DNA from: Deltaproteobacteria bacterium | GTDB lineage: Bacteria > Myxococcota_A > UBA9160 > UBA4427 | DNA length: 64,000 nucleotides | Reading direction: 5' to 3' | Assembly: GCA_029261855.1 (NCBI GenBank) | Contig: JAJDAN010000004.1 | Coordinates: forward strand, 1-64,000 | In this document: positions 1 through 64,000 of the stretch, one piece after another | Layout: each line of letters begins with the position of its first letter | How positions within the stretch are numbered: the first letter of the stretch is position 1 | The notes under the pieces: model-generated | Seen by the model: only the letters and a program-made list of their open reading frames with translations | Told to the model about the DNA's origin: nothing | The model's database searches: none | Program-made: the position numbers and the translations under genes

Positions 1-2165
1 CCGAGCTTCGGATCGCCGACCAGCGCCCGGATGCGCGTCTCGTGGCGAGCCGCGATCTGAGCGATGTCCTCCGCCCAATCCTCCCAGTAGTGCCGGGTGC
101 CGACCTTCTTGACGAGCTGCGCATAGATGGCCCGGCGTAGCTCGTCGACCGGGAAGTCGAAGGCGATCTGCTTCGGCTCGTCGCCCTTCGGGCCGGGTGC
201 GGTGTCGTCCTCCGGGGGTTCCATTCCCACGACCTGGACGTCCACCATATCGGGCGTCTCGTCGTTCAGATCTAGCTTGTTGACGACCGCGTTCAGACGA
301 TCGTCGTGGGAGCGCAGCGCGTTCAGCACCTGCCAGACGACCTTGAAACGCTTGTTGTCGGAGAGCGCCTCCTCGGGCTCAATGCCGGCCGGGATCCCTA
401 TCGGCAGGATCACGTAGCCTAGGCTCTTGGCGGGCGCCTTGCGCATAACGCGACCGACGGCCTGAATTACGTCCACCATCGAGTTGCGCGGTTCGAGGAA
501 GATGATTGCGTCAAGCGCGGGGACGTCAATACCCTCGGTTAGGCAGCGTGCGTTCGACAGGATACGGCAGCACTCGGCTTCCGTACTTGCCTTGAGCCAG
601 TGGATCAGCTCCTCGCGTTGGAGCGCGTTGAAGGAGCCGTCTACGTGCTCGACCTCTACATCGAAGTGCCGTTCGCAATAGCTGCCGTAGCGTTCGGCGA
701 CCTCCGCGAAGAGGCTCTTGAACCGCTTCGACTGTGCGATTGTCGTGGAGAAGGCCAGAGCCGTCTGCATCGGGATGGTGTCGGTTGTGGCGAAGGAATC
801 ACCAAGCGCGTTGCGCTTCGAGAGCGCGTTTAGACAGCCGACAATCCGCGTCGCGACGTCGAGGCGCAGCTCGTGGTTCTCGTCCGAGAGCTGGCGCTGG
901 AATGCCGCCGCGATGGCCGCCTCGTCGACGGCCAGGATCAGCACTTTGTAGTCCGAGAGCAGGTCCAGATCGACGGCCCGACGGAACCCAATACGGTACA
1001 GCTCGGGCCCGTATACAGCCTCGTCGTCCATCGAGGCGACGACGGCGTCCGCCGCGGCTGCCTTCGCCTTCGAGGTGTCTGCATAAACGCGCGGCGTGGC
1101 CGTCATGTAGAGCCGCTTCGCCGCCGCCACGTGGGCGTCGTCGTGGACGCGGGTAAAGTTCGAGTCGTCCTCGTCGGCGAGCGTGACGCCGGTCGTGCGG
1201 TGGGCCTCGTCACAGATTACGAGGTCGAAGGCGCCGATCCCCGCCCCCTGCGCTGCCGTGATCACCGGAATCGACTGGTACGTCGAGAACACCACGCGCA
1301 TCTGCTCGGGAGCCGCCCGCCCCCAGTGCTTCACCAGTTCGTCAGGATCTGTCGTGGCAGGGAGCAGCAGGTCGTTCGGCGACAGATCTTCCGTCTTGCG
1401 GCGCCGACCGGCTTTCGTGTCTGAGCAAACGGCGAAGGGGAGCAGTGACAACGTGGCGTCCGCCGCCCACTCCTTGAGCGTCTGGGAGAGCAAGGAAATA
1501 GATGGAAGGAGCACGAGAACCTTGCCGCCCGCGCCTACGCGCTCCTCGGCGATGCGCAGGCCGGTGTAGGTCTTTCCGGTCCCGCAGGCCATGATCAGCT
1601 TCCCGCGGTCTGCCTTCTCGAACCCCTCGAGTACGGCCGTGATTGCATCGCGCTGGTGGGGATAGGGCGTCTTCCGGGGTTTGCGGCCGAGCGTGTTGTT
1701 CTTAGCATCCCACTGCGACCAGTCGACGCTAGAGGCCTCGAGGTCTCCAACCGTGATCTTAACGGTCGGCTTGTCCTGGTTCTCACAGGCTTTCTGGAGG
1801 TGCTTGGTCCAACGGTTCGTTGTAGCGATGATCATCCGCTCAGTGAACGGCGGCTTCCCCGAGCGCGTGAAGAAGGTCCCCAGGTCCTTCATATCGAGGG
1901 TCGTCGTGGACGCGTAGCACTTGCACTGGACGGCGGTGAAGCCCGTACCATCGCGGTGCTCGCACACGAGGTCGATCCCGGTGTCAACTTCGCCCTCGCG
2001 GCCCGGCCAGTCTCCCCACATCCAGACGTTCGAGAACTTGGAGAACCACATGGGGTCGGTTCGCAGGTACGCGAGCATCAGGCGCTCGAACCGATCCCCC
2101 AGGTCGGAGTCCGAAGAGGACGCGGCCCGAAGCTGATCGATCAGCTCGTGAATCGTCGTGGGCAA
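1..2165 (-). CDS. Type ISP-like restriction-modification/helicase protein, N-terminal part
   Basis: Reads without interruption for 721 codons and leaves the window at base 1, so only the N-terminal part is seen. Residues 60-82 carry a PD-(D/E)xK-type Mrr nuclease signature: GID with D65, then VQCKCY with Q80 and K82. A superfamily 2 helicase core follows: GTGKT at 195-199, DEAH at 319-322, a TATPR motif, and the motif-VI-like QAVGRVMRK near residue 590. Nuclease plus helicase in this order matches COG4889 predicted helicases and single-chain type ISP enzymes such as LlaGI/LlaBIII, which continue with a coupler, an N6-adenine methyltransferase and a target-recognition domain. Those parts would lie outside the window, so methylation is inferred. 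No ATG exists between the upstream in-frame TAG and the coding start; TTG at 2165 has AGGAAAG 9 nt upstream. CTA codons, scarce in the neighbours, recur and fit a transferred gene. Confidence 0.8.
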   Translation of the reverse strand, partial: MPTTIHELIDQLRAASSSDSDLGDRFERLMLAYLRTDPMWFSKFSNVWMWGDWPGREGEVDTGIDLVCEHRDGTGFTAVQCKCYASTTTLDMKDLGTFFTRSGKPPFTERMIIATTNRWTKHLQKACENQDKPTVKITVGDLEASSVDWSQWDAKNNTLGRKPRKTPYPHQRDAITAVLEGFEKADRGKLIMACGTGKTYTGLRIAEERVGAGGKVLVLLPSISLLSQTLKEWAADATLSLLPFAVCSDTKAGRRRKTEDLSPNDLLLPATTDPDELVKHWGRAAPEQMRVVFSTYQSIPVITAAQGAGIGAFDLVICDEAHRTTGVTLADEDDSNFTRVHDDAHVAAAKRLYMTATPRVYADTSKAKAAAADAVVASMDDEAVYGPELYRIGFRRAVDLDLLSDYKVLILAVDEAAIAAAFQRQLSDENHELRLDVATRIVGCLNALSKRNALGDSFATTDTIPMQTALAFSTTIAQSKRFKSLFAEVAERYGSYCERHFDVEVEHVDGSFNALQREELIHWLKASTEAECCRILSNARCLTEGIDVPALDAIIFLEPRNSMVDVIQAVGRVMRKAPAKSLGYVILPIGIPAGIEPEEALSDNKRFKVVWQVLNALRSHDDRLNAVVNKLDLNDETPDMVDVQVVGMEPPEDDTAPGPKGDEPKQIAFDFPVDELRRAIYAQLVKKVGTRHYWEDWAEDIAQIAARHETRIRALVGDPKL

Positions 2166-2614
2166 GTCGGGACACTTTCCTACGGGGGTGATTCGATTCT
2201 ATCACCCAGACGCGCAGACGCCGGCGCATGAGAGCGTCCGAAAGCCGTCGGCTGCGCGACCCCCACTTCCGAACCGCGACACTCGGCCCTAGACCAGCGA
2301 CCTTCCACCCGGTCGCGCACACCTCATTTGGGTGTCTCCGGCTCCACCCGTTGTCCGTCCGGGTACTCTCTGCGGTCACTCACTGAATGATGGAGAGGTG
2401 GATTCGAACCTTCAGTACGCGAATCGCGAGCGAAACCGAACCGCCCAACTTGGCAACAGAGACGAACGCGGGCCGCGCCGTCTTCCCGACCCGAAATCCG
2501 CCGTCTCCGGTTCGGATACGCGAAGGGCTCGTCGCCCAAGACCCCGCGGAATCGCGGAGATCTCTCGGGCTTCGCCGGAGTGCGCGCGGGGCGTCTCCTC
2601 ACCCGCAGACTAGA
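2166..2614. other. Intergenic region between the RM gene and the serine tRNAs
   Basis: About 450 bases without a credible gene. The short overlapping frames here have no family features. The only recognisable content is the tRNA-like fragment near 2388-2425, plus the ribosome binding site of the leftward RM gene at its left edge. Confidence 0.5.
2388..2425 (-). repeat. tRNA-Ser-like 3' fragment (degenerate)
   Basis: On the minus strand this segment reads like the 3' end of a serine tRNA: a T-loop GGTTCGAATCC, an acceptor-like CCTCTCC and an ATCA tail where the intact tRNAs have GCCA. It aligns with the 3' parts of both intact tRNA-Ser genes nearby and has the same orientation. The T-stem is broken and no partner acceptor strand is found, so it is not a working tRNA. 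A decayed duplicate or an attachment-site remnant of an element integrated at tRNA-Ser are the two likely readings. Confidence 0.45.
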
Positions 2615-2702
2615 TGGCGGAGAGAGTGGGATTCGAACCCACGGTACGTTGCCGTACACACGCTTTCCAAGCGTGCGCCTTAAGCCACTCGGCCATCTCT
2701 CC
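2615..2702 (-). tRNA. tRNA-Ser (anticodon GGA)
   Basis: Minus strand. The seven-base acceptor strands GGAGAGA and TCTCTCC pair, followed by discriminator G and an encoded CCA. The anticodon loop CTTGGAAA sits on a GC-rich stem and presents GGA. A long variable arm typical of class II serine tRNAs is present, and the T-loop is GTTCGAATC. Confidence 0.95.
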
Positions 2703-2832
2703 GCGGTATCTGTCTGCTTCCGTGAAGCGGGTCTTTCCGGCGAGTTCGAAGCCCTCAGCCCAGCGGGCAGACCTGCAGAAACGGAGCCCTCAGCTCAGCA
2801 ATCCGCCGGCCGCGCCGGCGAACTGCGAAAAC

Positions 2833-2925
<93 letters not shown>

Positions 2926-3093
2926 GCGGCCCGGGAACTTACCGCATCCCTCGGGATCGCGGGCAAAGGCCCGGTGAAAGGAGGCGCCCGAAACGTGCGC
3001 GAAATCAGCGGGATGCGTGGCCTCGCTGACGTACTCCCCGAGGGAGCGGGGCCGGGGCCGTTCGGTTAGATTGCAGAGCCCGCTCGACGTGCG

Positions 3094-4290
3094 TTGTCCG
3101 CACGCGGCGCCACCCACGAGACCCTCCTCTTGAGCGATCCCAGCAGCGTCACGTTCGACATCGAGGAGATCCTCGCCGAAGCCCGCGCGGCTTCGGGGCT
3201 CGACGACCCGGGTCCGGCGGACTTCCGCGAAGGTCTCGCGGCGCTGGCCGCCACCTACGACACGGGCGGCTTCAACGCCCGCGGCCGCAAGCGGAACCGG
3301 CGGCGGCTCGTCGACCTGCTCGCCACTCGGATGCGGGTGCAGCAGGCCTGGAACGAGCATCCCGAGATCCTCGAGCGGCCGGTCCGCCAGCCCATGGTGC
3401 TGACGGGGCTGCCCCGGTCGGGCACCTCGGCGCTCTTCAACCTGCTGGCGTGCGACCCGGCGGCGCGGCCGCTGCTGCTGTGGGAATCCATGTTCCCGGA
3501 CCCGATGCCCGGCCTGGAAGCGGGGCAGTCCGACCCCCGGCGCGATGCCATCGAGGCGCACTTCGCGAAGGCCCGCGAAGAGAACCCGGACTTCACCAAG
3601 ATGCACTACACGTCGGCGGACACGCCGGAAGAGTGCGTGCTCATTCATGCGATCGCGTTCAGCGGCGTGCAGATGGGCATCGAGATCATGGCCGAGCCCT
3701 ACGGCACCTGGTACCGCAAGCAGGACCTCGCCCCGATGTATGCCTATTACAAGCAGCTGCTGCAGCTGCTGGACTGGCAGCGACCCGGAGAGCGCTGGCT
3801 GCTGAAGGCGCCCGCCCACATGTGGGGCATCGACCCGCTGATCGCCACCTTCCCCGACGTCAGCGTCGTCTGGAGCCACCGCAACCCGCTGCTGTGCACG
3901 GCTTCGATCTGCAGCATGACCTGGACGATGATGAACCCGGTGACCGACATCGCGAAGGAAGCGCTCGGCCCCGTCGTGATGAATTTCTACGCCGACTCCC
4001 TCGACCGCGGCCTCGCCACCCGGGCGAAGCACGACCCGAAGCGCTTCGTGGACGTCAACCACGACGACTTCGTCGAAGACTCGCTGGGCGTCGTCGGCGG
4101 CATCTACGACCACTTCGAGATGCCCGTCCCGGACGCGGCGAGCGCTGCCTTCGCCGCGCACGTGGCCGCCAACCCCAAGGGCAAGCACGGCGAGCACGAG
4201 TACGCGCTCGAAGAATACGGGCTCGACCCCGACCAGGTGCGTGAACGCTTCGCGCCCTATACCACCCAGTTCGACATCGCGGTCGGATAG
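3094..4290 (+). CDS. Sulfotransferase family protein
   Basis: 398 residues. The 5'-phosphosulfate-binding loop of PAPS-dependent sulfotransferases is seen as LPRSGTS at residues 106-112. A later WLLKAPAHMWGIDPL stretch and the VVWSHRNPL segment match the 3'-phosphate-binding region of the bacterial Sulfotransfer_3 group. It should transfer sulfate from PAPS to an unidentified hydroxylated small molecule or lipid in the cytoplasm. No signal peptide. The start is TTG at 3094; another in-frame TTG at 3130 is possible because neither site has a strong Shine-Dalgarno. It is followed 14 bases later by a DUF1214 gene and then carbonic anhydrase, a probable three-gene transcript. Confidence 0.8.
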   Translation: MSARGATHETLLLSDPSSVTFDIEEILAEARAASGLDDPGPADFREGLAALAATYDTGGFNARGRKRNRRRLVDLLATRMRVQQAWNEHPEILERPVRQPMVLTGLPRSGTSALFNLLACDPAARPLLLWESMFPDPMPGLEAGQSDPRRDAIEAHFAKAREENPDFTKMHYTSADTPEECVLIHAIAFSGVQMGIEIMAEPYGTWYRKQDLAPMYAYYKQLLQLLDWQRPGERWLLKAPAHMWGIDPLIATFPDVSVVWSHRNPLLCTASICSMTWTMMNPVTDIAKEALGPVVMNFYADSLDRGLATRAKHDPKRFVDVNHDDFVEDSLGVVGGIYDHFEMPVPDAASAAFAAHVAANPKGKHGEHEYALEEYGLDPDQVRERFAPYTTQFDIAVG

Positions 4291-4304
4291 GGAAGGGAGA
4301 CGAA

Positions 4305-5408
4305 ATGGCCAACGACGCCTTCGACAAGGTCGTGAACGCCGAAGCCTGGAACGACTTCTGCGACCTGCTCAAGAAGGCGGGCGAGGTGGTCCTGCGCGAA
4401 GACCTCGAGACGTCGGCGTTCGATCGCGGCGAGGGGCTGCGTTACCTGTCGCGTCTGCTGCGCGCCGGGTTGCATTCGTTCTGCGAGAACCCCGGCAAGG
4501 CACACCCGCGCTTCCGCACCATGCCCGAAGACGTGAAGATGGGCCTCGACAACCCGGACAACTACTACGTGGGTGCGCCCGTCGATCCGCGCCTGACGTA
4601 CCGCATCCGAGGCCGCCGCGGCACGATCCACTACATGAGCTTCGCCGCACAGAGCCAGAACTTCGCGGCGCGGGAGAAGATCGCAGGCGGTGCCGGCCAC
4701 CTCGAGGACAGCGAGCTCGCTCTCGCGCCCGACGGCAGCTTCGAGATCATCGCCAGTCAGAAGGAACAGCCCGGCAACTGGCTGCAGATGAACGAAACGA
4801 CGAGCCAGATCCTGCTGCGCCAGACCTTCCTCGACCGGCTTTCCGAGAAGCCCGTCGAGGTTTCGATCGAGTGCCTCGAAACCGATACGCCGCCCGCGCC
4901 CCTCGACCCGGCGCGCGTGCCGGGCATGCTGATGGGCGGCGCCATGTATGCCATCGGCTGCGCCCAGTGGTTCGCGGACTGGGTGGTCGAGTTCAAGGAC
5001 AAGGCGCCCGTCAATCGGTTCCACCTGCCCGACCCCGAACAGCACCGTCTCGTGGGTGGCGACCCGAACATCCGCCTGTGGCTCGGCCAGTGGAAGCTCG
5101 GCCCGGACGAGGCGCTCGTCATCGAAGCCAAGCCGCCTCGCTGCGACTACTGGAACTTCCAGCTCGGCAACATCTGGGCGGAATCGCTGGACTTCAAGAC
5201 CCGCCGCGTCCACACCAACAGCCACACCACCAGCTACAACGACGACGGGTCCTGGACCCTGATCGTCGCCCACGAAGACCCGGGCCATCCCAACTGGATG
5301 GACACCGCGGGTCACGACCACGGCATCATGGGCGTGCGCTGGGTGCGCGCGGACGCGCTGCCCGAACCGAAGTGTCGCGTGGTCCCCTTCTCGGAGCTGT
5401 CGTCGTAA
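4305..5408 (+). CDS. DUF1214 domain-containing protein
   Basis: 367 residues, preceded by GGGAGACGAA. The C-terminal half (from about residue 220, including PNIRLWLGQWKLGPDEALVI and WNFQLGNIWAESLD) is typical of DUF1214. The family's biochemical function is not established. The N-terminal 200 residues give no clear domain beyond a likely helical region. No signal peptide or membrane segment is seen, unlike the secreted DUF1254/DUF1214 fusion encoded at 7721-10579. Its place directly after a sulfotransferase gene, with a 14-base gap, suggests a shared substrate; that is inference. Confidence 0.75.
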   Translation: MANDAFDKVVNAEAWNDFCDLLKKAGEVVLREDLETSAFDRGEGLRYLSRLLRAGLHSFCENPGKAHPRFRTMPEDVKMGLDNPDNYYVGAPVDPRLTYRIRGRRGTIHYMSFAAQSQNFAAREKIAGGAGHLEDSELALAPDGSFEIIASQKEQPGNWLQMNETTSQILLRQTFLDRLSEKPVEVSIECLETDTPPAPLDPARVPGMLMGGAMYAIGCAQWFADWVVEFKDKAPVNRFHLPDPEQHRLVGGDPNIRLWLGQWKLGPDEALVIEAKPPRCDYWNFQLGNIWAESLDFKTRRVHTNSHTTSYNDDGSWTLIVAHEDPGHPNWMDTAGHDHGIMGVRWVRADALPEPKCRVVPFSELSS

Positions 5409-5411
5409 GCC

Positions 5412-6065
5412 ATGCCCACATCGGAAGTCCGAAAGAAGTTCACTCCCGCGCAGGTGCTGCAGCTTCTGCAGGCGGGCAACTACCGCTTCGCTGCGGGCCA
5501 GACCATCGACCGCGATCCGCATCTCGAGGTCCGCAAGAACGCCGCGGAACAGAACCCGCTTGCCGTCGTGCTCGCCTGCATGGACTCGCGCGTGGCGACG
5601 GAGATCGTCTTCGATCTCAGCCTCGGCGACATCTTCAGCGTACGGGTCGCCGGCAACATCGTCTCGGAGCAGGCGCTCGGCAGCCTCGAATTCGGCTGCG
5701 CGGTGGCCGGTGCCAAGCTGCTGCTCGTGCTCGGGCACACGCGCTGCGGCGCCGTCGGCGCCACCGCCGACCTGGTGTCCGGGAGGGTTCCGGCCGAGTC
5801 GTTCGCGCGCCTCGAGAACCTGGCGTCCATCACCGACCCGATCGCCGTGTCCGTGGGACTCGAAACCGAGACCGCCGCCGACCGCCACGGCCTCAACACC
5901 GACTTCGTCGACCGGGTCGCGGCCATCAACGTCGTCCAGAGCATGCAGCAGATCCGCGCCCGCAGCGGCGCCCTGCGCAAGCTCGAAGGCGAAGGCGAGA
6001 TCCTGATCGCGGGCGCTCTCTACGACATCACGACCGGGCTGGTGAAGACCCTCGACCCCAGCTGA
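5412..6065 (+). CDS. Beta-class carbonic anhydrase
   Basis: 217 residues, normal for bacterial beta-carbonic anhydrases. It converts CO2 and water to bicarbonate. The zinc site is clear: C56 within ACMDSR (with the D58/R60 dyad) and H109/C112 within GHTRCGA. The start ATG is 3 bases after the stop of the DUF1214 gene, so translation is probably coupled. No export signal, so it is probably cytoplasmic. It ends 9 bases before the convergent propeller gene, with no obvious hairpin terminator between. Confidence 0.93.
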   Translation: MPTSEVRKKFTPAQVLQLLQAGNYRFAAGQTIDRDPHLEVRKNAAEQNPLAVVLACMDSRVATEIVFDLSLGDIFSVRVAGNIVSEQALGSLEFGCAVAGAKLLLVLGHTRCGAVGATADLVSGRVPAESFARLENLASITDPIAVSVGLETETAADRHGLNTDFVDRVAAINVVQSMQQIRARSGALRKLEGEGEILIAGALYDITTGLVKTLDPS

Positions 6066-6074
6066 GGGCGGCCC

Positions 6075-7724
6075 CTATCCGCCCGTCGAGGACGGCTTCT
6101 TCGGCAGCACCTGCAGCACGTAGAAGCCCTTGCCGACCGCGGTCGGGAAGTACACGCGGCCGCCGAAGCCCGGCGGCGTCAGCGAGTTGATGGTCAGGGG
6201 CTCGAAGTAGTCCGACTCCGCGAGCAGGCGGCCGGTGGCCGCGTCGCGCCAGGTCAGCTGCTCCCGGTAGTTCTCGGTGAAGAGCGCAAGCTTGAAGGGC
6301 TCGGCCGAGACGTTTCGTTTCATGTTCGTCAGCAGCAGCACGCGTCGATCCTTCGGTCCGATCAGGGGCTGGAAGGTCGTCGTCGTGTTGTCGAGCACGA
6401 ACGCGACCTTCATCTCTCCGGTCGCCTGGTCGAGCTTGATGCCCGCCGTCTTGCCGAGGCCCACGTCCGCGGAATAGATCATGCTGTTCTCTGGATCGGC
6501 GCCGGCCTTGGGCGGCGCGAAGCTCCATTGCCCCCTCTCGAGGGGGCCGAAGGGAAAGATGACCTTCATCTGGCTGGCGTCTTTCTGGCGCGCGACCGCG
6601 ACGCTAGATGAAACGGTCTCGCTCCCGAGACCGTTGAGCTGGAACCCGACCCAGTCACCGATCATGCTCGGCGCCGTCGCGGTCGTCTGGCCTTCTTGCA
6701 TGGGGCGGATGATCCAGGATTCGTCCAGCGAGAGCTTCTGCGTCTTCGGGTCCCAGAACGCTCGTTGCGCCATGGTGTCCATGCCGATGTAGATGGCGAT
6801 CCGGCCCTCGAAAGTCGTCACCACGTGGGGGACCGTAGACGGTTCCGGCATGGCGATGTCGTGCAGCACCTCCAGCGTGTCGGGGTGCACCGCCACCAGC
6901 TGCGAGTTGGGCTGCTTCATGCCTTCCGGTACGCATTTGATGATCGCCATGGTGCCCTGCAGCGTGCACCCGAGAGGACGCGTCTGGTCCTTGAGGATGA
7001 GGGTCCCATCCGGGGCGACCGTCAGATGCTTGAAGTTCACGTCGGCGATGGGCGCGTCGCCGGCGGGAAGTGTGTTGTGCTTCAGGATCTCGCCGCTGTC
7101 GGCGTCGACGAGCACGATCTGGTTCGACCAGGCGAACACGATCCGGCCGTTCTCGAGGATGTTGAGGTTGGCGTTGCCGATCCAGCGGCCCGACGCGTTC
7201 GGGTTGTCGAGGTAGGTGCGCCAGATCTGCTCGCCGGTGGTCGCATTCGCCTTCGCGAGGAAGGGCCCGGCCGGATTCGGGTCGGCCAGGGTCGGGTACT
7301 CGCCCCCCACGATATACAGCTCGCCCGGCTTGCGGTTGTTGATATAGGAGATGCCCTGGTAATCGCTCTGGCTGCGCCAGGCGTACACCTGGTTGGGTTC
7401 GTCGAACGACCCCGAGAAGGTCGCGCACGGGAAGAGGCCGCTCCTCTCGCCGTCGGAGATCTCCGCCGCGTTCAGCGACGAGTAGTAGCCGGGCGTCGGC
7501 AGTGCCCTGCTACACGCCAGCTCCTTGGCGTAGAGGGAGACGTCGCCCGGTAGGGGTCCGAGGGCGGCCAGCTCGTTCGGCGTCAGGCCGAAACGAGCGA
7601 CGCGCTGCTCGACCTGGGCGCGGATCACCGGCCCGAGCAGGCCATAGGCGACCAGAACGGCTACCACGACCACCACCAGGGCGGCGGCCTTCACGTTCCT
7701 CGATCGCATCATCGATCGCATCAT
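6075..7724 (-). CDS. Membrane-anchored PQQ-like beta-propeller protein
   Basis: 549 residues. An N-terminal segment (about residues 9-30, KAAALVVVVVAVLVAYGLLG) is a single membrane anchor or uncleaved signal; the rest is extracytoplasmic. Repeated blade-like strands such as LAKANATTGEQIWRTYL and VLVDADSGEILKHNT resemble PQQ/arylsulfotransferase propeller repeats, but no PQQ ligand set can be asserted. The start at 7724 overlaps the stop of the DUF1254/DUF1214 gene in an ATGA arrangement and has GGGGAGA upstream, so the two are translationally coupled. It is the last gene of a DUF4410 - DUF1254/1214 - propeller operon. The precise function is unknown. Confidence 0.65.
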   Translation of the reverse strand: MMRSMMRSRNVKAAALVVVVVAVLVAYGLLGPVIRAQVEQRVARFGLTPNELAALGPLPGDVSLYAKELACSRALPTPGYYSSLNAAEISDGERSGLFPCATFSGSFDEPNQVYAWRSQSDYQGISYINNRKPGELYIVGGEYPTLADPNPAGPFLAKANATTGEQIWRTYLDNPNASGRWIGNANLNILENGRIVFAWSNQIVLVDADSGEILKHNTLPAGDAPIADVNFKHLTVAPDGTLILKDQTRPLGCTLQGTMAIIKCVPEGMKQPNSQLVAVHPDTLEVLHDIAMPEPSTVPHVVTTFEGRIAIYIGMDTMAQRAFWDPKTQKLSLDESWIIRPMQEGQTTATAPSMIGDWVGFQLNGLGSETVSSSVAVARQKDASQMKVIFPFGPLERGQWSFAPPKAGADPENSMIYSADVGLGKTAGIKLDQATGEMKVAFVLDNTTTTFQPLIGPKDRRVLLLTNMKRNVSAEPFKLALFTENYREQLTWRDAATGRLLAESDYFEPLTINSLTPPGFGGRVYFPTAVGKGFYVLQVLPKKPSSTGG

Positions 7725-10579
7725 CGATTCTCCCCTCTTTTGCGCTCGTTGCTGCGTCCGGTCGCCTCGAAGGCCGCCTGGGTGGTGTACTCGCCGCGCG
7801 GGTAGTAGGCGCCCATCACCGTTTCCTCCGTCCCGGGTCGGGTCACGTGGGCGGGACTCTGCGCCCAGTCCGGGTCGTTCGCGATGAAGCGCAGCATCAG
7901 CATCCCGAAGTCGGTCCGGTTCTTCGGGCCGTCCACCCCCTCGCCGCGAGGGCTCCACTCGATCCACGCGACGCCGTTCTCGCGCGTCGCGTTGGCGGGC
8001 CGGTCTTCCTTGCGGCTGTACACGATGGTGTAGTTGCGGTCCTCGTCGAGCGGGACCTGCATGTCGGTCAGGGCGTCGACGATCTGTCCGGAAGGCGCCG
8101 CCTCGCAGCTGACGAGCGACCAATACTGGGTCTGTGCCTTCGGCATCACGGCAAGACCCTGGCCGCCGACACCGGCGTAGGTGTCGGGGAAGATCGGCAT
8201 CTTCCCGCGCATCACGTAGACCGGCCCGAACTTGCGCGAGAGCTGGACGAGCATGTACTCGGTCTCGGGGTCGCCGCCGCCGTCAATTGCGCCCTCGAAG
8301 GGTATCTTGGCGCGCGCTTCCGGCGTCTTGAAGGACCCGACGATCGAGTACTTGATGTTCCAGTACTTCTCCCAGCGCGGAAGCTTGCGCGCCGGCGAGG
8401 TCGCCGGATCGAGGCTGGGATCGTTGCCCTTCGCATTCACCAGCTTCTCCCACTGATCCGCGCTGACGGGCTGCTTGGTCGCCCCCTTGATCGGTCGTAC
8501 GAGCTGCTCGACGACCTCTGGCGCCGACAGCTGGGTGCCGTCGGCCAGGGTTCCCGTGTAGGTGGGCAGCCCTCGCCCCGCAGAGGGAGTCGCGGCCGGC
8601 CCCCAGCCCGCGCCGTCGCTGCCCAGATCCGGCAGATAGGTGCGGTTGACGAACATCAGCTCGCCCCCGTCCTTGCCGACGTAGAGCGTGTTCGGCCGGC
8701 GCTTCTTCGAACTCGACGGCGCGTCCTGCGCGACGATCCGCAGCGTGAAGTCGCGTTTCTCGGAAAGCCGGTGGTTGCCGACCCGGAAAGGGTTGATGGA
8801 CCCGGGATCCGGCTCGACATCCGGCCCGGACAGGTCCTCGCCGATCGACACGAAGGTGCCGTCCCGAGCCTCGTAGAGCGCGAACTGGAAGTAGCGCGCA
8901 CGCGGATAGCGGTAGTCGAGGGTCAGGCTGCTTCCCGCCGGCATGGCGAGGCGGCCGATGAAGTAGGTCGACTGCATGTCCGGCCACAGGTTCGGGTTCT
9001 GGATCGGCCGCGGGTACTCGAGGTGATTCCAGTAGCCCCAGCCTCGGGGCCCCTGAAAGAGACCGTCGTGGCCGTAGCGCGTGTCCGTGCGGACGATGTT
9101 CTCGACCGACTTGTCGCCGAAGCGCTTCACTCCCAGGGCGTCGAGGTTGCGCACGGGTACCAGCGTGGGCGGCTTCCAGGTTCCCGTGCCGAGCGGGTAG
9201 ACCGAAAGCGGTCCGTCTTTCGGCCAGTAGAGACGCATCACGACGAACATCGGACCGTCCGGCGCCGGCAGCCAGTTCGACTCGCGGTCGCGGCCGGGCG
9301 AATCCTTCTGGACGTAGATCGTGAGCGAGCCGTCCGGGTTCTTCTCGAGACCCGGCAGCATGGGTGAGTTGATCAAGTAGCGGCCGATCGGGTTGTCGAT
9401 GAGCAGCTGGGTGCGGCCGTCGTACATCGTGATCGACCAGAACGCATGGACGGGGGGCAGCTGACCGGGCGCGAAGGTCAGCTGGTAGGTGTGCTTCGAG
9501 CCATCGAGCACGATGCCGTTCGCGTCGTGTCGCGTATAGGGATAGACGGCTTCGGCCTCGCTGTTGCCGTAGATCCCGAGCTTGGCGGCGGCGGCGCGCA
9601 GCGCCCAGTTGCCGTCGTAGAATTCGCGACTTCCAGCGGCCGCCCCGACGCGCCAACCGTTCACCAGGGTTCCGACGCTATCCGCCGTCTCGCCGATCTT
9701 CGCGAGCGCCGCCTTCATGCCCGCGCCGATCGCCTTCTTCACATCTGCGGACAGCTTCTCGTTGGAACCCTCCTCGTGCGACCCGATGCCGATCTGCGCG
9801 AAACGCTCGCGCAGCGGCCGCTCCACGGCCGCCGTTCCCACCGCGGGACAGAACTGCAGCAGGAAGTCGAGAACCTCGGCGAAGCCCGTGGTGAACGCCG
9901 CCTCATCGACGGGCGGCCACTCGATCGCCGGGGCCGCCGGCGGCGGCTTGCCGAGGAAGGAAGACAGCGACTGCACCCGGTAGCCGGCCTGGATCTTCCG
10001 CACCTTGCCCAGGTCCGCCGGGTCGAAGAGCTGCGTGCGGTAGACGCCGAGACTGAACTGCGTCTCGCTTCGGAAGCTCTTGGCGACACCAGCGGGAGCC
10101 TTGCCCTTCCAGTCCGGCCCAGCGACGAGATAGCAGCCCGCGCCGTTTCCCGTGGTGCGGCTGCCGATGTAGCCATAGTTGTCGGTGTAGAGATCGACGA
10201 GCTGCACGTCGTAGTAGCGCGCCTTCTCGATCTTCGGCATGCAGAGGACCATCGGCTCGGCGCGCAGATCCAGGAACACCATCGAGTACGGGGTATCGCT
10301 GTTGGGCGTCGAGACATTGATGTCCTTCGGGCTGAAGACGCGCGCCTCGTTGTGGATCTGGTTGATCGGCGCCTTGAACTGACCCGAATCGCGGTCGATG
10401 AAGTACCCGTGGATGACCTTGTAGCCGACGACCATGGGAAAGCCGTAGAGGTAGGCCTCCTCGGCAATCGCCTGCAGGCCGCCGTCGGGAGGCGGCGTCT
10501 CCGCCACAGCGGGGCCGGCTGCAAGGCCGGCGAGGACGACGGAGGCCGCCACCAGGCGCTTCAGGAGTCGCATCGACAT
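7721..10579 (-). CDS. Secreted DUF1254/DUF1214 fusion protein with extra C-terminal domain
   Basis: 952 residues. A signal peptide (KRLVAASVVLAGLAAGPAVA) is followed by DUF1254 (about 35-160, with EAYLYGFPMVVGYKV) and DUF1214 (about 330-440, with FWSITMYDGRTQLLIDNPI). About 450 further residues contain a second DUF1214-like beta-rich stretch (YRYPRARYFQFALYEARDG). Usual DUF1254/DUF1214 proteins are roughly half this length, so this looks like a fusion with another periplasmic module. ATG at 10579 has AAAGGGAC just upstream; ATG at 10573 is an alternative. It lies between a DUF4410 lipoprotein gene (14-base gap) and a propeller gene (4-base overlap). The enzymatic role of these families is not established. 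Confidence 0.75.
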   Translation of the reverse strand: MSMRLLKRLVAASVVLAGLAAGPAVAETPPPDGGLQAIAEEAYLYGFPMVVGYKVIHGYFIDRDSGQFKAPINQIHNEARVFSPKDINVSTPNSDTPYSMVFLDLRAEPMVLCMPKIEKARYYDVQLVDLYTDNYGYIGSRTTGNGAGCYLVAGPDWKGKAPAGVAKSFRSETQFSLGVYRTQLFDPADLGKVRKIQAGYRVQSLSSFLGKPPPAAPAIEWPPVDEAAFTTGFAEVLDFLLQFCPAVGTAAVERPLRERFAQIGIGSHEEGSNEKLSADVKKAIGAGMKAALAKIGETADSVGTLVNGWRVGAAAGSREFYDGNWALRAAAAKLGIYGNSEAEAVYPYTRHDANGIVLDGSKHTYQLTFAPGQLPPVHAFWSITMYDGRTQLLIDNPIGRYLINSPMLPGLEKNPDGSLTIYVQKDSPGRDRESNWLPAPDGPMFVVMRLYWPKDGPLSVYPLGTGTWKPPTLVPVRNLDALGVKRFGDKSVENIVRTDTRYGHDGLFQGPRGWGYWNHLEYPRPIQNPNLWPDMQSTYFIGRLAMPAGSSLTLDYRYPRARYFQFALYEARDGTFVSIGEDLSGPDVEPDPGSINPFRVGNHRLSEKRDFTLRIVAQDAPSSSKKRRPNTLYVGKDGGELMFVNRTYLPDLGSDGAGWGPAATPSAGRGLPTYTGTLADGTQLSAPEVVEQLVRPIKGATKQPVSADQWEKLVNAKGNDPSLDPATSPARKLPRWEKYWNIKYSIVGSFKTPEARAKIPFEGAIDGGGDPETEYMLVQLSRKFGPVYVMRGKMPIFPDTYAGVGGQGLAVMPKAQTQYWSLVSCEAAPSGQIVDALTDMQVPLDEDRNYTIVYSRKEDRPANATRENGVAWIEWSPRGEGVDGPKNRTDFGMLMLRFIANDPDWAQSPAHVTRPGTEETVMGAYYPRGEYTTQAAFEATGRSNERKRGENR

Positions 10580-10593
10580 GTCCCTTTCGGAAG

Positions 10594-11304
10594 CTAGATC
10601 CAGCCCTGCGAGTGGAACTTGGGCTTCAGCTCCTTGGCGATCTCGTCGGCCAGGCGCTCGGCGGACCCCTTGTCGGTGGTCCTTCCGCTCACCTCTCCTT
10701 CCGCTTTGGCGGCGCCTGAAACCACGAGCCCGATGGGGTTGTGGGTCGCGACGGTCACGAGTGCGGGTACGATGAGGCCGGGAGCCTTGCCCGAACCACC
10801 CGAGTCGATCGTGCCGCCGCCCAGACGCTGCATGCCGTCGGCGGTGTCGCGATAGCCCTCGACGTGCGCATTCACCTGCGCCGCGCCCTTGCCGAAGCCG
10901 ATGACCACGCGCTTGACACCACTGCCGGCTTCGATCGACGTGAAGTAGCCGACGATGGCGAGATCGTTGAGCTGGGGACCGGGTTGGTTTTCGGCTCGGA
11001 CCGCCGTCATCCCCATCGCGTTGAGCTTCTTGACCAGCTCCGTGGCGACGTCGGCCCCGAGCTTGCGCCCTGCGGCGACGTCGTCCTTGTCCGCCGTGGC
11101 CGCCGGCAGACCCTGGACGCCGCCCCCGCCCGCCCAGTCGGGGAGGTCGTTCGCATCCGCGGCGAAGTCGTAGACGAGGATGCGGGCGGGACGCGGAATC
11201 GAGGCTCCGTCGTACTCCTCGCGGTCGCTGACCTTGATGGTGCTGCAACCCGCCAGCAGCAGGACCGCCAGCAGAACGCCGGGCATCGGTCGAAGAATCG
11301 TCAT
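10594..11304 (-). CDS. DUF4410 lipoprotein
   Basis: 236 residues. A type II signal peptide ends in the lipobox LLLAGC, so the mature protein is lipidated at Cys, probably on the outer membrane. The following PRPARILVYDFAAD and the TELVKKLNAMGMTA / QVNAHVEGYRD segments match DUF4410, a family of lipoproteins of unknown function. GGAGG lies 8 bases before the ATG, a strong site. It is first in a three-gene leftward operon and faces the AraC regulator gene across 284 bases, which may therefore control it. Confidence 0.8.
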   Translation of the reverse strand: MTILRPMPGVLLAVLLLAGCSTIKVSDREEYDGASIPRPARILVYDFAADANDLPDWAGGGGVQGLPAATADKDDVAAGRKLGADVATELVKKLNAMGMTAVRAENQPGPQLNDLAIVGYFTSIEAGSGVKRVVIGFGKGAAQVNAHVEGYRDTADGMQRLGGGTIDSGGSGKAPGLIVPALVTVATHNPIGLVVSGAAKAEGEVSGRTTDKGSAERLADEIAKELKPKFHSQGWI

Positions 11305-11588
11305 CGTGAAACCTCCAATTCGATCCCGAATGACGCCGCCAACCCGGACGGGTCCTTCGAGAACTCGAGCAGGGAATAAGGGCGCACTGTCGAAGCAACC
11401 CCCAGGGGCGATTCCGTCGCTATTCGGCTCATTGGAGGCGGGCTCGCGCGCGCGTACAAGCGCCGACTGCGCTCCCAGTGTCTGGACAAGACGGGCCCGA
11501 CGCTTGTCATTTTCTGCCACGCGTTGCTGGACATCGCCTGCATCGGCTGGCAGGCTGGCAAAACCAGCGCCTTCCGCTGCGAGGCCGC

Positions 11589-12563
11589 ATGGATCCGGTT
11601 CCCTTGATCGTCCCCCAGGCGCTCCATCGCCTCATCGACTTCGGTGAGCGCTTCGGGGTGCGCCCGAGCCTCCCGCCTCGGCTCATCCATGGGCACGCGC
11701 CGGTCCCCATGGCCTACGCGGGTCAGCTGCTTGAAGAGCTGGCCACCGGCTCGGGAACGCAGAGCTTCGGTCTCCGTGCGGGCTCGGCGTCGCGCTTTGA
11801 AGACGCGCCTCTCGCTTCGGAAATTCGGGGGACGCGCACGGTCGGTGCCGCCCTCGATGCCATCACCGGTGCCAGTTCGAAGTACTGTGGCGGGCAGATG
11901 CTTTCGGTGACCCAGCGGGCCGGCAACGTGTGGGTGCAGCGCCGCTTCCCGGGCTCGCTCCGGCGGGGTCGCCGTCAAGCGAACGACTGGGCGCTGCAGA
12001 TGCTCCTCGATGTCGTGCGACGCGGCGCCGGCCGGGACTGGCGACCCAGTCAGCTCCATCTCGAGGGACCGCCGCCCGACCACGCGGGAGAACTCGCAGA
12101 GCTGTCTGCCGGTTCCACTCGCTTCGGTGCCGCGGCCGACTGCATCGTCTTCCCGCAAGCCGTGCTCGCCTCTCGGCTGTGTTCCGATCGGGTCACCGCG
12201 GCGCTTCGCCCGACCCCGCTCCCGGACGGAGACTTCCTCACTTCCGTCCGCGAGACGATCCGTTGCCTGCTCGAGTTCGGCGAACTCGACCTGCCGACCC
12301 TGGCCGAAGCCGCGAACACCAGCGTGCGATCTCTTCACCGCCGCCTCGGGGAGGCAGGCCTGAAGTTCCGTCGTCTCGCCGACGACGCGCGCTTCGACGC
12401 GTCCTGCCGCCTGCTCCGCGACCCGACGATCCGGATCACGGACATCGCCGTCGAGCTCGGCTACACGGACGCCGCCAACTTCACTCGCGCCTTCCGTCGC
12501 TGGGCAGGTGTCTCCCCTCTCGCCTTCCGGCATTCGGAGCTGCAGCGGGAAACCGCAGGGTGA
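11589..12563 (+). CDS. AraC family transcriptional regulator
   Basis: 324 residues. The N-terminal 200 residues resemble the Arabinose_bd-type ligand domain of OruR/ArgR-like AraC proteins. The C-terminal 90 residues carry the double helix-turn-helix: LPTLAEAANTSVRSLHRRL, then ITDIAVELGYTDAANFTRAF. ATG at 11589 is chosen because GCGAGG precedes it and the domain begins at once; a longer frame reaches 11478 but adds no recognisable sequence. Being divergent from the DUF4410/DUF1254/propeller operon, it is its most likely local regulator; the ligand is unknown. Confidence 0.85.
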   Translation: MDPVPLIVPQALHRLIDFGERFGVRPSLPPRLIHGHAPVPMAYAGQLLEELATGSGTQSFGLRAGSASRFEDAPLASEIRGTRTVGAALDAITGASSKYCGGQMLSVTQRAGNVWVQRRFPGSLRRGRRQANDWALQMLLDVVRRGAGRDWRPSQLHLEGPPPDHAGELAELSAGSTRFGAAADCIVFPQAVLASRLCSDRVTAALRPTPLPDGDFLTSVRETIRCLLEFGELDLPTLAEAANTSVRSLHRRLGEAGLKFRRLADDARFDASCRLLRDPTIRITDIAVELGYTDAANFTRAFRRWAGVSPLAFRHSELQRETAG

Positions 12564-12606
12564 GGGGCTCGGTCCCAGCCGGACCGCGGGCCGGGCGGGC
12601 GCGGCG

Positions 12607-13161
12607 CTAGAGCTGGAAGGCGTTCCACACCAGCAGCACCCAGATCACGATGGCGATGGCCGTCTTTCCGAGCGTGCCCGCCAGGCGTCCGACCGTCGCG
12701 GCGCCCGCGGCGCGGAAGTTCTCGCGGCGGCTGCGCAGGCGACTCTCTTCCCCGGTCGCCTCGCCGATGAAGGCGCCGACGAAGGTCCCCACCAACGCGC
12801 CGACGAGGGTGCCGACGAGCGGGACGGGCAGCCACACCGTGAACAGGATGGCGCCCACGATCCCGCCTGCGATGGCGCCCCACATGCCGCGGTTGGTACC
12901 GCCCCCCATGCGCGTGCCCGCCGCACCGGCGCCGGCTTCGATCACCTCGCCGACGACGCCGAGGCCGCCGCTGATCGCCAGTACGGACCAACCGAAGGTC
13001 ACGCTGTGGGGCGCGGGAAGCACCAGCGTGTCCAGCAGCTCGATGATCACGGCGAGCCCCAGCATCATCCACATGCCCGGCAGACCGAACGGGATCGCGA
13101 CCACGAAGACCAGCGTGATCAGCGAAAAGAGAGACACCAACAAGTAGGCCTGCCACTCCAC
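12607..13161 (-). CDS. DUF456 family membrane protein
   Basis: 184 residues with four or five hydrophobic segments. Glycine-rich helices such as GTRMGGGTNRGMWGAIAGG and VGTLVGALVGTFVGAFIGE are characteristic of DUF456, an inner-membrane family of unknown function. The start is GTG at 13161, with GGAG 10 bases upstream. It faces the MFS transporter gene divergently across about 100 bases and converges on the AraC gene. Confidence 0.8.
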   Translation of the reverse strand: MEWQAYLLVSLFSLITLVFVVAIPFGLPGMWMMLGLAVIIELLDTLVLPAPHSVTFGWSVLAISGGLGVVGEVIEAGAGAAGTRMGGGTNRGMWGAIAGGIVGAILFTVWLPVPLVGTLVGALVGTFVGAFIGEATGEESRLRSRRENFRAAGAATVGRLAGTLGKTAIAIVIWVLLVWNAFQL

Positions 13162-13261
13162 GATCGCGGGTCTCCTCTTTGCTTTGGGGGACTGCCTTCG
13201 GACAGAAAGAACGTAGGAGCGAAGCGGGCGACGCGCACCTGAAGCGGGCACACTGCACTGC

Positions 13262-14542
13262 GTGACGTTCCCGACAGAGGATCCGGCCCCGGTCGCGGCC
13301 CCGTCCTGGCAGGCTGGCCTGGCGCTGTTGCGAGAGCGCGACTTTCCGCGACTGTTCGCTGCCCGCATGGTGTCGGCTTTCGGCACCTCGATGGCCTTCG
13401 TCGCGCTGCCGTTCGCCGTCCTCGACATTGTGGGCGCCGAAAATCCCGAACCCGTCGGCTACGTGATCGGGACGGCGACAGGCGCCCAGGTGCTCTTCCA
13501 GCTCTTCGGCGGCGCCCTGGCAGACCGCGGCTCGCGCAAGCGCATGATGGTCGGCGCAGACACCCTCGCGGTGCTGGCCCAGGGCGGGATGGCCGCGCTC
13601 ATCCTGACGGGCCACGCCACGGTCCCGCTGTTGATGGGTCTCGCGATGTTCATGGGTCTCGCCTTCGCACTGCACTGGCCGGCCTCCGTGGGGCTCGTCC
13701 CGCTGGTGGTCGAACGCCACCAGCTGCAGCCCGCAAACGCCCTGCTCTCGATCGCGAACAGCACGGCCCTCGGTCTCGGCGCCGCGGCGGGCGGCATCTT
13801 GTGCGCCACCCTCGGCCCCGGATGGGCGATCGGGATCGACGCGGGCACCTTCCTGGCCAGCGCCACCCTCGTCGCGACACTGCGCCCCCGCCCCCAGCCC
13901 CGGAGCGAGGAGGCCGAAGGCGAGCGCCCGAGTCTGCTGCGCGACATCCGCGACGGCTGGACGGAGTTCACGTCCCATCGCTGGCTGTGGTCGATCGTCG
14001 CCCAGTTCGGGGTCCTGGTGATGGGCTTTCAGGCCACCTACGCGGTCATCGGACCGATCGTCGCGGACCTCTCGATGGGCGGCAGCCGAGACTGGGGGTT
14101 CATCTCGGCTGGCTTCGGGGCGGGGCTACTGTGCGGCGGCCTGCTCGCCATGCGCGTGCACATCGCGCGCCCGATGCTCATCGGCGTGCTTTGCTGCTTC
14201 CTGCTCGCTCTGCTTCCGGCACTCCTGGTCGGCCCGTCTCCACTCGGGATCGTCGTGGCCGGCGGCTTCCTGGCGGGATTCGGCATCGAGATCTTCAGCG
14301 TGGTCTGGAACACCGCGCTCCACACCCACGTCGCCCCCGAGGCCCTCTCCCGGGTGAGCGCCTACGACGTGGTGGGATCGATCGCCCTGGCCCCCGTCGG
14401 CGAGGTCTTCGCGGGCTCGCTCGTCGCGGGCATCGGCGCACCCGTCACCCTGCAGATCGCAACGGCCATGATCGTCGTCCCGACCCTGCTGGTGCTGCTG
14501 GTGCCGGAAGTGCGCAACCTGCGAAGCGCACCGACGCACTAA
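13262..14542 (+). CDS. MFS transporter
   Basis: 426 residues with about twelve hydrophobic segments, in the MFS_3/enterobactin-exporter-like group. The motif-A region GGALADRGSRKRMM lies between helices 2 and 3, and a longer hydrophilic loop at about 205-235 separates the two halves. It probably exports a drug-like or siderophore-like compound through the inner membrane by proton antiport; the substrate cannot be read from sequence. The GTG start at 13262 is the first in-frame start after the divergent DUF456 gene. Confidence 0.85.
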   Translation: MTFPTEDPAPVAAPSWQAGLALLRERDFPRLFAARMVSAFGTSMAFVALPFAVLDIVGAENPEPVGYVIGTATGAQVLFQLFGGALADRGSRKRMMVGADTLAVLAQGGMAALILTGHATVPLLMGLAMFMGLAFALHWPASVGLVPLVVERHQLQPANALLSIANSTALGLGAAAGGILCATLGPGWAIGIDAGTFLASATLVATLRPRPQPRSEEAEGERPSLLRDIRDGWTEFTSHRWLWSIVAQFGVLVMGFQATYAVIGPIVADLSMGGSRDWGFISAGFGAGLLCGGLLAMRVHIARPMLIGVLCCFLLALLPALLVGPSPLGIVVAGGFLAGFGIEIFSVVWNTALHTHVAPEALSRVSAYDVVGSIALAPVGEVFAGSLVAGIGAPVTLQIATAMIVVPTLLVLLVPEVRNLRSAPTH

Positions 14543-14568
14543 CGCGTCCCCGGGTGGCGGGTGGCGGG

Positions 14569-14656
14569 TGGCGGAGAGGGTGGGATTCGAACCCACGAGG
14601 GCTTGCACCCTGGCGGTTTTCAAGACCGCTGCCTTCAACCGCTCGGCCACCTCTCC
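14569..14656 (-). tRNA. tRNA-Ser (anticodon TGA)
   Basis: Minus strand. Acceptor GGAGAGG pairs with CCTCTCC; discriminator G and CCA are encoded. The anticodon loop CTTGAAA gives TGA. Long variable arm and T-loop GTTCGAATC. It follows the convergent MFS gene by 26 bases, within a short GGTGGCGG tandem repeat. This is the third serine tRNA in the window. Confidence 0.95.
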
Positions 14657-14838
14657 GCGGGATCGAGAGGCTAGCGCGTGGGCGCGCGCCGCCTCCCCGG
14701 CAGACGAGCGGCAGCTCGGCGGCAAGTCTGCCGTCTCGCCCGCGCCTGACGCGGGCGGCGGGAGCCACCTTCAGTCGCGAGCGCAGAGTCCCGATACACA
14801 AAGGTGGACCCGTGCGAACCCCCTGGAGTCACCAGTCC

Positions 14839-15657
14839 ATGAAGACCTGCTCGAAATCGATCGGAATCGCGCTCGCGCTCTGGCTGGGCGCGTTCGCTCT
14901 CGCTCCCGCGAGTCAGGCGGCGACGATCGGCTACTGGCGCATGGAGGTCGACAACGATCCCTCCGCGACCGGACTTTCGGTACCCAATGAGCTGGCCTTC
15001 GGGACCCCCCTGATTTCGGCCGAGGCGGCCCTCGACGGCTCGAACCTGCCGACGACCGTGGTTCCCCTGTCGAGCGACCCCAACGCATTCAGCATTGGCG
15101 CGACCGCCCAGGGCGGAGCGAACGGCATCAACGCCTCCGCGGCGTGGTACGCGGAGCTCGCCGTCACGAGCATCTCGATCGAGTTCTGGGCACGCACCCA
15201 GGAGAGCGTCGCGACGCCCTTCCGCTGGACCAGCGGTGGTGCGGACGGCATCCTGCTCACCGACCCGAACAGCCTGGATCTCACCTGGCACGTCGACGTC
15301 GGCGGCACGCCTACCGCGTTCCAGATGACCAACCTCGACAACATGGACACGAACTGGAGCCACTACGCCTTCACCTACTCCGAGGTCAGCGGCATCGCCC
15401 GCTTCTACCTCGACGGTCTGCTGGTCCAGAGCTTCGACGGTCCTGATGGGGCGCCGCTGGTACTCGTGCCGGGCACGCCGATCGAGCTCGGTGTCCTGAT
15501 GGACTTCGCGAGCGCAGGCCAGGGCACCATCGACGAGGTGCGGATCGACGGCTCGATGCTGTCTCCCGGCGGGTTCCTCGTCCCCGAGCCCGCCACGGGT
15601 CTGCTGCTCTTGCTCGGCCTCGCGCTCGCCGGCCGCGGGCGCACCCCCCGCGCCTAG
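14839..15657 (+). CDS. PEP-CTERM protein with LamG-like domain
   Basis: 272 residues. A signal peptide (IGIALALWLGAFALAPASQA) is followed by a concanavalin/LamG-like jelly roll (about 30-245; ISIEFWARTQE, WSHYAFTYSEVSGIARFYLDG, GTIDEVRIDGSM are typical strands). The C terminus is a PEP-CTERM sorting signal: VPEPATG, a hydrophobic helix and a basic tail. Such signals are cut by exosortase, giving proteins associated with the cell surface or extracellular polysaccharide. GGAG precedes the ATG by about 9 bases. No exosortase gene is in the window. Confidence 0.88.
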   Translation: MKTCSKSIGIALALWLGAFALAPASQAATIGYWRMEVDNDPSATGLSVPNELAFGTPLISAEAALDGSNLPTTVVPLSSDPNAFSIGATAQGGANGINASAAWYAELAVTSISIEFWARTQESVATPFRWTSGGADGILLTDPNSLDLTWHVDVGGTPTAFQMTNLDNMDTNWSHYAFTYSEVSGIARFYLDGLLVQSFDGPDGAPLVLVPGTPIELGVLMDFASAGQGTIDEVRIDGSMLSPGGFLVPEPATGLLLLLGLALAGRGRTPRA

Positions 15658-15672
15658 GAGGCCGACCCAAGA

Positions 15673-15722
15673 CGAAGCCTTGGAACTTCGGCTTCCGTCG
15701 CAAGCGAAGCCTACGGCTTCGC
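15673..15722. terminator. Two tandem hairpins between convergent genes
   Basis: The first stem is GAAGCC (15674-15679) with GGCTTC (15690-15695). The second is a perfect 8-bp stem, GCGAAGCC (15704-15711) with GGCTTCGC (15715-15722), and a three-base loop. They fill the 68-base gap between the convergent PEP-CTERM and epoxide hydrolase genes. There is no T-run, so a bidirectional attenuator or RNA-stabilising role is as likely as intrinsic termination. Confidence 0.5.
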
Positions 15723-15725
15723 CAG

Positions 15726-16889
15726 CTAGGCGCTCGCGCGCACCGTCGCGAAGAACTTCCGCACGTCGCCGACGAAGTCCTCCGGCCGTTCCATCGCGGC
15801 GAAGTGGCCTCCCTTCGGAAACGCGGTCCAGTGGGTGACGTTGTACGACTTCTCGACCCACTTGCGGGGGAAGCGCATGATCTCGCGCGGGAAGCGCGCG
15901 ACGCCGGTCGGCACCTCGACCTTCTTGCCCACCAGCGTCGCCATCGCGAGGGGATTGCTGAACACTTCGTAGTAGAGCCGGGTGCTCGACGTGATCGTAC
16001 CCGTCAGCCAGTAGACCATGATGTTGGTGAGCAGCTCGTCCTTGGTCAGCACGTTCTCGATCTGGCCGTCGCAGTCGGTCCAGCCGTGGAACTTCTCGGT
16101 GATCCAACAGGCGAGCCCGGCGGGCGAATCGTTGAGCGCCATGCCCAGTGACTGGGGCTTCGTTCCCTGGATGCGCTGGTAGCCCGCTTCCTTCTCGTTC
16201 CAGACCGCAAGCTCGGCGAGGTCCGCTAGCTCGGCTTCGCTGAGGCCTTCGGGACCTTCGGGCGGCGGCAAGGTAAAGGGCATGTTCAGGTGGATGCCCG
16301 CCAGGTGCTCGGGGTCGGCGAGACCGAGGCAAGTGGTGACGATCGCCCCCCAGTCGCCACCCTGGGCGCCATAGCGCGCGTAACCCAGGCGAGCCATCAG
16401 CTGCTTCCACATGGCGGCGATCTCGACGGGGCCGATGCCCGTGCGCTTCGTCGGCTCTGAGAAGCCGTAGCCCGGCAGCGAGGGCGCGATCACATGGAAG
16501 GCGTCTTCGGCCCGTCCACCATGGGCTTCCGGATCGATGAGGGGATCAATGACCTTGAGAAACTCGACCACCGTACCCGGCCAGCCGTGGCTGATCAGGA
16601 GCGGCAGCGCGTCCTCGTGCTTCGACCGGGCGTGCACGAAGTGGATCTCGTGGTCGTCGATATGAGTCTTGAAGTGGGGCAGGCGATTGAGCCGGGCCTC
16701 GGCGGCGCGCCAATCGAATTTGTCGCGCCAGTAGGCGAGCAGCTCGGTGAGATAGCCGTAGTCGGTGCCGTAGCTCCACCCGGTGCCCGGGATCTGATCG
16801 GGCATCCGCGTGCGCGCGAGGCGCGCGGCCAGGTCTTCGAGGTCGGCTTCGGGGAACGCGATCTCGAAGGGGACGATGGCGTCGCTCAT
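15726..16889 (-). CDS. Epoxide hydrolase (EHN-type alpha/beta hydrolase)
   Basis: 387 residues. The N-terminal epoxide-hydrolase domain (about 1-105) is followed by an alpha/beta-hydrolase core. The oxyanion-hole motif HGWPG is near residue 110 and the nucleophile elbow QGGDWGA holds the catalytic Asp. The charge-relay His is probably in PKGGHFAAMERPE near the C terminus. It should hydrate epoxides to diols in the cytoplasm. ATG at 16889 is chosen over an upstream ATG because AGGAG lies 8 bases before it. It is divergent from the LLM oxidoreductase gene with 100 bases between starts, so shared control is possible. Confidence 0.88.
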   Translation of the reverse strand: MSDAIVPFEIAFPEADLEDLAARLARTRMPDQIPGTGWSYGTDYGYLTELLAYWRDKFDWRAAEARLNRLPHFKTHIDDHEIHFVHARSKHEDALPLLISHGWPGTVVEFLKVIDPLIDPEAHGGRAEDAFHVIAPSLPGYGFSEPTKRTGIGPVEIAAMWKQLMARLGYARYGAQGGDWGAIVTTCLGLADPEHLAGIHLNMPFTLPPPEGPEGLSEAELADLAELAVWNEKEAGYQRIQGTKPQSLGMALNDSPAGLACWITEKFHGWTDCDGQIENVLTKDELLTNIMVYWLTGTITSSTRLYYEVFSNPLAMATLVGKKVEVPTGVARFPREIMRFPRKWVEKSYNVTHWTAFPKGGHFAAMERPEDFVGDVRKFFATVRASA

Positions 16890-16989
16890 GGCGGGGCTCC
16901 TGATCGGCAAGGAGCGTTCCAGTCTACCGGAAGCCGGATCTCTGGCCCGGGCGAGAAAGGACTACGCTCTCGGGACACAGGAGGTGGAC

Positions 16990-18129
16990 ATGGACTTCGG
17001 GGTCGCATTCGCATCGTCGACCGAGAGCTGGCGCGCCGCCAAGCGCGCCGAGGCGCTCGGCTTCAAGTACGCCTGGTTCTACGACACGCAGCTACTCAAC
17101 CCGGACGTCTTCGTGTGCATGGCCCTGGCCGCGCGCGAGACGAAGCGGATCCGGCTCGGCACGGGCGTGTTGATCCCGTCGAACCGGATCTCGCCGGTGG
17201 CCGCCAACGGACTCGCGACCCTCAACAAGCTGGCGCCGGGTCGGATCGACTTCGGAGTGGGCACGGGCTTCACCGGCCGCCGCACCATGGGCCAACGCGC
17301 CATCAAGCTCGCCGAGATGGAACGCTACATCGCCGAGGTGCAAGGGCTGCTGCGCGGCGAGACAGTCGCGGCGAGACTCGAGGGCGAGACGAAGAAGATC
17401 CGCTTCCTGAACCCGGACTTCGGCCTCATCGACATCAAGCGCAAGGTCCCGCTGCACGTCTCGGGTTTCGGTCCCAACGCGCGGGCGTTGGCCGCGAAGC
17501 TCGGAGCGGGCTGGGCGTTCTTCGCAGGCTCGGTCGATCCGGCGCTCGGCGCGCTCGCAGACATGAAGCGCAGCTGGGCAGAATCCGGACAAACGGGGAA
17601 GCTCTACGCGAATTTCTTCACCCTGGGCTGCGTGCTGCGCCCGGGGGAGAAGCCGACGAGTCGCCGCGCGATTGCCCAGGCGGGTCCCCTCGCAGCCGTC
17701 TTCTTCCACGATCTGGTGGAGCGCGGCACCCTGGGCGAACTGGTGGGCGCACTGCCGCCGTCCCTGGCGGATGCCGTCGAGGAGTACCGCAAGATCTACG
17801 AGCAGTACGAACCGGCGGACGCCCGCTGGCTGTCGGTACACCGCGGCCACCTGATGTTCGTCCGGCCGGAAGAGAAGCCCTTCATGACGAAGGAGCTGAT
17901 CGAAGGCTTCACGTTCACCGCCACCCCCGACGTCCTGCGAGGGCGAATCGAGGCCCTGCGCGACGCCGGCTACAGCCAGTTCACCGTTCAGCTCGTCGAA
18001 GGGCAAGAAGACGCGCTCTCCGACTGGGCGAAGGTGCTGCGCCCGCTGGGCCTGAAGAAGCCGGCGGCCAAGAAGACGGCGACCAAGAAGGCGCCGGCCA
18101 GGAAGACCCGGGCAAAGAAGGCTCGTTGA
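16990..18129 (+). CDS. LLM-class flavin-dependent oxidoreductase with lysine-rich tail
   Basis: 379 residues. A bacterial-luciferase-like TIM barrel with FGVAFASSTESWRAAKRAE at the N terminus, GTGVLIPSNR and GRIDFGVGTGFTGRRTMG, all typical of F420- or FMN-dependent LLM oxidoreductases. The cofactor cannot be decided here. The last 25 residues form a basic low-complexity tail, KKPAAKKTATKKAPARK and on, absent from ordinary family members and resembling histone-H1/AlgP-type tails. AGGAGGT lies 6 bases before ATG 16990. The nucleosidase-like gene follows after 17 bases. Confidence 0.85.
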   Translation: MDFGVAFASSTESWRAAKRAEALGFKYAWFYDTQLLNPDVFVCMALAARETKRIRLGTGVLIPSNRISPVAANGLATLNKLAPGRIDFGVGTGFTGRRTMGQRAIKLAEMERYIAEVQGLLRGETVAARLEGETKKIRFLNPDFGLIDIKRKVPLHVSGFGPNARALAAKLGAGWAFFAGSVDPALGALADMKRSWAESGQTGKLYANFFTLGCVLRPGEKPTSRRAIAQAGPLAAVFFHDLVERGTLGELVGALPPSLADAVEEYRKIYEQYEPADARWLSVHRGHLMFVRPEEKPFMTKELIEGFTFTATPDVLRGRIEALRDAGYSQFTVQLVEGQEDALSDWAKVLRPLGLKKPAAKKTATKKAPARKTRAKKAR

Positions 18130-18146
18130 CGGGGCGGTAGGTCCCG

Positions 18147-18866
18147 ATGTCGAACCCGGTCCGTCGAGTCGCCTTCCTCGCCCCGATGCCCAGCGAGCTC
18201 GGGCCCCTCGTTCGGCTCCTGGGTCTCTCCCGAGAGGGTCAACGAGGGGCGGGGACGTTTCGCGGGACGGCGACAGGAGTCGAGCTCGTCGCAGCGCGAA
18301 CGGGCGTCGGGATGGATGCCGCCGCGGCTTGCACCCGGCGCGTCCTGGACACCTTGTCCCCCGACCATCTCATCGTCGTCGGCATCGCGGGCGGCATCGG
18401 TGCGAGTGTCGCGGTAGGCGACGTGGTCGTTCCGGACCGCGTCCTGAACCTGGGAACGGGCGAGTCCCTACGCCCGACTCCGATCGGAAGCCGCGAACCG
18501 CGCGGCACCCTGGCGTCGTCCGACACGCTGCTCGAATCGCCCGAAGAAGCGCGCGCGCTCGCGAACCGCGGCGTGATCGCCATCGACATGGAGACGGCGG
18601 CGATCGGCGGCGAATGCGATCGGCGCGGTTGTCCGTGGTCGGTCTTTCGCGCGATCAGCGACCGCGCCGACGACGGCTCGACGGATGCAGCGCTGCTGGG
18701 ACTCCTCGACCCGGACGGCCGAGCGAAGCTTCGAGCAGTGGCGGGCTTCGTCCTGGGGCGCCCCGATCGCATCCCGCAGCTCGTGCGCCTTGCCCGGGGA
18801 GCCGGCACCGCAGCCCGGGTCGCCGCACGTGCAGCCGTCCGCGGCCTGGCGTCTCTCGCGGACTGA
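18147..18866 (+). CDS. MTA/SAH nucleosidase-like phosphorylase superfamily protein
   Basis: 239 residues. The Rossmann-like purine phosphorylase fold is shown by HLIVVGIAGGIGASVAVGD near residues 74-92. The substrate-binding motif AIDMETAAI carries the Met-Glu that contacts ribose, and RAISDRADD supplies the catalytic Asp. It may cleave an adenosyl thioether or act in hopanoid-type ribosyl processing, as HpnG-like members do; the substrate is not decided. The last 40 residues are arginine- and alanine-rich and longer than usual. Confidence 0.75.
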   Translation: MSNPVRRVAFLAPMPSELGPLVRLLGLSREGQRGAGTFRGTATGVELVAARTGVGMDAAAACTRRVLDTLSPDHLIVVGIAGGIGASVAVGDVVVPDRVLNLGTGESLRPTPIGSREPRGTLASSDTLLESPEEARALANRGVIAIDMETAAIGGECDRRGCPWSVFRAISDRADDGSTDAALLGLLDPDGRAKLRAVAGFVLGRPDRIPQLVRLARGAGTAARVAARAAVRGLASLAD

Positions 18867-18893
18867 TCGAGCCGCCTCGGTCGCCGTTCTTCT

Positions 18894-19601
18894 TCAGGTC
18901 GGGCGGCCTGGCAGGTCTCCGGTCAGCGACGCGCGCTGGGACAGCTCGATCCAGTTGCCGTCCGGGTCCCGCACGAAGGAGATCCGCGCGACCTTGCCGA
19001 GGGTGCGCGGCGCGAAGCCTTCCATGCCGCCTCGCTCGACGACCTGCCCGTGGGTCGCGTCGACGTCCCAGACCTGGATCGTCATGTAGCGGAAGCCGGG
19101 CGCTCGCATCTTCTCGTTGTTCGTCTCCGCCGCATCCGCGGGAACATCCGGGTCCGCTTCGAAGCGGACCACGGAATGTCCGACCCGATAGCTCCGTTCG
19201 CCACAAGCCGTCAGGCCGAGCACTTCCCCGTAGAAGCGGTGATGCGCCGCTTCGTCGCGAACGCCGAGCACCAGGCCGATGCCCTCGACCCCTTCGGTGC
19301 CGGGCGGTACCAGCCGCACCCGATTGCCTTCGGGGTCGACGAGTGCTCGCGCTTCATCGAGTCCCGCGCGGGCGATCCACAGCTCGCGATAGCCCGACGG
19401 CCCCACCGCGGGTAGCGGGTCCCGGGCATGATTGATCTTCATGACCGAACCGTTCATGCCGTGACGCAGCTGATGGACTCCTCCTCCGGCACGCAGATTT
19501 TCCTCGAAGGGAAGCCCGACTTCCTGCTGCCAGAAGGAGAGCATCGCGGCGCGGTCGTTCGTGTAGAGCCCGAAGTCGATCACGTCCTTCGCCAGCTTCA
19601 T
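18894..19601 (-). CDS. VOC (glyoxalase/extradiol dioxygenase fold) protein, two-module
   Basis: 235 residues with two VOC modules. Module one begins DFGLYTNDRAAMLSFWQQEVGL; module two begins GIGLVLGVRDEAAHHRFYGEVLGL and ends with SFVRDPDGNWIELSQ, whose Glu is a usual metal ligand. It is probably a lyase, dioxygenase or binding protein for a small substrate; which one is not clear. The strong GGGAGGAG precedes ATG 19601, which overlaps the antiporter stop by 4 bases. It is the last gene of a three-gene operon. Confidence 0.8.
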   Translation of the reverse strand: MKLAKDVIDFGLYTNDRAAMLSFWQQEVGLPFEENLRAGGGVHQLRHGMNGSVMKINHARDPLPAVGPSGYRELWIARAGLDEARALVDPEGNRVRLVPPGTEGVEGIGLVLGVRDEAAHHRFYGEVLGLTACGERSYRVGHSVVRFEADPDVPADAAETNNEKMRAPGFRYMTIQVWDVDATHGQVVERGGMEGFAPRTLGKVARISFVRDPDGNWIELSQRASLTGDLPGRPT

Positions 19602-20830
19602 TCCGACTCCTCCCTTTCGACGACACCGGACCAGCGCGCGCAGGGGACGAGGGTCAGGCCCTGCACGAGAACCGATGTCACCACGATGAAGAACACGACG
19701 TTGAAGATCGCGTCGGCGCCTTCGATTCCGTAGGAAGCTGGGAACGTCGCGAGAACGATGGGGACCGACCCGCGCAACCCCACCCACGACACGTACGCCA
19801 GCTCGCCCTTCGCCGGGCGGAAGATCGCCAGACAGGTGACGACCGCGAGGGGACGCGCAACGAACATCAAGAACAACGCGAGCGCCACCGAAACCCCGGC
19901 GACGGCGGGAAGCCGCGACGGAAAGACCAGCAGCCCCAGCACCACGAACATGCCGATCTGCACCAGCCACGAGAGTCCGTCGTGGAAGGAACGCAGGGGT
20001 TCGCGCAGGGCAGGATCGACGCGGTTGCCGAGGGCCAGCCCGCCCGCGTAGGCGGCCAGGAACCCGTTGCCGCCCAGCGCTTCCGCGATTCCGAACGACA
20101 GCAGCGCGATGGCCAGGGCAAGGATCGGGTAGAGGCCTTGCGCCGACAGCTTCAGCCGGCTGATCCCCCAGGCGCCTGCGAGCCCGACGGCCCCGCCGCC
20201 GAGCGCCCCCACGACGAGCTGCACGACCAGGTCCAGCGCGACACCGGCCGCGCCGCCCGATCCGCTGGTCATCAGCCCGAGAATCGCAGTGGTCAGCAGC
20301 ACCGCCATCGGGTCGTTGCTGCCCGATTCGAGCTCGAGCAACGCGCGAACCCTTCGGCGCGGTTGCACGTCGCTGGTGCGGAAGACCGAGAACACCGCCG
20401 CAGCGTCTGTCGACGACACGATCGCCGCGAGCAGCAAGCCCTGCAGCCAGGTGAGTCCCTTGGGCCCGATGTCGAAGCTCGAGTACTCGCCGAGCATCCA
20501 CCAGGCGAAGGTGCCGAGCAGCATCGCCGTCAGCAGGACTCCCACCGTCGCGAGCAGCAGCCCCGGGGCGAGCACCGGACGGATCTCCGCGACGTCCGTA
20601 TCGAGACCGCCCGAAAAGAGGATGATGAGCAGCGCAACGGTCCCAACGGACTGCGCGGCCCCCATCGAATCGAAGGCGATCCCCCCGATTCCTTCGGACC
20701 CGGCGAGCATGCCCAGCACCAGGAAGAGCAGCAGGGTCGGGACGCCGACCTTGTCCGACAACCGGCTCACGACCACCGCGGCGAGCAACAGCACGCCCGC
20801 CGTCAAGATCAGCGATTCGATCGGGTCCAG
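19598..20830 (-). CDS. NhaP-type cation/proton antiporter (CPA1), CTG start
   Basis: 410 residues, about twelve transmembrane segments. Family signatures are LLLFLVLGMLAGSEGIGG, LFSGGLDTDVAEIRPV, SSTDAAAVFSVFR and LELESGSNDPMAVLL, the last with the essential Asp region of Na+ or K+/H+ antiporters. It lacks the C-terminal TrkA/RCK domain of NhaP2. It exchanges monovalent cations for protons at the inner membrane. The protein clearly begins within the few codons after the upstream hydrolase stop, yet no ATG, GTG or TTG is there; CTG at 20830 has GGAGG 7 bases upstream. A TTG at codon 8 would cut into the first helix. Confidence 0.82.
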   Translation of the reverse strand: MDPIESLILTAGVLLLAAVVVSRLSDKVGVPTLLLFLVLGMLAGSEGIGGIAFDSMGAAQSVGTVALLIILFSGGLDTDVAEIRPVLAPGLLLATVGVLLTAMLLGTFAWWMLGEYSSFDIGPKGLTWLQGLLLAAIVSSTDAAAVFSVFRTSDVQPRRRVRALLELESGSNDPMAVLLTTAILGLMTSGSGGAAGVALDLVVQLVVGALGGGAVGLAGAWGISRLKLSAQGLYPILALAIALLSFGIAEALGGNGFLAAYAGGLALGNRVDPALREPLRSFHDGLSWLVQIGMFVVLGLLVFPSRLPAVAGVSVALALFLMFVARPLAVVTCLAIFRPAKGELAYVSWVGLRGSVPIVLATFPASYGIEGADAIFNVVFFIVVTSVLVQGLTLVPCARWSGVVEREESE

Positions 20831-20832
20831 GC

Positions 20833-21774
20833 TCAGTCCTCCAGGGGGGCCCGTGCGATCAGCCAGTGGTGCCACCACGCCAGGATCGCGCGATCTGCTT
20901 CCGGGCCCAGATCGTGTGGGCGGTCTTCCGCGAACACGAAGCGGAAGCGTTCGCGTACACCTGCCTGCCGGTACGCAGCCTCGAACGCGCGCGCGGTGGC
21001 GAGCGCGCATTCCGGAGGAACGGCGGGGTCGCGACCGCCGTTCTGGAGCAGCAGCGGCCTGGGCGGAAGGTCGGCGGCGAAGCGGATCGGTTCGCGTGCT
21101 CGCAGGCTTGCCTCGTACGCTTCGTCGAGGACCAGCTTTCCGTCGCGCAGCCAACGCGGGTCTCCCTCGAGGGCCAGGGAAGAAGTCCGCAAGAAGGCGT
21201 GATAGTCACCGCAGGCAACCTTCACAGCAGCGACGGCCAGACGGGGTTCGTGGGCGAAGGCTTCGAGGGCGACGAAGCCCGTGGTCGAGCTACCGCCGAT
21301 CCCGATGCGCCGGACGTCTACTTCCGGGAGGGTTTCGAGATGGTCGAGCAGCCGCGGCACCACCTCGCCGGCCTCGCCGGCGATCAGCGCAAAATAGTCT
21401 CGCCCCACCAGACCCGGGCGGGGTGCGGCTAGCAGCCAGCGCCCCACACCCTCGCTCTCGGCGGGGGCAGCGGAAGCAGCGGGGGCCTCCGCCTCGCGCT
21501 CGGGCTCCCCCGCTTCCCTCTTCTCGAAGGGAGGCTCCTCGACGAGGCCCTGTAGCAGCTGCCAGTTCGTTGTGAACCGCACGACCACGAACCCGCGCTG
21601 CAGCATCAATTCGTCGTCCACGATGGGGCGGATGACGACGGGCATCGGTCCAACGGGATGGATCGGTATCTTCACGACACCCGTGATGAACCCGGATTGC
21701 AACGACAGCTCTCGCACCTCGTGCGGCGTGCCCGCTTTCGGGAGCGTGCAACCCGTCAGCGCGGCGAGCGTCAC
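20833..21774 (-). CDS. Alpha/beta-hydrolase-fold lipoprotein
   Basis: About 313 residues. The lipobox LTGC sits right at the N terminus. The hydrolase fold is indicated by IGIGGSSTTGFVAL, a nucleophile elbow with Ser, LLQNGGRDPAVPP with the acid Asp, and DRPHDLG with the catalytic His. An alanine- and glutamate-rich insert lies at about 95-120. It is probably a serine esterase or peptidase on the periplasmic side. The start is uncertain: GTG 21774 leaves a signal peptide of only nine residues, while sequence upstream (HRALLL) would make a normal one but has no start codon. Its stop overlaps the Shine-Dalgarno zone of the antiporter gene. Confidence 0.68.
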   Translation of the reverse strand: MTLAALTGCTLPKAGTPHEVRELSLQSGFITGVVKIPIHPVGPMPVVIRPIVDDELMLQRGFVVVRFTTNWQLLQGLVEEPPFEKREAGEPEREAEAPAASAAPAESEGVGRWLLAAPRPGLVGRDYFALIAGEAGEVVPRLLDHLETLPEVDVRRIGIGGSSTTGFVALEAFAHEPRLAVAAVKVACGDYHAFLRTSSLALEGDPRWLRDGKLVLDEAYEASLRAREPIRFAADLPPRPLLLQNGGRDPAVPPECALATARAFEAAYRQAGVRERFRFVFAEDRPHDLGPEADRAILAWWHHWLIARAPLED

Positions 21775-21789
21775 GAGCAGAAGCGCTCG

Positions 21790-22413
21790 ATGAACCGCTC
21801 GACCGAGCGCACGGCGATCGCGACGGCCGTCCTGTCGGTGGTTCTCGCATGCGCGGCCCCGAGCGTCCCGCGGCGAGAGCCTCTCGGCGCGTTCACGCGC
21901 GACGGCGAGGTGCAGGTCCACTACGGGTTCCCCGGCAGCTGGCGCTGGCAGGTTGCCTACCGCTCGCCAACGAGCTTTCGGCTCACGGTATTCACGACGG
22001 GGGCTCCCAACCACTACGTCTTCGACGGTAGCGCGCTGCAGTCCTGGGTGGGGACCACGCAGGTCAGCCGCGACACCCGTGACCCGGCCGCCTACGAGAG
22101 CATCGGACGCTGGCTCGACGTCGGGTCACTGGGAACACATGGCGACGGCGAAGCGATCGAGCTCGCTTTCGACGCCGCGGGACACATCGTCGGAGCGCGG
22201 GGTCCCATCGACGTGCCGGGCATCGGGGCCGGTCGCCTCGTCGCCCGCTTCTCCGATTTCCGGGCCCGGGCGGGACGCCAGATTCCGTTCACCGCATCGT
22301 ACCGACTGAACGGCGAGCCCTTCATCGATGAACGTGTCACCCGATTCGTCCCGGGGGTCGCCGTCATCGACCCGACCGATCCCGCGCTAGCAACCGGAGC
22401 CGCAGGTTCCTAG
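21790..22413 (+). CDS. Putative LolB/LolA-like lipoprotein
   Basis: 207 residues. A type II signal peptide with lipobox VVLAC is followed by antiparallel-strand sequence (EVQVHYGFPGSWRWQVAY, SFRLTVFTTGAPNHYVFDG). This resembles the LolA/LolB half-barrel that binds lipid, but similarity is only at the level of pattern. ATG 21790 is 15 bases from the GTG of the divergent hydrolase gene, so its promoter must lie inside that gene. It converges with the large regulator gene, overlapping by 4 bases at the stops. Confidence 0.6.
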   Translation: MNRSTERTAIATAVLSVVLACAAPSVPRREPLGAFTRDGEVQVHYGFPGSWRWQVAYRSPTSFRLTVFTTGAPNHYVFDGSALQSWVGTTQVSRDTRDPAAYESIGRWLDVGSLGTHGDGEAIELAFDAAGHIVGARGPIDVPGIGAGRLVARFSDFRARAGRQIPFTASYRLNGEPFIDERVTRFVPGVAVIDPTDPALATGAAGS

Positions 22414-25400
22414 CGCTCGATGCTGCCCGCGAGTCGGTGCATCCCGAGCTTCCCCGCGAGGTCGCGCCCCCGCAGTAGGTGGCGGTTCGCGCGGCGCTCG
22501 TCCTCGGACCCGCCGCGTGCCCGCAACGCGCGCCCCAGGTCCGCGAGGCCGCTCGCGACGAATGGATGCGCTCCCATGGCTTCGTCGAGGCGAAGCCCCG
22601 ACTCGTACAGGGAGATGGCCTCGTCGAGGTTCCCGAGTGTCTCGGCGCACAGCCCGCGATAGCGATCCACCGCGCCGTAGGTGGCCAGGCTCAGGCCCAC
22701 CACGATGCAGCGGTCCGGAAGCCGTTCCAGTTCGGCGGATACGGCTTCGGCGAGCCGTCGGTCTCCGACGAGCCGCACCGTCTGTCCCAACACGCCCAAC
22801 GCGATGGGAAGAAAGTCGCGATGGCGCGGCTCGAAGCCGCGCCGGATCAGCGCGTCGACCTCGTTGATGGCTGCGTCGCGCTCACCGATCTCGGCGAGCG
22901 CCATCGCCAGGGTCGCCCGCCAGGGGCTGACTTCCGGGAAGCGCTCCGTGAACGACCGCATCGTCCCGGCGACCTCCTCGGGAGACCCCGTCGCCAGCTG
23001 GATCACCGTCGTCTGGACCCCGGCCGCCTGGAACGCGAGGATCGGATTGGAACGCCCCCCGACCTTCAGCTGCTGCTGCGTGAGTCCTCGCGCATCGTCG
23101 AAGCGACCCTCGAGAAGAGCGAGCGTCCCGCGCATGGCGGTTACCGCCCAGTCGAAGAAGGTGAGCCGATGCGCGTGCGCCATGTGTTCGAGGTCGCGGA
23201 GACGGCTCTCGAAACCCTCGCGGTCGCCCGCCGCCAGCGCGTTGTACGCCGCCTGCCGGATGACGCTGCCCCAGACCATGGGCGTAACAGGCGATCGGCG
23301 CGCGATCTGGTTGGCCTCGTCGACGAGCAAAACGCAGTCGCCATAGCCATCGGTCCATCCCAGCCCATCGGCCCGGGCCACGAGACTCGCGCAAACGAGG
23401 GAAGGATCTCCGAGCGCACGCGCCAGCTCGAGGGCTTCTTCGGTCGCGTCGAGGGAAAGCTGCGGATCGCTGTAGTAGCCGGTCTTCGCCAGGGCGATCA
23501 GCAGCTTGACCCGCAGCGCCGGGTCCAGGTCTCCGAGCAGCTCGACGGCCTCCTTGAGCACGGCGATCTGCTCGTGGTCGAGTTCCCAGTACTCGTCCAC
23601 CTCGGAAGGACCGAGTGCCGCTCGACCGAGCAGGACCGGGTCGTCGATCTCCCGGGCCAGGTCGCAGGCCTCGAAGAAGCGGGGTCGGGCTTCCCGACCG
23701 GCTCCGCGCAGGACCATCACCGTCGCCAGGTCGATCAGGCATGTCGCGCGGGCCGCCTGCCCCGGAGACCCCGCCGCGCGCAGCGACAGCGCCCGTTCGA
23801 ACAGCTGGACGGCCTCGTCGTAGGCGAGTCGCTGCATCGCATCGCGAGCGGCCGTCACCGTGTAGTCGAAGGCCGGGCCGACTCCAATGGCCTTGACAGC
23901 TTCGCAGGCGTGATGCGCGAGTTCGCTCAGGACTTCCCGGGGCCCCGTGCGCGTGGACACGAGCCCCACCACCGCGCGCCGGTGGTTCTCGACCCGCTCG
24001 GCTGCCGAGAGACCGGCGTGCAACACCTCGGGGATGAGACCGTGAACGAAGCGCACGCTGCCGTCGTCGTTGGGCTCGAGAACCCGCAGCTCGATCGCTT
24101 CTTCGACGGCCGCCTCGACCTCGGCGACCGACTGCTCGAGCCCGGCGGCGACCACGACCGGATCGAATTCGCGCCCGAAGACGCTGGCGAAGGAGAGCAT
24201 CGCGGTGCAACGGCTCGGCGCGTCCTCCAGCAGGCGACGCAGTGCGCCCCGCAGGCCGACGCTGCGACGGTCGGGGATACGCCCGACGCCGGCGTCCCGG
24301 GTTCGCAGCAGCTGCTCGACGAAGAGCGGGTTGCCGCCACTCGAATCCGCCAGCTGATCGAGATCGTCTGGCGTCCACGTCGCGCCGCCATGAGCCTGGG
24401 CGAGCTCGGCAACCTCCGGCTTGGACAGCTCTCCGAGCCTCAGCGGAGCGCCCGGCCGGAGAGACACCAACGACTCGAGCGCGGCACCTCCTCCGTCGCG
24501 CGGCCCATCTCGGAAGGCCGCCGCGATCAGCAGCGGTTCGTCGCTCAGTTCCTGGACGAGGAACGCGAGCAGCTGGATCGAGTCGAGGTCAGCGCGATGC
24601 AGATCGTCGATCATCAGCACCAGCGGGCCGCGACGGCAACGATTCCGCACCCATTCGGCGATCGCTTCGTGCACCCGATGCCGGGCGCCCGGATCAATGG
24701 AAGCATCCTTCGGCGCCTGGACCCCGAGCGCCGCGCCCAGGTCGGGCAGCGCCCGCGCGACCTCTTCCAGCCCGAGCTCGAGCCCCGTCGCGACGTCCTT
24801 CGCCCCGTCGACGCGCAGCGCCGCCAGCAGGATTCGGGACCAGGGGCGATAGGGAGGTGCACCGGGACCCTCGATGCAGCGTCCTTCGAAGACCGTCGCG
24901 CTCTTCGACCGGGCGCTTTCGGCAAGGTGTGCCAGGGTCGCGCTCTTCCCGATGCCGGCCGGCCCGTGGAGCAGAACGAGATCCGGCCGGCCCCGAACGG
25001 CCGCCGCCAGTCGCGCGTCGAGTACCGCGCTCAGTCGGGCGCGGCCGATGTACGACGCGGCGCGTCCCGCCGCGGCAGAGCCGACGGACGGGCCTTCCGG
25101 GTCGCCTTCCTCGACGGCGATCGTGAACCGGTAGCCCCGGCGCGGGATCGTCTGGATGGCCTCGGCGCCGTCCGACCGGTCCGAGACGGCGCGGCGCAGG
25201 AAGTGGACCGCCCGGTGGACGGACCCTCGTTCGACTGCCACCTCCGGCCACACCACGCGCAACAACTCGGACACCGATACGGTGCGGTCCCGGTTCCGGA
25301 CCAGGTGTGCCAGGACGTCGAAGGCCTTGGGCTCGAGCGGGACCAACTTGCCGCGGTGACGCAGCTGCCCCTTGGACGGGTCGAGCTCGAATTCGCCGAA

Positions 25401-25436
25401 CCGCACTCTTTCCGCAACGCCTGCCACGACTGCCAC
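22410..25436 (-). CDS. Winged-helix / AAA ATPase / TPR transcriptional regulator
   Basis: 1008 residues. Residues 10-105 are an OmpR/CadC-type winged helix (FGEFELDPSKGQLRHRG, IQTIPRRGYRF). A STAND/AAA_16 ATPase follows: Walker A GPAGIGKSA near 160 and Walker B LVLMIDDLHRAD near 275. The rest, from about 480, is helical repeats of TPR type ending in RANRHLLRGRDLAGKLG. This is the architecture of large signal-integrating regulators in which ATP binding and TPR ligand sensing control DNA binding. The start is GTG 25436 with GAAGG upstream. Targets are unknown; the acyl-CoA dehydrogenase gene is divergent. Confidence 0.85.
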   Translation of the reverse strand: MAVVAGVAERVRFGEFELDPSKGQLRHRGKLVPLEPKAFDVLAHLVRNRDRTVSVSELLRVVWPEVAVERGSVHRAVHFLRRAVSDRSDGAEAIQTIPRRGYRFTIAVEEGDPEGPSVGSAAAGRAASYIGRARLSAVLDARLAAAVRGRPDLVLLHGPAGIGKSATLAHLAESARSKSATVFEGRCIEGPGAPPYRPWSRILLAALRVDGAKDVATGLELGLEEVARALPDLGAALGVQAPKDASIDPGARHRVHEAIAEWVRNRCRRGPLVLMIDDLHRADLDSIQLLAFLVQELSDEPLLIAAAFRDGPRDGGGAALESLVSLRPGAPLRLGELSKPEVAELAQAHGGATWTPDDLDQLADSSGGNPLFVEQLLRTRDAGVGRIPDRRSVGLRGALRRLLEDAPSRCTAMLSFASVFGREFDPVVVAAGLEQSVAEVEAAVEEAIELRVLEPNDDGSVRFVHGLIPEVLHAGLSAAERVENHRRAVVGLVSTRTGPREVLSELAHHACEAVKAIGVGPAFDYTVTAARDAMQRLAYDEAVQLFERALSLRAAGSPGQAARATCLIDLATVMVLRGAGREARPRFFEACDLAREIDDPVLLGRAALGPSEVDEYWELDHEQIAVLKEAVELLGDLDPALRVKLLIALAKTGYYSDPQLSLDATEEALELARALGDPSLVCASLVARADGLGWTDGYGDCVLLVDEANQIARRSPVTPMVWGSVIRQAAYNALAAGDREGFESRLRDLEHMAHAHRLTFFDWAVTAMRGTLALLEGRFDDARGLTQQQLKVGGRSNPILAFQAAGVQTTVIQLATGSPEEVAGTMRSFTERFPEVSPWRATLAMALAEIGERDAAINEVDALIRRGFEPRHRDFLPIALGVLGQTVRLVGDRRLAEAVSAELERLPDRCIVVGLSLATYGAVDRYRGLCAETLGNLDEAISLYESGLRLDEAMGAHPFVASGLADLGRALRARGGSEDERRANRHLLRGRDLAGKLGMHRLAGSIER

Positions 25437-25639
25437 GACACACCTTCGCGTTCCTGGGGACTTCGGCCGGCCGTCAAGCGTACTGAAGCCGGGGCCCGCC
25501 CGACATCGCCTGCCAGGAGGCCGGCGGCAACGGCTGCCCCAGATTCAAGCCCCGGCTGAAGAATGAGGAATATTGCCACGCGCTCGGCGCTCGGGCGCGG
25601 AAGGCCGCGGCCCAGTGATCTACACTCACTCTTTCCATC

Positions 25640-25664
25640 TTCTCTCTTCTCTCTTCTCTCTTCT
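25640..25664. repeat. Heptanucleotide tandem repeat (TTCTCTC, about 3.6 copies)
   Basis: Three full and one partial copy of TTCTCTC lie 46 bases upstream of the acyl-CoA dehydrogenase start, within the presumed leader. A 7-bp unit in a non-coding leader could vary promoter or RNA spacing by slippage; the copy number is low. Confidence 0.75.
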
Positions 25665-25709
25665 TGCTCGATTGCTTCGATCCTTCACCCGCCACCGGAG
25701 GACATCGCC

Positions 25710-26957
25710 GTGCCGATGAACGTCCAGTCCATCCACTCGCTCTCGGACCGCATCAACCAGATTCGCCTTCTGACCGCCGAGATCGTCAACAAGGAAATCC
25801 TCCCGCACGAGAACGAGCTCTGGCGCCACGACCGCAATCGGCACAGCGATGCGGATCGCAAGCGCGCCCGAGAGCTGCGCGAAGGCATCCAGGCCAAGGT
25901 CAAGCAGGCAGGACTCTGGGCCCCCCACCTTCCCGACGAATACGGCGGTTGCGGGCTGAACTTCCTCGAGCACGCATACATGAACGAGGTGCTCGCCTAC
26001 TGCATCGGCGCCGCGTCGCTGTTCGGCGTGGTTGCGCCCAACTCCGGCAACCAGAAGATCCTGCTCAAGTACGGAACCGAAGAGCAGCGCCAGAAGTGGC
26101 TGGTGCCCCTCACCGAGGGAAAGATGCAGTCGGGCTTCTCCATGACCGAGCCCGACAATGCCGGGTCGGACCCCCGTTCGATCAAGACGACGGCCCGCAA
26201 GGAAGGCAATGAATGGGTGATCAACGGCCACAAGTGGTTCACCTCGAACGGCATCAAGGCCGACTTCCTGATCGTCATGTGCCGCACCGAGGACCCCACC
26301 GGACGGGCCGAGGCGAACGGCAAGATGACCCAGATCATCGTCCCCACGAAGACGCCCGGCGTGAACGTCGTCCGGGGCATCGAGGTGTGGGGGCGCGCTT
26401 CGGACCACGCCGAGATCATCTACGACGACGTGCGCGTCCCGCTCGAGAACCAGCTCGGCCAGACGGGTTCGGGCCACCAGGCCGCCCAGGACCGGCTCGG
26501 CGCAGGCCGCGTCTATCACTGCATGAACTCGGTGGGGCAGATGTGGCGCGCCTTCGACCTGATGGTCGAACGGGCGACATCACGTGAAGTGCACGGCGGC
26601 AAGCTCGAGACGAAGCAGTTCATCCAGGGCTTCATCGCCGACTCCTACATCGACATTCAGGCTGCACGCCTCATGACCATCCATACCGCCGAGCGGATGG
26701 ACAGCGGTCTCGATTCGCGCACGGACATCTCGGCACTCAAGATCTTCGTGCCCGAGGCGTACACCCGGGTAGTCGACCGCGCGATCCAGGTCTGGGGCGC
26801 GGCGGGGGTCTCCGGCGACCTTCCCCTGGCGGGTATGTACCAGGGAGCACGCACCCTGCGTCTCGCCGACGGCCCCGACGAGGTTCACAAGATCGTCATC
26901 GCGAAGAACGTCCTGAAGTCCTACCACGCGGGCGAGTCCTGGGACTTCGGGAACTGA
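25710..26957 (+). CDS. Acyl-CoA dehydrogenase
   Basis: 415 residues, the normal size. N-terminal helices, then the flavin-contacting MQSGFSMTEPDNAGSDP (about 143-159), WVINGHKWFTSNG and the C-terminal domain with VWGAAGVSGDLPLAGMY and TLRLADGPDEVHK. The ARxLRxxDGPDEVH pattern is closest to ACAD10/11-type and long-chain-like dehydrogenases. It oxidises acyl-CoA to 2-enoyl-CoA and passes electrons to ETF. GTG 25710 has GGAGG at 8 bases; ATG 25716 is 14 bases from it, so GTG is preferred. The nearest acyl-CoA synthetase gene is 5 kb downstream. Confidence 0.9.
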   Translation: MPMNVQSIHSLSDRINQIRLLTAEIVNKEILPHENELWRHDRNRHSDADRKRARELREGIQAKVKQAGLWAPHLPDEYGGCGLNFLEHAYMNEVLAYCIGAASLFGVVAPNSGNQKILLKYGTEEQRQKWLVPLTEGKMQSGFSMTEPDNAGSDPRSIKTTARKEGNEWVINGHKWFTSNGIKADFLIVMCRTEDPTGRAEANGKMTQIIVPTKTPGVNVVRGIEVWGRASDHAEIIYDDVRVPLENQLGQTGSGHQAAQDRLGAGRVYHCMNSVGQMWRAFDLMVERATSREVHGGKLETKQFIQGFIADSYIDIQAARLMTIHTAERMDSGLDSRTDISALKIFVPEAYTRVVDRAIQVWGAAGVSGDLPLAGMYQGARTLRLADGPDEVHKIVIAKNVLKSYHAGESWDFGN

Positions 26958-26966
26958 TCGCTCCTC

Positions 26967-27377
26967 CTAGCCGTCCGAGGATTCGTGCAACCACGGGGTG
27001 TGACAGACCCCGACCAGCAGCCCCTCCGGGCTGAGCAGCCGCGCGATCACCTGCTTCCAGGGCTCCGTGCGGGTCGGGTGGACGAGCCGGTGGCCCTTGG
27101 CCTCGAGCTCTCGCGCCGCCGCCTCGACGTCCGGGACCTCGAACTCGATGGTCGCCTGGGGCACCGGTAGGTCCGCCGGCCACTCCTCGCTGCCGAAACA
27201 CGACCGGGCAGCCTGCGCGAGCGGCCACAGACCGAAGTGCTTCACGCCGGCGATCGCATCGGTGCTCGGATAGTCACCTCTTTCCATGGGAAGCCCGAGG
27301 CCGTCGATGAACAAAGCAGCGCTCGCGTCCATGTCGCGAACGATGGTCGCGAAGCCCGCGACGAAGAGGACCTGCAC
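26967..27377 (-). CDS. VOC family protein
   Basis: 136 residues, a single glyoxalase-like module: FATIVRDMDASAALFIDGLGL at the N terminus and ATIEFEVPDVEAAARELEAKG in the second half, ending with LLSPEGLLVGVCHTPW. The usual terminal metal-ligand Glu is replaced around PEGLLVGV, so it may be a binding or non-metal member. GTG 27377 has AAGGAG 7 bases upstream. It converges on the acyl-CoA dehydrogenase gene with a 9-base gap. Confidence 0.75.
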   Translation of the reverse strand: MQVLFVAGFATIVRDMDASAALFIDGLGLPMERGDYPSTDAIAGVKHFGLWPLAQAARSCFGSEEWPADLPVPQATIEFEVPDVEAAARELEAKGHRLVHPTRTEPWKQVIARLLSPEGLLVGVCHTPWLHESSDG

Positions 27378-27435
27378 CGGGTTTCTCCTTCACGCAACCA
27401 GACACCAGCGTAGCCCGACAAGCGCCGGGACCTGC

Positions 27436-27472
27436 AACCGGTATCCTTGGGGGTTCCGGTGACCTACCGGTT
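27436..27472. promoter_or_regulatory. Inverted repeat upstream of rimK
   Basis: AACCGGTA (27436-27443) and TACCGGTT (27465-27472) form perfect 8-bp arms separated by 21 bases. The repeat lies 34 bases before the rimK start, so it is either a leader hairpin or a binding site for a dimeric regulator. Confidence 0.4.
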
Positions 27473-27505
27473 CTGGGCGCGTCGACAACGCCCGTGGAGG
27501 GCAAC

Positions 27506-28777
27506 ATGAAAATCGGAATCCTGTCTCGCGGCCCCAAGCTCTACAGTACGCGACGCATCAAGGAAGCAGCAGAGAAGCGCGGACACAAGACCAAGGTGCT
27601 CGACACCTTGAAGTTCGCCATCGACGTGCAGCCCGAGAACCCGGATCTCTACTTCCGCGGGAAGCCGATCTCCGACTATGACGCGGTCGTTCCCCGCATC
27701 GGCGCATCCATCACCTTCTTCGGAACGGCCGTGGTCCGTCAGTTCGAGCAGATGGGCGTCTTCTGCCTGAACTCGTCCCAAGCCATCAGCGTTTCGCGCG
27801 ACAAGCTGCGCTCGCTCCAGATCCTGAGCCGGCACCGCATCGGGATCCCGGACACCGCCTTCGTCCACGATTTGCAGCAGGTCGAGTCGACCATCGCGAA
27901 GATGGGTGGACCGCCGATCGTCATCAAGCTGCTCCAGGGCACGCAGGGCATGGGCGTGATCCTGGCGGAGACGGCGAACACCGCGAGCTCGGTCATCGAG
28001 GCGCTCCAGGGTGCCGCCCAGCAGAACGTGCTGCTGCAGGGCTTCATCAAGGAGAGCAAGGGCCGCGACGTGCGAGCCTTCGTCGTCGGCAACCGGGTCG
28101 TCGCAGCCATGCGGCGGGTCGCGCAGGGGGACGAGTTCCGCAGCAACGTCCACCGCGGCGGCAGCGTCGAATCCATCGAGCTCGACCCCGAGTTCGAACG
28201 CGTCGCGCTGCACGCGGCCCAGATCATGGGGCTGCGGGTCGCGGGTGTGGACATGCTCGAGTCCGACGTGGGCCCGATGGTCATGGAGGTCAACTCGTCG
28301 CCCGGGCTCGAGGGCATCGAGCGTGCGACCGGCCTCGACGTGGCTTCGGCCATCGTCGACCTGATCGAGGAAGAGGTGCTCTTCCCCGAGATCGACATCC
28401 GGCAGCGGCTGACCCTCCAGAGCGGCTACAGCGTGATGGAGCTCCCCATCACGGACGATTCCGAGCTCGTGGGCAAGTCGATCTCGAAGACCGGGCTGAA
28501 GGAGCGCGACGTGATGGTCCTGACCATCCACCGCGGCAGCATCTCCATCCCGAACCCGCGCGGCAGCCGGGAGATCCTGGCCGGGGACACCCTGCTCTGC
28601 TTCGGGAAGTCGATCACGCTGAAGAGCCTGGCTCCCCGGGAGCAGCCCCGCCGGTCGAAGCGTCGCAAGTCCAAGGCACCCGCCGCGAAGACGCCGGACG
28701 CGCCGATCACGATCGTGGGAGACGAGCCGGTGGCCGTCCCCGACCCGGCGGCGGCTGGCAACGAACCGGATGCGTGA
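27506..28777 (+). CDS. rimK: RimK-type ribosomal protein S6 glutamate ligase with RCK_C-like domain
   Basis: 423 residues. Residues 1-300 align closely with E. coli RimK: MKIGILSRGPKLYS, VVPRIGASITFFGTAVVRQFE, the ATP-grasp core VIKLLQGTQGMGVILAET and the Mg-binding MEVNSSPGLEGIE. It should add glutamate residues to the C terminus of ribosomal protein S6. Unlike E. coli RimK (about 300 residues), it carries an extra domain at about 305-378 (SVMELPITDDSELVGKSIS ... EILAGDTLLCFG) that matches TrkA-C/RCK_C ligand-binding domains, then a basic low-complexity tail. GGAGG precedes ATG 27506 by 5 bases. It overlaps the AspA-like gene by 8 bases. Confidence 0.9.
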   Translation: MKIGILSRGPKLYSTRRIKEAAEKRGHKTKVLDTLKFAIDVQPENPDLYFRGKPISDYDAVVPRIGASITFFGTAVVRQFEQMGVFCLNSSQAISVSRDKLRSLQILSRHRIGIPDTAFVHDLQQVESTIAKMGGPPIVIKLLQGTQGMGVILAETANTASSVIEALQGAAQQNVLLQGFIKESKGRDVRAFVVGNRVVAAMRRVAQGDEFRSNVHRGGSVESIELDPEFERVALHAAQIMGLRVAGVDMLESDVGPMVMEVNSSPGLEGIERATGLDVASAIVDLIEEEVLFPEIDIRQRLTLQSGYSVMELPITDDSELVGKSISKTGLKERDVMVLTIHRGSISIPNPRGSREILAGDTLLCFGKSITLKSLAPREQPRRSKRRKSKAPAAKTPDAPITIVGDEPVAVPDPAAAGNEPDA

Positions 28778-29813
28778 ACCGATCGAGATCGGCGGGGTCA
28801 GCGTCGCGGCCGGCACCCGACGGAGCATCGAGCTTCCCGTTCCGGGCGGCTACACGTCGACTTCACTGACGGTCCCCGTACACGTCATCCACGGTCGGCG
28901 CGACGGGGCGCACCTGCTCGTGTGCGCCGCGATCCACGGGGACGAGATCAACGGCGTCGAGATCGTCCGGCGCCTGTTGACGTCCCGACAGATGAAGTCG
29001 CTCCGCGGCACCCTGATCGCGGTGCCCGTCGTGAACGTCCACGGATTCGTGACCCAGAGCCGCTACCTGCCCGACCGGCGCGACCTGAACCGGTCCTTCC
29101 CGGGCACGGCCCGCGGTTCCCAGGCAGGGCGCTTGGCGCACGTCTTCATGAAGGAGCTGGTGGGACACGCGACCCACGTGATCGACCTCCATACTGGAGC
29201 GATCCATCGCCAGAACCTTCCGCAGATCCGCGCGTGCCTGGACGAGCCGGGAGCCGTCGACATGGCGCGGGCCTTCGGCGCCCCGGTGGTTCTCCATTCC
29301 GAGCTGCGCGACGGATCCCTGCGTGGTTCGTTGCGCGACCACGACATTCCCGGCCTGGTCTACGAGGCCGGCGAGGCGCTCCGCTTCGACGAGGTCTCGA
29401 TCCGCGCGGGCTTCCAGGGCGTGCTGTCGGTCATGCGCATGCTCGAAATGCTGAAGCCGAGCAAGCGAGAGCACCGGGTCCGGTCACCGCTCCTGGCCCG
29501 AGGGAGTCACTGGCTTCGTGCACCCTCCAGCGGCATCCTGCGCACTTCAGTCAAGCTCGGCGATAGTGTCGAAGAAGACGCCGTCGTCGGAATCGTGAGC
29601 GACCCCCTCGGCGAGAACGCCGAGAAGATCATCGCCACGCAAGCGGGCGTGGTCATCGGCTGCACGAACCTGCCGCTCGTCAACGAGGGCGACGCGGTCT
29701 TCCACGTGGCGCTCTTCCGCGAGCCGGAAGCCGTCGCCGACCGGGTCGAGGCGTTCCAGGACGCGTTGGACTCGGAGCCGCCGCTGGGAATGAGCGAGCC
29801 CGCCGTCGACTGA
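28770..29813 (+). CDS. Succinylglutamate desuccinylase/aspartoacylase family protein
   Basis: 347 residues. Zinc carboxypeptidase-like fold with ligands H56/E59 in HGDEINGVE and H141 in IDLHTGAIH, plus RDLNRSFPG (substrate Arg). The C-terminal 100 residues form a small beta barrel (SGILRTSVKLGDSVEEDAV) as in AstE/AspA proteins. It hydrolyses N-acyl amino acids or a related amide. AspA-like genes commonly sit beside rimK and the retropepsin gene rimB; a role in S6 tail metabolism is inference. Translation is coupled to rimK through the 8-base overlap. Confidence 0.85.
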   Translation: MREPIEIGGVSVAAGTRRSIELPVPGGYTSTSLTVPVHVIHGRRDGAHLLVCAAIHGDEINGVEIVRRLLTSRQMKSLRGTLIAVPVVNVHGFVTQSRYLPDRRDLNRSFPGTARGSQAGRLAHVFMKELVGHATHVIDLHTGAIHRQNLPQIRACLDEPGAVDMARAFGAPVVLHSELRDGSLRGSLRDHDIPGLVYEAGEALRFDEVSIRAGFQGVLSVMRMLEMLKPSKREHRVRSPLLARGSHWLRAPSSGILRTSVKLGDSVEEDAVVGIVSDPLGENAEKIIATQAGVVIGCTNLPLVNEGDAVFHVALFREPEAVADRVEAFQDALDSEPPLGMSEPAVD

Positions 29814-29817
29814 GCGA

Positions 29818-30369
29818 CTAGCCTGACCGTTCGGCGGACCTCTTCTTCGATTTCGCTCGTCTCACCCTCTTCGACGTCTTCTTCTTGCCGACCTTCTTCT
29901 TGCCGACCTTCTTCTTTCGCTTCGGCGGTTTGGTGAGCAGGTTGCGGTGCCCGACGTCGATCAGGAAGCGGCCGTCGAGGGCCGTTCTTCCGATCAGCAT
30001 GCGGTGGATCATGCGCCCCCGGTCCACGAGGCTGAGCTCGACCTCTTCGTCGACCTCCCCGAGTCGAAGCCGCGTCCGGACGAAGAGCCTGTAGCTGAAC
30101 TCACCGTTGCTCGATCGCACCCGCGCCTGCCGGACGACCCGAGCCTCGACCCTCACTCTCCTGTCGCGCTTCTCGCGGTGCAGGACGACCTCGAAACGCA
30201 CACGGCCGTGCGGGAGTCGTTCGATGTGCTCCACATGCAGGGCACTCGAGCGCGCCCCCGTGTCCACCTTCGCGCGCAAGCCACGGATGCCCCATTCCGG
30301 GATGTCGACGTACTCGTTCCAACCGATCAGGGGCAACCCACGGGCGCGGGATTCGACGCTCAAGGCCAT
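29818..30369 (-). CDS. rimB: RimB-type retropepsin-like protease (COG4067)
   Basis: 183 residues. The single-domain aspartic protease motif is AKVDTGARSSALH with DTG at 36-38; LVDRGRMIHRMLIGRTALDG is the second conserved block of COG4067 proteins. In Pseudomonas, RimB belongs to the RimABK system and removes glutamate tails from S6. Here it is convergent with rimK-aspA, with 4 bases between stops, not in the same transcript. The last 35 residues are an extreme lysine/arginine tail (KRKKKVGKKKVGKKK and on), unusual for the family. GGAG lies 9 bases before ATG 30369. Confidence 0.85.
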   Translation of the reverse strand: MALSVESRARGLPLIGWNEYVDIPEWGIRGLRAKVDTGARSSALHVEHIERLPHGRVRFEVVLHREKRDRRVRVEARVVRQARVRSSNGEFSYRLFVRTRLRLGEVDEEVELSLVDRGRMIHRMLIGRTALDGRFLIDVGHRNLLTKPPKRKKKVGKKKVGKKKTSKRVRRAKSKKRSAERSG

Positions 30370-30549
30370 CTCTCCAGGCTCCAAAGACGCACCGGGTCGT
30401 CCTTGCCGTGCCGACCGCGTGCACGACCTATACCATCCCCGACCCGGAACGCGAGCGCCAAACGTACGGGTTGACCCGTGCCATCGCCGGTCACTAAGCT
30501 CTCCCGTTCCTCACCCGCACCCACGACGCACCGGGAGTACGAAGAGCGA

Positions 30550-31134
30550 ATGCGAAGAGAACGCGGTTTCGACAATTGGAAGTCCTGCCGATGGGCAATC
30601 CCTGCGGCAGTCCTGATCACGATCGTCGCGGGCGCCGTCAGCGCCCAGGCTCCGAGCGCGCCGAAGCCTACCCAGTGGTGGAACGATCCGGTCATCGTCA
30701 AGGAGATCGAGCTCACCGCTCCGCAACGCTCGAAGATGGACGCCGCCTACCACGACTACGACCAGCGGCTGGCAGACTCGCGTGGCAGGGCGGACCTTCG
30801 AAACGAGTTCTTCGATGCGCTCGAGGCGGGAGACTGGGAACGCGGACGAAGCGTGTTCGAGACCTGGAAGGAGCAGGCGGCGCTTCCCTTGCAGGCCATG
30901 GGTGATCTGAAGCTCGCGATCATGCCGATTCTCAGCGACGAACAGCGCAACAAGCTCCTCTCCGCCTATCCGCGCATCATCAAGCGCCAGTGGCGACCCG
31001 CCGTCCGGTGGTCTGGTGCCAACCCGTCGCCCGGTGCCGCGAAGCCCTCGAAGGGGATGAAGGAGTCGAAGGGCGCGAAGGGGGCGAAGGGCGCGAAGGG
31101 AGCAAAGGGAACGGGCGCAGAGAGCGAGCAGTGA
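30550..31134 (+). CDS. Periplasmic Spy/CpxP-like protein with GAK repeats
   Basis: 194 residues. A signal peptide (WAIPAAVLITIVAGAVSAQA) is followed by a helical region. VIVKEIELTAPQRSKMDAAY and IMPILSDEQRNKLLSAYP are LTxxQ-type helices of the Spy/CpxP/zinc-resistance sensor group, suggesting a periplasmic chaperone or metal/stress-response protein. The C terminus is a collagen-like low-complexity repeat (KGAKGAKGAKGAKG). ATG 30550 gives a proper signal peptide; a GTG at 30478 would add 24 polar residues. It overlaps the acyl-CoA synthetase start by 4 bases, an odd pairing. Confidence 0.65.
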   Translation: MRRERGFDNWKSCRWAIPAAVLITIVAGAVSAQAPSAPKPTQWWNDPVIVKEIELTAPQRSKMDAAYHDYDQRLADSRGRADLRNEFFDALEAGDWERGRSVFETWKEQAALPLQAMGDLKLAIMPILSDEQRNKLLSAYPRIIKRQWRPAVRWSGANPSPGAAKPSKGMKESKGAKGAKGAKGAKGTGAESEQ

Positions 31135-32699
31135 GCGATTCCCCCCTGGAGCTGTACCCCGGCCACTGGGCACAACGAACCCCGGACAAGCCCGCCGTGG
31201 TACTCGCGGGAAGCGGGGAGACCGTCAGCTACGCGCAGCTCGACGACGCCGCCAGGCGTCTCGCGAATCTGTTCCGGAAGGCAGGGCTCGAGCGCGGCGA
31301 CCACGTTGCCTTCTGCATGGAGAACCGCCCGGAATACCTGCCCATCATGTGGGGCGCGCATTACGCGGGGCTCTACTACACCGCCGCAAGCTCGCGCCTG
31401 ACCACGGAAGAGCTCGGCTACATCATCGAGGACAGCAACAGTCGCGCGTTCCTCACCAGTCCCTACAAGGCAGAAGCCGTGGACGGGCTCGCAGACCAGC
31501 TCGCGGCGCTCGACATCCGTCTGTCCGTGGGCGGCAAGCTGCCGGGCTTCGACGACTACGAAGACGCCCTCGCCGCGCAGTCCGACGCGCCGCTCCCCGA
31601 CCGCAGCGAGGGAGCGGCGATGTTGTACTCGTCGGGAACCACCGGACGACCCAAGGGCGTGAAGCCGCGCATGGGCGACCAACCGCTCGGGACCGGTGAA
31701 GCGCTCACCGCGATGATCAAGGGACTGTTCGGCGCAAACGATCAGGCCGTCTATCTCTCACCTGCGCCGCTCTACCACTCGGCACCCCTGCGCTACTGCA
31801 CGCAGTTCCAGCGCGTGGGTGCGACGGTCGTCGTCATGGAACGCTTCGACGCCGAGGAGGCCCTGCGCACGATCGAGCAGTTCCGGGTCACCCACAGCCA
31901 GTGGGTGCCGACGATGTTCGTGCGCATGCTCAAGCTGCCCGAAGCCAGTCGCGCTCGCTACGACGTATCGAGCCTGGAGTGCGCCATCCACGCCGCGGCG
32001 CCCTGCCCGATCGGCGTCAAGGAGCAGATGCTCGACTGGTGGGGGCCCGTCGTCCACGAGTACTACGCGGGCACCGAGGGCAACGGCTTCTGTTACGCGT
32101 CGCCCCAGGACTGGCTCGCCCACAAGGGGACCGTCGGCAAGCCGATCCTGGGCGAGCTGCACATCGTCGACGATGACGGCAACGAGGTGTCCGTCGGCGA
32201 GGAGGGCGGCGTGTACTTCGGCGGCGCCTCGGCCAGCGCCTTCGAGTACCACAACGATCCGGAAAAGACCGCCGCAGCCCGCATGGGCAATGGCTGGAGC
32301 ACGCTCGGGGACATCGGCAAGGTCGACGCCGACGGCTTTCTCTACCTCACCGACCGCAAGGCCAACATGATCATCAGCGGTGGTGTGAACATCTACCCGC
32401 AAGAGACCGAGAACGTCCTCACCGTACATCCCAAGGTGCAGGACGCGGCGGTCTTCGGCGTGCCCAACGAGGACTTCGGCGAAGAGGTGAAGGCGGTCGT
32501 GCAGCCCATCGACATCAGCGCCGCGGGCCCCGAGCTCGAGCGTGAGCTCATCGCCTACTGCCGGGAGCACTTGGCGGACGTCAAGTGCCCGCGCTCGGTG
32601 GACTTCCGCGAAGAGCTGCCCCGGCACCCGACCGGCAAGCTCTACAAGCGGCTGCTCAAGGACGAGTACTGGAAGGGCCACGAGACGCGGCTCCTGTAG
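31131..32699 (+). CDS. AMP-dependent acyl-CoA synthetase/ligase
   Basis: 522 residues. The ANL-family P-loop MLYSSGTTGRPKGV is followed by the aromatic motif EYYAGTEGNGF, the hinge TDRKANMIISGGVNIYPQE and the catalytic-lysine region PRHPTGKLYKRLLKD. It activates a carboxylic acid to an acyl-AMP and then to a CoA thioester. It closely resembles the ligase encoded at 53007-54581, so the two are paralogues. The start is GTG overlapping the Spy-like stop (GTGA). A strong intrinsic terminator follows 65 bases after the stop. Confidence 0.9.
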   Translation: MSDSPLELYPGHWAQRTPDKPAVVLAGSGETVSYAQLDDAARRLANLFRKAGLERGDHVAFCMENRPEYLPIMWGAHYAGLYYTAASSRLTTEELGYIIEDSNSRAFLTSPYKAEAVDGLADQLAALDIRLSVGGKLPGFDDYEDALAAQSDAPLPDRSEGAAMLYSSGTTGRPKGVKPRMGDQPLGTGEALTAMIKGLFGANDQAVYLSPAPLYHSAPLRYCTQFQRVGATVVVMERFDAEEALRTIEQFRVTHSQWVPTMFVRMLKLPEASRARYDVSSLECAIHAAAPCPIGVKEQMLDWWGPVVHEYYAGTEGNGFCYASPQDWLAHKGTVGKPILGELHIVDDDGNEVSVGEEGGVYFGGASASAFEYHNDPEKTAAARMGNGWSTLGDIGKVDADGFLYLTDRKANMIISGGVNIYPQETENVLTVHPKVQDAAVFGVPNEDFGEEVKAVVQPIDISAAGPELERELIAYCREHLADVKCPRSVDFREELPRHPTGKLYKRLLKDEYWKGHETRLL

Positions 32700-32764
32700 T
32701 CGGGACTCGTCCTGCCTGGTCCCGAGCAGTCCTGAGTAGACCCGAGTCGAACCAAGCAGCGGCG

Positions 32765-32787
32765 CGCGCCCCGGCGGGCGCGATTTT
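32765..32787 (+). terminator. Intrinsic terminator after the acyl-CoA synthetase gene
   Basis: CGCGCCC (32765-32771), a four-base loop CGGC, GGGCGCG (32776-32782), then ATTTT. This is a perfect 7-bp GC stem followed by a short U-tract, the clearest terminator in the window. Confidence 0.8.
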
Positions 32788-32826
32788 CGCGTGACGCAGC
32801 CGGGCGTCTCGGCCTAGTCTAGAGCC

Positions 32827-33813
32827 ATGCAGAAGCTCCCCCTCGGTCTCGTCTGTTGTCTGTCTACGTTGCTGCTGGCCATCGCACCCGGCGTCTCCGC
32901 CCAGGACCTGCTCTACGACGACGGCGGCGACCACGAGCTGTCCGACTACGGCACGCTCGGGAGCGGCTCCGTCGTCGAGGTGCGCGACGGCCCCGGGAAC
33001 GACCCGACGCACCTGGACGTCACGATCGACGACTTCACCTATCAGCTCGACGTCCGTGCCTACGACAACTCGAGCGCCGCACTCCAGCCGGGCATCGGGG
33101 ACTCCACCCTCAGCACCTACGGGAACGCAGTGGGCACGATCGCCAGCAGCTCCCCCGCCGAGAACGACGCCAACAGCTGGGGCAGCTCGCAGCTCACGGT
33201 GAGCAGCCGGCTCGGCCTGTCGACGGCGAACGAGACCTCGACCTTCACCTTCGAGGCCGGAGCGAACGCGATCCTGCACCAGGGCTACGGCAACTCGACG
33301 ACGATCATGCTGGGCGGCGTCACCCACGACACCCAGCTCTTCGATTCGGCGGTGATGCGGGTCTACGACGGCTTCGCCGGCTTCGAAGGAACCCTCGTGA
33401 CCGGTGATGCCTACCTCGAAGTGCTCGGCGGAAATCCCCATAGCGAGTCCGGGTTCTCTGTCACCGAACGGGGGCAAGCCGACATCCACTCGGGCGCAGC
33501 GCAGTTCGGCGAAGAACTCTTCTCGGTGTCCGACCAGGGCCTGATCCGACTATTCGGTCAGGACTTCCTGATCGACGGCGTGCCGGTCGGCTACGGCGAC
33601 ATCGGCTCTCTCGCCGGCGGCGCCACGCGGTCCGGGAACATCCAGGGCACCCTCGAATCCGGCGACCTCATCGACATGCAGTTCTTCGTGAGCGGCGCCG
33701 GCATCCTGCGCCTGGTGCCCGAGCCGGGAACCGGCACCTTGCTCACCCTGAGCCTGTTGCTGTGCGCCGCACTCCGCCGCGTCAGCGGGCCAACAAGCGA
33801 CCTTCGGGGCTGA
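32827..33813 (+). CDS. PEP-CTERM surface protein
   Basis: 328 residues. A signal peptide (LVCCLSTLLLAIAPGVSAQ) is followed by a serine/glycine/asparagine-rich beta-strand region with no named domain. Segments such as ESGFSVTERGQADIHSG and LFSVSDQGLIRLFGQDF look like short beta-helix rungs. The sorting signal is VPEPGTGTLLTLSLLLCAAL plus a basic tail. It is expected to be exported and processed by exosortase. Its 3' end overlaps the convergent gene by 32 bases, so the tail codons are shared between strands. Confidence 0.85.
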   Translation: MQKLPLGLVCCLSTLLLAIAPGVSAQDLLYDDGGDHELSDYGTLGSGSVVEVRDGPGNDPTHLDVTIDDFTYQLDVRAYDNSSAALQPGIGDSTLSTYGNAVGTIASSSPAENDANSWGSSQLTVSSRLGLSTANETSTFTFEAGANAILHQGYGNSTTIMLGGVTHDTQLFDSAVMRVYDGFAGFEGTLVTGDAYLEVLGGNPHSESGFSVTERGQADIHSGAAQFGEELFSVSDQGLIRLFGQDFLIDGVPVGYGDIGSLAGGATRSGNIQGTLESGDLIDMQFFVSGAGILRLVPEPGTGTLLTLSLLLCAALRRVSGPTSDLRG

Positions 33814-34570
33814 GCTCGAGGATCTTCGGCAACGCGGCTCCAGCTCCCAGCTGAGCCCGGGTCTCCGCAGCGGCGAAGCGCTTGCCCACGAAGGGGACGA
33901 CCCAGTCGAGCTGCAAGAGACGATCCCGCACGACGGCATCGCCGTGATCTCCCTGAGGCACAAGGATCGTCAGCGTGCCGGGCCCTGGCTCCGCGGTAGC
34001 CAGGGTCGCCAGCAACTCCGGGAAGTCCTCGGCTAGCGGATCGGCAAACACGCAGCGGAAGGCGCGACTCTCGCCGGCGGCACCGGGCCGCAGGGCGCGC
34101 AACGCGGTGCCACTGGAGTCCACCAGACGGGTCTGCACCGACAGCACGAAGTTCGGGGTCAGTTTGCTGATCTCGCCGCGCTGCACGCGGCCGACGCGGG
34201 CAACCAGGTCCGTCGCTTCGATCGGGACCTCATGGGCCCCGTAGCGACCGAAATCGACGCGCGCAGTCGACACATCCACGACCCGGATCAAGACACCCAG
34301 GCGATTCGCGGGAATCTCCTTGCTTCCGCCCACGGGCCGCAGCGGCTCGACGAGGGCCACCTGATAGGGCCAGAATCGCTCGCGCGCCAGCAGATCGTCG
34401 GCCGCAACCGTCTCGGCAGCGCCGGTCGACGAGTACGACATGGCGATCCACAGCAGTAGCAACAGGCGCTTCGCTCGCCGCGCCCGTTCGAAGCTTGCCG
34501 GAACGGCGGAAGCCGCCGTCCCAGCCTGGGACGACGGCTTCCTGTTCCTCGCGGGACTTGCTCTGATCAT
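33782..34570 (-). CDS. Uncharacterised exported protein
   Basis: 262 residues; not recognised. After an unusually long basic N-region, a hydrophobic stretch RLLLLLWIAMSYSSTGAA could be a signal peptide, followed by a mixed alpha/beta domain (FWPYQVALVEPLRPVGG, RLGVLIRVVDVSTARVDFG, LTILVPQGDHG). The start ATG at 34570 overlaps the preceding PEP-CTERM stop as ATGA, which supports both the start and an operon with the two genes upstream. The polar 45-residue N-terminus before the hydrophobic part is odd, and a later non-ATG start cannot be excluded. Confidence 0.55.
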   Translation of the reverse strand: MIRASPARNRKPSSQAGTAASAVPASFERARRAKRLLLLLWIAMSYSSTGAAETVAADDLLARERFWPYQVALVEPLRPVGGSKEIPANRLGVLIRVVDVSTARVDFGRYGAHEVPIEATDLVARVGRVQRGEISKLTPNFVLSVQTRLVDSSGTALRALRPGAAGESRAFRCVFADPLAEDFPELLATLATAEPGPGTLTILVPQGDHGDAVVRDRLLQLDWVVPFVGKRFAAAETRAQLGAGAALPKILELSPEGRLLAR

Positions 34571-35373
34571 GCTCTCGGGTGGATACCGGCGCGACGCGGC
34601 AGAACCCACAGCGCCGCGACGCCAGCCAACAACATCGCAACCGCACCCGGCTCGGGGACGGGCGTGGCGTGGATCGCCACGTTGTCGATGATCGGTTGCC
34701 CCAACGAAGGGTCGAGGCTCAGGCGAACGAATGCGGTGTCGCTGGTCACGTTGTCCAACGCCACCGTGTAGCCGGTGTCGCTCTCGTCGAGACCCACCGA
34801 ACCGAAGCTCGTATAGGAGCTTCCGTCCGTTGAGAACTCGACCTGCACCGTCGACGTGCCGCTGATGGTCTTGCCGCCAAAGCTCAGCTGCCAGTTGTTG
34901 GCGCCCTGGGGAGTCGAGCTGAGATCTGCACCGAAGACCACGCTGACCGCACCGGGTGCCGTCATCGCGAGTCGCTCGGTGAAGGTCTGTCCCTCGGCTC
35001 GGAGGACCGAGTGCGCATCGAAAGAGTTCGTTCCGATGACACTCGCGCTGCCGTCGATGTTCGACCGCAGCGAGCCCGCCGTCGGGATGAACACCTCGCT
35101 CCCGCTGCCGGCGGCGACGGGGGTCGACCCGTTCGAACCGTCGAACCAGGCCGTCCCGAAGCTGGCCGACTCCGCACCCGCGTTGTGGGTGGTGTCGAGA
35201 CTGGAGTAGTTGGCCGGCAGCACCGCCGTGTAGGTGGTGCCGTCGGTGGACAGGACCGAGTCGCTGAAGTACTGGGAAAAGTCCCAGCCCGCGACCGCAT
35301 CCGCCCCGGCCGAGCCGGCAACCGTTGCCGACAGGGCCATGCTTGCGGCCATTGCTAGTAGTCGTTTCATCAT
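34567..35373 (-). CDS. PEP-CTERM protein
   Basis: 268 residues. A signal peptide (LLAMAASMALSATVAGSAGA) is followed by a beta-sandwich-like region rich in Ser, Thr and Gly. It includes NNWQLSFGGKTISGTSTVQV and FVRLSLDPSLGQPIIDNVAI, resembling carbohydrate-binding or discoidin-type sandwiches common in PEP-CTERM proteins. The C-terminal signal is VPEPGAVAMLLAGVAALW plus a basic tail. GAGGAA lies 6 bases before the MM start. It is 35 bases downstream of the calcium-binding surface protein gene in the same operon. Confidence 0.85.
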   Translation of the reverse strand: MMKRLLAMAASMALSATVAGSAGADAVAGWDFSQYFSDSVLSTDGTTYTAVLPANYSSLDTTHNAGAESASFGTAWFDGSNGSTPVAAGSGSEVFIPTAGSLRSNIDGSASVIGTNSFDAHSVLRAEGQTFTERLAMTAPGAVSVVFGADLSSTPQGANNWQLSFGGKTISGTSTVQVEFSTDGSSYTSFGSVGLDESDTGYTVALDNVTSDTAFVRLSLDPSLGQPIIDNVAIHATPVPEPGAVAMLLAGVAALWVLPRRAGIHPRA

Positions 35374-35408
35374 TTGCATTTCCTCGTCAGGGGTTCGCAA
35401 CCCGGCCC

Positions 35409-37160
35409 TTAGAGCAGGCCCGCGATGCTGAGGACCGTCCAACCGTCGGTCCAGAGGGGCAGCGAAGGCGCGAACGCTCCGCGGTAGGTCGCCGCCGGGT
35501 CGGAACCCGTCGTCACACCGCCACCGATTCCGGCAGTGCTGGTCGGGTCCGGTCGCGGATCGATGGGCGCGCTCTTGAGCGTCGCATCGAGCTTGCCCGC
35601 CGCGTTGCCCTTCGGCTCGAAGGACACGTCCTCGTTCAGCAGCCCGAGGAAACCGGCGTCGTTCACCGTATTGGCCGTACCGCTGCTGTTGTACTCACCC
35701 GGAGCCGCCGCATCGCCGTTGCTGATGGCGAGCGCCGCGGCGCCTGCAACCGGCGTCGCACCATCGTCGTAGGTGCTGGCGACGCTGCGAATCAAGTCGG
35801 CGGCCACGTTGTCCGCCACGTCCCGGCCGGTCACCGACTCACCCGTGTCCATGTCCAGCTCGAGGCCCGCACGGCTACCCGTGTTGACGACGATGCTGTT
35901 CAGGATCTCGCCCGAGAAACCGTGGCGGAGATAGATGCCGCGGTTGTCGGACGCCTGCGAGGTGGGCGTCGCATCGGGCGAAGCCACCGGGGTGGTGCCG
36001 ATGATGGTGAGGTTGTAGAAGGCGGGGTTCGACATGGGCCAACCCGTGTCGTCGAAGACGCTGCCGGCTTCGTCCACCCGGATGTTCACGTCGCCAGCCC
36101 GCTCGAGGAAGTCGTCCCCGTCGAACTCGCCGGCGCGGTCACCGGACCCCGAACCGAAGGCAGTACCACCGTCCTCGTTGAAGAAGGGCATGATGCCGAA
36201 GGCCTTCTGGACCGTCCCGACGTAGCCCTGGTCGACGTCGAAGGTGTCGTCGCCCGCGAAGGTCACCATCAAGTTCTCGCCGTTGACCGTCCCACCGAAC
36301 CACTCGATGCCGTCGTCGAAGTTGACGTAGACCTCGATGTTCGTGAAGACGGTGCCATCCCCGACGCCGCCGAGGGAGATCCCGTTGAGCTCGTTGCCCG
36401 AACCGATCTCGTCACCGGCATGCCGTACCGAGATGTAGTCGTAGACACCCGAGCTGTCGTGCGGCTCGGTTCCGCCGTAGGTGGCGTCCGCGGCCGGGAA
36501 ACCCGGAACGGTGAGGCCCTCGATCGTGCACTGGCCGTAGCCGACGCCGCACTTGTCGGCGAGGTTGGTCGGCGCGTTGCCCATGATCACCAGACCGCCC
36601 CAGAGTGCGACGGTCGAGTTGCCCTGGGTATCCAGAGGTGCGAGCGGAGCACTGGTGGGGGTGTCGTCCAGGAAGTCCGGGGAGGCATCCGGGGTCGCGC
36701 AGCTCTGCGCCACGCCACAACCCGGAGGAAGCTCCGGGTCGAAGCCGGGGTAGGCGTCGTCGAAGCCGTCGCCATCCAGGTCATCGGCCACACCGTCGTC
36801 GTCGTTGTCGACGGCGCCCGTGGTCATGATGATGGGGTTGGTGGCGCTGCCGTCCGCGTTCACATAGCCCTCGCGCGTAACGATGAGCGCACCCGGGGTA
36901 CCGACCGTGGAACCGCCGACTACCGGGCCCGAGCGCGGTTGGCCGCGAACGATCACGCCCGGAAGGATGGTGAGCGTGGCGCCGTTCTTCACGAAGATGG
37001 GACGCTCGAGGAGGATCTCGGACTCTCCAGGGTCATCGCCCCAGATGTCGTCGCTGACGACGTCCGTGTTCACGGACACCAACGCCTGCGCGCTGGGAAC
37101 CATGCCAGCGAAAGCGAGAGCAAGCGCTGCGATCGGTGCAACTAGGAATTTGGTCTGCAT
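35409..37160 (-). CDS. Secreted calcium-binding, beta-helix-like protein
   Basis: 583 residues. A signal peptide (MVPSAQALV cleavage region) is followed by an N-terminal module with LERPIFVKNGATLTILPGVIVRGQ, common in large secreted beta-helix proteins. At about 115-138 an acidic DNDDDGVADDLDGDGFDD stretch matches thrombospondin type 3/EF-hand-like calcium repeats. Later rungs (YISVRHAGDEIGSGNELNG, FTNIEVYVNFDDGIEWFGG) are parallel beta-helix-like. No PEP-CTERM or other anchor is seen. It is first in an operon divergent from the TonB/ExbBD operon, so it may be cargo or a binding partner of that system (inference). AAGGGCAC precedes ATG 37160. Confidence 0.65.
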   Translation of the reverse strand: MQTKFLVAPIAALALAFAGMVPSAQALVSVNTDVVSDDIWGDDPGESEILLERPIFVKNGATLTILPGVIVRGQPRSGPVVGGSTVGTPGALIVTREGYVNADGSATNPIIMTTGAVDNDDDGVADDLDGDGFDDAYPGFDPELPPGCGVAQSCATPDASPDFLDDTPTSAPLAPLDTQGNSTVALWGGLVIMGNAPTNLADKCGVGYGQCTIEGLTVPGFPAADATYGGTEPHDSSGVYDYISVRHAGDEIGSGNELNGISLGGVGDGTVFTNIEVYVNFDDGIEWFGGTVNGENLMVTFAGDDTFDVDQGYVGTVQKAFGIMPFFNEDGGTAFGSGSGDRAGEFDGDDFLERAGDVNIRVDEAGSVFDDTGWPMSNPAFYNLTIIGTTPVASPDATPTSQASDNRGIYLRHGFSGEILNSIVVNTGSRAGLELDMDTGESVTGRDVADNVAADLIRSVASTYDDGATPVAGAAALAISNGDAAAPGEYNSSGTANTVNDAGFLGLLNEDVSFEPKGNAAGKLDATLKSAPIDPRPDPTSTAGIGGGVTTGSDPAATYRGAFAPSLPLWTDGWTVLSIAGLL

Positions 37161-37394
37161 GTGCCCTTCTCTTGTCTGATCTCTTGCGGTTGTTGGATGG
37201 GCCGCAACCTGAGTCGAACTGCGGCGACGCGCAGGATCACCGCCACGCATCACGAACGCGCTGCTGCTGCGTGACGATTGCGCAGAGCCCGCTCGGTCTC
37301 GCCGAGCGCCCAAGGCGAGTGGCGCAAGAACGAGCCGCCAGCGTCACCGATCCGTCACAGGGCTGGGCGAAAAGTCTGGCCGAGGCTCATCCCC

Positions 37395-38198
37395 ATGACA
37401 TTTCCGACATCCCCCACTTTCCGGATGACCTGGCTCGCCGCGCTGGGTCTACTGGTCGGCCTGCCCGCGATGGCCGAGCAGGCCGAAAGCATCCGCGACT
37501 ACCGCTCGAAGATGGAGAAGTGGGTCGAGACCCGACAGATCCTCTCTGCCGAGCGCGCCGACTGGCAGGTCGAGCAGGAAACCCTGCGCGCCACCCGCGA
37601 CCTGCTGCGCCGGGAAAAGCAGGCCCTGGAAGAAGAAACGCAGAGGCTGTCGGCTTCCAACACCGCGGCCGACGACGAGCGCCGCGAGCTGCTCCTCACC
37701 CGCGCCGAGCTCCAGCGGAGTCGCCAGGCGCTCGAAGCCCGGGTTCGCCTGCTCGAGCAGCGCGTCATCGAGCTGGGTCCCCAACTCCCGCCGCCGCTGC
37801 AGAAGAAGCTCGATCTGCTCTTCGTCCAGATTCCCGAGGACCCGGACAACACCCGGCTCCCCATCGGCCAGCGCCTCGTGACCGTGCTCGGCGTGCTGGG
37901 TCAAGCCGACAAGTTCAACGGCACCGCGACCTTCGTTGGCGAGACCCGCGCCGTCGCGGAAGGCGATGCTGGGCAGGAAGCCGCCCGGGTCTCGGTCCGC
38001 ACCCTCTACTGGGGGCTCGGGCAGGCCCTCTACGTCGACTCGCAGGGACGCAGTGCGGGCATTGGCCAGCCGGGCCCGAACGGTTGGGAATTCAGCAACG
38101 ACCCCGCCATCGCCGACGACATCCGCCGCCTGATCGACATCTACGAGGGAAACGTGGACGCAATCGAGTTCGTGAGCCTGCCGGTGCAGGTCCAATGA
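37395..38198 (+). CDS. DUF3450 periplasmic coiled-coil protein
   Basis: 267 residues. A signal peptide (LAALGLLVGLPAMA) is followed by a long coiled coil from about 35 to 135 (EQETLRATRDLLRREKQALE, LEARVRLLEQRVIELG). The globular C-terminal part contains VSVRTLYWGLGQALYVD and GWEFSNDP, typical of DUF3450. In Vibrio-type TonB2 systems such a gene precedes ttpC-exbB-exbD-tonB, so it probably is a periplasmic accessory of the energiser. ATG 37395 has GAGG 9 bases upstream. It overlaps the next gene by 4 bases. Confidence 0.85.
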   Translation: MTFPTSPTFRMTWLAALGLLVGLPAMAEQAESIRDYRSKMEKWVETRQILSAERADWQVEQETLRATRDLLRREKQALEEETQRLSASNTAADDERRELLLTRAELQRSRQALEARVRLLEQRVIELGPQLPPPLQKKLDLLFVQIPEDPDNTRLPIGQRLVTVLGVLGQADKFNGTATFVGETRAVAEGDAGQEAARVSVRTLYWGLGQALYVDSQGRSAGIGQPGPNGWEFSNDPAIADDIRRLIDIYEGNVDAIEFVSLPVQVQ

Positions 38199-39643
38199 AG
38201 GGTCCGATCCAACGGGCAGCCGCGCTCTTCGTTCTGTTGGCCGCCGTCGTCCACGCGGGCCCGGTCTTTGCAGACTTCGACCAGGCCAAGAGCCAGGTCG
38301 ACGGGCAGCTGCGAGAGTCTCTCGACGAGCTCGCGCGCGAGCGAAACCGCATCGCCAAGGAGAAGATCCCGCTGTCCCGAGCGGTGTCCCGGCTCGAGGC
38401 GGACGTGCTGAAGCTGCGACGCGAGCGCGAGCGGCTGGTGGAGGTCAACGACAGCCGAACCATCGACCTGGGCTCTCTTCGCAAGCAGGTCGACGCCATG
38501 CGGGAGCACGGCGACTTCGTGGACAGCCGTCTGGCCGAGTTCGTACGGGACTTCGAGGGCCGGCTCGACATCAGCGAGCTGCCCCGGTACGAGACGCTCA
38601 CGGCAGCAGCGAGATTGTCGGAGAAGAACGTCAACCTCGACGCCGAGGGCAAGCGGGAGACCCAGCTCGAGGTGGTTCGCGCCGCTCTCGAGCGCGTCGA
38701 GAAGCTCCTGGGCGGGGAGGTCTATCCGGGGCAGGCACTCGCCAGCACGGGCGTACTGACCGAAGGACGCTTCATCGCGCTCGGCCCGACCGTGCTCTAC
38801 GCCAGCAACGACGGCACGGTCAGCGGCCTGGTCGAACACCAGCTCAACGCCGCCGACCCGGTCGTGGTCCCTCTCCCGAGTGGTCTCGGTGCGGACATCG
38901 CGAAGATCGCAAGCGGCGAAGCCGGCCTGCTGCCCTTCGACTCGACCCTTGGAAAGGCGCTCAAGGTAGAGAAGGCGCGCAAGTCCATGGGACAGTACGT
39001 CGCCGAGGGCGGCGCAGTCGGGTACGTCATCCTGGCCCTCGGCGCGGTCGCGTTGCTTCTCACTGCCTTCAAGTGCATGGAAATCCTGCGCTTCCGGGTC
39101 GCCCGTCCCGACGAGCTCGACGCCATTCTCGAAGAGCTGGCCCGCGGCAGTCAAGCCGCCGCCGCCAAGCGCGCAGACGAAGTCCCCGGTGTCGCCGGCG
39201 AGATGCTGACCACCGGCGTCGCCCATGCGGAAGAGTCGCGCAGCATCCTCGAAGAGCTGCTCTTCGAGAAGGTCCTGCGGGTACGACCGGGTCTCGAACG
39301 CTTCCTTCCCTTCCTCGCGATCACTGCCGCTGCTGCGCCGCTGCTTGGCCTCCTGGGCACGGTGATCGGCATGATCAAGACCTTCCAACTCATCACCATC
39401 TTCGGCACCGGTGACGCCAAGAGTCTCTCGTCCGGTATCTCCGAGGCGCTGGTGACCACCGCCCTCGGTCTCGTCGTCGCGATTCCCACACTCATCCTGC
39501 ACGGCGCGCTCTCACGGATGGCCAAGCGCAAGATCGGCCTGCTGGAAGAGCTCTCCGTCGGCTTCGTCAACGGCGTCACGGCGATCCGTTCCGCGCTCGC
39601 ACGCCAGGACGCTTCGAGCAGTCGAGCGGTCCACGATGGATAG
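38195..39643 (+). CDS. TtpC-like MotA/TolQ/ExbB proton channel protein
   Basis: 482 residues. A signal peptide, then a periplasmic coiled-coil domain of about 230 residues (SLDELARERNRIAKEKIPLS), then three membrane segments. The ExbB/TolQ signature is AAAAPLLGLLGTVIGMIKTF followed by GISEALVTTALGLVVAIPTL. Length and layout match TtpC of Vibrio TonB2 complexes. It should couple proton motive force to TonB in the inner membrane. ATGA overlap with DUF3450 and an 8-base overlap with the second ExbB gene. Confidence 0.88.
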   Translation: MKGPIQRAAALFVLLAAVVHAGPVFADFDQAKSQVDGQLRESLDELARERNRIAKEKIPLSRAVSRLEADVLKLRRERERLVEVNDSRTIDLGSLRKQVDAMREHGDFVDSRLAEFVRDFEGRLDISELPRYETLTAAARLSEKNVNLDAEGKRETQLEVVRAALERVEKLLGGEVYPGQALASTGVLTEGRFIALGPTVLYASNDGTVSGLVEHQLNAADPVVVPLPSGLGADIAKIASGEAGLLPFDSTLGKALKVEKARKSMGQYVAEGGAVGYVILALGAVALLLTAFKCMEILRFRVARPDELDAILEELARGSQAAAAKRADEVPGVAGEMLTTGVAHAEESRSILEELLFEKVLRVRPGLERFLPFLAITAAAAPLLGLLGTVIGMIKTFQLITIFGTGDAKSLSSGISEALVTTALGLVVAIPTLILHGALSRMAKRKIGLLEELSVGFVNGVTAIRSALARQDASSSRAVHDG

Positions 39644-40232
39644 AGTCCTCGAGATCTGGCAGAGCGGCGGCTGGGTGATGATTCCCCTCTTCGCGCTCGC
39701 GGTGCTCCTCTACGCCCAGGCCTTCCAGCTGCTCTTCTACGTGCAGCGAACGCGGCTCGGCGGACGTGGCGAGGGCCAGTGGTGGGACTGGGTGCGCGCT
39801 CCGGAAAGAGCGCAGGGTCGGGTCGCAGACATCATCCGATACACCCAGAACGACGTCACTTCGGAAGCGGAGCTGCGCAACCGCTTCGACGAGATCCGGG
39901 GGGCGCTGATCTCACTCATCGACCGTCGCTCGCGCTTCGTCAGCATGCTCGTCGGTGCCGCGCCCCTGCTCGGGCTGCTCGGCACGGTGCTCGGCATGCT
40001 GCAGACCTTCTTCGGTATCTCGACGAGCGGGGGGACCGAAACCGCGGGAGTGGTGGCGGCGGGCATCTCCGAAGCCCTGGTGACGACCCAGACCGGTCTG
40101 ATCATCGCCCTGCCCGGCCTCTTCCTCGTGATGACGATCAATCGCCAGCGACAGGGCCTCGAAGCCCGACTCGCACGACTCGAGAGCCTGACCCTCAGCC
40201 ATTTCAAGTTCGCGGAACTGCCCGCGGAATAG
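39636..40232 (+). CDS. exbB: ExbB/TolQ family proton channel protein
   Basis: 198 residues, the compact ExbB form: an N-terminal membrane helix (GWVMIPLFALAVLLYAQAF), a cytoplasmic loop, and the last two helices with VGAAPLLGLLGTVLGMLQTF and GISEALVTTQTGLIIALPGL. The core motif nearly repeats that of the preceding TtpC-like protein. With ExbD it forms the proton-conducting motor that drives TonB. It begins inside the preceding gene, so the two are made in linked amounts. Confidence 0.9.
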   Translation: MDRVLEIWQSGGWVMIPLFALAVLLYAQAFQLLFYVQRTRLGGRGEGQWWDWVRAPERAQGRVADIIRYTQNDVTSEAELRNRFDEIRGALISLIDRRSRFVSMLVGAAPLLGLLGTVLGMLQTFFGISTSGGTETAGVVAAGISEALVTTQTGLIIALPGLFLVMTINRQRQGLEARLARLESLTLSHFKFAELPAE

Positions 40233-40273
40233 CGGAGAGCAGCGGGCGAAGTCCCCAACGAGAGGAGCACGAC

Positions 40274-40678
40274 ATGTCCAGAAGAAGCGTCGTCGGGGAA
40301 GACGAAGCGACCGAAATCAACCTGTCGCCGATGATCGACTGCATCTTCATCCTGCTCATCTTCTTCATCGTGACCACCGTCTTTGTCGAAGAAACCGGGC
40401 TGCAGGTCCACAAGCCAGACGCGGCCGCAGCTCAGCCCCTCGACGAAGACCGCGAGGGGGTCGTGCTCGAGATCACCGCGGACAACAAGATCCTGTGGGA
40501 GGACGTCGAGATCCAGATGGTGGACGTCCCCGGCCGGGTCAAGGCAAGCACCGCAGACCCCGAGACGCCGGTCGTCATCCGCGCTCACGAGCAGTCCGAC
40601 CACGGCACCTTCGTCGGGGTGTGGGACGCCGCGCGGCGCGGCGGCGCCCAGATCCTGAGCTTCAACACGATCAACTGA
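40274..40678 (+). CDS. exbD: ExbD/TolR family protein (first copy)
   Basis: 134 residues. One membrane helix near residues 18-40 with LSPMIDCIFILLIFFIVTTV, holding the conserved Asp that carries protons, followed by a periplasmic domain. GAGGAG lies 7 bases before the ATG. The helix region is almost identical at DNA level to the second ExbD gene 430 bases downstream, while the periplasmic domains differ; the two copies may form a mixed dimer or serve different partners. Confidence 0.92.
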   Translation: MSRRSVVGEDEATEINLSPMIDCIFILLIFFIVTTVFVEETGLQVHKPDAAAAQPLDEDREGVVLEITADNKILWEDVEIQMVDVPGRVKASTADPETPVVIRAHEQSDHGTFVGVWDAARRGGAQILSFNTIN

Positions 40679-40704
40679 ACACGATCGACTGAGACGATGC
40701 CCCG

Positions 40705-41109
40705 ATGGCCAAACGCAGCATCCTCGACGAACGCGACGACGAGACCGAGATCAACCTGTCGCCGATGATCGATTGCATCTTCATCCTGCTCATCTTCTTC
40801 ATCGTGACCACCGTCTTCGTCGAAGAGCCAGGGGTCGAGGTCCGCAAGCCCGACGCCAGCGTGGACGTCGACCTCGAGAAGAGCAGCATCCTCGTTGCGA
40901 TCACCTCGGACAACAAGGTCGTCTACGGCGGCAAGGAGCTCGGGATCGGGGGCGTGGGCGCCCGCGTCCGCAGCCTGCTGCAACAGGACAGCCTGCCCGT
41001 CATCATCCAGGCCGATTCCCGGTCGGACCACGGAGTCTTCTCGGACGTCTGGAGCGAAGTCAAGAACGCCGGCGCCAAGAAGATCAGCCTGTCGACGCGC
41101 AACGACTGA
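40705..41109 (+). CDS. exbD: ExbD/TolR family protein (second copy)
   Basis: 134 residues, the same length as the first copy, with the same membrane segment and a 28-residue identical stretch beginning TEINLSPMIDCIF. The periplasmic part (LVAITSDNKVVYGGKELGIG, LPVIIQADSRSDHGVFSDVW) has diverged. Its gene starts 26 bases after the first copy. It is a component of the ExbB/ExbD motor of this operon. Confidence 0.92.
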   Translation: MAKRSILDERDDETEINLSPMIDCIFILLIFFIVTTVFVEEPGVEVRKPDASVDVDLEKSSILVAITSDNKVVYGGKELGIGGVGARVRSLLQQDSLPVIIQADSRSDHGVFSDVWSEVKNAGAKKISLSTRND

Positions 41110-41117
41110 CCGGGCCG

Positions 41118-41780
41118 ATGCCGACGCGAAGCTACCGACTGCCGACCTCCCGCAGCGAGCTGCCCGCCAGCGTGCTGGCGGGCCTGATCTTCGCGTTCGC
41201 GCTGTTCGTGGCCATGGCCCTGACCCAGATGATGGGCAAGGTCGCCGTGCCGGTGCGCTCCGTCGAAGAAACCATCGTCCATTTCAAGGCACCCGAGCTG
41301 CTGGACATCGAGATCATCGAGGAAGCACCGCCCGAAGACGAGGAGCCGCCGCCCGAACTCGAGCAGGAGGCGCCCCTGCTTTCCCTGTCCCAGCTCGACA
41401 TCGCCCTCAACCCCGGCACGGGCGGCTCCCTGGCCGGGGACTTTGCGATGCCCGGACTGGCGAGCGCTTCCCGCGATCTCGGCACCGAAGACTTCGTCGA
41501 CTTCTCGGCGCTCGACCAGATGCCGAGGCCCATCGGTGTATCGGGCTTCGACTTTCCGCGACGCCTGCGCCGCAAGCCGGTGAGCGGACGCATCGTGCTC
41601 TTCATCCAGCTCGACCCCAACGGCGAAGTCTTGGACGTGCGGATCGACGCTTCCGACCTCCCGGACTTCGACGACTTCGTCAGCGACGCGGTCGCAAAGT
41701 GGAAGTTCACCCCGCCCACCCAGCAGGGTCGCCCGGTCAAGGCCCAGGCGAAGCTGCCCATCCCGATCCACATCAAGTAG
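41118..41780 (+). CDS. tonB: TonB family energy transducer
   Basis: 220 residues. An N-terminal membrane anchor (SVLAGLIFAFALFVAMALT) is followed by an acidic, proline-rich linker (EEAPPEDEEPPPELEQEAP). The C-terminal TonB domain contains RIVLFIQLDPNGEVLDVRI and AVAKWKFTPPTQQGRPVKA. It spans the periplasm and transmits energy from ExbB/ExbD to an outer-membrane receptor. The linker is short, as in TonB2-type proteins, which rely on accessory proteins such as TtpC to reach the receptor. Confidence 0.88.
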   Translation: MPTRSYRLPTSRSELPASVLAGLIFAFALFVAMALTQMMGKVAVPVRSVEETIVHFKAPELLDIEIIEEAPPEDEEPPPELEQEAPLLSLSQLDIALNPGTGGSLAGDFAMPGLASASRDLGTEDFVDFSALDQMPRPIGVSGFDFPRRLRRKPVSGRIVLFIQLDPNGEVLDVRIDASDLPDFDDFVSDAVAKWKFTPPTQQGRPVKAQAKLPIPIHIK

Positions 41781-41787
41781 GCATCCC

Positions 41788-43173
41788 ATGAAGCGAACCC
41801 TGACAGCCCACCGCGCGTTCGCGATCTGCGTCGCTGCGTTCCTGATTGGCAGCCTCGCCGCACCGGCGTCGGCACAGTTCCAGCCCTGGGAAGGAGCGTC
41901 CATCGTGGACGATCCCGAATGGCGGGCTCGCTTCCTCGGCAGCTATGGCTTCCTGTCCGGAGCCGAGCCGCAGATCCGCGCCGACGAGCTGGCGCTGTTG
42001 CGCGAAGTCGTCGACCTCATGAAGGTCAACTCGCGGGCTGCCGCCACCATGCTCCAGCGCAAGGTCGGCCCAGACGGCAGCGCCGCCCTCGACTTCGTGC
42101 TTGCCAACCTCGAGTTCCAGAACGGAAATCTCGACGCAGCGGCCCTGGCCTACGGCAGCGCCATCGAGAAGTTCCCGGACTTCCGCCGGGCCCACAAGAA
42201 CCTGGGCTTGCTGCGGGTGCAACGAGGTCAGTTTCACACCGCGGCCGGACACCTGAGCCGTGCCATCGAGCTGGGGGATCGCGACGGACGCAGCTTCGGC
42301 CTGCTCGGCTACTGCTACGTCAACCAGGAAAGCTGGCTCGCCGCCGAGCAGGCCTACCGTCAGGCGATCCTGCAACAGCCCGAGATCCGAGACTGGATTC
42401 TCGGGCTCGCGCAGTCGCTGCTCGCCATGGAGAAGCACCGCGACGCGGTCGCACTCTTTGCGACGCTCATCGACCAGGACCCGGAAGACGTGACCGCCTG
42501 GAAGCTGCAGGCCAACGCCTACCTGGGACTCGATCGACCTCGCGACGCCGCCGTGAACCTCGAAACCCTGCGAATGCTCGGCAAGGCCGACCCGGCCAGC
42601 CTGGTCCTGCTCGGCGACATCTACATGAACGAGGGACTGTACGAGATGGCGTCCGACACCTACCTGGCGGTCGTCGCGGGCGACGAGGACGGCAAGCAGT
42701 TCAGCGCCGCCTATCGCGGTGCCGAACTGCTCGTCCAGACCGGCTCGTGGAAGGCAGCACGCAAGCTGCTCGACACCATCGCGTCCCGCTACGGCACGAG
42801 CCTCGGGCCCGACGTCGAGCTCGAGGTGCTGACCCTGGAGGCAAAGGTCGCGCGTGCCGAGGGACGCCAGGCCGAGGCTGCAAGCCTGCTCGAATCCATC
42901 GTGGAGCGCGACGGCACGCGGGGCGGCGCGCTCCTCGAGCTTGCCGCCTACCACCGGGGGCGCGGCGAAAGCGAGAAGGCCCTGCTGTTGATCGAGCGGG
43001 CGCAGCGCCTCGACGCCTGGGAATACCGCGCCCTGCTCGACGCCGCACAGGTTCGGGTCGAAGAACGGGACTACGACCGGGCCGCCGCCCTGCTGCGGCA
43101 GGCGCTCCAGCTTCGCAACGAACCCCGGGTCGAGCGTTTCCTGGCGCGCGTCGAGCAGGCGATCCGCAGCTGA
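41788..43173 (+). CDS. Periplasmic TPR protein
   Basis: 461 residues. A signal peptide (AFLIGSLAAPASA) is followed by about ten tetratricopeptide-like helices pairs, for example ALAYGSAIEKFPDFRRAHKN, RQAILQQPEIRDWILGLAQS and ALLLIERAQRLDAWEYRALL. TPR genes sit in the same place in Vibrio-type TonB2 clusters. It probably scaffolds the energiser or links it to the receptor. It is separated from tonB by 7 bases and from the receptor gene by 13, so the whole set is one operon. Confidence 0.82.
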   Translation: MKRTLTAHRAFAICVAAFLIGSLAAPASAQFQPWEGASIVDDPEWRARFLGSYGFLSGAEPQIRADELALLREVVDLMKVNSRAAATMLQRKVGPDGSAALDFVLANLEFQNGNLDAAALAYGSAIEKFPDFRRAHKNLGLLRVQRGQFHTAAGHLSRAIELGDRDGRSFGLLGYCYVNQESWLAAEQAYRQAILQQPEIRDWILGLAQSLLAMEKHRDAVALFATLIDQDPEDVTAWKLQANAYLGLDRPRDAAVNLETLRMLGKADPASLVLLGDIYMNEGLYEMASDTYLAVVAGDEDGKQFSAAYRGAELLVQTGSWKAARKLLDTIASRYGTSLGPDVELEVLTLEAKVARAEGRQAEAASLLESIVERDGTRGGALLELAAYHRGRGESEKALLLIERAQRLDAWEYRALLDAAQVRVEERDYDRAAALLRQALQLRNEPRVERFLARVEQAIRS

Positions 43174-43186
43174 CCCCCCATCGGCC

Positions 43187-46100
43187 ATGACCCGTTTCCT
43201 CCTACTCGCCACGGCCCTCGCGGTCGCAGGGCCCGCCCTCGCACAAGAGACTCCCGACGACGTCTTCGGGGGTTTCGGCACGGCAACCACCGTCGAAGGG
43301 GTCGACGAGGCACCGCCTCGGGAACTGCGCGAGGGCGAGGGCGCCGTCCGCGGTCAGGTCCTCGACGCTGCGCAGGGCAACCCGATCGCATCCGTCACCG
43401 TGATCCTGGTCTGGCCGGCGCCGGCCGACGGCAGCCCCCCACGCCAGGACGTCACGGTCACCGACGCCGGTGGAGCGTTCGAGTTCGTCAGCGTACCCGC
43501 CGGCGAGTACGACCTGAGCTTCGTCAAGTCGGGCTACCGGGCGTCGGCCATGACGGGCTTCGCCGTCGAGGCCGGCGAGGTGACCCGCGCCGACTTCCCC
43601 TTGCCTCCGGTCCAGGCCGCCGCGGGCGAAGTGCTGCATCTCGACGCCTTCGTGGTCGAGGCCGCGACCGTCGCGGAAATGATGACCTCCCTCGAGCTGC
43701 GCATGGACTCGGACTCGATGCTCAACGTCATGAGCGCCGAGGACTTTTCGAAGTACGCGGCCAGCGATGTCGCCGAAGTGCTCAAGCGAGTCGCGGGCGT
43801 CAACGTCGTCGAGGGGCAGTTCGCCATCATCCGCGGCCTCGAGGACCGCTACAGCAGCACCCTCTACAACGGCGCAGTGATCCCGAGCCCGGACCCCGAC
43901 CGACAGTCTCCCCAGCTCGATCTCTTCGCATCGGAAATCGTGAGCGATCTGGTGGTCGCCAAGACCTTTGCGCCGGGTCTTCCCAGCAACTCGTCCGGCG
44001 GTGCCATCGACATCCTCACGCACGACTATCCGGAAGAGTTCGAGATTTCGGTCAAGAGCGCGGTGGGCTTCAACGAGAAGGCTGTCGACCGCTTCCTGAA
44101 GTACCAGAGCGGGTCGGCCTTCGGGAAGGACGTCGATTGGGACCAGACCGTCGACGGCGAGCTCGGCGCCACGATCGGCGGACGCTTCGACAAGTGGGGG
44201 CGCGAGTTCCGCTTCAAGGCCGTGGGCAACTGGGAGCTGGACCATGCGACGGCCGAAGGCTGGCAGGAAGGGCGCGAACCCCGGCTGACGCGGGTCCGCC
44301 GGGGTCAGGTCGAGGAGGCCGGCGATCTGTCCCTCGGCGAGCTCGGCCTTTCCGACGGTCGCTTCGACCTGACCACCAGCGCTCGCTCCGAGCAAGGAAC
44401 CGTCTACGGCGGCTTCGGCTTCGACATCGACGAGGACGGCGCGCACCGCATCGACAGCTCGGTCTTCTACACGAAGAAGCAGGAGCGCGTGGTGCAGCTT
44501 CGCGAGAACGGGTACTTCCCGAACCTCGACTACGAACCGTTGCGCGAGAAGGAGCTGGACGGCGAACAGATCGACTTCTCGGACTTCGACGATGCCGCGA
44601 CGCTCACGTCCTGGATCGCCCGCTCGGCCCGGGACGACACCAACGACTTTCCCAGTCGCGGATCGCTCTGGTTCACCCACTACGGCGAGAGTCGTTCCTT
44701 CAAGCGCGACCGCGACCTGCTCGTCACCCAGGTCAACGGCGTCCACGAGATCGACTGGCTGCAGATCGACTGGGCGACCAACTACGCCAAGACCACCCAG
44801 AAGGACCTGAGCCAACGCGTTCGCTACTTCATCGAGCCGGACGATCGCCGCGACGTTCCGTCGGAGTTCCCGGTTCTCGAAGGGCGGGTGCTGCCGGGCG
44901 TCTACGTGGCGAACGCCGGCCTGCTCTACAACTCCAATCGCATCGAGGAGGACCAGGGCTTCGGCCGTCTCGACCTCGATGCGAACCTCTTCGAGTCGGT
45001 CGAGGACCTCTTCGGGGTCTCCGTGCCGGTGCCCGAAACCCTCGAGATGAGCTTCCAGGTCGGCGGCTGGTACGAACATGCCAGCCGGGACGTCGACTCG
45101 GAGTTCCTCGAATCCCCCACCGTCGACGGCAGCAGTCAGTTCGGGATCATCGCCGACACGCCCCTCGAGCTCGGACTCCGGGTCCCGGAAGCGCTCGCCA
45201 CGACGTCGGAAGGAGTGCTCCAGGGTCTGCGAGACACGGTCAACCATTCGACCCGCGACATCTTGGCGACGCACCTGGGACTCACGACGACCTTCTTCGA
45301 GGACGTGGATCTGCTGACCGGCGTGCGATTCGAGAACATCCAGATCAAGTCGAAGAACGACCCCTTCACCGGGGAGCTCGCCTTCGACGATTCACCCGCC
45401 ATCTTCCCCTCCAAGTACCTGCTCTTCGACCGCCTGGACAATCCGACTCGCAGCGAGGTGCTGTCGACCCCTCCCGCCGGAACCACCTTCAACGATCAGC
45501 TGGTGGGAATCGCCGTGCCCGTCGATTTCGCGACGACCAACTGCGACCCTCGCGGCGAGACCCGCGGATGCGTCGACCTACCCACCGGCGCCGACATCGA
45601 GGCGCTGGTGAACGGCGAGATCGACGACTCCAAGGTCTTGCCAGCCGTCGGACTGACCTACCGGCCCATCGAAGGAATGGCCGTACGCGGTGCCTGGTCC
45701 CGAACCGTCGCTCGCCCCTCGTTCCGGGAGATGAGCTTCTACGTATCCACGGAACCCGGCAGCGACGACCTCATCGTCGGAAACCCGCAGCTGGGACTGT
45801 CGGACGTCGAGAGCTACGACGGTCGCATCGAATACGCCTGGGGCGAGCTTGGCGACCTGGTCGCCTTCAGCGCCTTCTACAAGACCATCGAAGACCCGAT
45901 CGAGAGCATCGTCATCCGGAACCCGATCAACTTCGAAGAGTCTTCGAGCGCCCTCTTCCGCACCTTCTTCAACAACCCGAGCGAGGCCAGGCTGTGGGGC
46001 ATCGAAGTCGAGGCCCGCAAGGCCTTCGACTTCATCGGCTGGGACCCGGTCGAGAGCTGGGCCCGCTACTTCTCGATCGGCGGGAACTTCACGTGGATCC

Positions 46101-46585
46101 AGGCCGAAGTCGACCGGATCGAGGCCGAGGTCGAGCGCGCCGAGCCCTTCTTCGGCATGCCCGCCGGACAGCCCGAACCCTTCAATCAGCTGAAGAAGAG
46201 CCGCCGCCTCTTCGGGCAGCCCGAGTGGATCGCCAACGCCGACCTCAGCTTCGACCATCCCGACTGGGGGACCCGCATCACCCTCGCGTGGTTCGCCATC
46301 AGTGACGTGCTCGACGCCGCGGGCAGCGTCTCCCTCGGCCCCGATGGGTCGGCGCGTTCGGCCACCATCGATCGCTACGTCGGAGAGTTCTACACCCTGG
46401 ACCTCATCGTGGGCCAGGAATTCGAGCTCCCGCATGGCACGCTGGGGCTGAAGTTCCGCGTCAAGAACCTGACGGACAGCAAGCGGCGCATCGTGTACGA
46501 CCCGTATCAGACCGACGAGCGCATTCCCGAGCGCAGCTTTCGCGTGGGGCGCGACTACAAGCTCACCCTGACCTACACGTTCTGA
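43187..46585 (+). CDS. TonB-dependent outer-membrane receptor with carboxypeptidase-regulatory-like domain
   Basis: 1132 residues. A signal peptide (LLLATALAVAGPALAQ) is followed by a carboxypeptidase-regulatory-like beta sandwich at about 50-140 (GAVRGQVLDAAQGNPIASVT, PAGEYDLSFVKSGYRASAM) and a TonB-box-like FVVEA. The plug follows (DVAEVLKRVAGVNVVEGQFA, IIRGLEDRYSSTLYNGAVIP), then a 22-strand barrel ending LRVKNLTDSKRR...YKLTLTYTF with the terminal aromatic. The ligand is not known; Oar/SusC-like N-domains suggest large or polymeric substrates. It ends the operon and overlaps the convergent gene by 13 bases. Confidence 0.88.
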   Translation: MTRFLLLATALAVAGPALAQETPDDVFGGFGTATTVEGVDEAPPRELREGEGAVRGQVLDAAQGNPIASVTVILVWPAPADGSPPRQDVTVTDAGGAFEFVSVPAGEYDLSFVKSGYRASAMTGFAVEAGEVTRADFPLPPVQAAAGEVLHLDAFVVEAATVAEMMTSLELRMDSDSMLNVMSAEDFSKYAASDVAEVLKRVAGVNVVEGQFAIIRGLEDRYSSTLYNGAVIPSPDPDRQSPQLDLFASEIVSDLVVAKTFAPGLPSNSSGGAIDILTHDYPEEFEISVKSAVGFNEKAVDRFLKYQSGSAFGKDVDWDQTVDGELGATIGGRFDKWGREFRFKAVGNWELDHATAEGWQEGREPRLTRVRRGQVEEAGDLSLGELGLSDGRFDLTTSARSEQGTVYGGFGFDIDEDGAHRIDSSVFYTKKQERVVQLRENGYFPNLDYEPLREKELDGEQIDFSDFDDAATLTSWIARSARDDTNDFPSRGSLWFTHYGESRSFKRDRDLLVTQVNGVHEIDWLQIDWATNYAKTTQKDLSQRVRYFIEPDDRRDVPSEFPVLEGRVLPGVYVANAGLLYNSNRIEEDQGFGRLDLDANLFESVEDLFGVSVPVPETLEMSFQVGGWYEHASRDVDSEFLESPTVDGSSQFGIIADTPLELGLRVPEALATTSEGVLQGLRDTVNHSTRDILATHLGLTTTFFEDVDLLTGVRFENIQIKSKNDPFTGELAFDDSPAIFPSKYLLFDRLDNPTRSEVLSTPPAGTTFNDQLVGIAVPVDFATTNCDPRGETRGCVDLPTGADIEALVNGEIDDSKVLPAVGLTYRPIEGMAVRGAWSRTVARPSFREMSFYVSTEPGSDDLIVGNPQLGLSDVESYDGRIEYAWGELGDLVAFSAFYKTIEDPIESIVIRNPINFEESSSALFRTFFNNPSEARLWGIEVEARKAFDFIGWDPVESWARYFSIGGNFTWIQAEVDRIEAEVERAEPFFGMPAGQPEPFNQLKKSRRLFGQPEWIANADLSFDHPDWGTRITLAWFAISDVLDAAGSVSLGPDGSARSATIDRYVGEFYTLDLIVGQEFELPHGTLGLKFRVKNLTDSKRRIVYDPYQTDERIPERSFRVGRDYKLTLTYTF

Positions 46586-47433
46586 ACGGGGACCGGGCGC
46601 CAGCGCCGCGAGTCGCGGCCAACGTCGTCGTAGCGCTTGCGATACGAGGCAGACAAGGGGACGTCGTCCACTCGCAGCCTGCGCGCCCAGGCGAGCTGGC
46701 TGCGCGAGGTCGGGTAGCCCGACGGGTAGACGAGGAAGGCGAACAGGCCGACCGAGTCCAGGTAGGTCAGGTCGTTGCTCAAGGCCGCGCAGTTGACGTT
46801 GTGGAGCACGATCTCGTCGATGAAGCGCCGCTCCAGCGCCGCGAGCCGGGCGTGCAGGGGCTCTGCCTCTTCGATCCCGCGATACAGGGACAGCTGATGG
46901 GCTCGCCAGAAGAGCCGCTGGGCCTTCGCCAGGGACCCGGCCAGGGATGCGGGCAGGGACGTCGAAAGCGCGGCGCGGTCGAGACGGAACGAACCCCCGT
47001 CGACGAAGCGCGCGTACTCGAGCCAGGCCGCTACGGCGGGCTCGACCGCGTCTTCGTTCTCGGCCGTCACGATGACGGTCTCTGCGGCCGCCAGGTCGAG
47101 AACCAGCCGGCCCGAAACCACCCGCCACCACGCCGTCCGGCGACGCTCTTCGAGACGGGCAGAAGCGATCTCCCAGGTCAGGAAGTCCACCATGCCCTGA
47201 CCGAAGCCGTAGCGCCCGGGCGGGCGCAGGGGGAACCCGCTGTGGACGTCGAAGAAGCGCACGCATGCCACCAGCCGCTGGGCCGGAGTGAGGGCTTGGG
47301 GATCGCTCTGTGCGAGGGAAAGCGGGTCCTCGCCACGCGCGCGCCGCACCATCTCGCTGGCCCGCGCGCGGCTTCGCACGAGGGAAGCGCGGGCCAGATA
47401 TCCCATGGCGCCGGTCAGGAAGGGCTGCGGCAT
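46573..47433 (-). CDS. Uncharacterised protein
   Basis: 286 residues, no recognised family. No signal peptide or membrane helix. It is mostly helical and arginine-rich, with blocks such as ALTPAQRLVACVRFFDVHSG, YGFGQGMVDFLTWEIASARL and LPASLAGSLAKAQRLFWRAH. Codon usage is like that of the neighbours, so it is a real gene. The start at 47433 has no clear Shine-Dalgarno. It converges with the TonB receptor gene (13-base overlap) and lies divergent from the sulfatase-like gene. Confidence 0.6.
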   Translation of the reverse strand: MPQPFLTGAMGYLARASLVRSRARASEMVRRARGEDPLSLAQSDPQALTPAQRLVACVRFFDVHSGFPLRPPGRYGFGQGMVDFLTWEIASARLEERRRTAWWRVVSGRLVLDLAAAETVIVTAENEDAVEPAVAAWLEYARFVDGGSFRLDRAALSTSLPASLAGSLAKAQRLFWRAHQLSLYRGIEEAEPLHARLAALERRFIDEIVLHNVNCAALSNDLTYLDSVGLFAFLVYPSGYPTSRSQLAWARRLRVDDVPLSASYRKRYDDVGRDSRRWRPVPVQNV

Positions 47434-47537
47434 CGGAGCCTGGGGACGCTAGACCGCGTCGAGGGTCGGCGCGAGCTTGCGGGCCACGGGTGGCTTCGGC
47501 TCCTGCCGGACGCGGCTGCGGCCGGGCGCGGTAGCTT

Positions 47538-48854
47538 GTGCGGGTGCAGATTCGGCTTCTCGCGTGCGCGTTCGTCTTCCTGGTTGCCGGCTGCGCGCCG
47601 GAGCGCCGACCCGACCTCGTCCTGGTCGCGATCGACACCTTGCGCGCCGATCGTCTCGAGGCCTACGGCCACGAGCTCGAGACGGCCCCGACCCTGGCGT
47701 CACTGGGCGCCGAGGGAATCGTGTACGAACGCGTGGTCGCGTCGTCCAGCTGGACCAAGACCTCGATGGCGTCGCTCTTCACCAGCCGCAACCCACTGCG
47801 CCACGGTGTGATGCGCGAACGCGGCGTGCTGCCATCGGACCTCACGACCCTCGCGAGCGCGCTGCAGGCGGCGGGCTACCAGACCCTCGGTGTGAACTCG
47901 AACCCCTGGCTGGTCGAGGCCTCTGGCTTCGCCCGGGGCTTCCTCGAGTACGAGTCGCTGCTCGATCCGAAGCGCGGCTTCGTGCCGGCCTCCGAGGTCA
48001 ACCGGAGCGCGCTGGCGCTGGCGGGCGCGGCGCACCCGGCCGAGCCGCTGTTCCTGTACGTCCACTACATGGACGCCCATGCACCCTACTCGTGGCGCAA
48101 CGACGCCGGGCGTCCGCGCGTCCGGCTTCCCGGCGAAGGCCCGGTCGCGGACGCTCGGCTCGAGCAGCTCTATCGCAAGCAGGGCCTCGACGATCCGGCC
48201 GCGCACCAGCGCGTGCTCGAGATGTACGACGCCGGTATCCGCGCCGCGGACGCGGGGCTCTCGGAGCTGCTCGCCGGTCTCGACGCGCTCGGGCGGCCCT
48301 CGCCGCGCATCGTCGCGGTGACGTCGGACCACGGCGAAGGCTTTCGCGAACACGGCACCACCGAGCACGGCTGGAACATCTATCCCGAGGTCTACGCCGT
48401 GCCGCTCGTGATCGCCGGCGACGACCTGCCCGCGGGCGTCCGCATCCCCAGCCAGGTCCGTTCCATCGACCTCGCGGCGACCCTGCTGGGGTTCGCGGGA
48501 GCTTCCGCGCCCGCGAGCTTCGACGGCGAACCCCTTCCCCTGACGTCTGCCGGCGCAGTCGACCGCACCGCCGTCAGCTCCCTCGGCTTCGGCGGCTACG
48601 TGCCCGACCGACACTACGTGGGGATCGTGTCGGGGACGCATCTCTTCCTGCGTGAACGGGTCGGGGGACAGGTCGAGTTCTTCGATCTCCGGGACGACCC
48701 CGGCGCACACCAGGACCTGGGAGGCGAGCATCCGGACGCCCGCGCCAGCGCGGCGTTCGAGGCGAGCCTCGTGCTGCGCGAGGACGAGGGCCGAAGCGAA
48801 GCACTGGCGCCCGAGACCGCCGAAGCCCTGCGCGCCCTCGGCTATCTCGAGTGA
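47538..48854 (+). CDS. Sulfatase-like lipoprotein (alkaline phosphatase superfamily)
   Basis: 438 residues. Lipobox LVAGC, then the sulfatase fold: DLVLVAIDTLRADRLEAYGH with the metal-binding Asp, HYMDAHAPY, and VTSDHGEGFREHGTTEHGWN with the second metal Asp-His. The usual formylglycine motif (C/S-x-P-x-R) is not present at the expected site; instead SSSWTKTSMASLFT offers a Thr or Ser, as in phosphotransferase-like members. It may thus be a phosphodiesterase or transferase rather than a true sulfatase. Starts GTG 47538 or GTG 47544 are equally weak. Acts in the periplasm or on the outer membrane. Confidence 0.75.
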   Translation: MRVQIRLLACAFVFLVAGCAPERRPDLVLVAIDTLRADRLEAYGHELETAPTLASLGAEGIVYERVVASSSWTKTSMASLFTSRNPLRHGVMRERGVLPSDLTTLASALQAAGYQTLGVNSNPWLVEASGFARGFLEYESLLDPKRGFVPASEVNRSALALAGAAHPAEPLFLYVHYMDAHAPYSWRNDAGRPRVRLPGEGPVADARLEQLYRKQGLDDPAAHQRVLEMYDAGIRAADAGLSELLAGLDALGRPSPRIVAVTSDHGEGFREHGTTEHGWNIYPEVYAVPLVIAGDDLPAGVRIPSQVRSIDLAATLLGFAGASAPASFDGEPLPLTSAGAVDRTAVSSLGFGGYVPDRHYVGIVSGTHLFLRERVGGQVEFFDLRDDPGAHQDLGGEHPDARASAAFEASLVLREDEGRSEALAPETAEALRALGYLE

Positions 48855-48869
48855 CGCCGACGCCGCCCG

Positions 48870-50414
48870 CTACGCGCTCGGCTCGAGGACGACGGCCTGG
48901 TCGGGTGCCAGCCGCCCGGAAAAGGACGACCCCTCGGCGTCCCGGTGCGTCGACAGCGCGATCCGGTGGGACCCCGGAGTCTCTACTTCCACTTCTTTCC
49001 CACTGAAGTTCACGGCGACGATCCGCAGGTCGTCTGCCAGCCGGCGCTGCCACACGAGCGCGGAGTCGTCGGTCGCGAGCCATTCGAAGGACCCGCGCTG
49101 CAGCGCCGGCGATGCCCGGCGCGCGGCGAGCAGTCGCCGGTAGAGATGGACGATGGCGTCGGGGTCGTCTCGTTGGGCGGCGACGCTCTTGCGGTCGGCG
49201 TTCGGCGGCCAGGGCAACCAGGCATCGCCCTCCGCCCAGCCGCGACCTTCGCCTGGCTGCCAGGGGATGGGGGCGCGGCAGCCGTCGCGCCCGCCCGGGT
49301 CGACGACCCGGTCTTCCGGCACCACCGCGTCTTCGAGGCCCAGCTCTTCGCCGGCGTAGAGAAAGGGCGTTCCGCGCAGACCGAGCAGCAACACCGCGGC
49401 GGCGCGTGCGCGTGCCTCGCTGCCGTAGCGCGTGCGGTGCCGTTTGTTGTCGTGATTCGACAGCACCCAGGTCGGCCAGGCCGCGATCGGATCGTGTTCG
49501 GCGACGGCGCGGTCGATCTGGGCGCGCCAGGCCCCCGCGTCCCAGGCCGCGTACAACGGCGGGAAGTTGAAGGACAGGTGCAGCTCGTCGCCCTTGGCGG
49601 TGTTGCCGTAGTAACGCGCCACGCGAGCCGTGTCGAAGAGATAGACCTCGCCCACCATCACCCGGTCGCCGTCGAATTCATCGAGAACCGACCGGATGCC
49701 CCGCAGCAGGTCGTGGGTGCTCTCGTGATCGTTCTGCGCGCAGTACGGGATCTTCGCGACAGCCTCGGGTGCGTCGGGCAGCTTCGGGTCCTTCCCGATG
49801 CAGTGAATCACGTCCATGCGGAAGCCGTCGATACCCCGGGCCAGCCAGAAGCGAAGCGTGTCGTGCATGGCCGCGACCACGGCCGGGCTCTGCCAGTTGA
49901 GATCCGGCTGCTCAGACAGGAAGAGATGCAGGTACCACTGGGCGGTCTGCTCGTCCCAGGTCCATGCCGGTCCGTTCGTGAAGGCGGCGCGCCAGTTGTT
50001 CGGCGGTGTGCTCGCGTCGCCGTCGCGCCAGACGTACCAGTCGCGCTTGGCACTCTCGCGCGAGGCGCGCGCTTCTTGGAACCACGCGTGCTGATCACTC
50101 GTGTGATTGGGAACCCAGTCGATCAACACCCGGAGCCCTCGCGAGTGGGCCTCCGCGAGCAGCCGATCGAAATCGTCGAGGGTCCCGAAGAGGGGGTCGA
50201 CGTCGCAATAGTCCGAGACGTCGTACCCGAAGTCCTTCATCGGAGACCGGAAGAAGGGAGAGATCCAGATGGCGTCGACCCCCAGCCACACCAGGTGGTC
50301 GAGCCGCTTCCGGATTCCCTCCAGGTCGCCGATGCCATCGCCGTTCGTATCGCAGAAGCTGCGCGGGTAGATCTGATAGACGACGGCGCTCTGCCACCAG
50401 GGATGATCCGACAT
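48870..50414 (-). CDS. GH13 family alpha-glucosidase (oligo-1,6-glucosidase type)
   Basis: 514 residues. (Beta/alpha)8 barrel with the four GH13 regions: DWVPNHTSD, GFRMDVIHCIGKD (nucleophile Asp), MVGEVYLFD (acid/base Glu) and LSNHDNKRHR (transition-state Asp). The N terminus WWQSAVVYQIYPRSFCDTNG is typical of oligo-1,6-glucosidases and alpha-glucosidases. No signal peptide, so it acts on imported oligosaccharides or trehalose/sucrose-type sugars in the cytoplasm. It is 18 bases downstream of an SDR gene and appears to end a five-gene operon whose other members concern acyl-CoA and nitro compounds, so its presence there is unexpected. Confidence 0.9.
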   Translation of the reverse strand: MSDHPWWQSAVVYQIYPRSFCDTNGDGIGDLEGIRKRLDHLVWLGVDAIWISPFFRSPMKDFGYDVSDYCDVDPLFGTLDDFDRLLAEAHSRGLRVLIDWVPNHTSDQHAWFQEARASRESAKRDWYVWRDGDASTPPNNWRAAFTNGPAWTWDEQTAQWYLHLFLSEQPDLNWQSPAVVAAMHDTLRFWLARGIDGFRMDVIHCIGKDPKLPDAPEAVAKIPYCAQNDHESTHDLLRGIRSVLDEFDGDRVMVGEVYLFDTARVARYYGNTAKGDELHLSFNFPPLYAAWDAGAWRAQIDRAVAEHDPIAAWPTWVLSNHDNKRHRTRYGSEARARAAAVLLLGLRGTPFLYAGEELGLEDAVVPEDRVVDPGGRDGCRAPIPWQPGEGRGWAEGDAWLPWPPNADRKSVAAQRDDPDAIVHLYRRLLAARRASPALQRGSFEWLATDDSALVWQRRLADDLRIVAVNFSGKEVEVETPGSHRIALSTHRDAEGSSFSGRLAPDQAVVLEPSA

Positions 50415-50432
50415 GCCGCCAGGGTAGCCCGA

Positions 50433-51176
50433 TCAGGTCGTGACGGATCCGCCGTTCAGCTCGATGGTCTGCGCGGTCATCCAGCCGGCCTCGTTCGAGG
50501 CCAGGTAGGCGCAGCAGGCACCCACGTCTTCCGGGGAGCCGAGGCGCTTGACGGGAATCGTCGGAGCGAGGGCCGGCACGATTTCTTCGGGCACATTGTT
50601 CATGAGGCCGAGTGCGACGGTGTTCGCGGTGACGCCCTTCGCTGCGACCTCGAGGGCGAGGTTGCGCATGAAGCCGATGCCACCGCCCTTGCCCGCGCCG
50701 TAGGCGGCGACGCCGATGCCGACGCCGGCCGTGCCGGCGCCCGACGAAATCGTGATGATGCGACCGAAGCCGCGCTGGCACATGCCGTCGATCACCGCGT
50801 GGCAGCAGTTGAGCACACCGTAGAGATTGATGTCGACGTAGGGCTGCCAGTCGCCGGGCGAAGTCTCGCGGAAGGGCGTCATCCCCATACCGGCCGGGAT
50901 GCCCGCGTTGTTGACGAGCACGTCGATGGGGCCGAGCCGCTGCTCGACGTCCGCGACACCCGCCTTCACGGCGGCGTGGTCGGCGACATCGAACGCCACG
51001 GCGACGGCGCGTCCACCCGAGGAGACGATGCTGGCGGCCGTCGCCTCCGCGCGGTCCGGATCCAGGTCGTTCACCGCCACCGCCGCGCCCTGGGCGGCCA
51101 GGGTCCTGGCGATGCCGGCGCCGACGTTCTGTCCGGCGCCGGTCACCAGCGCCACGCGCCCCTTCAGCTCGAACAT
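50433..51176 (-). CDS. SDR family oxidoreductase
   Basis: 247 residues, the classical SDR length. The NAD(P)-binding motif is TGAGQNVGAGIA near the N terminus; NNAG and the catalytic set Ser in TISSGAG and YGAGK (YxxxK) are all present. An Asp-rich NDLDPDRAE after strand 2 favours NAD(H). It oxidises or reduces an alcohol/ketone. The start overlaps the TetR stop by one base (TGATG), so coupling is likely. GELNGGSVTT-type C-terminus is normal. Confidence 0.88.
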   Translation of the reverse strand: MFELKGRVALVTGAGQNVGAGIARTLAAQGAAVAVNDLDPDRAEATAASIVSSGGRAVAVAFDVADHAAVKAGVADVEQRLGPIDVLVNNAGIPAGMGMTPFRETSPGDWQPYVDINLYGVLNCCHAVIDGMCQRGFGRIITISSGAGTAGVGIGVAAYGAGKGGGIGFMRNLALEVAAKGVTANTVALGLMNNVPEEIVPALAPTIPVKRLGSPEDVGACCAYLASNEAGWMTAQTIELNGGSVTT

Positions 51177-51829
51177 CAGGCTCCCCCCGCTTCGAAGATC
51201 CGCAAGAGTGTGTCGCGCAGGGATTCCAGCTGTACGCGCGATCGGTCCACTTCGGGGAACAACATGCTTTCGACCGCCATGCCTGCGAGCACCATGAAGC
51301 CGAAGCGCTGGGACTCCTCGAGCACCCGCTTCGGAAGCCCCAGGTCGCCGAAGGCGGCCTTCCACGCGCGGTCGAGTGCGCGCGCCACTTCGCGCACCCA
51401 GGCCTCATCGTTACCACCCGGCCCGGCGCGACTGCGATTGAGCTGGATCTCGAGGTAGGCGCGGTAGCTGCGCCCGCGCAGCAGCTCGCCCGCTCGGCTC
51501 GTGAAGCGTCGCACGCGCCCGGCCGGATCCGCCGGCCCGTTCCCGACGTCTGCGATGCGTTCCTCGAGCACCGCCATCGCCTCTTTCTGCACCGCGTCGA
51601 AGATCGCGTCCTTGTCGCCGAACTGATGCTGCATGGCGCCCCAGGTCACGCCGGCGCGCTTCGCGATGGCGGTCATCGTCGCACCGCGAAAGCCCAGCTC
51701 GACCACGCATTCCCCGGCGGCAGCGATGACCCGCGCGCGGGTGGTGGCGCTGCGCTCTCCCTGGGTCCGTCGCGTGCGCGAACGGGCCCGGGACGAGCGC
51801 GCGGCGGCTTCGGCCTCTGCGGGCGACAC
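51176..51829 (-). CDS. TetR/AcrR family transcriptional regulator
   Basis: 217 residues. An N-terminal basic extension, then the TetR helix-turn-helix (FRGATMTAIAKRAGVTWGAM, YxHF-like QHQFGDKDAIFDAV). The C-terminal ligand domain is helical. GTG 51829 follows the nitronate monooxygenase stop by 3 bases. It sits inside the operon it may control; the 16-bp palindrome at 54628-54643 in front of the operon is a candidate operator (inference). Confidence 0.87.
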   Translation of the reverse strand: MSPAEAEAAARSSRARSRTRRTQGERSATTRARVIAAAGECVVELGFRGATMTAIAKRAGVTWGAMQHQFGDKDAIFDAVQKEAMAVLEERIADVGNGPADPAGRVRRFTSRAGELLRGRSYRAYLEIQLNRSRAGPGGNDEAWVREVARALDRAWKAAFGDLGLPKRVLEESQRFGFMVLAGMAVESMLFPEVDRSRVQLESLRDTLLRIFEAGGA

Positions 51830-51832
51830 GGA

Positions 51833-52960
51833 TCAGGCTTCCTCGAGGGCCTCGTTCACCCGTCCGACCGCGTCGACGTATTCCGTCAGGAGGTCGCGAA
51901 TGACCTCGGCGCTGGTCTGGGAACTATTGATCTGCCCGACGACCTGACCGACGGGCTTGAAGGCGACGTCCTGGGTCCTTGCCACGCCCGCATAGGCGTG
52001 GGTCCTGCGGATGGCATCGAAGGTCACCATGCCCTGCATCGGCATGCCCAGGGTCTTGGGAGCACCTTCGGCCTCCCAGGCGTCGGTCCATTCGGTGCGC
52101 AGCATGCGGCAGGGCTTGCCCGTCCAGGAGCGCGACCGGAGCGTGTCCTCGCTGCTCGCCCTGAAGTAGGAGTCCTTCTCGGCGGGCTCCGCTGCCGCTT
52201 CCGCGACGGTCAACCACAGCGATCCGGTCCAGACCCCCGCAGCACCCATCGCCATGGCGGCCGCCATCTGACGACCGTTGCCGATGCCGCCCGCAGCCAG
52301 CACCGGCGTCGGCGCGACTGCGTCGATGATCTGGGGCCACAGGACGATGCTGCCGACGTCGCCGGTGTGTCCGCCCCCTTCACCGCCCTGGGCGATGACG
52401 ATGTCGATACCCGCTTCCTTGTGGGCCACGGCCTGCTTCACGCGACCGCAGAGCGCCGCGATCAAGCGTCCGCTGGCCTTCACCTCTTCGATGATCTCCT
52501 TGGGCGGCGTGCCCAGGGCGTTCGCGATGAGCGTGACGCCCGGGCGCTTCAGTGCTTCTTCGAGCAGCGGCCGCGCCGAGGCTTCGGTCCACCCGAGCAG
52601 ACCGCCCCGCGCGTCTTCTTCGGGCATCTTCGGGACGCCGTGGTCGTCGAGCAGCTTCTCGACGAAGTCCCGGGTCTCCTGGGGGATCATCCCCTGGAGC
52701 TGGGCCTGCAGCTTCTCCGGGTCCATCTCGCCCATGCCGTCGTACTTCTGGGGGATGACGATGTCCACGCCGTACTTCTTGTCGCCGATGTGCTCGTCGA
52801 TCCAGTCGAGTTCCTGGGCGAGCTGTTCGGCGCTGAAGCCGACGGCCCCCAGCACGCCCATGCCTCCGGCCTTGCTGACGGCGACGACCACGTCGCGGCA
52901 GTGGGTGAACGCGAAGATCGGGACCTCGATCCCCAGTCGCTTGCAGAGTTCGCTCGGCAT
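51833..52960 (-). CDS. Nitronate monooxygenase / 2-nitropropane dioxygenase family protein
   Basis: 375 residues. FMN-binding TIM barrel with AVSKAGGMGVLGAVGFSAEQ at the start, IVIAQGGEGGGHTGDVGS (catalytic His region) and VLAAGGIGNGRQMAAAMAMG (phosphate-binding). It oxidises alkyl nitronates or acts as a related flavoenzyme; family annotation often overstates nitronate specificity. AGAGGAA lies 7 bases before ATG 52960. Forty-six bases separate it from the acyl-CoA ligase upstream. Confidence 0.88.
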   Translation of the reverse strand: MPSELCKRLGIEVPIFAFTHCRDVVVAVSKAGGMGVLGAVGFSAEQLAQELDWIDEHIGDKKYGVDIVIPQKYDGMGEMDPEKLQAQLQGMIPQETRDFVEKLLDDHGVPKMPEEDARGGLLGWTEASARPLLEEALKRPGVTLIANALGTPPKEIIEEVKASGRLIAALCGRVKQAVAHKEAGIDIVIAQGGEGGGHTGDVGSIVLWPQIIDAVAPTPVLAAGGIGNGRQMAAAMAMGAAGVWTGSLWLTVAEAAAEPAEKDSYFRASSEDTLRSRSWTGKPCRMLRTEWTDAWEAEGAPKTLGMPMQGMVTFDAIRRTHAYAGVARTQDVAFKPVGQVVGQINSSQTSAEVIRDLLTEYVDAVGRVNEALEEA

Positions 52961-53006
52961 GTCGTTATTCCTCTTGGGTTGCTTGCTTTGGAGACGGGAG
53001 CAGGGA

Positions 53007-54581
53007 CTAGATGGCGCGGTCGTGACCTTCCCAGTAGGGGTCGCGGAGCCGACGCTTGTAGAGCTTCCCGTTCGGATCCCTCGGCATCTCTTCGATGTAG
53101 TCGATGCTCTTCGGGGTCTTGAACTTCGCGAGCTTCTCCTTGCAGAAGTCGAGCAGCTCGTTGGTGAGCGCCTCACCCGGTACGACCCCTTCGTGCGGCT
53201 CGATCACCGCCTTGATCTCCTCCCCCCAGTCCGGGTGGGGGATGCCGAAGACTGCGACGTCGCCCACCTTCGGGTGAGACAGGAAGACGTTCTCGATCTC
53301 GGCGGGGTAGATGTTGGCGCCGCCGGAGATGATCATGTCGATCTTGCGATCGCACAGGAACAGGTAGCCGTCTTCGTCGAGATAGCCGATGTCACCCACC
53401 GTGAAGAAGGTCTTGCCGTCGTCGGTGGCAAGACGGTTCTTGCGGGTCTTCTCCTTGTCGCCCTTGTACTCGAAGCTCGAGGTATCGCCGAGCAGCATGT
53501 AGACCGTGCCCTGCTCACCCGTTGCCACCGGGTTGTCGTCGTCGTCGAAGATGCGGATCTCGGCGTTGGTCCAGGCCTTGCCCACGGTGCCGGGCTTCTT
53601 CATCCATTCTTCGGGCGTGACGATCGTGCCGCCGCCCTCGGTGGCCGCGTAGTACTCGTAGATGGAGTCGCCCCACCACTCGATCATGCGTCGCTTCACG
53701 TCCGGCGGGCAGGGCGCGGCGGCGTGGATCATGGTCCGCGTCGACGAGCAGTCGTAGCGGTTCTTGACCTCGTCGGGCAGCGCCAGCAGCCGATGGAACT
53801 GGGTGGGCACCATGTGGCTGGTGGTGCAGCGGTACTTGTCGATCAGTCGCAGCATCTCCTCGGCGCTCCACTTGTCCATCAACACGACCGCATGCCCGAG
53901 GTGGAGCGACGCAGACGACTGCACGAGCACAGCGGTGTGGTACAGCGGCGAGCCGCAGATGTGAACGTTGCCGGCTTCGGGCTGGATGCCGAACATCATC
54001 AGGAAGCCGCCCATCATGCCGGAGATGAGATCGGGCTCGATCTCTGCCGGCGCCAACGCGCGCTTCACGCCCTTCGGGTTGCCCGTGGTGCCCGACGTGT
54101 AGTTCATGACGGCACCCGCGCAGCGCTTCTCGGGCATTTCCGTGGGCTGCCCGTCGAGCAGGGAAGCGAAGGACGCGAAGCCCTCCACGTCGCCCACCGC
54201 GAAGCTCTTCTCGAAGGGGAAGCCGACCTCCTTCGCCGCCTTGCGACAGATCTCGCCCACGTTCTCGTGGGCGATGAAGGCCTTGGCCCCGCAATCGCCC
54301 AGGATGTAGGCAACCTCGGCGGGCGCCAGATGCCAGTTGATCGGCGTCAGGTAGAAGCCGGCCTGGGTGCAGGCAAGAGCCGTAACGAAGTACTCCGCGC
54401 AGTTGACGGCGTTGATCGCCACGACGTCGCCGCGCTCGAGACCCAGTGCCCGCAGGCCGTGAACCATCTGGTTGCACTGGGCGAGCAGCTGTCCGCGCGT
54501 GAGCTGCTTCTCGAAGGGGTCGACGAGGGCGAGCGCATCAGGCTCTCGCTGGGCGAAGCTCCAGAAGCCGAGATCGGCCAT
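53007..54581 (-). CDS. AMP-dependent acyl-CoA synthetase/ligase
   Basis: 524 residues. ANL-family motifs: VMNYTSGTTGNPKGVKRA (P-loop), EYYAATEGGGT, FLCDRKIDMIISGGANIYPA (hinge) and PRDPNGKLYKRRLRDPYW (catalytic lysine). It resembles the ligase encoded at 31131-32699 throughout. It activates a carboxylic acid to its CoA thioester. As first gene of the operon with nitronate monooxygenase, TetR, SDR and glucosidase, it likely channels a degradation product into beta-oxidation. Its promoter region faces the TauD-type gene. Confidence 0.9.
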   Translation of the reverse strand: MADLGFWSFAQREPDALALVDPFEKQLTRGQLLAQCNQMVHGLRALGLERGDVVAINAVNCAEYFVTALACTQAGFYLTPINWHLAPAEVAYILGDCGAKAFIAHENVGEICRKAAKEVGFPFEKSFAVGDVEGFASFASLLDGQPTEMPEKRCAGAVMNYTSGTTGNPKGVKRALAPAEIEPDLISGMMGGFLMMFGIQPEAGNVHICGSPLYHTAVLVQSSASLHLGHAVVLMDKWSAEEMLRLIDKYRCTTSHMVPTQFHRLLALPDEVKNRYDCSSTRTMIHAAAPCPPDVKRRMIEWWGDSIYEYYAATEGGGTIVTPEEWMKKPGTVGKAWTNAEIRIFDDDDNPVATGEQGTVYMLLGDTSSFEYKGDKEKTRKNRLATDDGKTFFTVGDIGYLDEDGYLFLCDRKIDMIISGGANIYPAEIENVFLSHPKVGDVAVFGIPHPDWGEEIKAVIEPHEGVVPGEALTNELLDFCKEKLAKFKTPKSIDYIEEMPRDPNGKLYKRRLRDPYWEGHDRAI

Positions 54582-54627
54582 GGGGGGGATTCCTCCGGTG
54601 GTGGTCGAGTCGGCGGATTGTAACTTC

Positions 54628-54643
54628 CATCATGCGCATGATG
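54628..54643. promoter_or_regulatory. 16-bp perfect palindrome between divergent operons
   Basis: CATCATGCGCATGATG reads the same on both strands. It lies 47 bases before the start of the acyl-CoA ligase gene and 138 before the dioxygenase gene. Its size and place suit a dimeric repressor such as the TetR encoded in the leftward operon; there is no direct evidence. Confidence 0.5.
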
Positions 54644-54781
54644 CAAATGAGGTTCTCCGGGAGACCCGGATCCCCCAACCCCCACACCGCCAAGCACCCG
54701 GACGGGGTGGCGGAGGACTCTGCAAGTAGCCCGCTAAGATCCCCGGACCCACCTGCGACTCCGCCCTTTGGGAGGTCCACT

Positions 54782-55624
54782 GTGTCCGCCGCCGCCGAGC
54801 AACGCTTCGAAACCATCCAGATCTCGCCGCTCTCCCCGACGGTCGGCGCCGAGATCGGCGGTGTCCGCATGAGCGGCGACCTGCCGGACGAACAGATCGC
54901 CGAGATCCGTCAGGCGTTGCTCGACTGGAAGGTGATCTTCTTCCGGGACCAGGACGTCTCCATCGACGACCACGTGGCCTTCGGGGCGCGCTTCGGCGAG
55001 CTCGAGGTGCACCCCTTCACGCCGAATCTCGAGAGCCATCCCGAGGTCGTCGTCATCCACCACGGTCCCGAATCGAAGCGTGGCCAGAATCGCTGGCATA
55101 GCGACGTCACCTGGCGTCTCGAGCCTTCACTCGGATCGATCCTGCGCGCACGCATCGTCCCGCCGGTCGGCGGCGACACGCTCTTCGCAGACATGATCTC
55201 CGCCTACGAAGGCCTCTCCGACGAGATCAAGGAGAAGATCGACGGCCGCACCGCCACCCACAGCTTCCAGCACAACTTCGGACGCGGCATGACCGACGAG
55301 CAGCGCGCGAAGATGAGCGAGCAGTACCCGGACGCCCACCACCCGGTGGTGCGCACCCATCCGGAAACCCGCCAGAAGGGCCTGTACGTAAACGCCGCCT
55401 TCACCACGCACATCGACGACATGGACGAGGACGAGAGCCGCCGTCTGCTCCGCTACCTGTACCGCCAGGCATCGGTGCCCGAGTACCAGTGCCGCTTCCG
55501 TTGGCAGAAGGAATCCGTCGCCTTCTGGGACAACCGAGCCGTTCAGCACTACGCCGCCTTCGACTACACGCCGGAGGTGCGCCGGGTCGAGCGCGTGACG
55601 GTGGTAGGCGACGCCCCGTTCTAG
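54782..55624 (+). CDS. TauD/TfdA family Fe(II)/2-oxoglutarate dioxygenase
   Basis: 280 residues, the normal TauD size. The facial triad is seen as H106/D108 in RWHSDVT and a distal His in NRAVQHYAAFDY; the Arg in EVRRVERVTV would bind 2-oxoglutarate. It hydroxylates or cleaves a sulfonate, phenoxy acid or similar compound. GTG 54782 has GGGAGG 7 bases upstream. The stop codon TAG falls within the terminal CTAG of the 216-bp element that follows. Confidence 0.9.
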   Translation: MSAAAEQRFETIQISPLSPTVGAEIGGVRMSGDLPDEQIAEIRQALLDWKVIFFRDQDVSIDDHVAFGARFGELEVHPFTPNLESHPEVVVIHHGPESKRGQNRWHSDVTWRLEPSLGSILRARIVPPVGGDTLFADMISAYEGLSDEIKEKIDGRTATHSFQHNFGRGMTDEQRAKMSEQYPDAHHPVVRTHPETRQKGLYVNAAFTTHIDDMDEDESRRLLRYLYRQASVPEYQCRFRWQKESVAFWDNRAVQHYAAFDYTPEVRRVERVTVVGDAPF

Positions 55625-55836
55625 CCCCAATGCGTCATTGGCTTGGCTTCGAGCGCGCGGAGGTCGGGGTAGAACCCTTCGGAACCAGCTTCTCGAGCGG
55701 ATGCAGCTGGAACGGGAGAACCTCACTAGTGTGAGATCGTGTCGGCAGTCTTCAGACGCCGCGCGGGCCGCCCTATCGTGGGCTCCCTGCCGCGCATTGG
55801 AGTCGCGCCCGGATCCGCATGACGGATCAGGGCTAG
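55621..55836 (+). repeat. 216-bp intercistronic inverted-repeat element, copy 1
   Basis: Begins CTAGCCCCAATGCGTCAT and ends ATGACGGATCAGGGCTAG, inverted ends matching at 15 of 18 positions. A central dyad CTCAC-TAGT-GTGAG lies at element positions 102-115. A copy of identical length and homologous sequence lies inverted at 57257-57472. The last 41 bases differ from that copy at 3 positions and the first 19 at one; the interior is about half conserved. The element spans from the dioxygenase stop codon to 27 bases before the DUF1295 start. It encodes no credible protein. Confidence 0.8.
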
Positions 55837-55863
55837 CCGGCACCTGGAACGAAGGAGATACCC

Positions 55864-56757
55864 ATGAGCGACCCGACGACCCGAAGCCGATCCTTTGCGG
55901 TCTGTGCGGCCGCCTACGCGGTGGCGTTCGGAGTCGCCTGCGGGACCGCCGCCGTGGTCCCCACCCACGACCCGGTCTGGATCGCGTTCTGGGCGGACGT
56001 GGCCGCGACCTTCGCGATCTTCGGCTTCAGCGTCGTCTACGACAACTCGAGCTTCTACGACGCGTACTGGAGCGTCGCGCCGATCCCCATCGCGTTCTAC
56101 TGGGCCTTCCATCCCGACGGGCTCGAAGGCCCGTGGCTGCGGCAGGCCCTGGTGCTCGGTCTCGTGTCGGCCTGGGGCATCCGCCTCACCTACAACTGGG
56201 CAAGGGGGTGGGAGGGTCTCTCCCACGAAGACTGGCGCTACGTCGACAAGCGAAACCAGACGGGCCGCGCCTATTGGGCGGTGAGCTTTGCCGGCCTGCA
56301 CATGATGCCCACCCTGCTGGTCTTCGCGGGCTGCCTCGCGATGGTGCCCGCCGTGATGACGGGCACCCGACCCTTCGGTGTCCTCGACCTGGCCGCGGCC
56401 GTCGTCACCGGCACCGCGATCTGGCTCGAGGCCACCGCCGACGCACAACTGCGCCGCTTCCGTCTGAGCAAGCCGCCGCCGGAAGCCATCCTCGACACCG
56501 GCCTGTGGGCGCGCTGCCGGCATCCCAATTATCTCGGCGAGATCCTCTTCTGGTGGGGGCTCTTCGGGTTCGCCCTCGCCGCCGCCCCGCAGACCTGGGC
56601 CTGGACGGGCGCCGGCGCACTCGCGATCACCCTGCTCTTCCGCGTCGCAAGCCTGAAGCTCATCGACGACCGCATGCTCGCACGCCGGCCTGACTACAAG
56701 CGAAGGATGGAGACGGTGCCCGCGCTGCTACCGCTCGGCGCACGCGGCGGAGACTGA
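55864..56757 (+). CDS. DUF1295 (steroid 5-alpha-reductase-like) membrane protein
   Basis: 297 residues with six or seven hydrophobic segments. The C-terminal part is typical of DUF1295/isoprenylcysteine-methyltransferase-like and steroid reductase proteins: TGLWARCRHPNYLGEILFWW, then KLIDDRMLARRPDYKRRME. It probably reduces a double bond or methylates a lipid in the inner membrane, using a nucleotide cofactor; the substrate is unknown. AAGGAGATACCC precedes the ATG. Upstream lies the 216-bp element, so expression may depend on it. Confidence 0.85.
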   Translation: MSDPTTRSRSFAVCAAAYAVAFGVACGTAAVVPTHDPVWIAFWADVAATFAIFGFSVVYDNSSFYDAYWSVAPIPIAFYWAFHPDGLEGPWLRQALVLGLVSAWGIRLTYNWARGWEGLSHEDWRYVDKRNQTGRAYWAVSFAGLHMMPTLLVFAGCLAMVPAVMTGTRPFGVLDLAAAVVTGTAIWLEATADAQLRRFRLSKPPPEAILDTGLWARCRHPNYLGEILFWWGLFGFALAAAPQTWAWTGAGALAITLLFRVASLKLIDDRMLARRPDYKRRMETVPALLPLGARGGD

Positions 56758-56800
56758 CGGCTGGCGCACCGATAAGCGGCGTTGGATGGATCGACCCCGG

Positions 56801-56840
56801 TCGAGCGTGTCCACTACTTGTCGAGTGTGTCCACTACCCA
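56801..56840. repeat. 20-bp tandem duplication at the end of the SRPBCC gene
   Basis: Two copies of a 20-bp unit (56801-56820 and 56821-56840) share 16 bases. The stop codon of the SRPBCC gene is formed inside the first copy. Removing one unit restores a reading frame that continues for about 20 more codons to 56728. Confidence 0.75.
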
Positions 56841-57227
56841 ACCCATCAGGGTGCCGTAGAGGCCTTCCATTGCGGCCTGTGCCTGGGCGGGGTCGCCCTT
56901 CGGGTCGTAGGTGCAGCTCCACTCGAGCTCGCTGCCTTCGCCCTTCTTCCGCACGACCATCGTCGAACGGTAATTGGTGGCCGGGAACGGCAGGTCTTCG
57001 CCGGGGATCGTGTAGATCAGGGTTCGGTTGGCGTCATCGACGGACTCGAGGGTTTCCGCCAGGGTCGTGGGGCCGGCGGCGATGTGACGGATCATGCCCG
57101 GGCCCTCGCCCTCGAGTCGACAGTCGGTACCGGCTGGCATCCAGCTGACGTTGCCGAAGTCCGACACCAGCCCCCAGACCTTCTCGACGGGGTGCTTCAG
57201 ATCGCGGGTGACGCGGACGCTTGCCAT
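56814..57227 (-). CDS. SRPBCC (START/polyketide-cyclase fold) protein
   Basis: 137 residues. It starts MASVRVTRDLKHPVEKVWGL, the usual first strand and helix of the SRPBCC fold, and has CRLEGEGPGMIRHI and LEWSCTYDPKGDPAQ in the barrel. It probably binds a hydrophobic ligand or acts as a cyclase/dehydratase. AAGGAG precedes ATG 57227. It ends early compared with a hypothetical ancestral frame because of a tandem duplication. It lies 29 bases downstream of the second 216-bp element. Confidence 0.8.
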   Translation of the reverse strand: MASVRVTRDLKHPVEKVWGLVSDFGNVSWMPAGTDCRLEGEGPGMIRHIAAGPTTLAETLESVDDANRTLIYTIPGEDLPFPATNYRSTMVVRKKGEGSELEWSCTYDPKGDPAQAQAAMEGLYGTLMGWVVDTLDK

Positions 57228-57256
57228 GGCGGTGCTCCTTCAGTCGAACGCACAGG

Positions 57257-57472
57257 CTAGCCCTGATCCGTCCTGCGGATCAGGGCGCGACCCCAATCCG
57301 GGGCTCGGATCGCGCGCTCCTGCTTCTCGCGCGGCGATTTGGCTCCTGGCACTCGAGTTCACCGGTGTGAAGTTGTCGCGCTCTCGACGAAAACCACCCG
57401 GGAAGCGGGATCCGCGAGGTTCAGCAGAAGCCCAGCGCGCGCTGTGCCACGATAATGACGGATTGGGGCTAG
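57257..57472 (-). repeat. 216-bp intercistronic inverted-repeat element, copy 2
   Basis: On the minus strand it begins CTAGCCCCAATCCGTCAT and ends GACGGATCAGGGCTAG. The central dyad is TTCAC-ACCG-GTGAA at the same element position (102-115) as in copy 1. Near its 3' end GATCCG and CGGATC can form a local hairpin that competes with end-to-end pairing. It spans from the SDR stop codon (TAG inside CTAG) to 29 bases before the SRPBCC start, the same relation to its genes as copy 1. Confidence 0.8.
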
Positions 57473-58209
57473 ACGAGCAGCCCTCCATCGGCAACGAACT
57501 CCGACCCCGTCGAGTAGCTCGATTCGTCCGACAGCAGGAAGAGTGCGAGGCGTGCGATCTCGATGGGCTCGCCGATGCGGCCCAGGGGCAGCGCGTCGTG
57601 GGGAGTCGGCTCGCCGGGCTCGCGCTTGCCGAAGCCGCGCGCCATCTCGGTGTCGACACCACCTGGGTGGATCGAGTTGACGCGGATACCGTGACGACCG
57701 AGCTCGAGGGCCGCGGTCCGCGTGAGTCCGCGCATGCCGAACTTGCTCGACACGTAGCCCGCGGCAGTCGGCACGGCCTTGAAGCCCGCCGTCGACGAGA
57801 CGTTCACGATCGAGCCGCCGTCCTGGTCGCGCATCACCCGCCCCACCGCCTGGATGCCTCGAAAGCAACCGACCAGGTTCACCTCGAGCACACGTCGATA
57901 GTCTTCGACGTCCATTTCGAGGATCGGCTTCGCGACGAGGATGCCGGCGTTGTTGACGAGTCCGTCGATGCGGTCGAAGCGCTGACAGGCAGTGTCGACC
58001 ACCGCCTGCCAGTCCGCGGAAGACGTGACGTCGTGGCGGACGAAGAGCGCCCCATCGCCGAGTGACGCGGCGACCTGACGGCCCGCTTCTTCGAGTACGT
58101 CGGTCAGAACGACCCGCGCGCCTTCTTCGACGAAGAGCCGCGCTTCGGCCTCGCCCTGGCCCCGGGCCGCGCCCGTGACCACGACGACCTTGTCGTCGAG
58201 CCGTCCCAT
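57469..58209 (-). CDS. SDR family oxidoreductase
   Basis: 246 residues. TGAARGQGEAEA at the N terminus binds the cofactor; NNAG, SSTAG (catalytic Ser) and YVSSKFG (YxxxK) follow. TDVLEEAG after strand 2 favours NAD(H). It looks like a 3-alpha/20-beta-hydroxysteroid or related dehydrogenase. GGGAGGGG lies about 9 bases before ATG 58209. Its stop is the TAG of the 216-bp element. It is 25 bases downstream of the OmpA-family gene. Confidence 0.9.
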   Translation of the reverse strand: MGRLDDKVVVVTGAARGQGEAEARLFVEEGARVVLTDVLEEAGRQVAASLGDGALFVRHDVTSSADWQAVVDTACQRFDRIDGLVNNAGILVAKPILEMDVEDYRRVLEVNLVGCFRGIQAVGRVMRDQDGGSIVNVSSTAGFKAVPTAAGYVSSKFGMRGLTRTAALELGRHGIRVNSIHPGGVDTEMARGFGKREPGEPTPHDALPLGRIGEPIEIARLALFLLSDESSYSTGSEFVADGGLLV

Positions 58210-58234
58210 TCGACCGACCCCTCCCGCGCCGCGG

Positions 58235-59344
58235 CTAGCGGACGAGCTCGATCTCCGTGCGGCGGTTCTCGGCGTTGCTGCTCTCGCTGTCGTCCGCGAA
58301 GAGCGGTGCATCCGCACCGAATCCTTCGACGTCGATGCGACGCGCCGGAACGCCCGCGTTGACCAGGGCATCCCGCGTCGCTTCCGCGCGCCTCATGGAC
58401 AGTGCACGGTTGTAGTCGACGTTGCCCTTGGAGTCCGTGTGACCCTGGATGCGAACCCGGGCGCCCGGGGACGCCTCGACCTGCTGGGCGATCTCCCCGA
58501 GCTCGGGTCGATAGCTGGCGGCGACGTTCGCACTGTCGAAGCCGAACTTCACGGACCAACGCGTTCGGTCCTGCGCCGGCACGGGCGGTGCGGCCGCCAC
58601 GGCGGGCAGCTTCCGCTCGGCCACGGTCACGGTGCCGAGGAAGACTTCGCGGTTGAGTGCATGCAGCTGCGCCTCGCTTCCGACGGCACTCGCGGGCCGC
58701 GAGCTACCGCACTCGGTCAGATCGGAAATGCGGCGCAGCAGCACGCCGCCACTCTCGCTCTCTCCCACCTGCACCGTGTGCAAGCAGACGGTGCCGTCGT
58801 ACGACTCGACCAGCTCGCTCGCGGATGCGACCACGCGCTCGTCGTCGACGTCGCGACCGAACTCGTCGGTAACGACGCCGTCGCTGAAGATCACCACCGC
58901 CGCGCGACCCTTGCTTCCGGCCAGCGACTTCTTCGTCTCGCCGAGCACCTTGTGGAGCGGTGTTCCCGATTCGAGGTACGGCATCTCGGCATTCTTCGCC
59001 TGGAAGCCGGCGCGGTCGAAGCGCGCGAGCGGGATCTCGCTGCGATTGAAGCCGCCGAAGGCGACGGCGCCCGCCTGGTAGTCACCGTCGGGGCTCGCGC
59101 CCACGAACGATTCCACGAGCGCGCGCTCCTGATAGAACATGGCTCCATCGTCGAGAGACGCGGACGAATCGATGATCACGTAGAGCTGGTCGACGACGAC
59201 GGCCTCACCTGCCGCCGGCTGCAGCGGTCGCGCCGCGACCTTCTGCACCGCGGGCTCGGGCGTCGCGCAGGCAACTGCGAAGAGAAGGAGGAAGGTGGAA
59301 GGGACGAGCACGGAGACGAGGGAACGGGGCGCAGTGCGGAACAT
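58235..59344 (-). CDS. VWA/OmpA-family lipoprotein
   Basis: 369 residues. A signal peptide with lipobox AVAC is followed by a von Willebrand factor A-like domain (about 50-210; VVVDQLYVIIDSSASLDDGA with a MIDAS-like DSSAS). Then comes a C-terminal OmpA peptidoglycan-binding domain (about 250-369; GARVRIQGHTDSKGNVDYNR and NRRTEIEL). It probably ties the outer membrane to the cell wall and binds a partner through the VWA part. GGAG lies 6 bases before ATG 59344. The unusual fusion order (VWA then OmpA) is clear in sequence. Confidence 0.88.
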   Translation of the reverse strand: MFRTAPRSLVSVLVPSTFLLLFAVACATPEPAVQKVAARPLQPAAGEAVVVDQLYVIIDSSASLDDGAMFYQERALVESFVGASPDGDYQAGAVAFGGFNRSEIPLARFDRAGFQAKNAEMPYLESGTPLHKVLGETKKSLAGSKGRAAVVIFSDGVVTDEFGRDVDDERVVASASELVESYDGTVCLHTVQVGESESGGVLLRRISDLTECGSSRPASAVGSEAQLHALNREVFLGTVTVAERKLPAVAAAPPVPAQDRTRWSVKFGFDSANVAASYRPELGEIAQQVEASPGARVRIQGHTDSKGNVDYNRALSMRRAEATRDALVNAGVPARRIDVEGFGADAPLFADDSESSNAENRRTEIELVR

Positions 59345-59462
59345 GGGGGACTCCAAGCGATTCGAGGAAGTTCGGCTTCGACCGGCCGTGACACTCTAGC
59401 GGCGGCCGCCGAGGACGACGCCCTTGTGTGACACCTGGGCGGCCGCGGGTGCCAGAAAACCC

Positions 59463-60278
59463 TCAGTCACGCTTCAGGACGCCGCCCACCTTCAGCTCGC
59501 CGGTCACGTGGACGGACCCCATCACCTCGTCGAGGTACCCGGGGCCCTCCTTGGTGGGCACGAACCATCCCGTGGGGCACATGGTGAGGACCTCGACGAA
59601 GGAGAAGCCCTCTCCGCGCATCTGGCTCTCGAAGGCCCGTTCGAAGTACTTCCGGGTCTTCGCCACACCCGCGGCGTCGTGCACCGAGCCCCGGGCCACG
59701 TAGCTGGTGCCGCCGAGCCCGGCGAGCAGATCGCCGATCAGAATGGGATGCCCGTGGTAGGCGGCGTCCCGGCCTTCGAGGGTGTTCTTGGTGCGCTGAC
59801 CGATCACCGTGGTGGCGGTCATGTGGCCGCCGGTCTCCCCGAACACGCCGTTGTTGAGCAGCACGCAGGTGACGTTCTCGCCCCGCGCGGCAGTGTGGAT
59901 GACTTCCTGGAGCCCCTCGTTGACCATGTCCCCGTCGCCCTGGAGGGTGAAGAGGAGCGCGTCCGGCCGCATGCGCTTGGCGCCCGTCGCTAGCGAGGGG
60001 GCACGGCCGTGGAGGGCCTGGATGAGATCCAGGTCGATCATGCTGGTGAGCGCCGTGTAGCAGCCGATCCCGACCACACCGATGGTGCGTTGGGCGAGCC
60101 CCAGGGTCTCGACGGCGTCGAGCAGGGCCCGCAGGGCCACGGGCTCTCCGCACCCCGGGCACAGATCGTGGTCCGTCGTCAGCTGGAGCCCCGACGCGAA
60201 GCTGCCCTTCTGGCGAGCGGCCTGGGCCGGCGGATTCGCGGTGTCGAGCTTCATTCGGTGCGTCATGCTTCCCTTCAC
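59463..60278 (-). CDS. 2-oxoacid:ferredoxin oxidoreductase, beta subunit
   Basis: 271 residues. Thiamine-diphosphate-binding subunit: CPGCGEPVALRALL at the N terminus, QGDGDMVNEGLQEVIHTAAR (GDGD...N Mg/ThDP motif) and LLNNGVFGETGGHM. With alpha, gamma and delta subunits it oxidatively decarboxylates a 2-oxoacid to acyl-CoA and reduces ferredoxin. GTG 60278 overlaps the alpha stop (GTGA) and has GGAGG 9 bases before; ATG 60266 is an alternative. It is last in the operon. Confidence 0.9.
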   Translation of the reverse strand: MKGSMTHRMKLDTANPPAQAARQKGSFASGLQLTTDHDLCPGCGEPVALRALLDAVETLGLAQRTIGVVGIGCYTALTSMIDLDLIQALHGRAPSLATGAKRMRPDALLFTLQGDGDMVNEGLQEVIHTAARGENVTCVLLNNGVFGETGGHMTATTVIGQRTKNTLEGRDAAYHGHPILIGDLLAGLGGTSYVARGSVHDAAGVAKTRKYFERAFESQMRGEGFSFVEVLTMCPTGWFVPTKEGPGYLDEVMGSVHVTGELKVGGVLKRD

Positions 60279-61396
60279 GAGATGGGTCCTCCCAGCACGC
60301 CGTCCACCGCGCGGCCTTCCAGGGCCGCCCGGATGCGGTCGCGTACCACTTCCGTGTCCAGTAGCGGCCCGATCCCGAAGCCCGCGGCATCCGTCGAGAT
60401 CCCGCCGATGGAGACCACCGAAGAGGCCGGGAGGCCACTGCCGAAGAGCGAGAGCCGGACGTCATCGATCATCTGGCCGGCGTTCTGCTCGAGACAGGCC
60501 ACGGTGCGGGCGCCGGCGGCGGCCTCTGCGAGGGCCTGGCCCGGGAAGGGCCAGAGCGTGATCGGACGGAAGTATCCGACGGGGACCCCCTCCGCCCGCA
60601 GCTCGCGCACCACGTAGCGCGCGAAGCGGGCGAGCGTCCCGAAGGCCACCACCAGCAGCTCTGCACCCTCGGTGTGCTCGGCCTCGAAGCGCTGCTCTGC
60701 CGCCTCGATGCGGTCCTGCTTTTCCTGCAGCAGGCGCCAGAAGCGGTCCGGATCGATTCCCTTGCTGCCCTTCTCCATCCCGATGGGGTTCAGGTTGCGG
60801 GACCGACCCGATCCCCCCAGGCTGCCGTCCACCGCCCAGTCCTTCTCGGGCAGCGGGCCACCGAGGGATTCGGCGGAGCGCGGCTCGATGGCGACGGCCT
60901 CGGCGGTGTGCGCCAGCAGGTAGTCGCCGTAGATGAGCACGGGATGCCGCCACTGGTCGGCCAGGTGGAACGCGAGCTGGGTGATGTCGACGGCTTCGTT
61001 GACGTCGATGGGTGCCAGCACGATGTGCCGGTAGTCGCCGTGACCGCCGCCGCGCGTCGCCTGGAAATAGTCGCCCTGCCCGCGCGCCATGTTGAAGACG
61101 ACGAGGGGGATCTCGGCCCGGGTGATCTCGGACATGGACTCCTGCATCAGCGACAGTCCCTGGCCCGTCGAACCGGTGGCGACCCGGGCTCCGGTGGCCG
61201 CAGCACCCCACGCCATACCGATGGCCTCGAGTTCGCTCTCCGCGTTGATGCAGGCGCCGCCCTCCTCGGGCAGGCGCTTCGCGAACGACTCGAGCAGCTC
61301 GGTGAACGGCGTCATCGGGTAGCCGGCGAAGAAGCGACAGCCGGCGGCAATGGCCGCTTCGGCAATGGCTTCGGAACCCTCCATCAAGGCGCGCAT
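60275..61396 (-). CDS. 2-oxoacid:ferredoxin oxidoreductase, alpha subunit
   Basis: 373 residues. Pyruvate-ferredoxin oxidoreductase N-terminal-type domain: GCRFFAGYPMTPFTELLESF, INAESELEAIGMAWGAAATG and VATGSTGQGLSLMQESMSEI, then domain II from about 250 (ELLVVAFGTLARFARYVV). It holds the substrate side of the active site. A segment of about 35 residues (GSGRSRNLNPIGMEKGSKG) lies between the domains. Strong GGAGGAGGA precedes ATG 61396. Confidence 0.92.
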   Translation of the reverse strand: MRALMEGSEAIAEAAIAAGCRFFAGYPMTPFTELLESFAKRLPEEGGACINAESELEAIGMAWGAAATGARVATGSTGQGLSLMQESMSEITRAEIPLVVFNMARGQGDYFQATRGGGHGDYRHIVLAPIDVNEAVDITQLAFHLADQWRHPVLIYGDYLLAHTAEAVAIEPRSAESLGGPLPEKDWAVDGSLGGSGRSRNLNPIGMEKGSKGIDPDRFWRLLQEKQDRIEAAEQRFEAEHTEGAELLVVAFGTLARFARYVVRELRAEGVPVGYFRPITLWPFPGQALAEAAAGARTVACLEQNAGQMIDDVRLSLFGSGLPASSVVSIGGISTDAAGFGIGPLLDTEVVRDRIRAALEGRAVDGVLGGPIS

Positions 61397-61647
61397 GCCG
61401 TGTCCTCCTCCTCGTGAAGCACCGGCTCGTCATAGCCGTAGACGGCGAAGCAGAAGTCCGGGCAGACCAGCAGGCAGGCCCCGCATCCGGTGCAGCCGGG
61501 CGCCAGTTCCGGGTATGCGAATCCGATCGCATTCTGGTCCACCGACATCGACAGCACCGCCGGCGGGCAGGCGGGGATGCACAATTCGCAGCCTTTACAG
61601 CGGTCTACGGCGATGACGACGGTTCCCCGGGATTCCACCTGGCTCAT
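61384..61647 (-). CDS. 2-oxoacid:ferredoxin oxidoreductase, delta (ferredoxin) subunit
   Basis: 87 residues with two 4Fe-4S binding motifs: CKGCELCIPACP and CTGCGACLLVCPDFC. It carries electrons from the ThDP subunit to ferredoxin. GGAGG lies 7 bases before ATG 61647, which overlaps the gamma stop by 4 bases; its own end overlaps the alpha start by 13 bases. Confidence 0.92.
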   Translation of the reverse strand: MSQVESRGTVVIAVDRCKGCELCIPACPPAVLSMSVDQNAIGFAYPELAPGCTGCGACLLVCPDFCFAVYGYDEPVLHEEEDTACAP

Positions 61648-62222
61648 GCGGTGTCCTCCCATGCGGGTACGTGCGCGGGCGACAGCGCGGCGTGCCCGAG
61701 CGCGAGTGCCCGGCCGTTGGCTTCGAGATGCTGGTGCCGATAGGGCGGAACCGCGTCCTGCATGGCGTCCTGCAACGCCTCGAGGGACACGATGCCGGTG
61801 AGCCCGCAGTAGGCGCCGAGCAGCACCAGCGAACCCGCGCGTCCGGCGTCGGCTTCGCGCGCGAGGTCGCTCGCCTGGACGCCGAACGCCGCGGCAACGC
61901 CCGCGTCGAGGCCGTCGGCTGCGAGGTTCGCATCGAAGACGACCACGCCACCCGCTCGCAGCTTGGGACGCAACGGCTCCCAGTACTGCGGGTGCACGAC
62001 GATCGCCGACCAGCCGCGAGACACGATGGGCGGCGTATGGATCGGGCCGTCGGCCACCACGACCGTCGAGTCCGTGTTGCCGCCGCGCATGGTGCCGCCG
62101 TAGGTACCGAGCGACATCACGTGGCGACCCTCGCGGATCGCAGCAAGCGCCAGGATCTTGGCTGCGAGCTGAACACCCTGACCGCCGATGCCAGTGAGGA
62201 AGATCTCGCGCTCGACGCTCAT
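61644..62222 (-). CDS. 2-oxoacid:ferredoxin oxidoreductase, gamma subunit
   Basis: 192 residues. It starts EIFLTGIGGQGVQLAAKILA, the signature of the PFOR domain III/gamma subunit, with the YGGTMRGGNTDSTVVVAD loop typical of KorC/VorC. It overlaps the TetR stop by 4 bases (ATGA). A separate gamma subunit and the four-gene layout fit 2-oxoglutarate or branched/aromatic 2-oxoacid enzymes; which acid is used is not clear. Confidence 0.92.
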   Translation of the reverse strand: MSVEREIFLTGIGGQGVQLAAKILALAAIREGRHVMSLGTYGGTMRGGNTDSTVVVADGPIHTPPIVSRGWSAIVVHPQYWEPLRPKLRAGGVVVFDANLAADGLDAGVAAAFGVQASDLAREADAGRAGSLVLLGAYCGLTGIVSLEALQDAMQDAVPPYRHQHLEANGRALALGHAALSPAHVPAWEDTA

Positions 62223-62926
62223 GAGCGCGCGAGTCCGGCCAGTGCAAACGACTCGAGCGCGTGCGCGGCGTCGCGCGCCCGCTGGGGGTCGGCGTCCTGG
62301 GGCGATGCGGGCAGGCGGTGTTCCACCCAACCCATGGCGAGCACGTAGAGCATCTCGGCGTCCTGTTCGGGGTCGGCGTTGGGGAAGTCGCCGGTCGCGA
62401 CACCAGTTGCGATGGCGGCGCGCACCAGGGCGGTGAGCCGACGTTCGGACTCGCGCACTTCGTTCGGATAGGACTCGGCCAGGCGCCCTCGCGCCAGCAC
62501 GAAGGGACGCGTCGCTTCGGCGCCGCGCGCAGCGATGGCCTGCTCGAGGATTCCGGAAAGCCAGGCGCGCACGCGCCCGGCCGGGGTCGCCGCGGAATCC
62601 ATGCGGTGTGCCAGGTAGCTGGCGAGCAGCCCGATGCCCTGATCGAGCACCGCGACCAGCAGCTCGTGCTTGGACCGGAAATGCCGGTAGAAGGCCTGGT
62701 TGTGCAGCCCGGCCTCGCGAACGATCTCGCTGACCCGGGGCTCGAGCTCGCCGGTACGGCGGATCAGCGCCAGGCACGCCTCGATCAGGCGCCCGACCTC
62801 GTCCGCCGCGATATCGCGCCTTCCCCGCAGGGACCTCTCGACTGCGCGGTCGAGGGGGCTGACCGTATTCTCGGCTGTCGTTGCGGCTGTCGTTGCGGAC
62901 AGGGTGGTCTCGGGAAGCTCAGGCAT
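62219..62926 (-). CDS. TetR/AcrR family transcriptional regulator
   Basis: 235 residues. The helix-turn-helix is VSEIVREAGLHNQAFYRHFR followed by SKHELLVAVLDQGI; the ligand domain is helical. A longer open frame upstream has no support; ATG 62926 has AAGG 5 bases upstream. The perfect dyad at 62940-62970 sits directly before the gene and over its predicted -10 box. This indicates autoregulation and control of both the oxidoreductase operon and the divergent ligase gene. An N-terminal polar stretch (SATTAATTAENTVS) is low complexity. Confidence 0.9.
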   Translation of the reverse strand: MPELPETTLSATTAATTAENTVSPLDRAVERSLRGRRDIAADEVGRLIEACLALIRRTGELEPRVSEIVREAGLHNQAFYRHFRSKHELLVAVLDQGIGLLASYLAHRMDSAATPAGRVRAWLSGILEQAIAARGAEATRPFVLARGRLAESYPNEVRESERRLTALVRAAIATGVATGDFPNADPEQDAEMLYVLAMGWVEHRLPASPQDADPQRARDAAHALESFALAGLARS

Positions 62927-62933
62927 GGGAACC

Positions 62934-62961
62934 TTGTTCTGGGATCGCAGAATGATATTCT
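62934..62961 (+). promoter_or_regulatory. Predicted promoter of the divergent acyl-CoA ligase gene
   Basis: TTGTTC (62934-62939) and TATTCT (62956-62961) with a 16-base spacer. The transcript would start about 20 bases before ATG 62991. The operator covers the spacer and the -10. Confidence 0.5.
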
Positions 62962-62970
62962 GCGATCCCA
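62940..62970. promoter_or_regulatory. TetR operator: 14-bp perfect inverted repeat
   Basis: TGGGATCGCAGAAT (62940-62953), spacer GAT, then its exact complement ATTCTGCGATCCCA (62957-62970). It lies between the divergent TetR/oxidoreductase operon and the acyl-CoA ligase gene, and overlaps the predicted -10 elements of both promoters. Confidence 0.85.
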
Positions 62971-62980
62971 GTGATGGCAA
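62952..62980 (-). promoter_or_regulatory. Predicted promoter of the TetR/oxidoreductase operon
   Basis: On the minus strand, TTGCCA (62980-62975) and TATCAT (62957-62952) are separated by 17 bases, close to the sigma-70 consensus. The -10 lies inside the operator, so repressor binding would block it. Confidence 0.6.
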
Positions 62981-62990
62981 CCCAGCGCGC

Positions 62991-64000
62991 ATGACCGCCC
63001 GCCCCTTGCTGATCGGCGATGTCTTCCGCCGCAACGCGGCCGTGGTCCCGGACCGTCTGGCAGCGTCCCTGGGTGATCGCAGCCTCAGCCACGCCGAGCT
63101 GGATGCGACCGGCAATCGGCTGGCCTGGGCGTTGCGCGACCTCGGCATCGGCCACGGCGACCGCGTCGTGTCCTGGGCCGACACGAACCTCGATGTGTTG
63201 CCGGTGTTCGTCGCTCTCGCGAAGCTCGGTGCCGTCTTCGCACCCCTGAACGCGCGGCTCGGGCCGGACGAAGCCGCGGACGTCGCGTCCCTTGCGCGGG
63301 CCTCGCTACTCGTCGTCGACCCGGCCCGCGCCGCCGATGCGGCCCGGGTCGCGAACGCCGCGGGCATTCCCCGCGTCGCCTTCTATCCCGGCGTCCCGGC
63401 GGACGCGACCGCACCCGTCCTCGACCCGGCACGCCATGAGAGAGACGACGACTACCGGGAGCCCGCCCTCACCGAAGACGACACCCACGTCATCTTCTTC
63501 ACGAGCGGCAGCACCGGTCGACCCAAGGGCGTCGTGTTGTCGCACCGGGCCAACTACCTGCGCAGCTTCCAGGGAGTCTTCCGAGACGTCCCCGAGAAGA
63601 CCGTCTGCATGTTCCCCTTGTTCCACATGGCCGCGTTCACCCTGGGGTTGAGCGCGTGGCAGACGCGCGGCTCGATCTCGTTCGTCGAGTCCGCCACAGC
63701 CCTGGAGATCCTCGCGGCCGCGGAACGACACCGCGCGAATCGCATCTACTGCATCCCGCTCGTGTGGAACCGCATCCTCGCCGAAGACACCGGTCGCTTC
63801 GACTTGTCGAGCCTGCGCGAGCTGGACACCGGCACCTCTGCCGTTCCCGTCGAGCTCATCCAGGCCCTCAAGCAGCGATTCCCCGGTACGGTGACTCGCA
63901 TCTATTACGGGTCCACCGAGGTCGGCTCCGCCACCAGCCTCGCGGACGTCGACGTGCTGCGGAAGCCGGGCAGCGTCGGGCCCGCGTCGCCGGGAGTCGA
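62991..64000 (+). CDS. AMP-dependent acyl-CoA ligase (3' end outside window)
   Basis: The first 336 codons are visible. ANL-family features are DRSLSHAELDATGNRLAWAL, VIFFTSGSTGRPKGVVLSHR (P-loop) and RIYYGSTEVGSA. The hinge and catalytic-lysine domain lie beyond the right edge. There is no clear Shine-Dalgarno before ATG 62991, and the predicted transcript leader is short. Divergence from the oxidoreductase operon and the shared operator suggest that both act on the same acid: the ligase makes its CoA ester, or the oxidoreductase handles a downstream 2-oxoacid. Confidence 0.87.
   Translation, partial: MTARPLLIGDVFRRNAAVVPDRLAASLGDRSLSHAELDATGNRLAWALRDLGIGHGDRVVSWADTNLDVLPVFVALAKLGAVFAPLNARLGPDEAADVASLARASLLVVDPARAADAARVANAAGIPRVAFYPGVPADATAPVLDPARHERDDDYREPALTEDDTHVIFFTSGSTGRPKGVVLSHRANYLRSFQGVFRDVPEKTVCMFPLFHMAAFTLGLSAWQTRGSISFVESATALEILAAAERHRANRIYCIPLVWNRILAEDTGRFDLSSLRELDTGTSAVPVELIQALKQRFPGTVTRIYYGSTEVGSATSLADVDVLRKPGSVGPASPGV

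Follow-up and report, generated by a model that had tools for sequence, protein, structure and literature searches.

A divergent locus for a surface beta-helix protein and a dedicated TonB2-type motor as a probable Pho-regulated phosphorus-scavenging system

Two gene sets diverge from a common gap in a 64,000-nucleotide stretch of DNA from a Deltaproteobacteria bacterium (contig JAJDAN010000004.1; hereafter, the window). Do they form a single system, and, if so, what does it handle? The gene order, strands and coordinates of both sets were confirmed, with refined starts, and these coordinates and the Pfam matches agree with the order and divergent layout given in the original prediction. The plus-strand operon (37395-46585) reads DUF3450-TtpC-ExbB-ExbD-ExbD-TonB-TPR-receptor, with intergenic spacing ranging from small overlaps to 41 bp. 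On the minus strand (37160-33782) lie the genes for a beta-helix protein (BHX), a PEP-CTERM protein and a third exported protein with a predicted thioredoxin fold. The receptor and BHX genes are thus divergent, with the motor genes between them. The features are as follows:

33782-34504, minus strand: UNK, exported protein, predicted to adopt a thioredoxin fold in its C-terminal part; start codon uncertain
34567-35373, minus strand: PEP1, PEP-CTERM protein; PEP-CTERM Pfam score 15.1 bits, under the 20.7 cut-off, with the PEP tail visible
35409-37160, minus strand: BHX, 583-aa secreted protein with a predicted right-handed beta-helix fold; no Pfam or NCBIfam match
37342-37358, plus strand: predicted Pho box within the divergent promoter (234 bp), a CGTCAC-N5-CGTCAC direct repeat with an 11-bp period
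37395-38198, plus strand: DUF3450 protein at the TtpB position, first in TonB2 operons (PF11932, 76.6 bits)
38195-39643, plus strand: TtpC-like long ExbB (PF01618, MotA_ExbB, 99.2 bits)
39636-40232, plus strand: ExbB (PF01618, MotA_ExbB, 75.9 bits)
40274-40678, plus strand: ExbD1 (PF02472, 86.6 bits)
40705-41109, plus strand: ExbD2 (PF02472, 91.5 bits)
41118-41780, plus strand: TonB (PF03544, TonB_C, 46.6 bits)
41788-43173, plus strand: TPR protein at the TtpD position (TPR models)
43187-46585, plus strand: TonB-dependent receptor with an N-terminal CarboxypepD_reg domain (CarboxypepD_reg 54.2, Plug 35.5 and TonB_dep_Rec 100.6 bits)

Locus maps showed that the whole set of motor, receptor and surface genes is found again in relatives, and the arrangement is therefore not a matter of chance. 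Among 60 genomes, BHX was present in 14 and the cognate receptor in the same 14, mostly adjacent (Fisher 5.8e-14, uncorrected for kinship among genomes). This table excludes G047, in which the BHX match reached E 2.4e-4 over 97 aa, as well as eight genomes with weak receptor matches of at most 35 bits; for G019, a 46-aa receptor fragment next to BHX, where the contig stops, was accepted as a positive. The TtpC subfamily and BHX occurred together in 11 of the 60 genomes, BHX alone in three and TtpC alone in two, and TtpC was 65-72% identical in most BHX-bearing relatives. The idea that two unrelated operons happen to diverge here could draw on the relatives in which parts of the system are split over different contigs, and on two genomes with a motor lacking both BHX and receptor, although the motor lies at a contig end in both. 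Set against the 14/14 co-occurrence, the adjacency in most relatives and the common Pho box described below, we regard it as scarcely credible. These same three observations support the two operons as one linked system. The original prediction's claim of a single system was supported, BHX does co-occur with this receptor subfamily, and the neighbourhoods in relatives point away from independent inheritance of the two operons.

The link between BHX and the receptor extends across many phyla. Of 80 named loci, 72 have a TonB-dependent receptor next to BHX, a count that includes L109, whose receptor came from a profile search rather than from gene calls. In six of the eight loci with no receptor (L126, L138, L143, L158, L174 and L187), the sequence breaks off at BHX or right next to it, and the true misses are L167 and L184. 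Motor genes, by contrast, were found near BHX in only about five of the 80. BHX relatives were also present in 21 plasmid records, with the receptor adjacent in four of the five inspected, the exception being Marinobacter. A PDB sequence search with the receptor gave no match.

What regulates the system is suggested by the gap between the operons. The repeat CGTCAY-N5-CGTCAY was spotted by eye, at 11-bp spacing, in the system's own promoters, so that the first test was biased. The 6.96 Mb genome contains nine copies, compared to one for a reversed-pattern control. One of the nine is the divergent promoter itself, one sits on the pstS side between phoU and pstSCAB, and one precedes a VTC-domain gene by 53 bp; the remaining six exact copies have no clear phosphate link. 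The pstS promoters of relatives provided an independent check. At 11-bp spacing, 12 of 25 such upstream regions reached 11 of 12 matches, and eight did so at 22 bp, whereas the other spacings tried between 7 and 27 never gave more than two; ten of the 25 promoters scored 9/12 or less at 11 bp. When a matrix was made from ten pstS promoter sites of relatives, with the own genome excluded, positions 37342-37358 became the top site in the whole window, at 24.5 bits, followed by 13.7 bits for the next; the maxima in eight shuffled windows were 13.7-20.1 bits. An E. coli-type Pho consensus gave no significant result for the window (p 0.5) when applied to 38 upstream regions. The same consensus was applied to eight promoters from four genera (Alteromonas, Pseudoalteromonas, Sphingomonas and Indioceanicola), one species each; ahead of BHX its matches were suggestive for two species (p 0.01 and 0.005), and the remaining promoters of the set gave no suggestive match. 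From its sequence, the divergent promoter is a predicted Pho-regulon site, with a direct repeat that also occurs at the pst genes of the same genome.

Phosphate genes also appear among the neighbours. In one relative, the motor and the thioredoxin-fold gene adjoin pstS-pstC-pstA, and an Alteromonas plasmid has the order phoB-phoR-pstS-oxygenase-BHX-receptor-motor. Bacteroidota loci have a PhoB-type regulator, an OprP-like porin and PiT near BHX. Overall, Pst, PhoU, PiT or OprP-like genes occur at 19 of the 80 named loci, rising to 32 when PhoB/PhoR-like genes are counted (a raw count, made without a matched control set); the other 48 have no Pho gene in the examined stretch. A general, SusCD-like uptake of carbohydrate polymers, unconnected with phosphate, would account for the outline of a polysaccharide-handling pair that a receptor and a surface beta-helix protein present, and for the sulfatase-family and amylase-family genes downstream. 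Given the Pho box in the common promoter, the pst, phoBR and PiT neighbours, the lack of any SusD model match among the 12 locus proteins scanned and, on the locus maps, a downstream sulfatase-family gene that is not kept beside the system in relatives, we consider this very improbable. Of the original reading as a whole, the linkage thus stood, but the polymer-uptake machine was not supported as such, since regulation and neighbours favour phosphorus scavenging.

Comparable pairs have been described. ElpS of Caulobacter crescentus is made under phosphate starvation and adjoins the receptor CC0171 (Le Blastier et al. 2010, PMC2996285). In Flavobacterium johnsoniae, depletion of phosphate induces FI and FII along with their Tbdts (Lidbury et al. 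2020, PMC8115612); FII and its Tbdt sit in the phoBR operon, and FI, FII and FIII are low-phosphate lipoproteins. The receptor-BHX pair itself is therefore already known, as ElpS/CC0171 and FI/FII-Tbdt, and while the original prediction was right to place the pairing outside Vibrio TonB2 systems, the pair is not new. With a dedicated TonB motor, no description of it was found in the open-access literature. Based on sequence, BHX is assigned to the low-phosphate surface protein group of ElpS and FI/FII, its kinship to ElpS being drawn through the locus context of alphaproteobacterial relatives rather than by alignment to ElpS or Fjoh_0546. At least 572 BHX relatives were found among the scanned stretches. 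The one on a Sphingomonas plasmid (42% identity over 143 aligned columns, E 6e-22) adjoins a receptor and gsp genes, and the order BHX-receptor-gsp on Sphingomonas and Indioceanicola plasmids resembles cc0170-cc0171-gsp. The window shares with ElpS-CC0171 a secreted protein of the same family, as judged by this context, and a receptor gene nearby. It differs in having a dedicated TonB2-type motor, a PEP-CTERM partner and a thioredoxin-fold protein, and in lacking both adjacent T2SS genes (no gsp genes among the scanned window neighbours) and a lipobox, which is absent from the window BHX and from all 14 other Myxococcota BHX sequences tested. It shares with FI/FII/FIII-Tbdt the pairing of a receptor and a surface protein, which lie side by side in F. 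johnsoniae, and the Bacteroidota BHX loci have comparable Pho-type neighbours, but the F. johnsoniae proteins are lipoproteins, and the accessible text names no dedicated motor for them (PMC8115612). A receptor with a surface capture protein is likewise found in SusCD/PusCD (PMC8115612) and BtuB-BtuG (PMC10404256), unlike which the partner here is a beta-helix with no SusD model match.

The fold of BHX was assigned by VIA-align on a predicted model with a mean pLDDT of 67.8. The best match to beta-helix proteins had a Z of 20.0, and pectate lyases, alginate epimerases and tailspike depolymerases matched with Z of 16-20; Foldseek with the same model gave nothing at E ≤ 0.001, and a PDB sequence search with the BHX profile gave no match. 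Beta-helix-like, as originally described, therefore holds as a predicted fold, and calcium-binding goes back to Asp-rich loops judged by eye. Such a fold, together with the acidic residues D282, D283, E286, D304, D305, D308, D310, E345 and D347, kept in 44-45 of 45 relatives, raises the possibility that BHX is an extracellular enzyme (a lyase, hydrolase or phosphoesterase) releasing phosphate or phosphorylated fragments, with the receptor merely importing the product. However, the fold by itself shows no function, catalytic families gave no match to BHX (Pfam, NCBIfam and PDB profile search), and ElpS preparations had no alkaline phosphatase activity (PMC2996285). We consider an enzymatic BHX unlikely. 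This alternative overlaps with phosphorus scavenging as such.

How BHX is held at the surface may be indicated by PEP1. The PEP1 gene was present in 10 of 13 BHX-bearing relatives, a tally that leaves out the diverged second pair, L103, and was absent from exactly the three whose BHX carries a PEP-CTERM tail of its own. From this complementarity, we propose that PEP1 is an envelope anchor or display partner of BHX, which lends support to the earlier suggestion of display or capture parts.

By gene order and Pfam matches, the energiser is of the TonB2 type (TtpC), with first and last accessory genes. As originally noted, the order first gene-TtpC-ExbB-ExbD-TonB-TPR gene is that of Vibrio TonB2/TonB3, with TtpB, TtpC and TtpD (PMC6957404). 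Unlike the iron-regulated Vibrio TonB2, the operon here has a Pho box, two ExbDs, a receptor at its end and surface partners. A dedicated Ton system, likewise with two ExbDs, also serves the receptor Oar of Myxococcus xanthus, and Oar with this system is required for secretion of PopC (PMC6434023). By analogy, and given the one-to-one pairing of BHX with the receptor, the receptor could be a motor-powered exit gate for BHX or a phosphatase, still under Pho control. PopC differs in being a protease, and its export was demonstrated. On the other side, ElpS release depends on the T2SS, without which ElpS stays on the surface, and ElpS is still produced (which concerns production, not surface exposure) after cc0171 deletion (PMC2996285). 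A lipobox in 22 of 45 sequences of the mixed BHX alignment implies other export routes, and the scarcity of motor genes near BHX also argues against an export machine, which we hold to be quite improbable.

We therefore favor, as the probable explanation, that both operons encode one Pho-regulon outer-membrane machine for scavenging phosphorus, driven by a TonB2-type motor of its own. Under phosphate shortage, PhoB would bind the direct repeat in the common promoter and turn on both operons. BHX, exported by its signal peptide and presumably retained on the cell surface by means of its PEP-CTERM partner, would capture a phosphorus-containing ligand or present it to the receptor, probably via the conserved acidic, metal-site-like center. 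By homology, DUF3450-TtpC-ExbB-ExbD1-ExbD2-TonB-TPR would be the receptor's own proton-driven motor, in which TonB pulls the plug and lets the ligand pass into the periplasm; periplasmic phosphatases and PstSCAB would complete the pathway, with the thioredoxin-fold protein as an accessory. Import, the ligand and a physical complex are elements that we infer. We counted against phosphorus import that the ΔelpS mutant had unchanged phosphatase activity and no measurable change in intracellular phosphate (PMC2996285). The E. coli-type box result, the low pstS scores, the 48 BHX loci lacking a Pho gene, the lipobox-free BHX and the motor-only genomes were likewise counted against the phosphorus-scavenging reading.

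Passive porins are mostly held responsible for letting scarce phosphorus compounds through the outer membrane. An active route would exist if a receptor under phosphate control worked with its own motor and a conserved surface partner, and such a system would supply a mechanism for ElpS and FI/FII, made under phosphate starvation. More tentatively, and as a possibility to which we give somewhat less than even weight, BHX and the receptor may be for phosphorus what SusCD and BtuG-BtuB are for other ligands: a beta-helix carrying Ca2+ would serve as a lid outside the cell, with phosphate or phosphoesters bound via its metal, and the dedicated TtpC motor would bring them in. If so, active, motor-driven import of phosphorus through the outer membrane would be widespread as a general trait of bacteria, found in Myxococcota, Verrucomicrobiota, Gammaproteobacteria and Chitinivibrionales, and Bacteroidota with shared motors. 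The pair is so widespread that a deletion study in one tractable species would inform many phyla.

UNK is a conserved third member of the surface set, with a homologue in all 13 BHX-bearing relatives. It has a single Cys and no CXXC active site, and a PDB sequence search with its profile returned chance-level GTPase rows only. The UNK model, built from only four sequences (pLDDT 80.9), has a thioredoxin fold at residues 117-240; Foldseek gave a thioredoxin-fold match with E 1.4e-4, and the model could be superimposed on 4fyu with a Z of 12.4 and an rmsd of 2.6 over 116 aa.

The locus consists of two divergent operons separated by a gap of 234 bp (GC content of the window, 67.6%; genome size, 6.96 Mb):

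+ strand, receptor gene at 43187-46585: motor-receptor operon, DUF3450-TtpC-ExbB-ExbD1-ExbD2-TonB-TPR-receptor
− strand, 37160-33782: surface-protein operon, BHX-PEP1-UNK, encoding a beta-helix protein (37160-35409), a PEP-CTERM protein (35373-34567) and an exported thioredoxin-fold protein (34504-33782)

The motor parts and the receptor met Pfam cut-offs and, by homology, would act as a motor and a gated receptor. For BHX and UNK, no family match was found in Pfam or NCBIfam. A second PEP-CTERM protein gene (32827-33813, + strand) is convergent with the UNK gene and overlaps its end; no homologue was found in the relatives' loci searched. The window also contains a lipoprotein-like gene of the sulfatase/alkaline-phosphatase superfamily (47538-48854, + strand; PF00884, 131 bits; PF01663, 30.9 bits). 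Judged by eye, its product apparently has Thr, not Cys or Ser, at the nucleophile position, which would fit a phosphoesterase; in the locus maps, the gene is not kept next to the system in relatives.

BHX-PEP1-UNK, the motor and the receptor constitute one conserved gene set. BHX, the receptor and TtpC were each searched for in 60 genomes, including that of the window. The same 14 genomes contained both BHX and the receptor, and TtpC of the same subfamily was present in 11 of these and in two further genomes (Fisher values for this co-occurrence ignore relatedness). The most common order in the locus maps was motor-receptor-BHX-PEP1-UNK, all on one strand, as in relative G018. This order is rearranged to BHX-PEP1-UNK-motor-receptor in G024, while receptor and BHX are divergent in G015, as are motor and BHX in the window. 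In G040, receptor-BHX-PEP1-UNK is retained and the motor is more distant (37%); in G042 BHX and the receptor lie on separate contigs, both close to a contig end. UNK was present in all 13 BHX-bearing relatives. The window's own genome has a diverged second BHX-receptor pair (26% and 32%; locus L103, G000:C58:1-6285), truncated where the contig ends. In genus g10, two genomes encode another, distant ExbB/ExbD pair within a few kb of BHX (L087:2348-3330 and L089:11370-12361).

A single scan of a species-genome collection with the BHX alignment returned at least 572 relatives, the best 80 of which were examined as loci. These 80 came mainly from Bacteroidota, but also from Verrucomicrobiota, Ignavibacteria, Zixibacteria, Acanthopleuribacter and others; the receptor adjoined BHX in 72 and shared its strand in 71. 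Within this set, the motor type described here was found near BHX in Myxococcota (L109, L111), Luteolibacter and Akkermansiaceae (L114, L126) and Chitinivibrionales (L188), with a weak match in L182. It was likewise near BHX on Alteromonas and Pseudoalteromonas plasmids.

According to PMC2996285, the Caulobacter surface lipoprotein ElpS (cc0170) is made under phosphate starvation and adjoins the receptor CC0171, with which it co-occurs across genomes; its authors considered a role in phosphate uptake. The Flavobacterium FI and FII lipoproteins are ElpS relatives; phosphate depletion induces both them and their Tbdts (PMC8115612). As at the ElpS locus, BHX relatives in Sphingomonas and Indioceanicola are ordered BHX-receptor-gsp. 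Since BHX relatives are arranged like ElpS, and FI/FII pairs have been described, the receptor-BHX pair is already known. In the open-access literature, we found no description of a dedicated TtpC-type motor accompanying this pair, of a PEP1/BHX anchor exchange, of the clade's Pho box or of the thioredoxin-fold member.

Clustering of genes flanking the best 80 BHX loci yielded PhoB-type regulators, PstS, PstC, PiT and an OprP-like porin, the last two labeled by eye. A Pst, PhoU, PiT or OprP-like gene was present in 19 of these 80 (of at least 572), rising to 32 when any Pho-type gene was counted, PhoB/PhoR-like included. Because both counts lack a matched control set, they are a lead to phosphate rather than a test. 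In G052, two small genes separate the motor and a UNK copy from pstS-pstC-pstA, with a matrix-type Pho site at pstS, and on the Alteromonas plasmid phoB-phoR-pstS precedes the whole locus.

The promoter repeat provided the test. The pattern CGTCAYNNNNNCGTCAY occurred nine times in the window's genome, compared to once for the control. One site (37342-37358) lies inside the divergent promoter. Another separates phoU from pstS-pstC-pstA-pstB; on the other side of phoU are phoB and a gene for a PhoR-like kinase. Upstream of pstS at 25 loci from relatives, the repeat was enriched at spacings of 11 and 22, and at no other spacing within 7 to 27. A Pho matrix was built from 10 of these pstS sites, the window's genome contributing none. 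The divergent promoter was the top site in the window, with a lead of 10.8 bits; in several relatives, the same matrix also scored sites highly upstream of either the receptor gene or the DUF3450 gene. The divergent operons share one common promoter that carries the clade's Pho box.

Exact Pho-like repeats were also found elsewhere. One lies 53 bp upstream of a VTC-domain (polyphosphate polymerase family) gene, L208:2169-3047, which a DUF4956 gene follows; the VTC-domain gene is likely a further member of the Pho regulon. Another is ≈50 bp from the start of a PEP-CTERM protein gene (L213:1641-3002, 27 bits). In G015, two high-scoring Pho-type sites (L100:1676 and 1834) lie downstream of the thioredoxin-fold gene; no gene was identified for either.

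In the structure prediction for BHX (mean pLDDT 67.8, pTM 0.76), the chain forms a right-handed parallel beta-helix; the model matched tailspike 5w6p (Z = 20.0, rmsd 3.2, 259 aligned) and pectate lyase 1ru4 (Z = 19.3, rmsd 3.2, 274 aligned). Among its most conserved residues are the acidic D282, D283, E286, D304, D305, D308, D310, E345 and D347, kept in 44-45 of 45 sequences. UNK residues 117-240 were predicted to form a thioredoxin fold; the sequence has no CXXC, and 5 of 14 UNK homologues in relatives have a lipobox. Ten of 13 relatives carry the PEP1 gene; in nine it separates BHX from UNK, and in G055 it lies on the far side of UNK. PEP1 is missing from G019, G022 and G052, exactly the relatives in which BHX itself ends in a PEP-CTERM tail (p = 0.0035, uncorrected for relatedness); in the window, PEP1 is present and BHX has no such tail. 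We read PEP1 as BHX's anchor or display partner in detached form. The window's genome has seven exosortase-family matches.

BHX would sit on the cell surface, anchored by PEP1, and capture a ligand, and our first choice for transport is import of a phosphorus compound through the receptor. Export through the receptor instead is a live alternative in view of the Oar-PopC precedent (PMC6434023). BHX could also be an enzyme, which is compatible with either direction. In Vibrio vulnificus, ttpB2 and ttpD2, which open and close the TonB2 operon, are essential for that system (PMC6957404), which suggests by analogy that DUF3450 and TPR are functional components here too.

What the first reader, a model, noticed from the sequence alone, without database searches (positions are those of the whole stretch)
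55621..57472. Two homologous 216-bp elements that exactly fill intercistronic gaps
Copy 1 (55621-55836, plus) and copy 2 (57257-57472, minus) are both 216 bp, begin and end with CTAG, have inverted ends, and carry a central dyad (CTCAC-N4-GTGAG, TTCAC-N4-GTGAA) at the same position. The last 41 bases differ at 3 positions and the first 19 at one, while the middle is about half conserved. In both cases the same end supplies the TAG stop codon of the upstream gene and the other end stops 27-29 bases before the start codon of the next codirectional gene, leaving only its ribosome binding site. Simple random insertion would not give this twice. Conserved ends, a conserved central dyad and a local hairpin that competes with end-to-end pairing suggest a structured RNA, an intercistronic promoter/operator unit, or a non-autonomous mobile element targeting CTAG at stop codons.
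Basis: seen in the sequence. Interest (0 to 1): 0.85.

Follow-up and report, generated by a model that had tools for sequence, protein, structure and literature searches.

The report
Short mobile element targeting CTAG sites
The two 216-base segments are copies of a small non-coding jumping DNA element that inserts at the rare sequence CTAG, which in this bacterium often is the end of a gene, so it lands neatly behind genes without breaking them; it is a new family of a familiar kind, with an unexplained conserved symmetric design.

Summary
Copies at 55621-55836 (+) and 57257-57472 (-) are homologous 216-bp elements. Genome-wide searches turn the pair into a dispersed family: 37 right ends in this 7-Mb Myxococcota MAG, 6 in a same-genus MAG, 14 in another genus, and none in 27 other MAGs of the family. 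Both window insertions are missing from the orthologous same-genus locus, where the upstream genes already end in TAG. Head-to-tail copies share one CTAG. This is a MITE-like non-autonomous element with a CTAG (or TA) target duplication. The stop-codon coincidence is explained: CTAG is rare here (32 seen, 192 expected) and mostly lies at stops or between genes, and the duplication restores TAG. Which end supplies the stop, and the 27-29-base gap, do not hold across the family. A structured RNA or a promoter/operator unit is not supported. Not explained are an exactly central TCAC-N4-GTGA dyad and half-lengths kept at 106 bp despite compensating indels in four subfamilies. The transposase was not found, and a MAG could easily miss it.

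The parts
55621..55836 (+). Copy 1: full-length 216-bp element, subfamily A, L end at 55621
   Evidence: 8 further copies in the genome at 88-93% identity over (nearly) the whole length; empty orthologous site in G001
57257..57472 (-). Copy 2: full-length 216-bp element, subfamily B, L end at 57472
   Evidence: 5 further full-length copies in the genome at 86-89% identity; empty orthologous site in G001
55621..55624 (.). CTAG target copy; supplies the TAG stop of the TauD-family gene 54632-55624
   Evidence: G001 ortholog ends TTC TAG without the element
55833..55836 (.). Second CTAG copy (target duplication)
55621..55637 (+). L terminal inverted repeat CTAGCCCCAATGCGTCA
55790..55836 (+). R end with hairpin GATCCG-CATGA-CGGATC next to CTAG; its outer arm is the R terminal inverted repeat
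   Evidence: alignment A1 and model R1
55723..55734 (.). Central dyad TCAC-TAGT-GTGA at the exact midpoint of copy 1
57469..57472 (.). CTAG target copy of copy 2; supplies the TAG stop of the minus-strand SDR gene (ORF 57469-58371)
57257..57260 (.). CTAG at the R end of copy 2 (target duplication)
57257..57303 (-). R end with hairpin of copy 2
57359..57370 (.). Central dyad TCAC-ACCG-GTGA of copy 2, at the exact midpoint
54632..55624 (+). Host gene upstream of copy 1: TauD/TfdA dioxygenase family (PF02668)
55864..56757 (+). Host gene downstream of copy 1: DUF1295 (PF06966) membrane protein
56814..57227 (-). Host gene downstream of copy 2: Polyketide_cyc2/START-like (PF10604)

Best explanation
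The two segments are non-autonomous transposable elements of a MITE-like family. SHOWN: about 216-bp units with terminal inverted repeats CCC(C/T)(A/G)AT(C/G)CGTCA, each flanked by CTAG, dispersed through the genome in three subfamilies and also present in two related species; both window sites are empty in a same-genus genome; tandem copies share one CTAG. INFERRED: a transposase acting in trans binds the inverted repeats, moves the unit and joins it into CTAG, so that CTAG (or only its central TA) is duplicated. Because CTAG is scarce and in this genome mostly lies at TAG stop codons or between genes, and because the duplication rebuilds TAG at both ends, insertions behind a gene leave the protein intact and survive. 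Short forms (33-101 bp) look like later internal deletions. The central dyad and the fixed spacing probably serve the element's own nucleoprotein complex (a dimer-bound site phased with the ends); that last step is a guess.
For: Own genome: over 20 near-complete or long copies plus many ends; 37 R ends by covariance model; 7 contig ends fall in copies, as expected for an assembly-breaking repeat. Both terminal tetranucleotides are CTAG in 24 of 31 copies examined; in the others one or both ends have mutated. Empty sites: G001:C229 aligns across both insertions at 81-83% identity (74% for the Polyketide_cyc2 gene) and lacks the element; TauD ends TTCTAG there, SDR ends GCGTAG. Tandem copies share one CTAG at C48:83269-83510, C30:22835 and C34:150304. 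None of the G001 copies fetched shares flanks with the G000 copies compared, so those insertions are independent. About 20 of 30 copies have a flanking gene stopping in a terminal CTAG, and four have convergent genes stopping in both ends. CTAG: 32 in the window against 192 expected from composition or 80 from a maximal-order Markov estimate; only 7 are coding.
Against: No autonomous partner found. PF01797, PF13701, PF01609, PF13358 and PF13546 are absent from G000, and no pair of these ends 0.8-3 kb apart was seen. The constant length and exactly central dyad are not typical of decaying MITEs. Transposition itself was not observed.
Confidence: 0.92

Rival explanations
1. The mobiliser is an IS630/Tc1-mariner enzyme: the true target duplication is TA inside CTAG, and the element ends GCCCC...GGGC.
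For: IS630 transposes preferentially to TA in CTAG (Tenzen and Ohtsubo 1991, title cited in PMC2170065). All data here fit a TA duplication as well as a CTAG one, since C and G can be target or element bases. G012 has one IS630-type gene.
Against: No PF13358 gene in G000 or G001. The G012 IS630 copy has different ends.
Confidence: 0.35
2. The mobiliser is an IS5-group DDE enzyme making a 4-bp CTAG duplication.
For: MITEPsy1 of Pseudomonas syringae, thought IS5-derived, duplicates CTAG or YTAA (PMC3189936). G012 has an IS5-like element (PF01609) flanked by CTAG.
Against: Its inverted repeat GGGAACCTCTGCACA is different; no PF01609 in G000 or G001.
Confidence: 0.35
3. REPIN-like element moved by a Y1 (RAYT/IS200-type) transposase: tetranucleotide plus hairpin at the end, palindromic pair of ends.
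For: R end = CTAG plus an 8-10 bp hairpin, well conserved in all subfamilies; 33-bp forms are CTAG-hairpin-CTAG; long vertical persistence without a transposase inside the element.
Against: No PF01797 at E<=1 in G000, which carries the most copies, while control genomes ring. REP tetranucleotide is GTAG/GGAG (own knowledge). The L end has no comparable conserved hairpin.
Confidence: 0.1
4. A structured or regulatory RNA, or a promoter/operator unit shared by two operons.
For: Conserved ends and central dyad; located between co-directional genes in the two window copies.
Against: Interior fold z-scores scatter around 0 (+1.5 to -2.3), no Rfam match, no sigma-70-like promoter and no terminator excess. 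Other copies lie between convergent genes and at variable distance from starts. Both sites are empty in G001 with the same genes.
Confidence: 0.03

Closest known systems
MITEPsy1 (Pseudomonas syringae pv. phaseolicola; PMC3189936)
   Same: Short non-coding element with inverted repeats, duplicating CTAG (or YTAA)
   Different: 100 bp; different inverted repeat (GGAAGGTCTGAAAAAGCC); linked to an IS5-type element; no central dyad reported in the passages read
IS630 (Tc1/mariner family) and MITEs moved by such enzymes (e.g. Correia/NEMIS elements, own knowledge)
   Same: IS630 prefers CTAG; compact MITEs with TA duplication, many intergenic
   Different: No IS630-type gene in the carrier genome or in the same-genus MAG; ends not matched to any IS630 copy seen
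REPINs mobilised by RAYTs (own knowledge)
   Same: Tetranucleotide next to an imperfect hairpin, paired inverted ends, mobiliser not inside the element
   Different: No RAYT/Y1 gene; CTAG instead of GTAG/GGAG; 216 bp; CTAG at both ends
MIRU elements of mycobacteria (own knowledge)
   Same: Short repeats lying between stop and start codons of adjacent genes, keeping the stop codon
   Different: MIRUs target and rebuild overlapping start/stop (DTGA) and form tandem arrays; here CTAG, on either strand, also between convergent genes

Membership tests
MITE (non-autonomous DNA transposon) | Short, no coding capacity, multi-copy and dispersed | tested here: met
   216 bp; no shared open frame with a start that looks coding; 37 R ends in G000
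MITE (non-autonomous DNA transposon) | Terminal inverted repeats | tested here: met
   17 terminal pairs, 84% of cells paired over 17 copies, mismatches mainly at columns 8, 9 and 12
MITE (non-autonomous DNA transposon) | Target site duplication / empty site | tested here: met
   CTAG at both ends; two empty sites in G001 with a single CTAG and CTAC; CTAG versus TA duplication cannot be told apart
MITE (non-autonomous DNA transposon) | Ends shared with an autonomous element | tested here: inconclusive
   None found in G000/G001/G012; MAGs lose repeats
REPIN/RAYT | RAYT (Y1_Tnp, PF01797) gene in the genome | tested here: not met
   0 matches at E<=1 in G000
REPIN/RAYT | GTAG/GGAG tetranucleotide 5' of a palindrome | tested here: not met
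   CTAG
IS630-mobilised MITE | TA duplication | tested here: inconclusive
   Compatible, not separable from CTAG
IS630-mobilised MITE | IS630 transposase (DDE_3, PF13358) in the carrier | tested here: not met
   None in G000 or G001; one in G012 with other ends
IS5-mobilised MITE | IS5-type transposase (PF01609) with matching ends | tested here: not met
   None in G000/G001; the G012 copy L109 has other ends
MIRU | DTGA start/stop overlap at ends, direct-repeat arrays | tested here: not met
   Ends are CTAG, with dispersed copies; the MIRU definition is own knowledge

The most novel reading that the evidence does not exclude
A mobile unit with selected symmetric architecture. The two ends and a dimer-binding dyad at the exact midpoint must keep a fixed spacing (106 nt per half) for the unit to move or persist, while the sequence between is free. 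It is moved by a single host-resident transposase that does not lie in the element, so the system is vertically maintained like REPIN-RAYT but with an unrelated enzyme.
Probability: 0.15. Interest if true: 0.6.

Novelty: new member of a known kind. Interest (0 to 1): 0.38.

Why it matters
It explains how a transposon can appear to 'know' gene boundaries: targeting a rare tetranucleotide that is itself a stop codon, and rebuilding it on both sides, gives safe insertions behind genes in a dense genome. The conserved midpoint dyad with compensating indels is a testable hint that spacing, not sequence, is what selection sees in the interior of such elements. It also warns annotators of uncultured Myxococcota that this repeat breaks assemblies and can be mistaken for a regulatory RNA.

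Tried and rejected
Structured RNA: interior z-scores scatter around 0, no Rfam match. Promoter/terminator unit: no excess. Coding element: frames differ and contain stops between subfamilies. RAYT/REPIN: no Y1 gene. IS1380 (PF13701), IS4/IS5-type (PF01609), IS630 (PF13358) and IS701 (PF13546) transposases: none in G000. Candidate autonomous copies in G012 (L109, L111, L112, L149): ends do not match. A transposase gene recurring next to copies (all-against-all of 477 flanking frames): the cross-locus matches did not point to a candidate; these proteins were not annotated. Viral contigs, plasmids and phages: no match. Orientation rule 'L end at the stop': 8 L-only versus 4 R-only full-length copies plus 2 with both, not significant (orientation of A_C89c corrected by eye).

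Full report
OBSERVATION. The two segments are as described: 216 bp each, CTAG at both ends, 135/216 identical without gaps, one difference in the first 19 and three in the last 41 positions, and a dyad in the middle. blastn finds one from the other at E=5e-15. The ORF calls agree that the L end supplies the TAG of the TauD-family gene (54632-55624) and of the minus-strand SDR gene (stop at 57469-57471), with 27 and 29 bases to the next start.

A GENOME-WIDE FAMILY. The window lies in G000, a 6.96-Mb assembly of 91 contigs. Copy 1 finds 14 further copies matching over at least 146 bp at 88-96% identity, plus many fragments; copy 2 finds five more full-length copies at 86-89%. A third subfamily (E; C31:49882-50097 and C34:117327-117542, 98% alike) turned up from the end pattern. 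Seven contigs begin or end inside a copy. A covariance model of the R end gives 37 matches in G000, 6 in the same-genus genome G001, 14 in G012 of another genus, and none in the 27 other genomes of the family. There is none in viral contigs, phages or plasmids.

IT MOVES, INTO CTAG. In G001 one contig (C229) is syntenic with 54760-57951 of the window and lacks both elements. Removing each element with one CTAG restores the alignment: TauD ends ...CCC TTC TAG in G001 and ...CCG TTC TAG in the window; at copy 2 the junction is GCAGGCTACGCGAG in G001 against ACAGG-CTAG-ACGAG here, and the SDR gene still ends in TAG. So the stop codons were there first. Neighbouring copies join through a single shared CTAG. 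Of 31 copies compared, 24 have CTAG at both ends and no further target consensus is evident. G001 copies do not share flanks with the G000 copies compared. Whether the duplication is CTAG or only its TA cannot be decided from these data.

WHY STOP CODONS. CTAG occurs 32 times in the window against 192 expected from base composition and 80 from a maximal-order Markov estimate; only 7 are coding by a simple reading-frame criterion, the rest being stops or intergenic. An element that needs CTAG will therefore mostly land at TAG stops or between genes, and the duplication rebuilds TAG on both sides. About 20 of 30 copies have a gene stopping in a terminal CTAG; in four, convergent genes stop in both, as expected if they once shared a single palindromic CTAG. 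Stops are supplied by the L end in 8 full-length copies, by the R end in 4 and by both in 2, and the distance to the next start varies, so those two regularities in the finding are chance. These gene calls are automated, and one or two are borderline.

WHAT IT IS NOT. The interior (positions 23-176) folds no better than dinucleotide shuffles (z from +1.5 to -2.3, scattered around 0), the ends account for the excess, Rfam has no match, and there is no sigma-70-like promoter or terminator excess. The R hairpin is conserved (93% of cells paired) but most of its pairs never vary.

ANATOMY THAT REMAINS ODD. Subfamilies A, B, E (G000) and C (G001) are 57-72% identical to one another yet all 216 bp; D (G012) is 219 bp. 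The conserved parts are the L end, the R end with hairpin, and TCAC-N4-GTG(A) centred at 108.5, the exact midpoint (110.5 against 110.0 in D). The left halves of A, B and E differ by compensating one-base indels (A-B gapped score 104 versus 65 ungapped; A-E 94.5 versus 51; B-C 112.5 versus 68.5), but each half stays 106 nt. Short forms of 33 to 101 bp exist and look like internal deletions, although mobility of short forms is not excluded. Spacing therefore looks selected; a dimer-bound site phased with the ends is my guess.

MOBILISER UNKNOWN. Five transposase domain families were tested and are absent from G000, and no pair of ends 0.8-3 kb apart was seen. A MAG of 98.6% completeness that breaks at repeats can easily lack multi-copy transposons, so absence is weak evidence. 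Precedents for CTAG: IS630 (title cited in PMC2170065) and MITEPsy1, thought IS5-derived (PMC3189936). G012 holds an IS5-like element flanked by CTAG, but with other ends.

VERDICT. A new MITE-like family in uncultured Myxococcota: ordinary in kind, with a neat explanation of its gene-boundary precision and one unexplained structural regularity.

Noticed in passing
window 40301-40422 and 40735-40856: 122-bp direct repeat at 89% identity that encodes the same 40-residue stretch ([27 protein letters not shown]), looking like two adjacent ExbD-like genes.
   Followed up: partly
L109:1024-2174 (G012:C26): Apparently intact IS5-like element (PF01609) with inverted repeat GGGAACCTCTGCACA flanked by CTAG on both sides; different ends from the 216-bp family but the same target.
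   Followed up: partly
L098:990-1022, L103:1048-1080 (G000); G012:C81:1924-1956 and C73:201-233: 33-bp minimal forms, CTAG-hairpin-CTAG, at two sites in G000 and at two sites with paired ends 33 bp apart in G012; recurrent internal deletion or a mobile minimal form.
   Followed up: partly
window 1-64000: CTAG is strongly depleted: 32 found against 192 expected from composition.
   Followed up: yes
G000 contigs C63, C26, C86, C34, C21, C22, C30: Contig ends fall inside copies of the element: this repeat limits the assembly.
   Followed up: no
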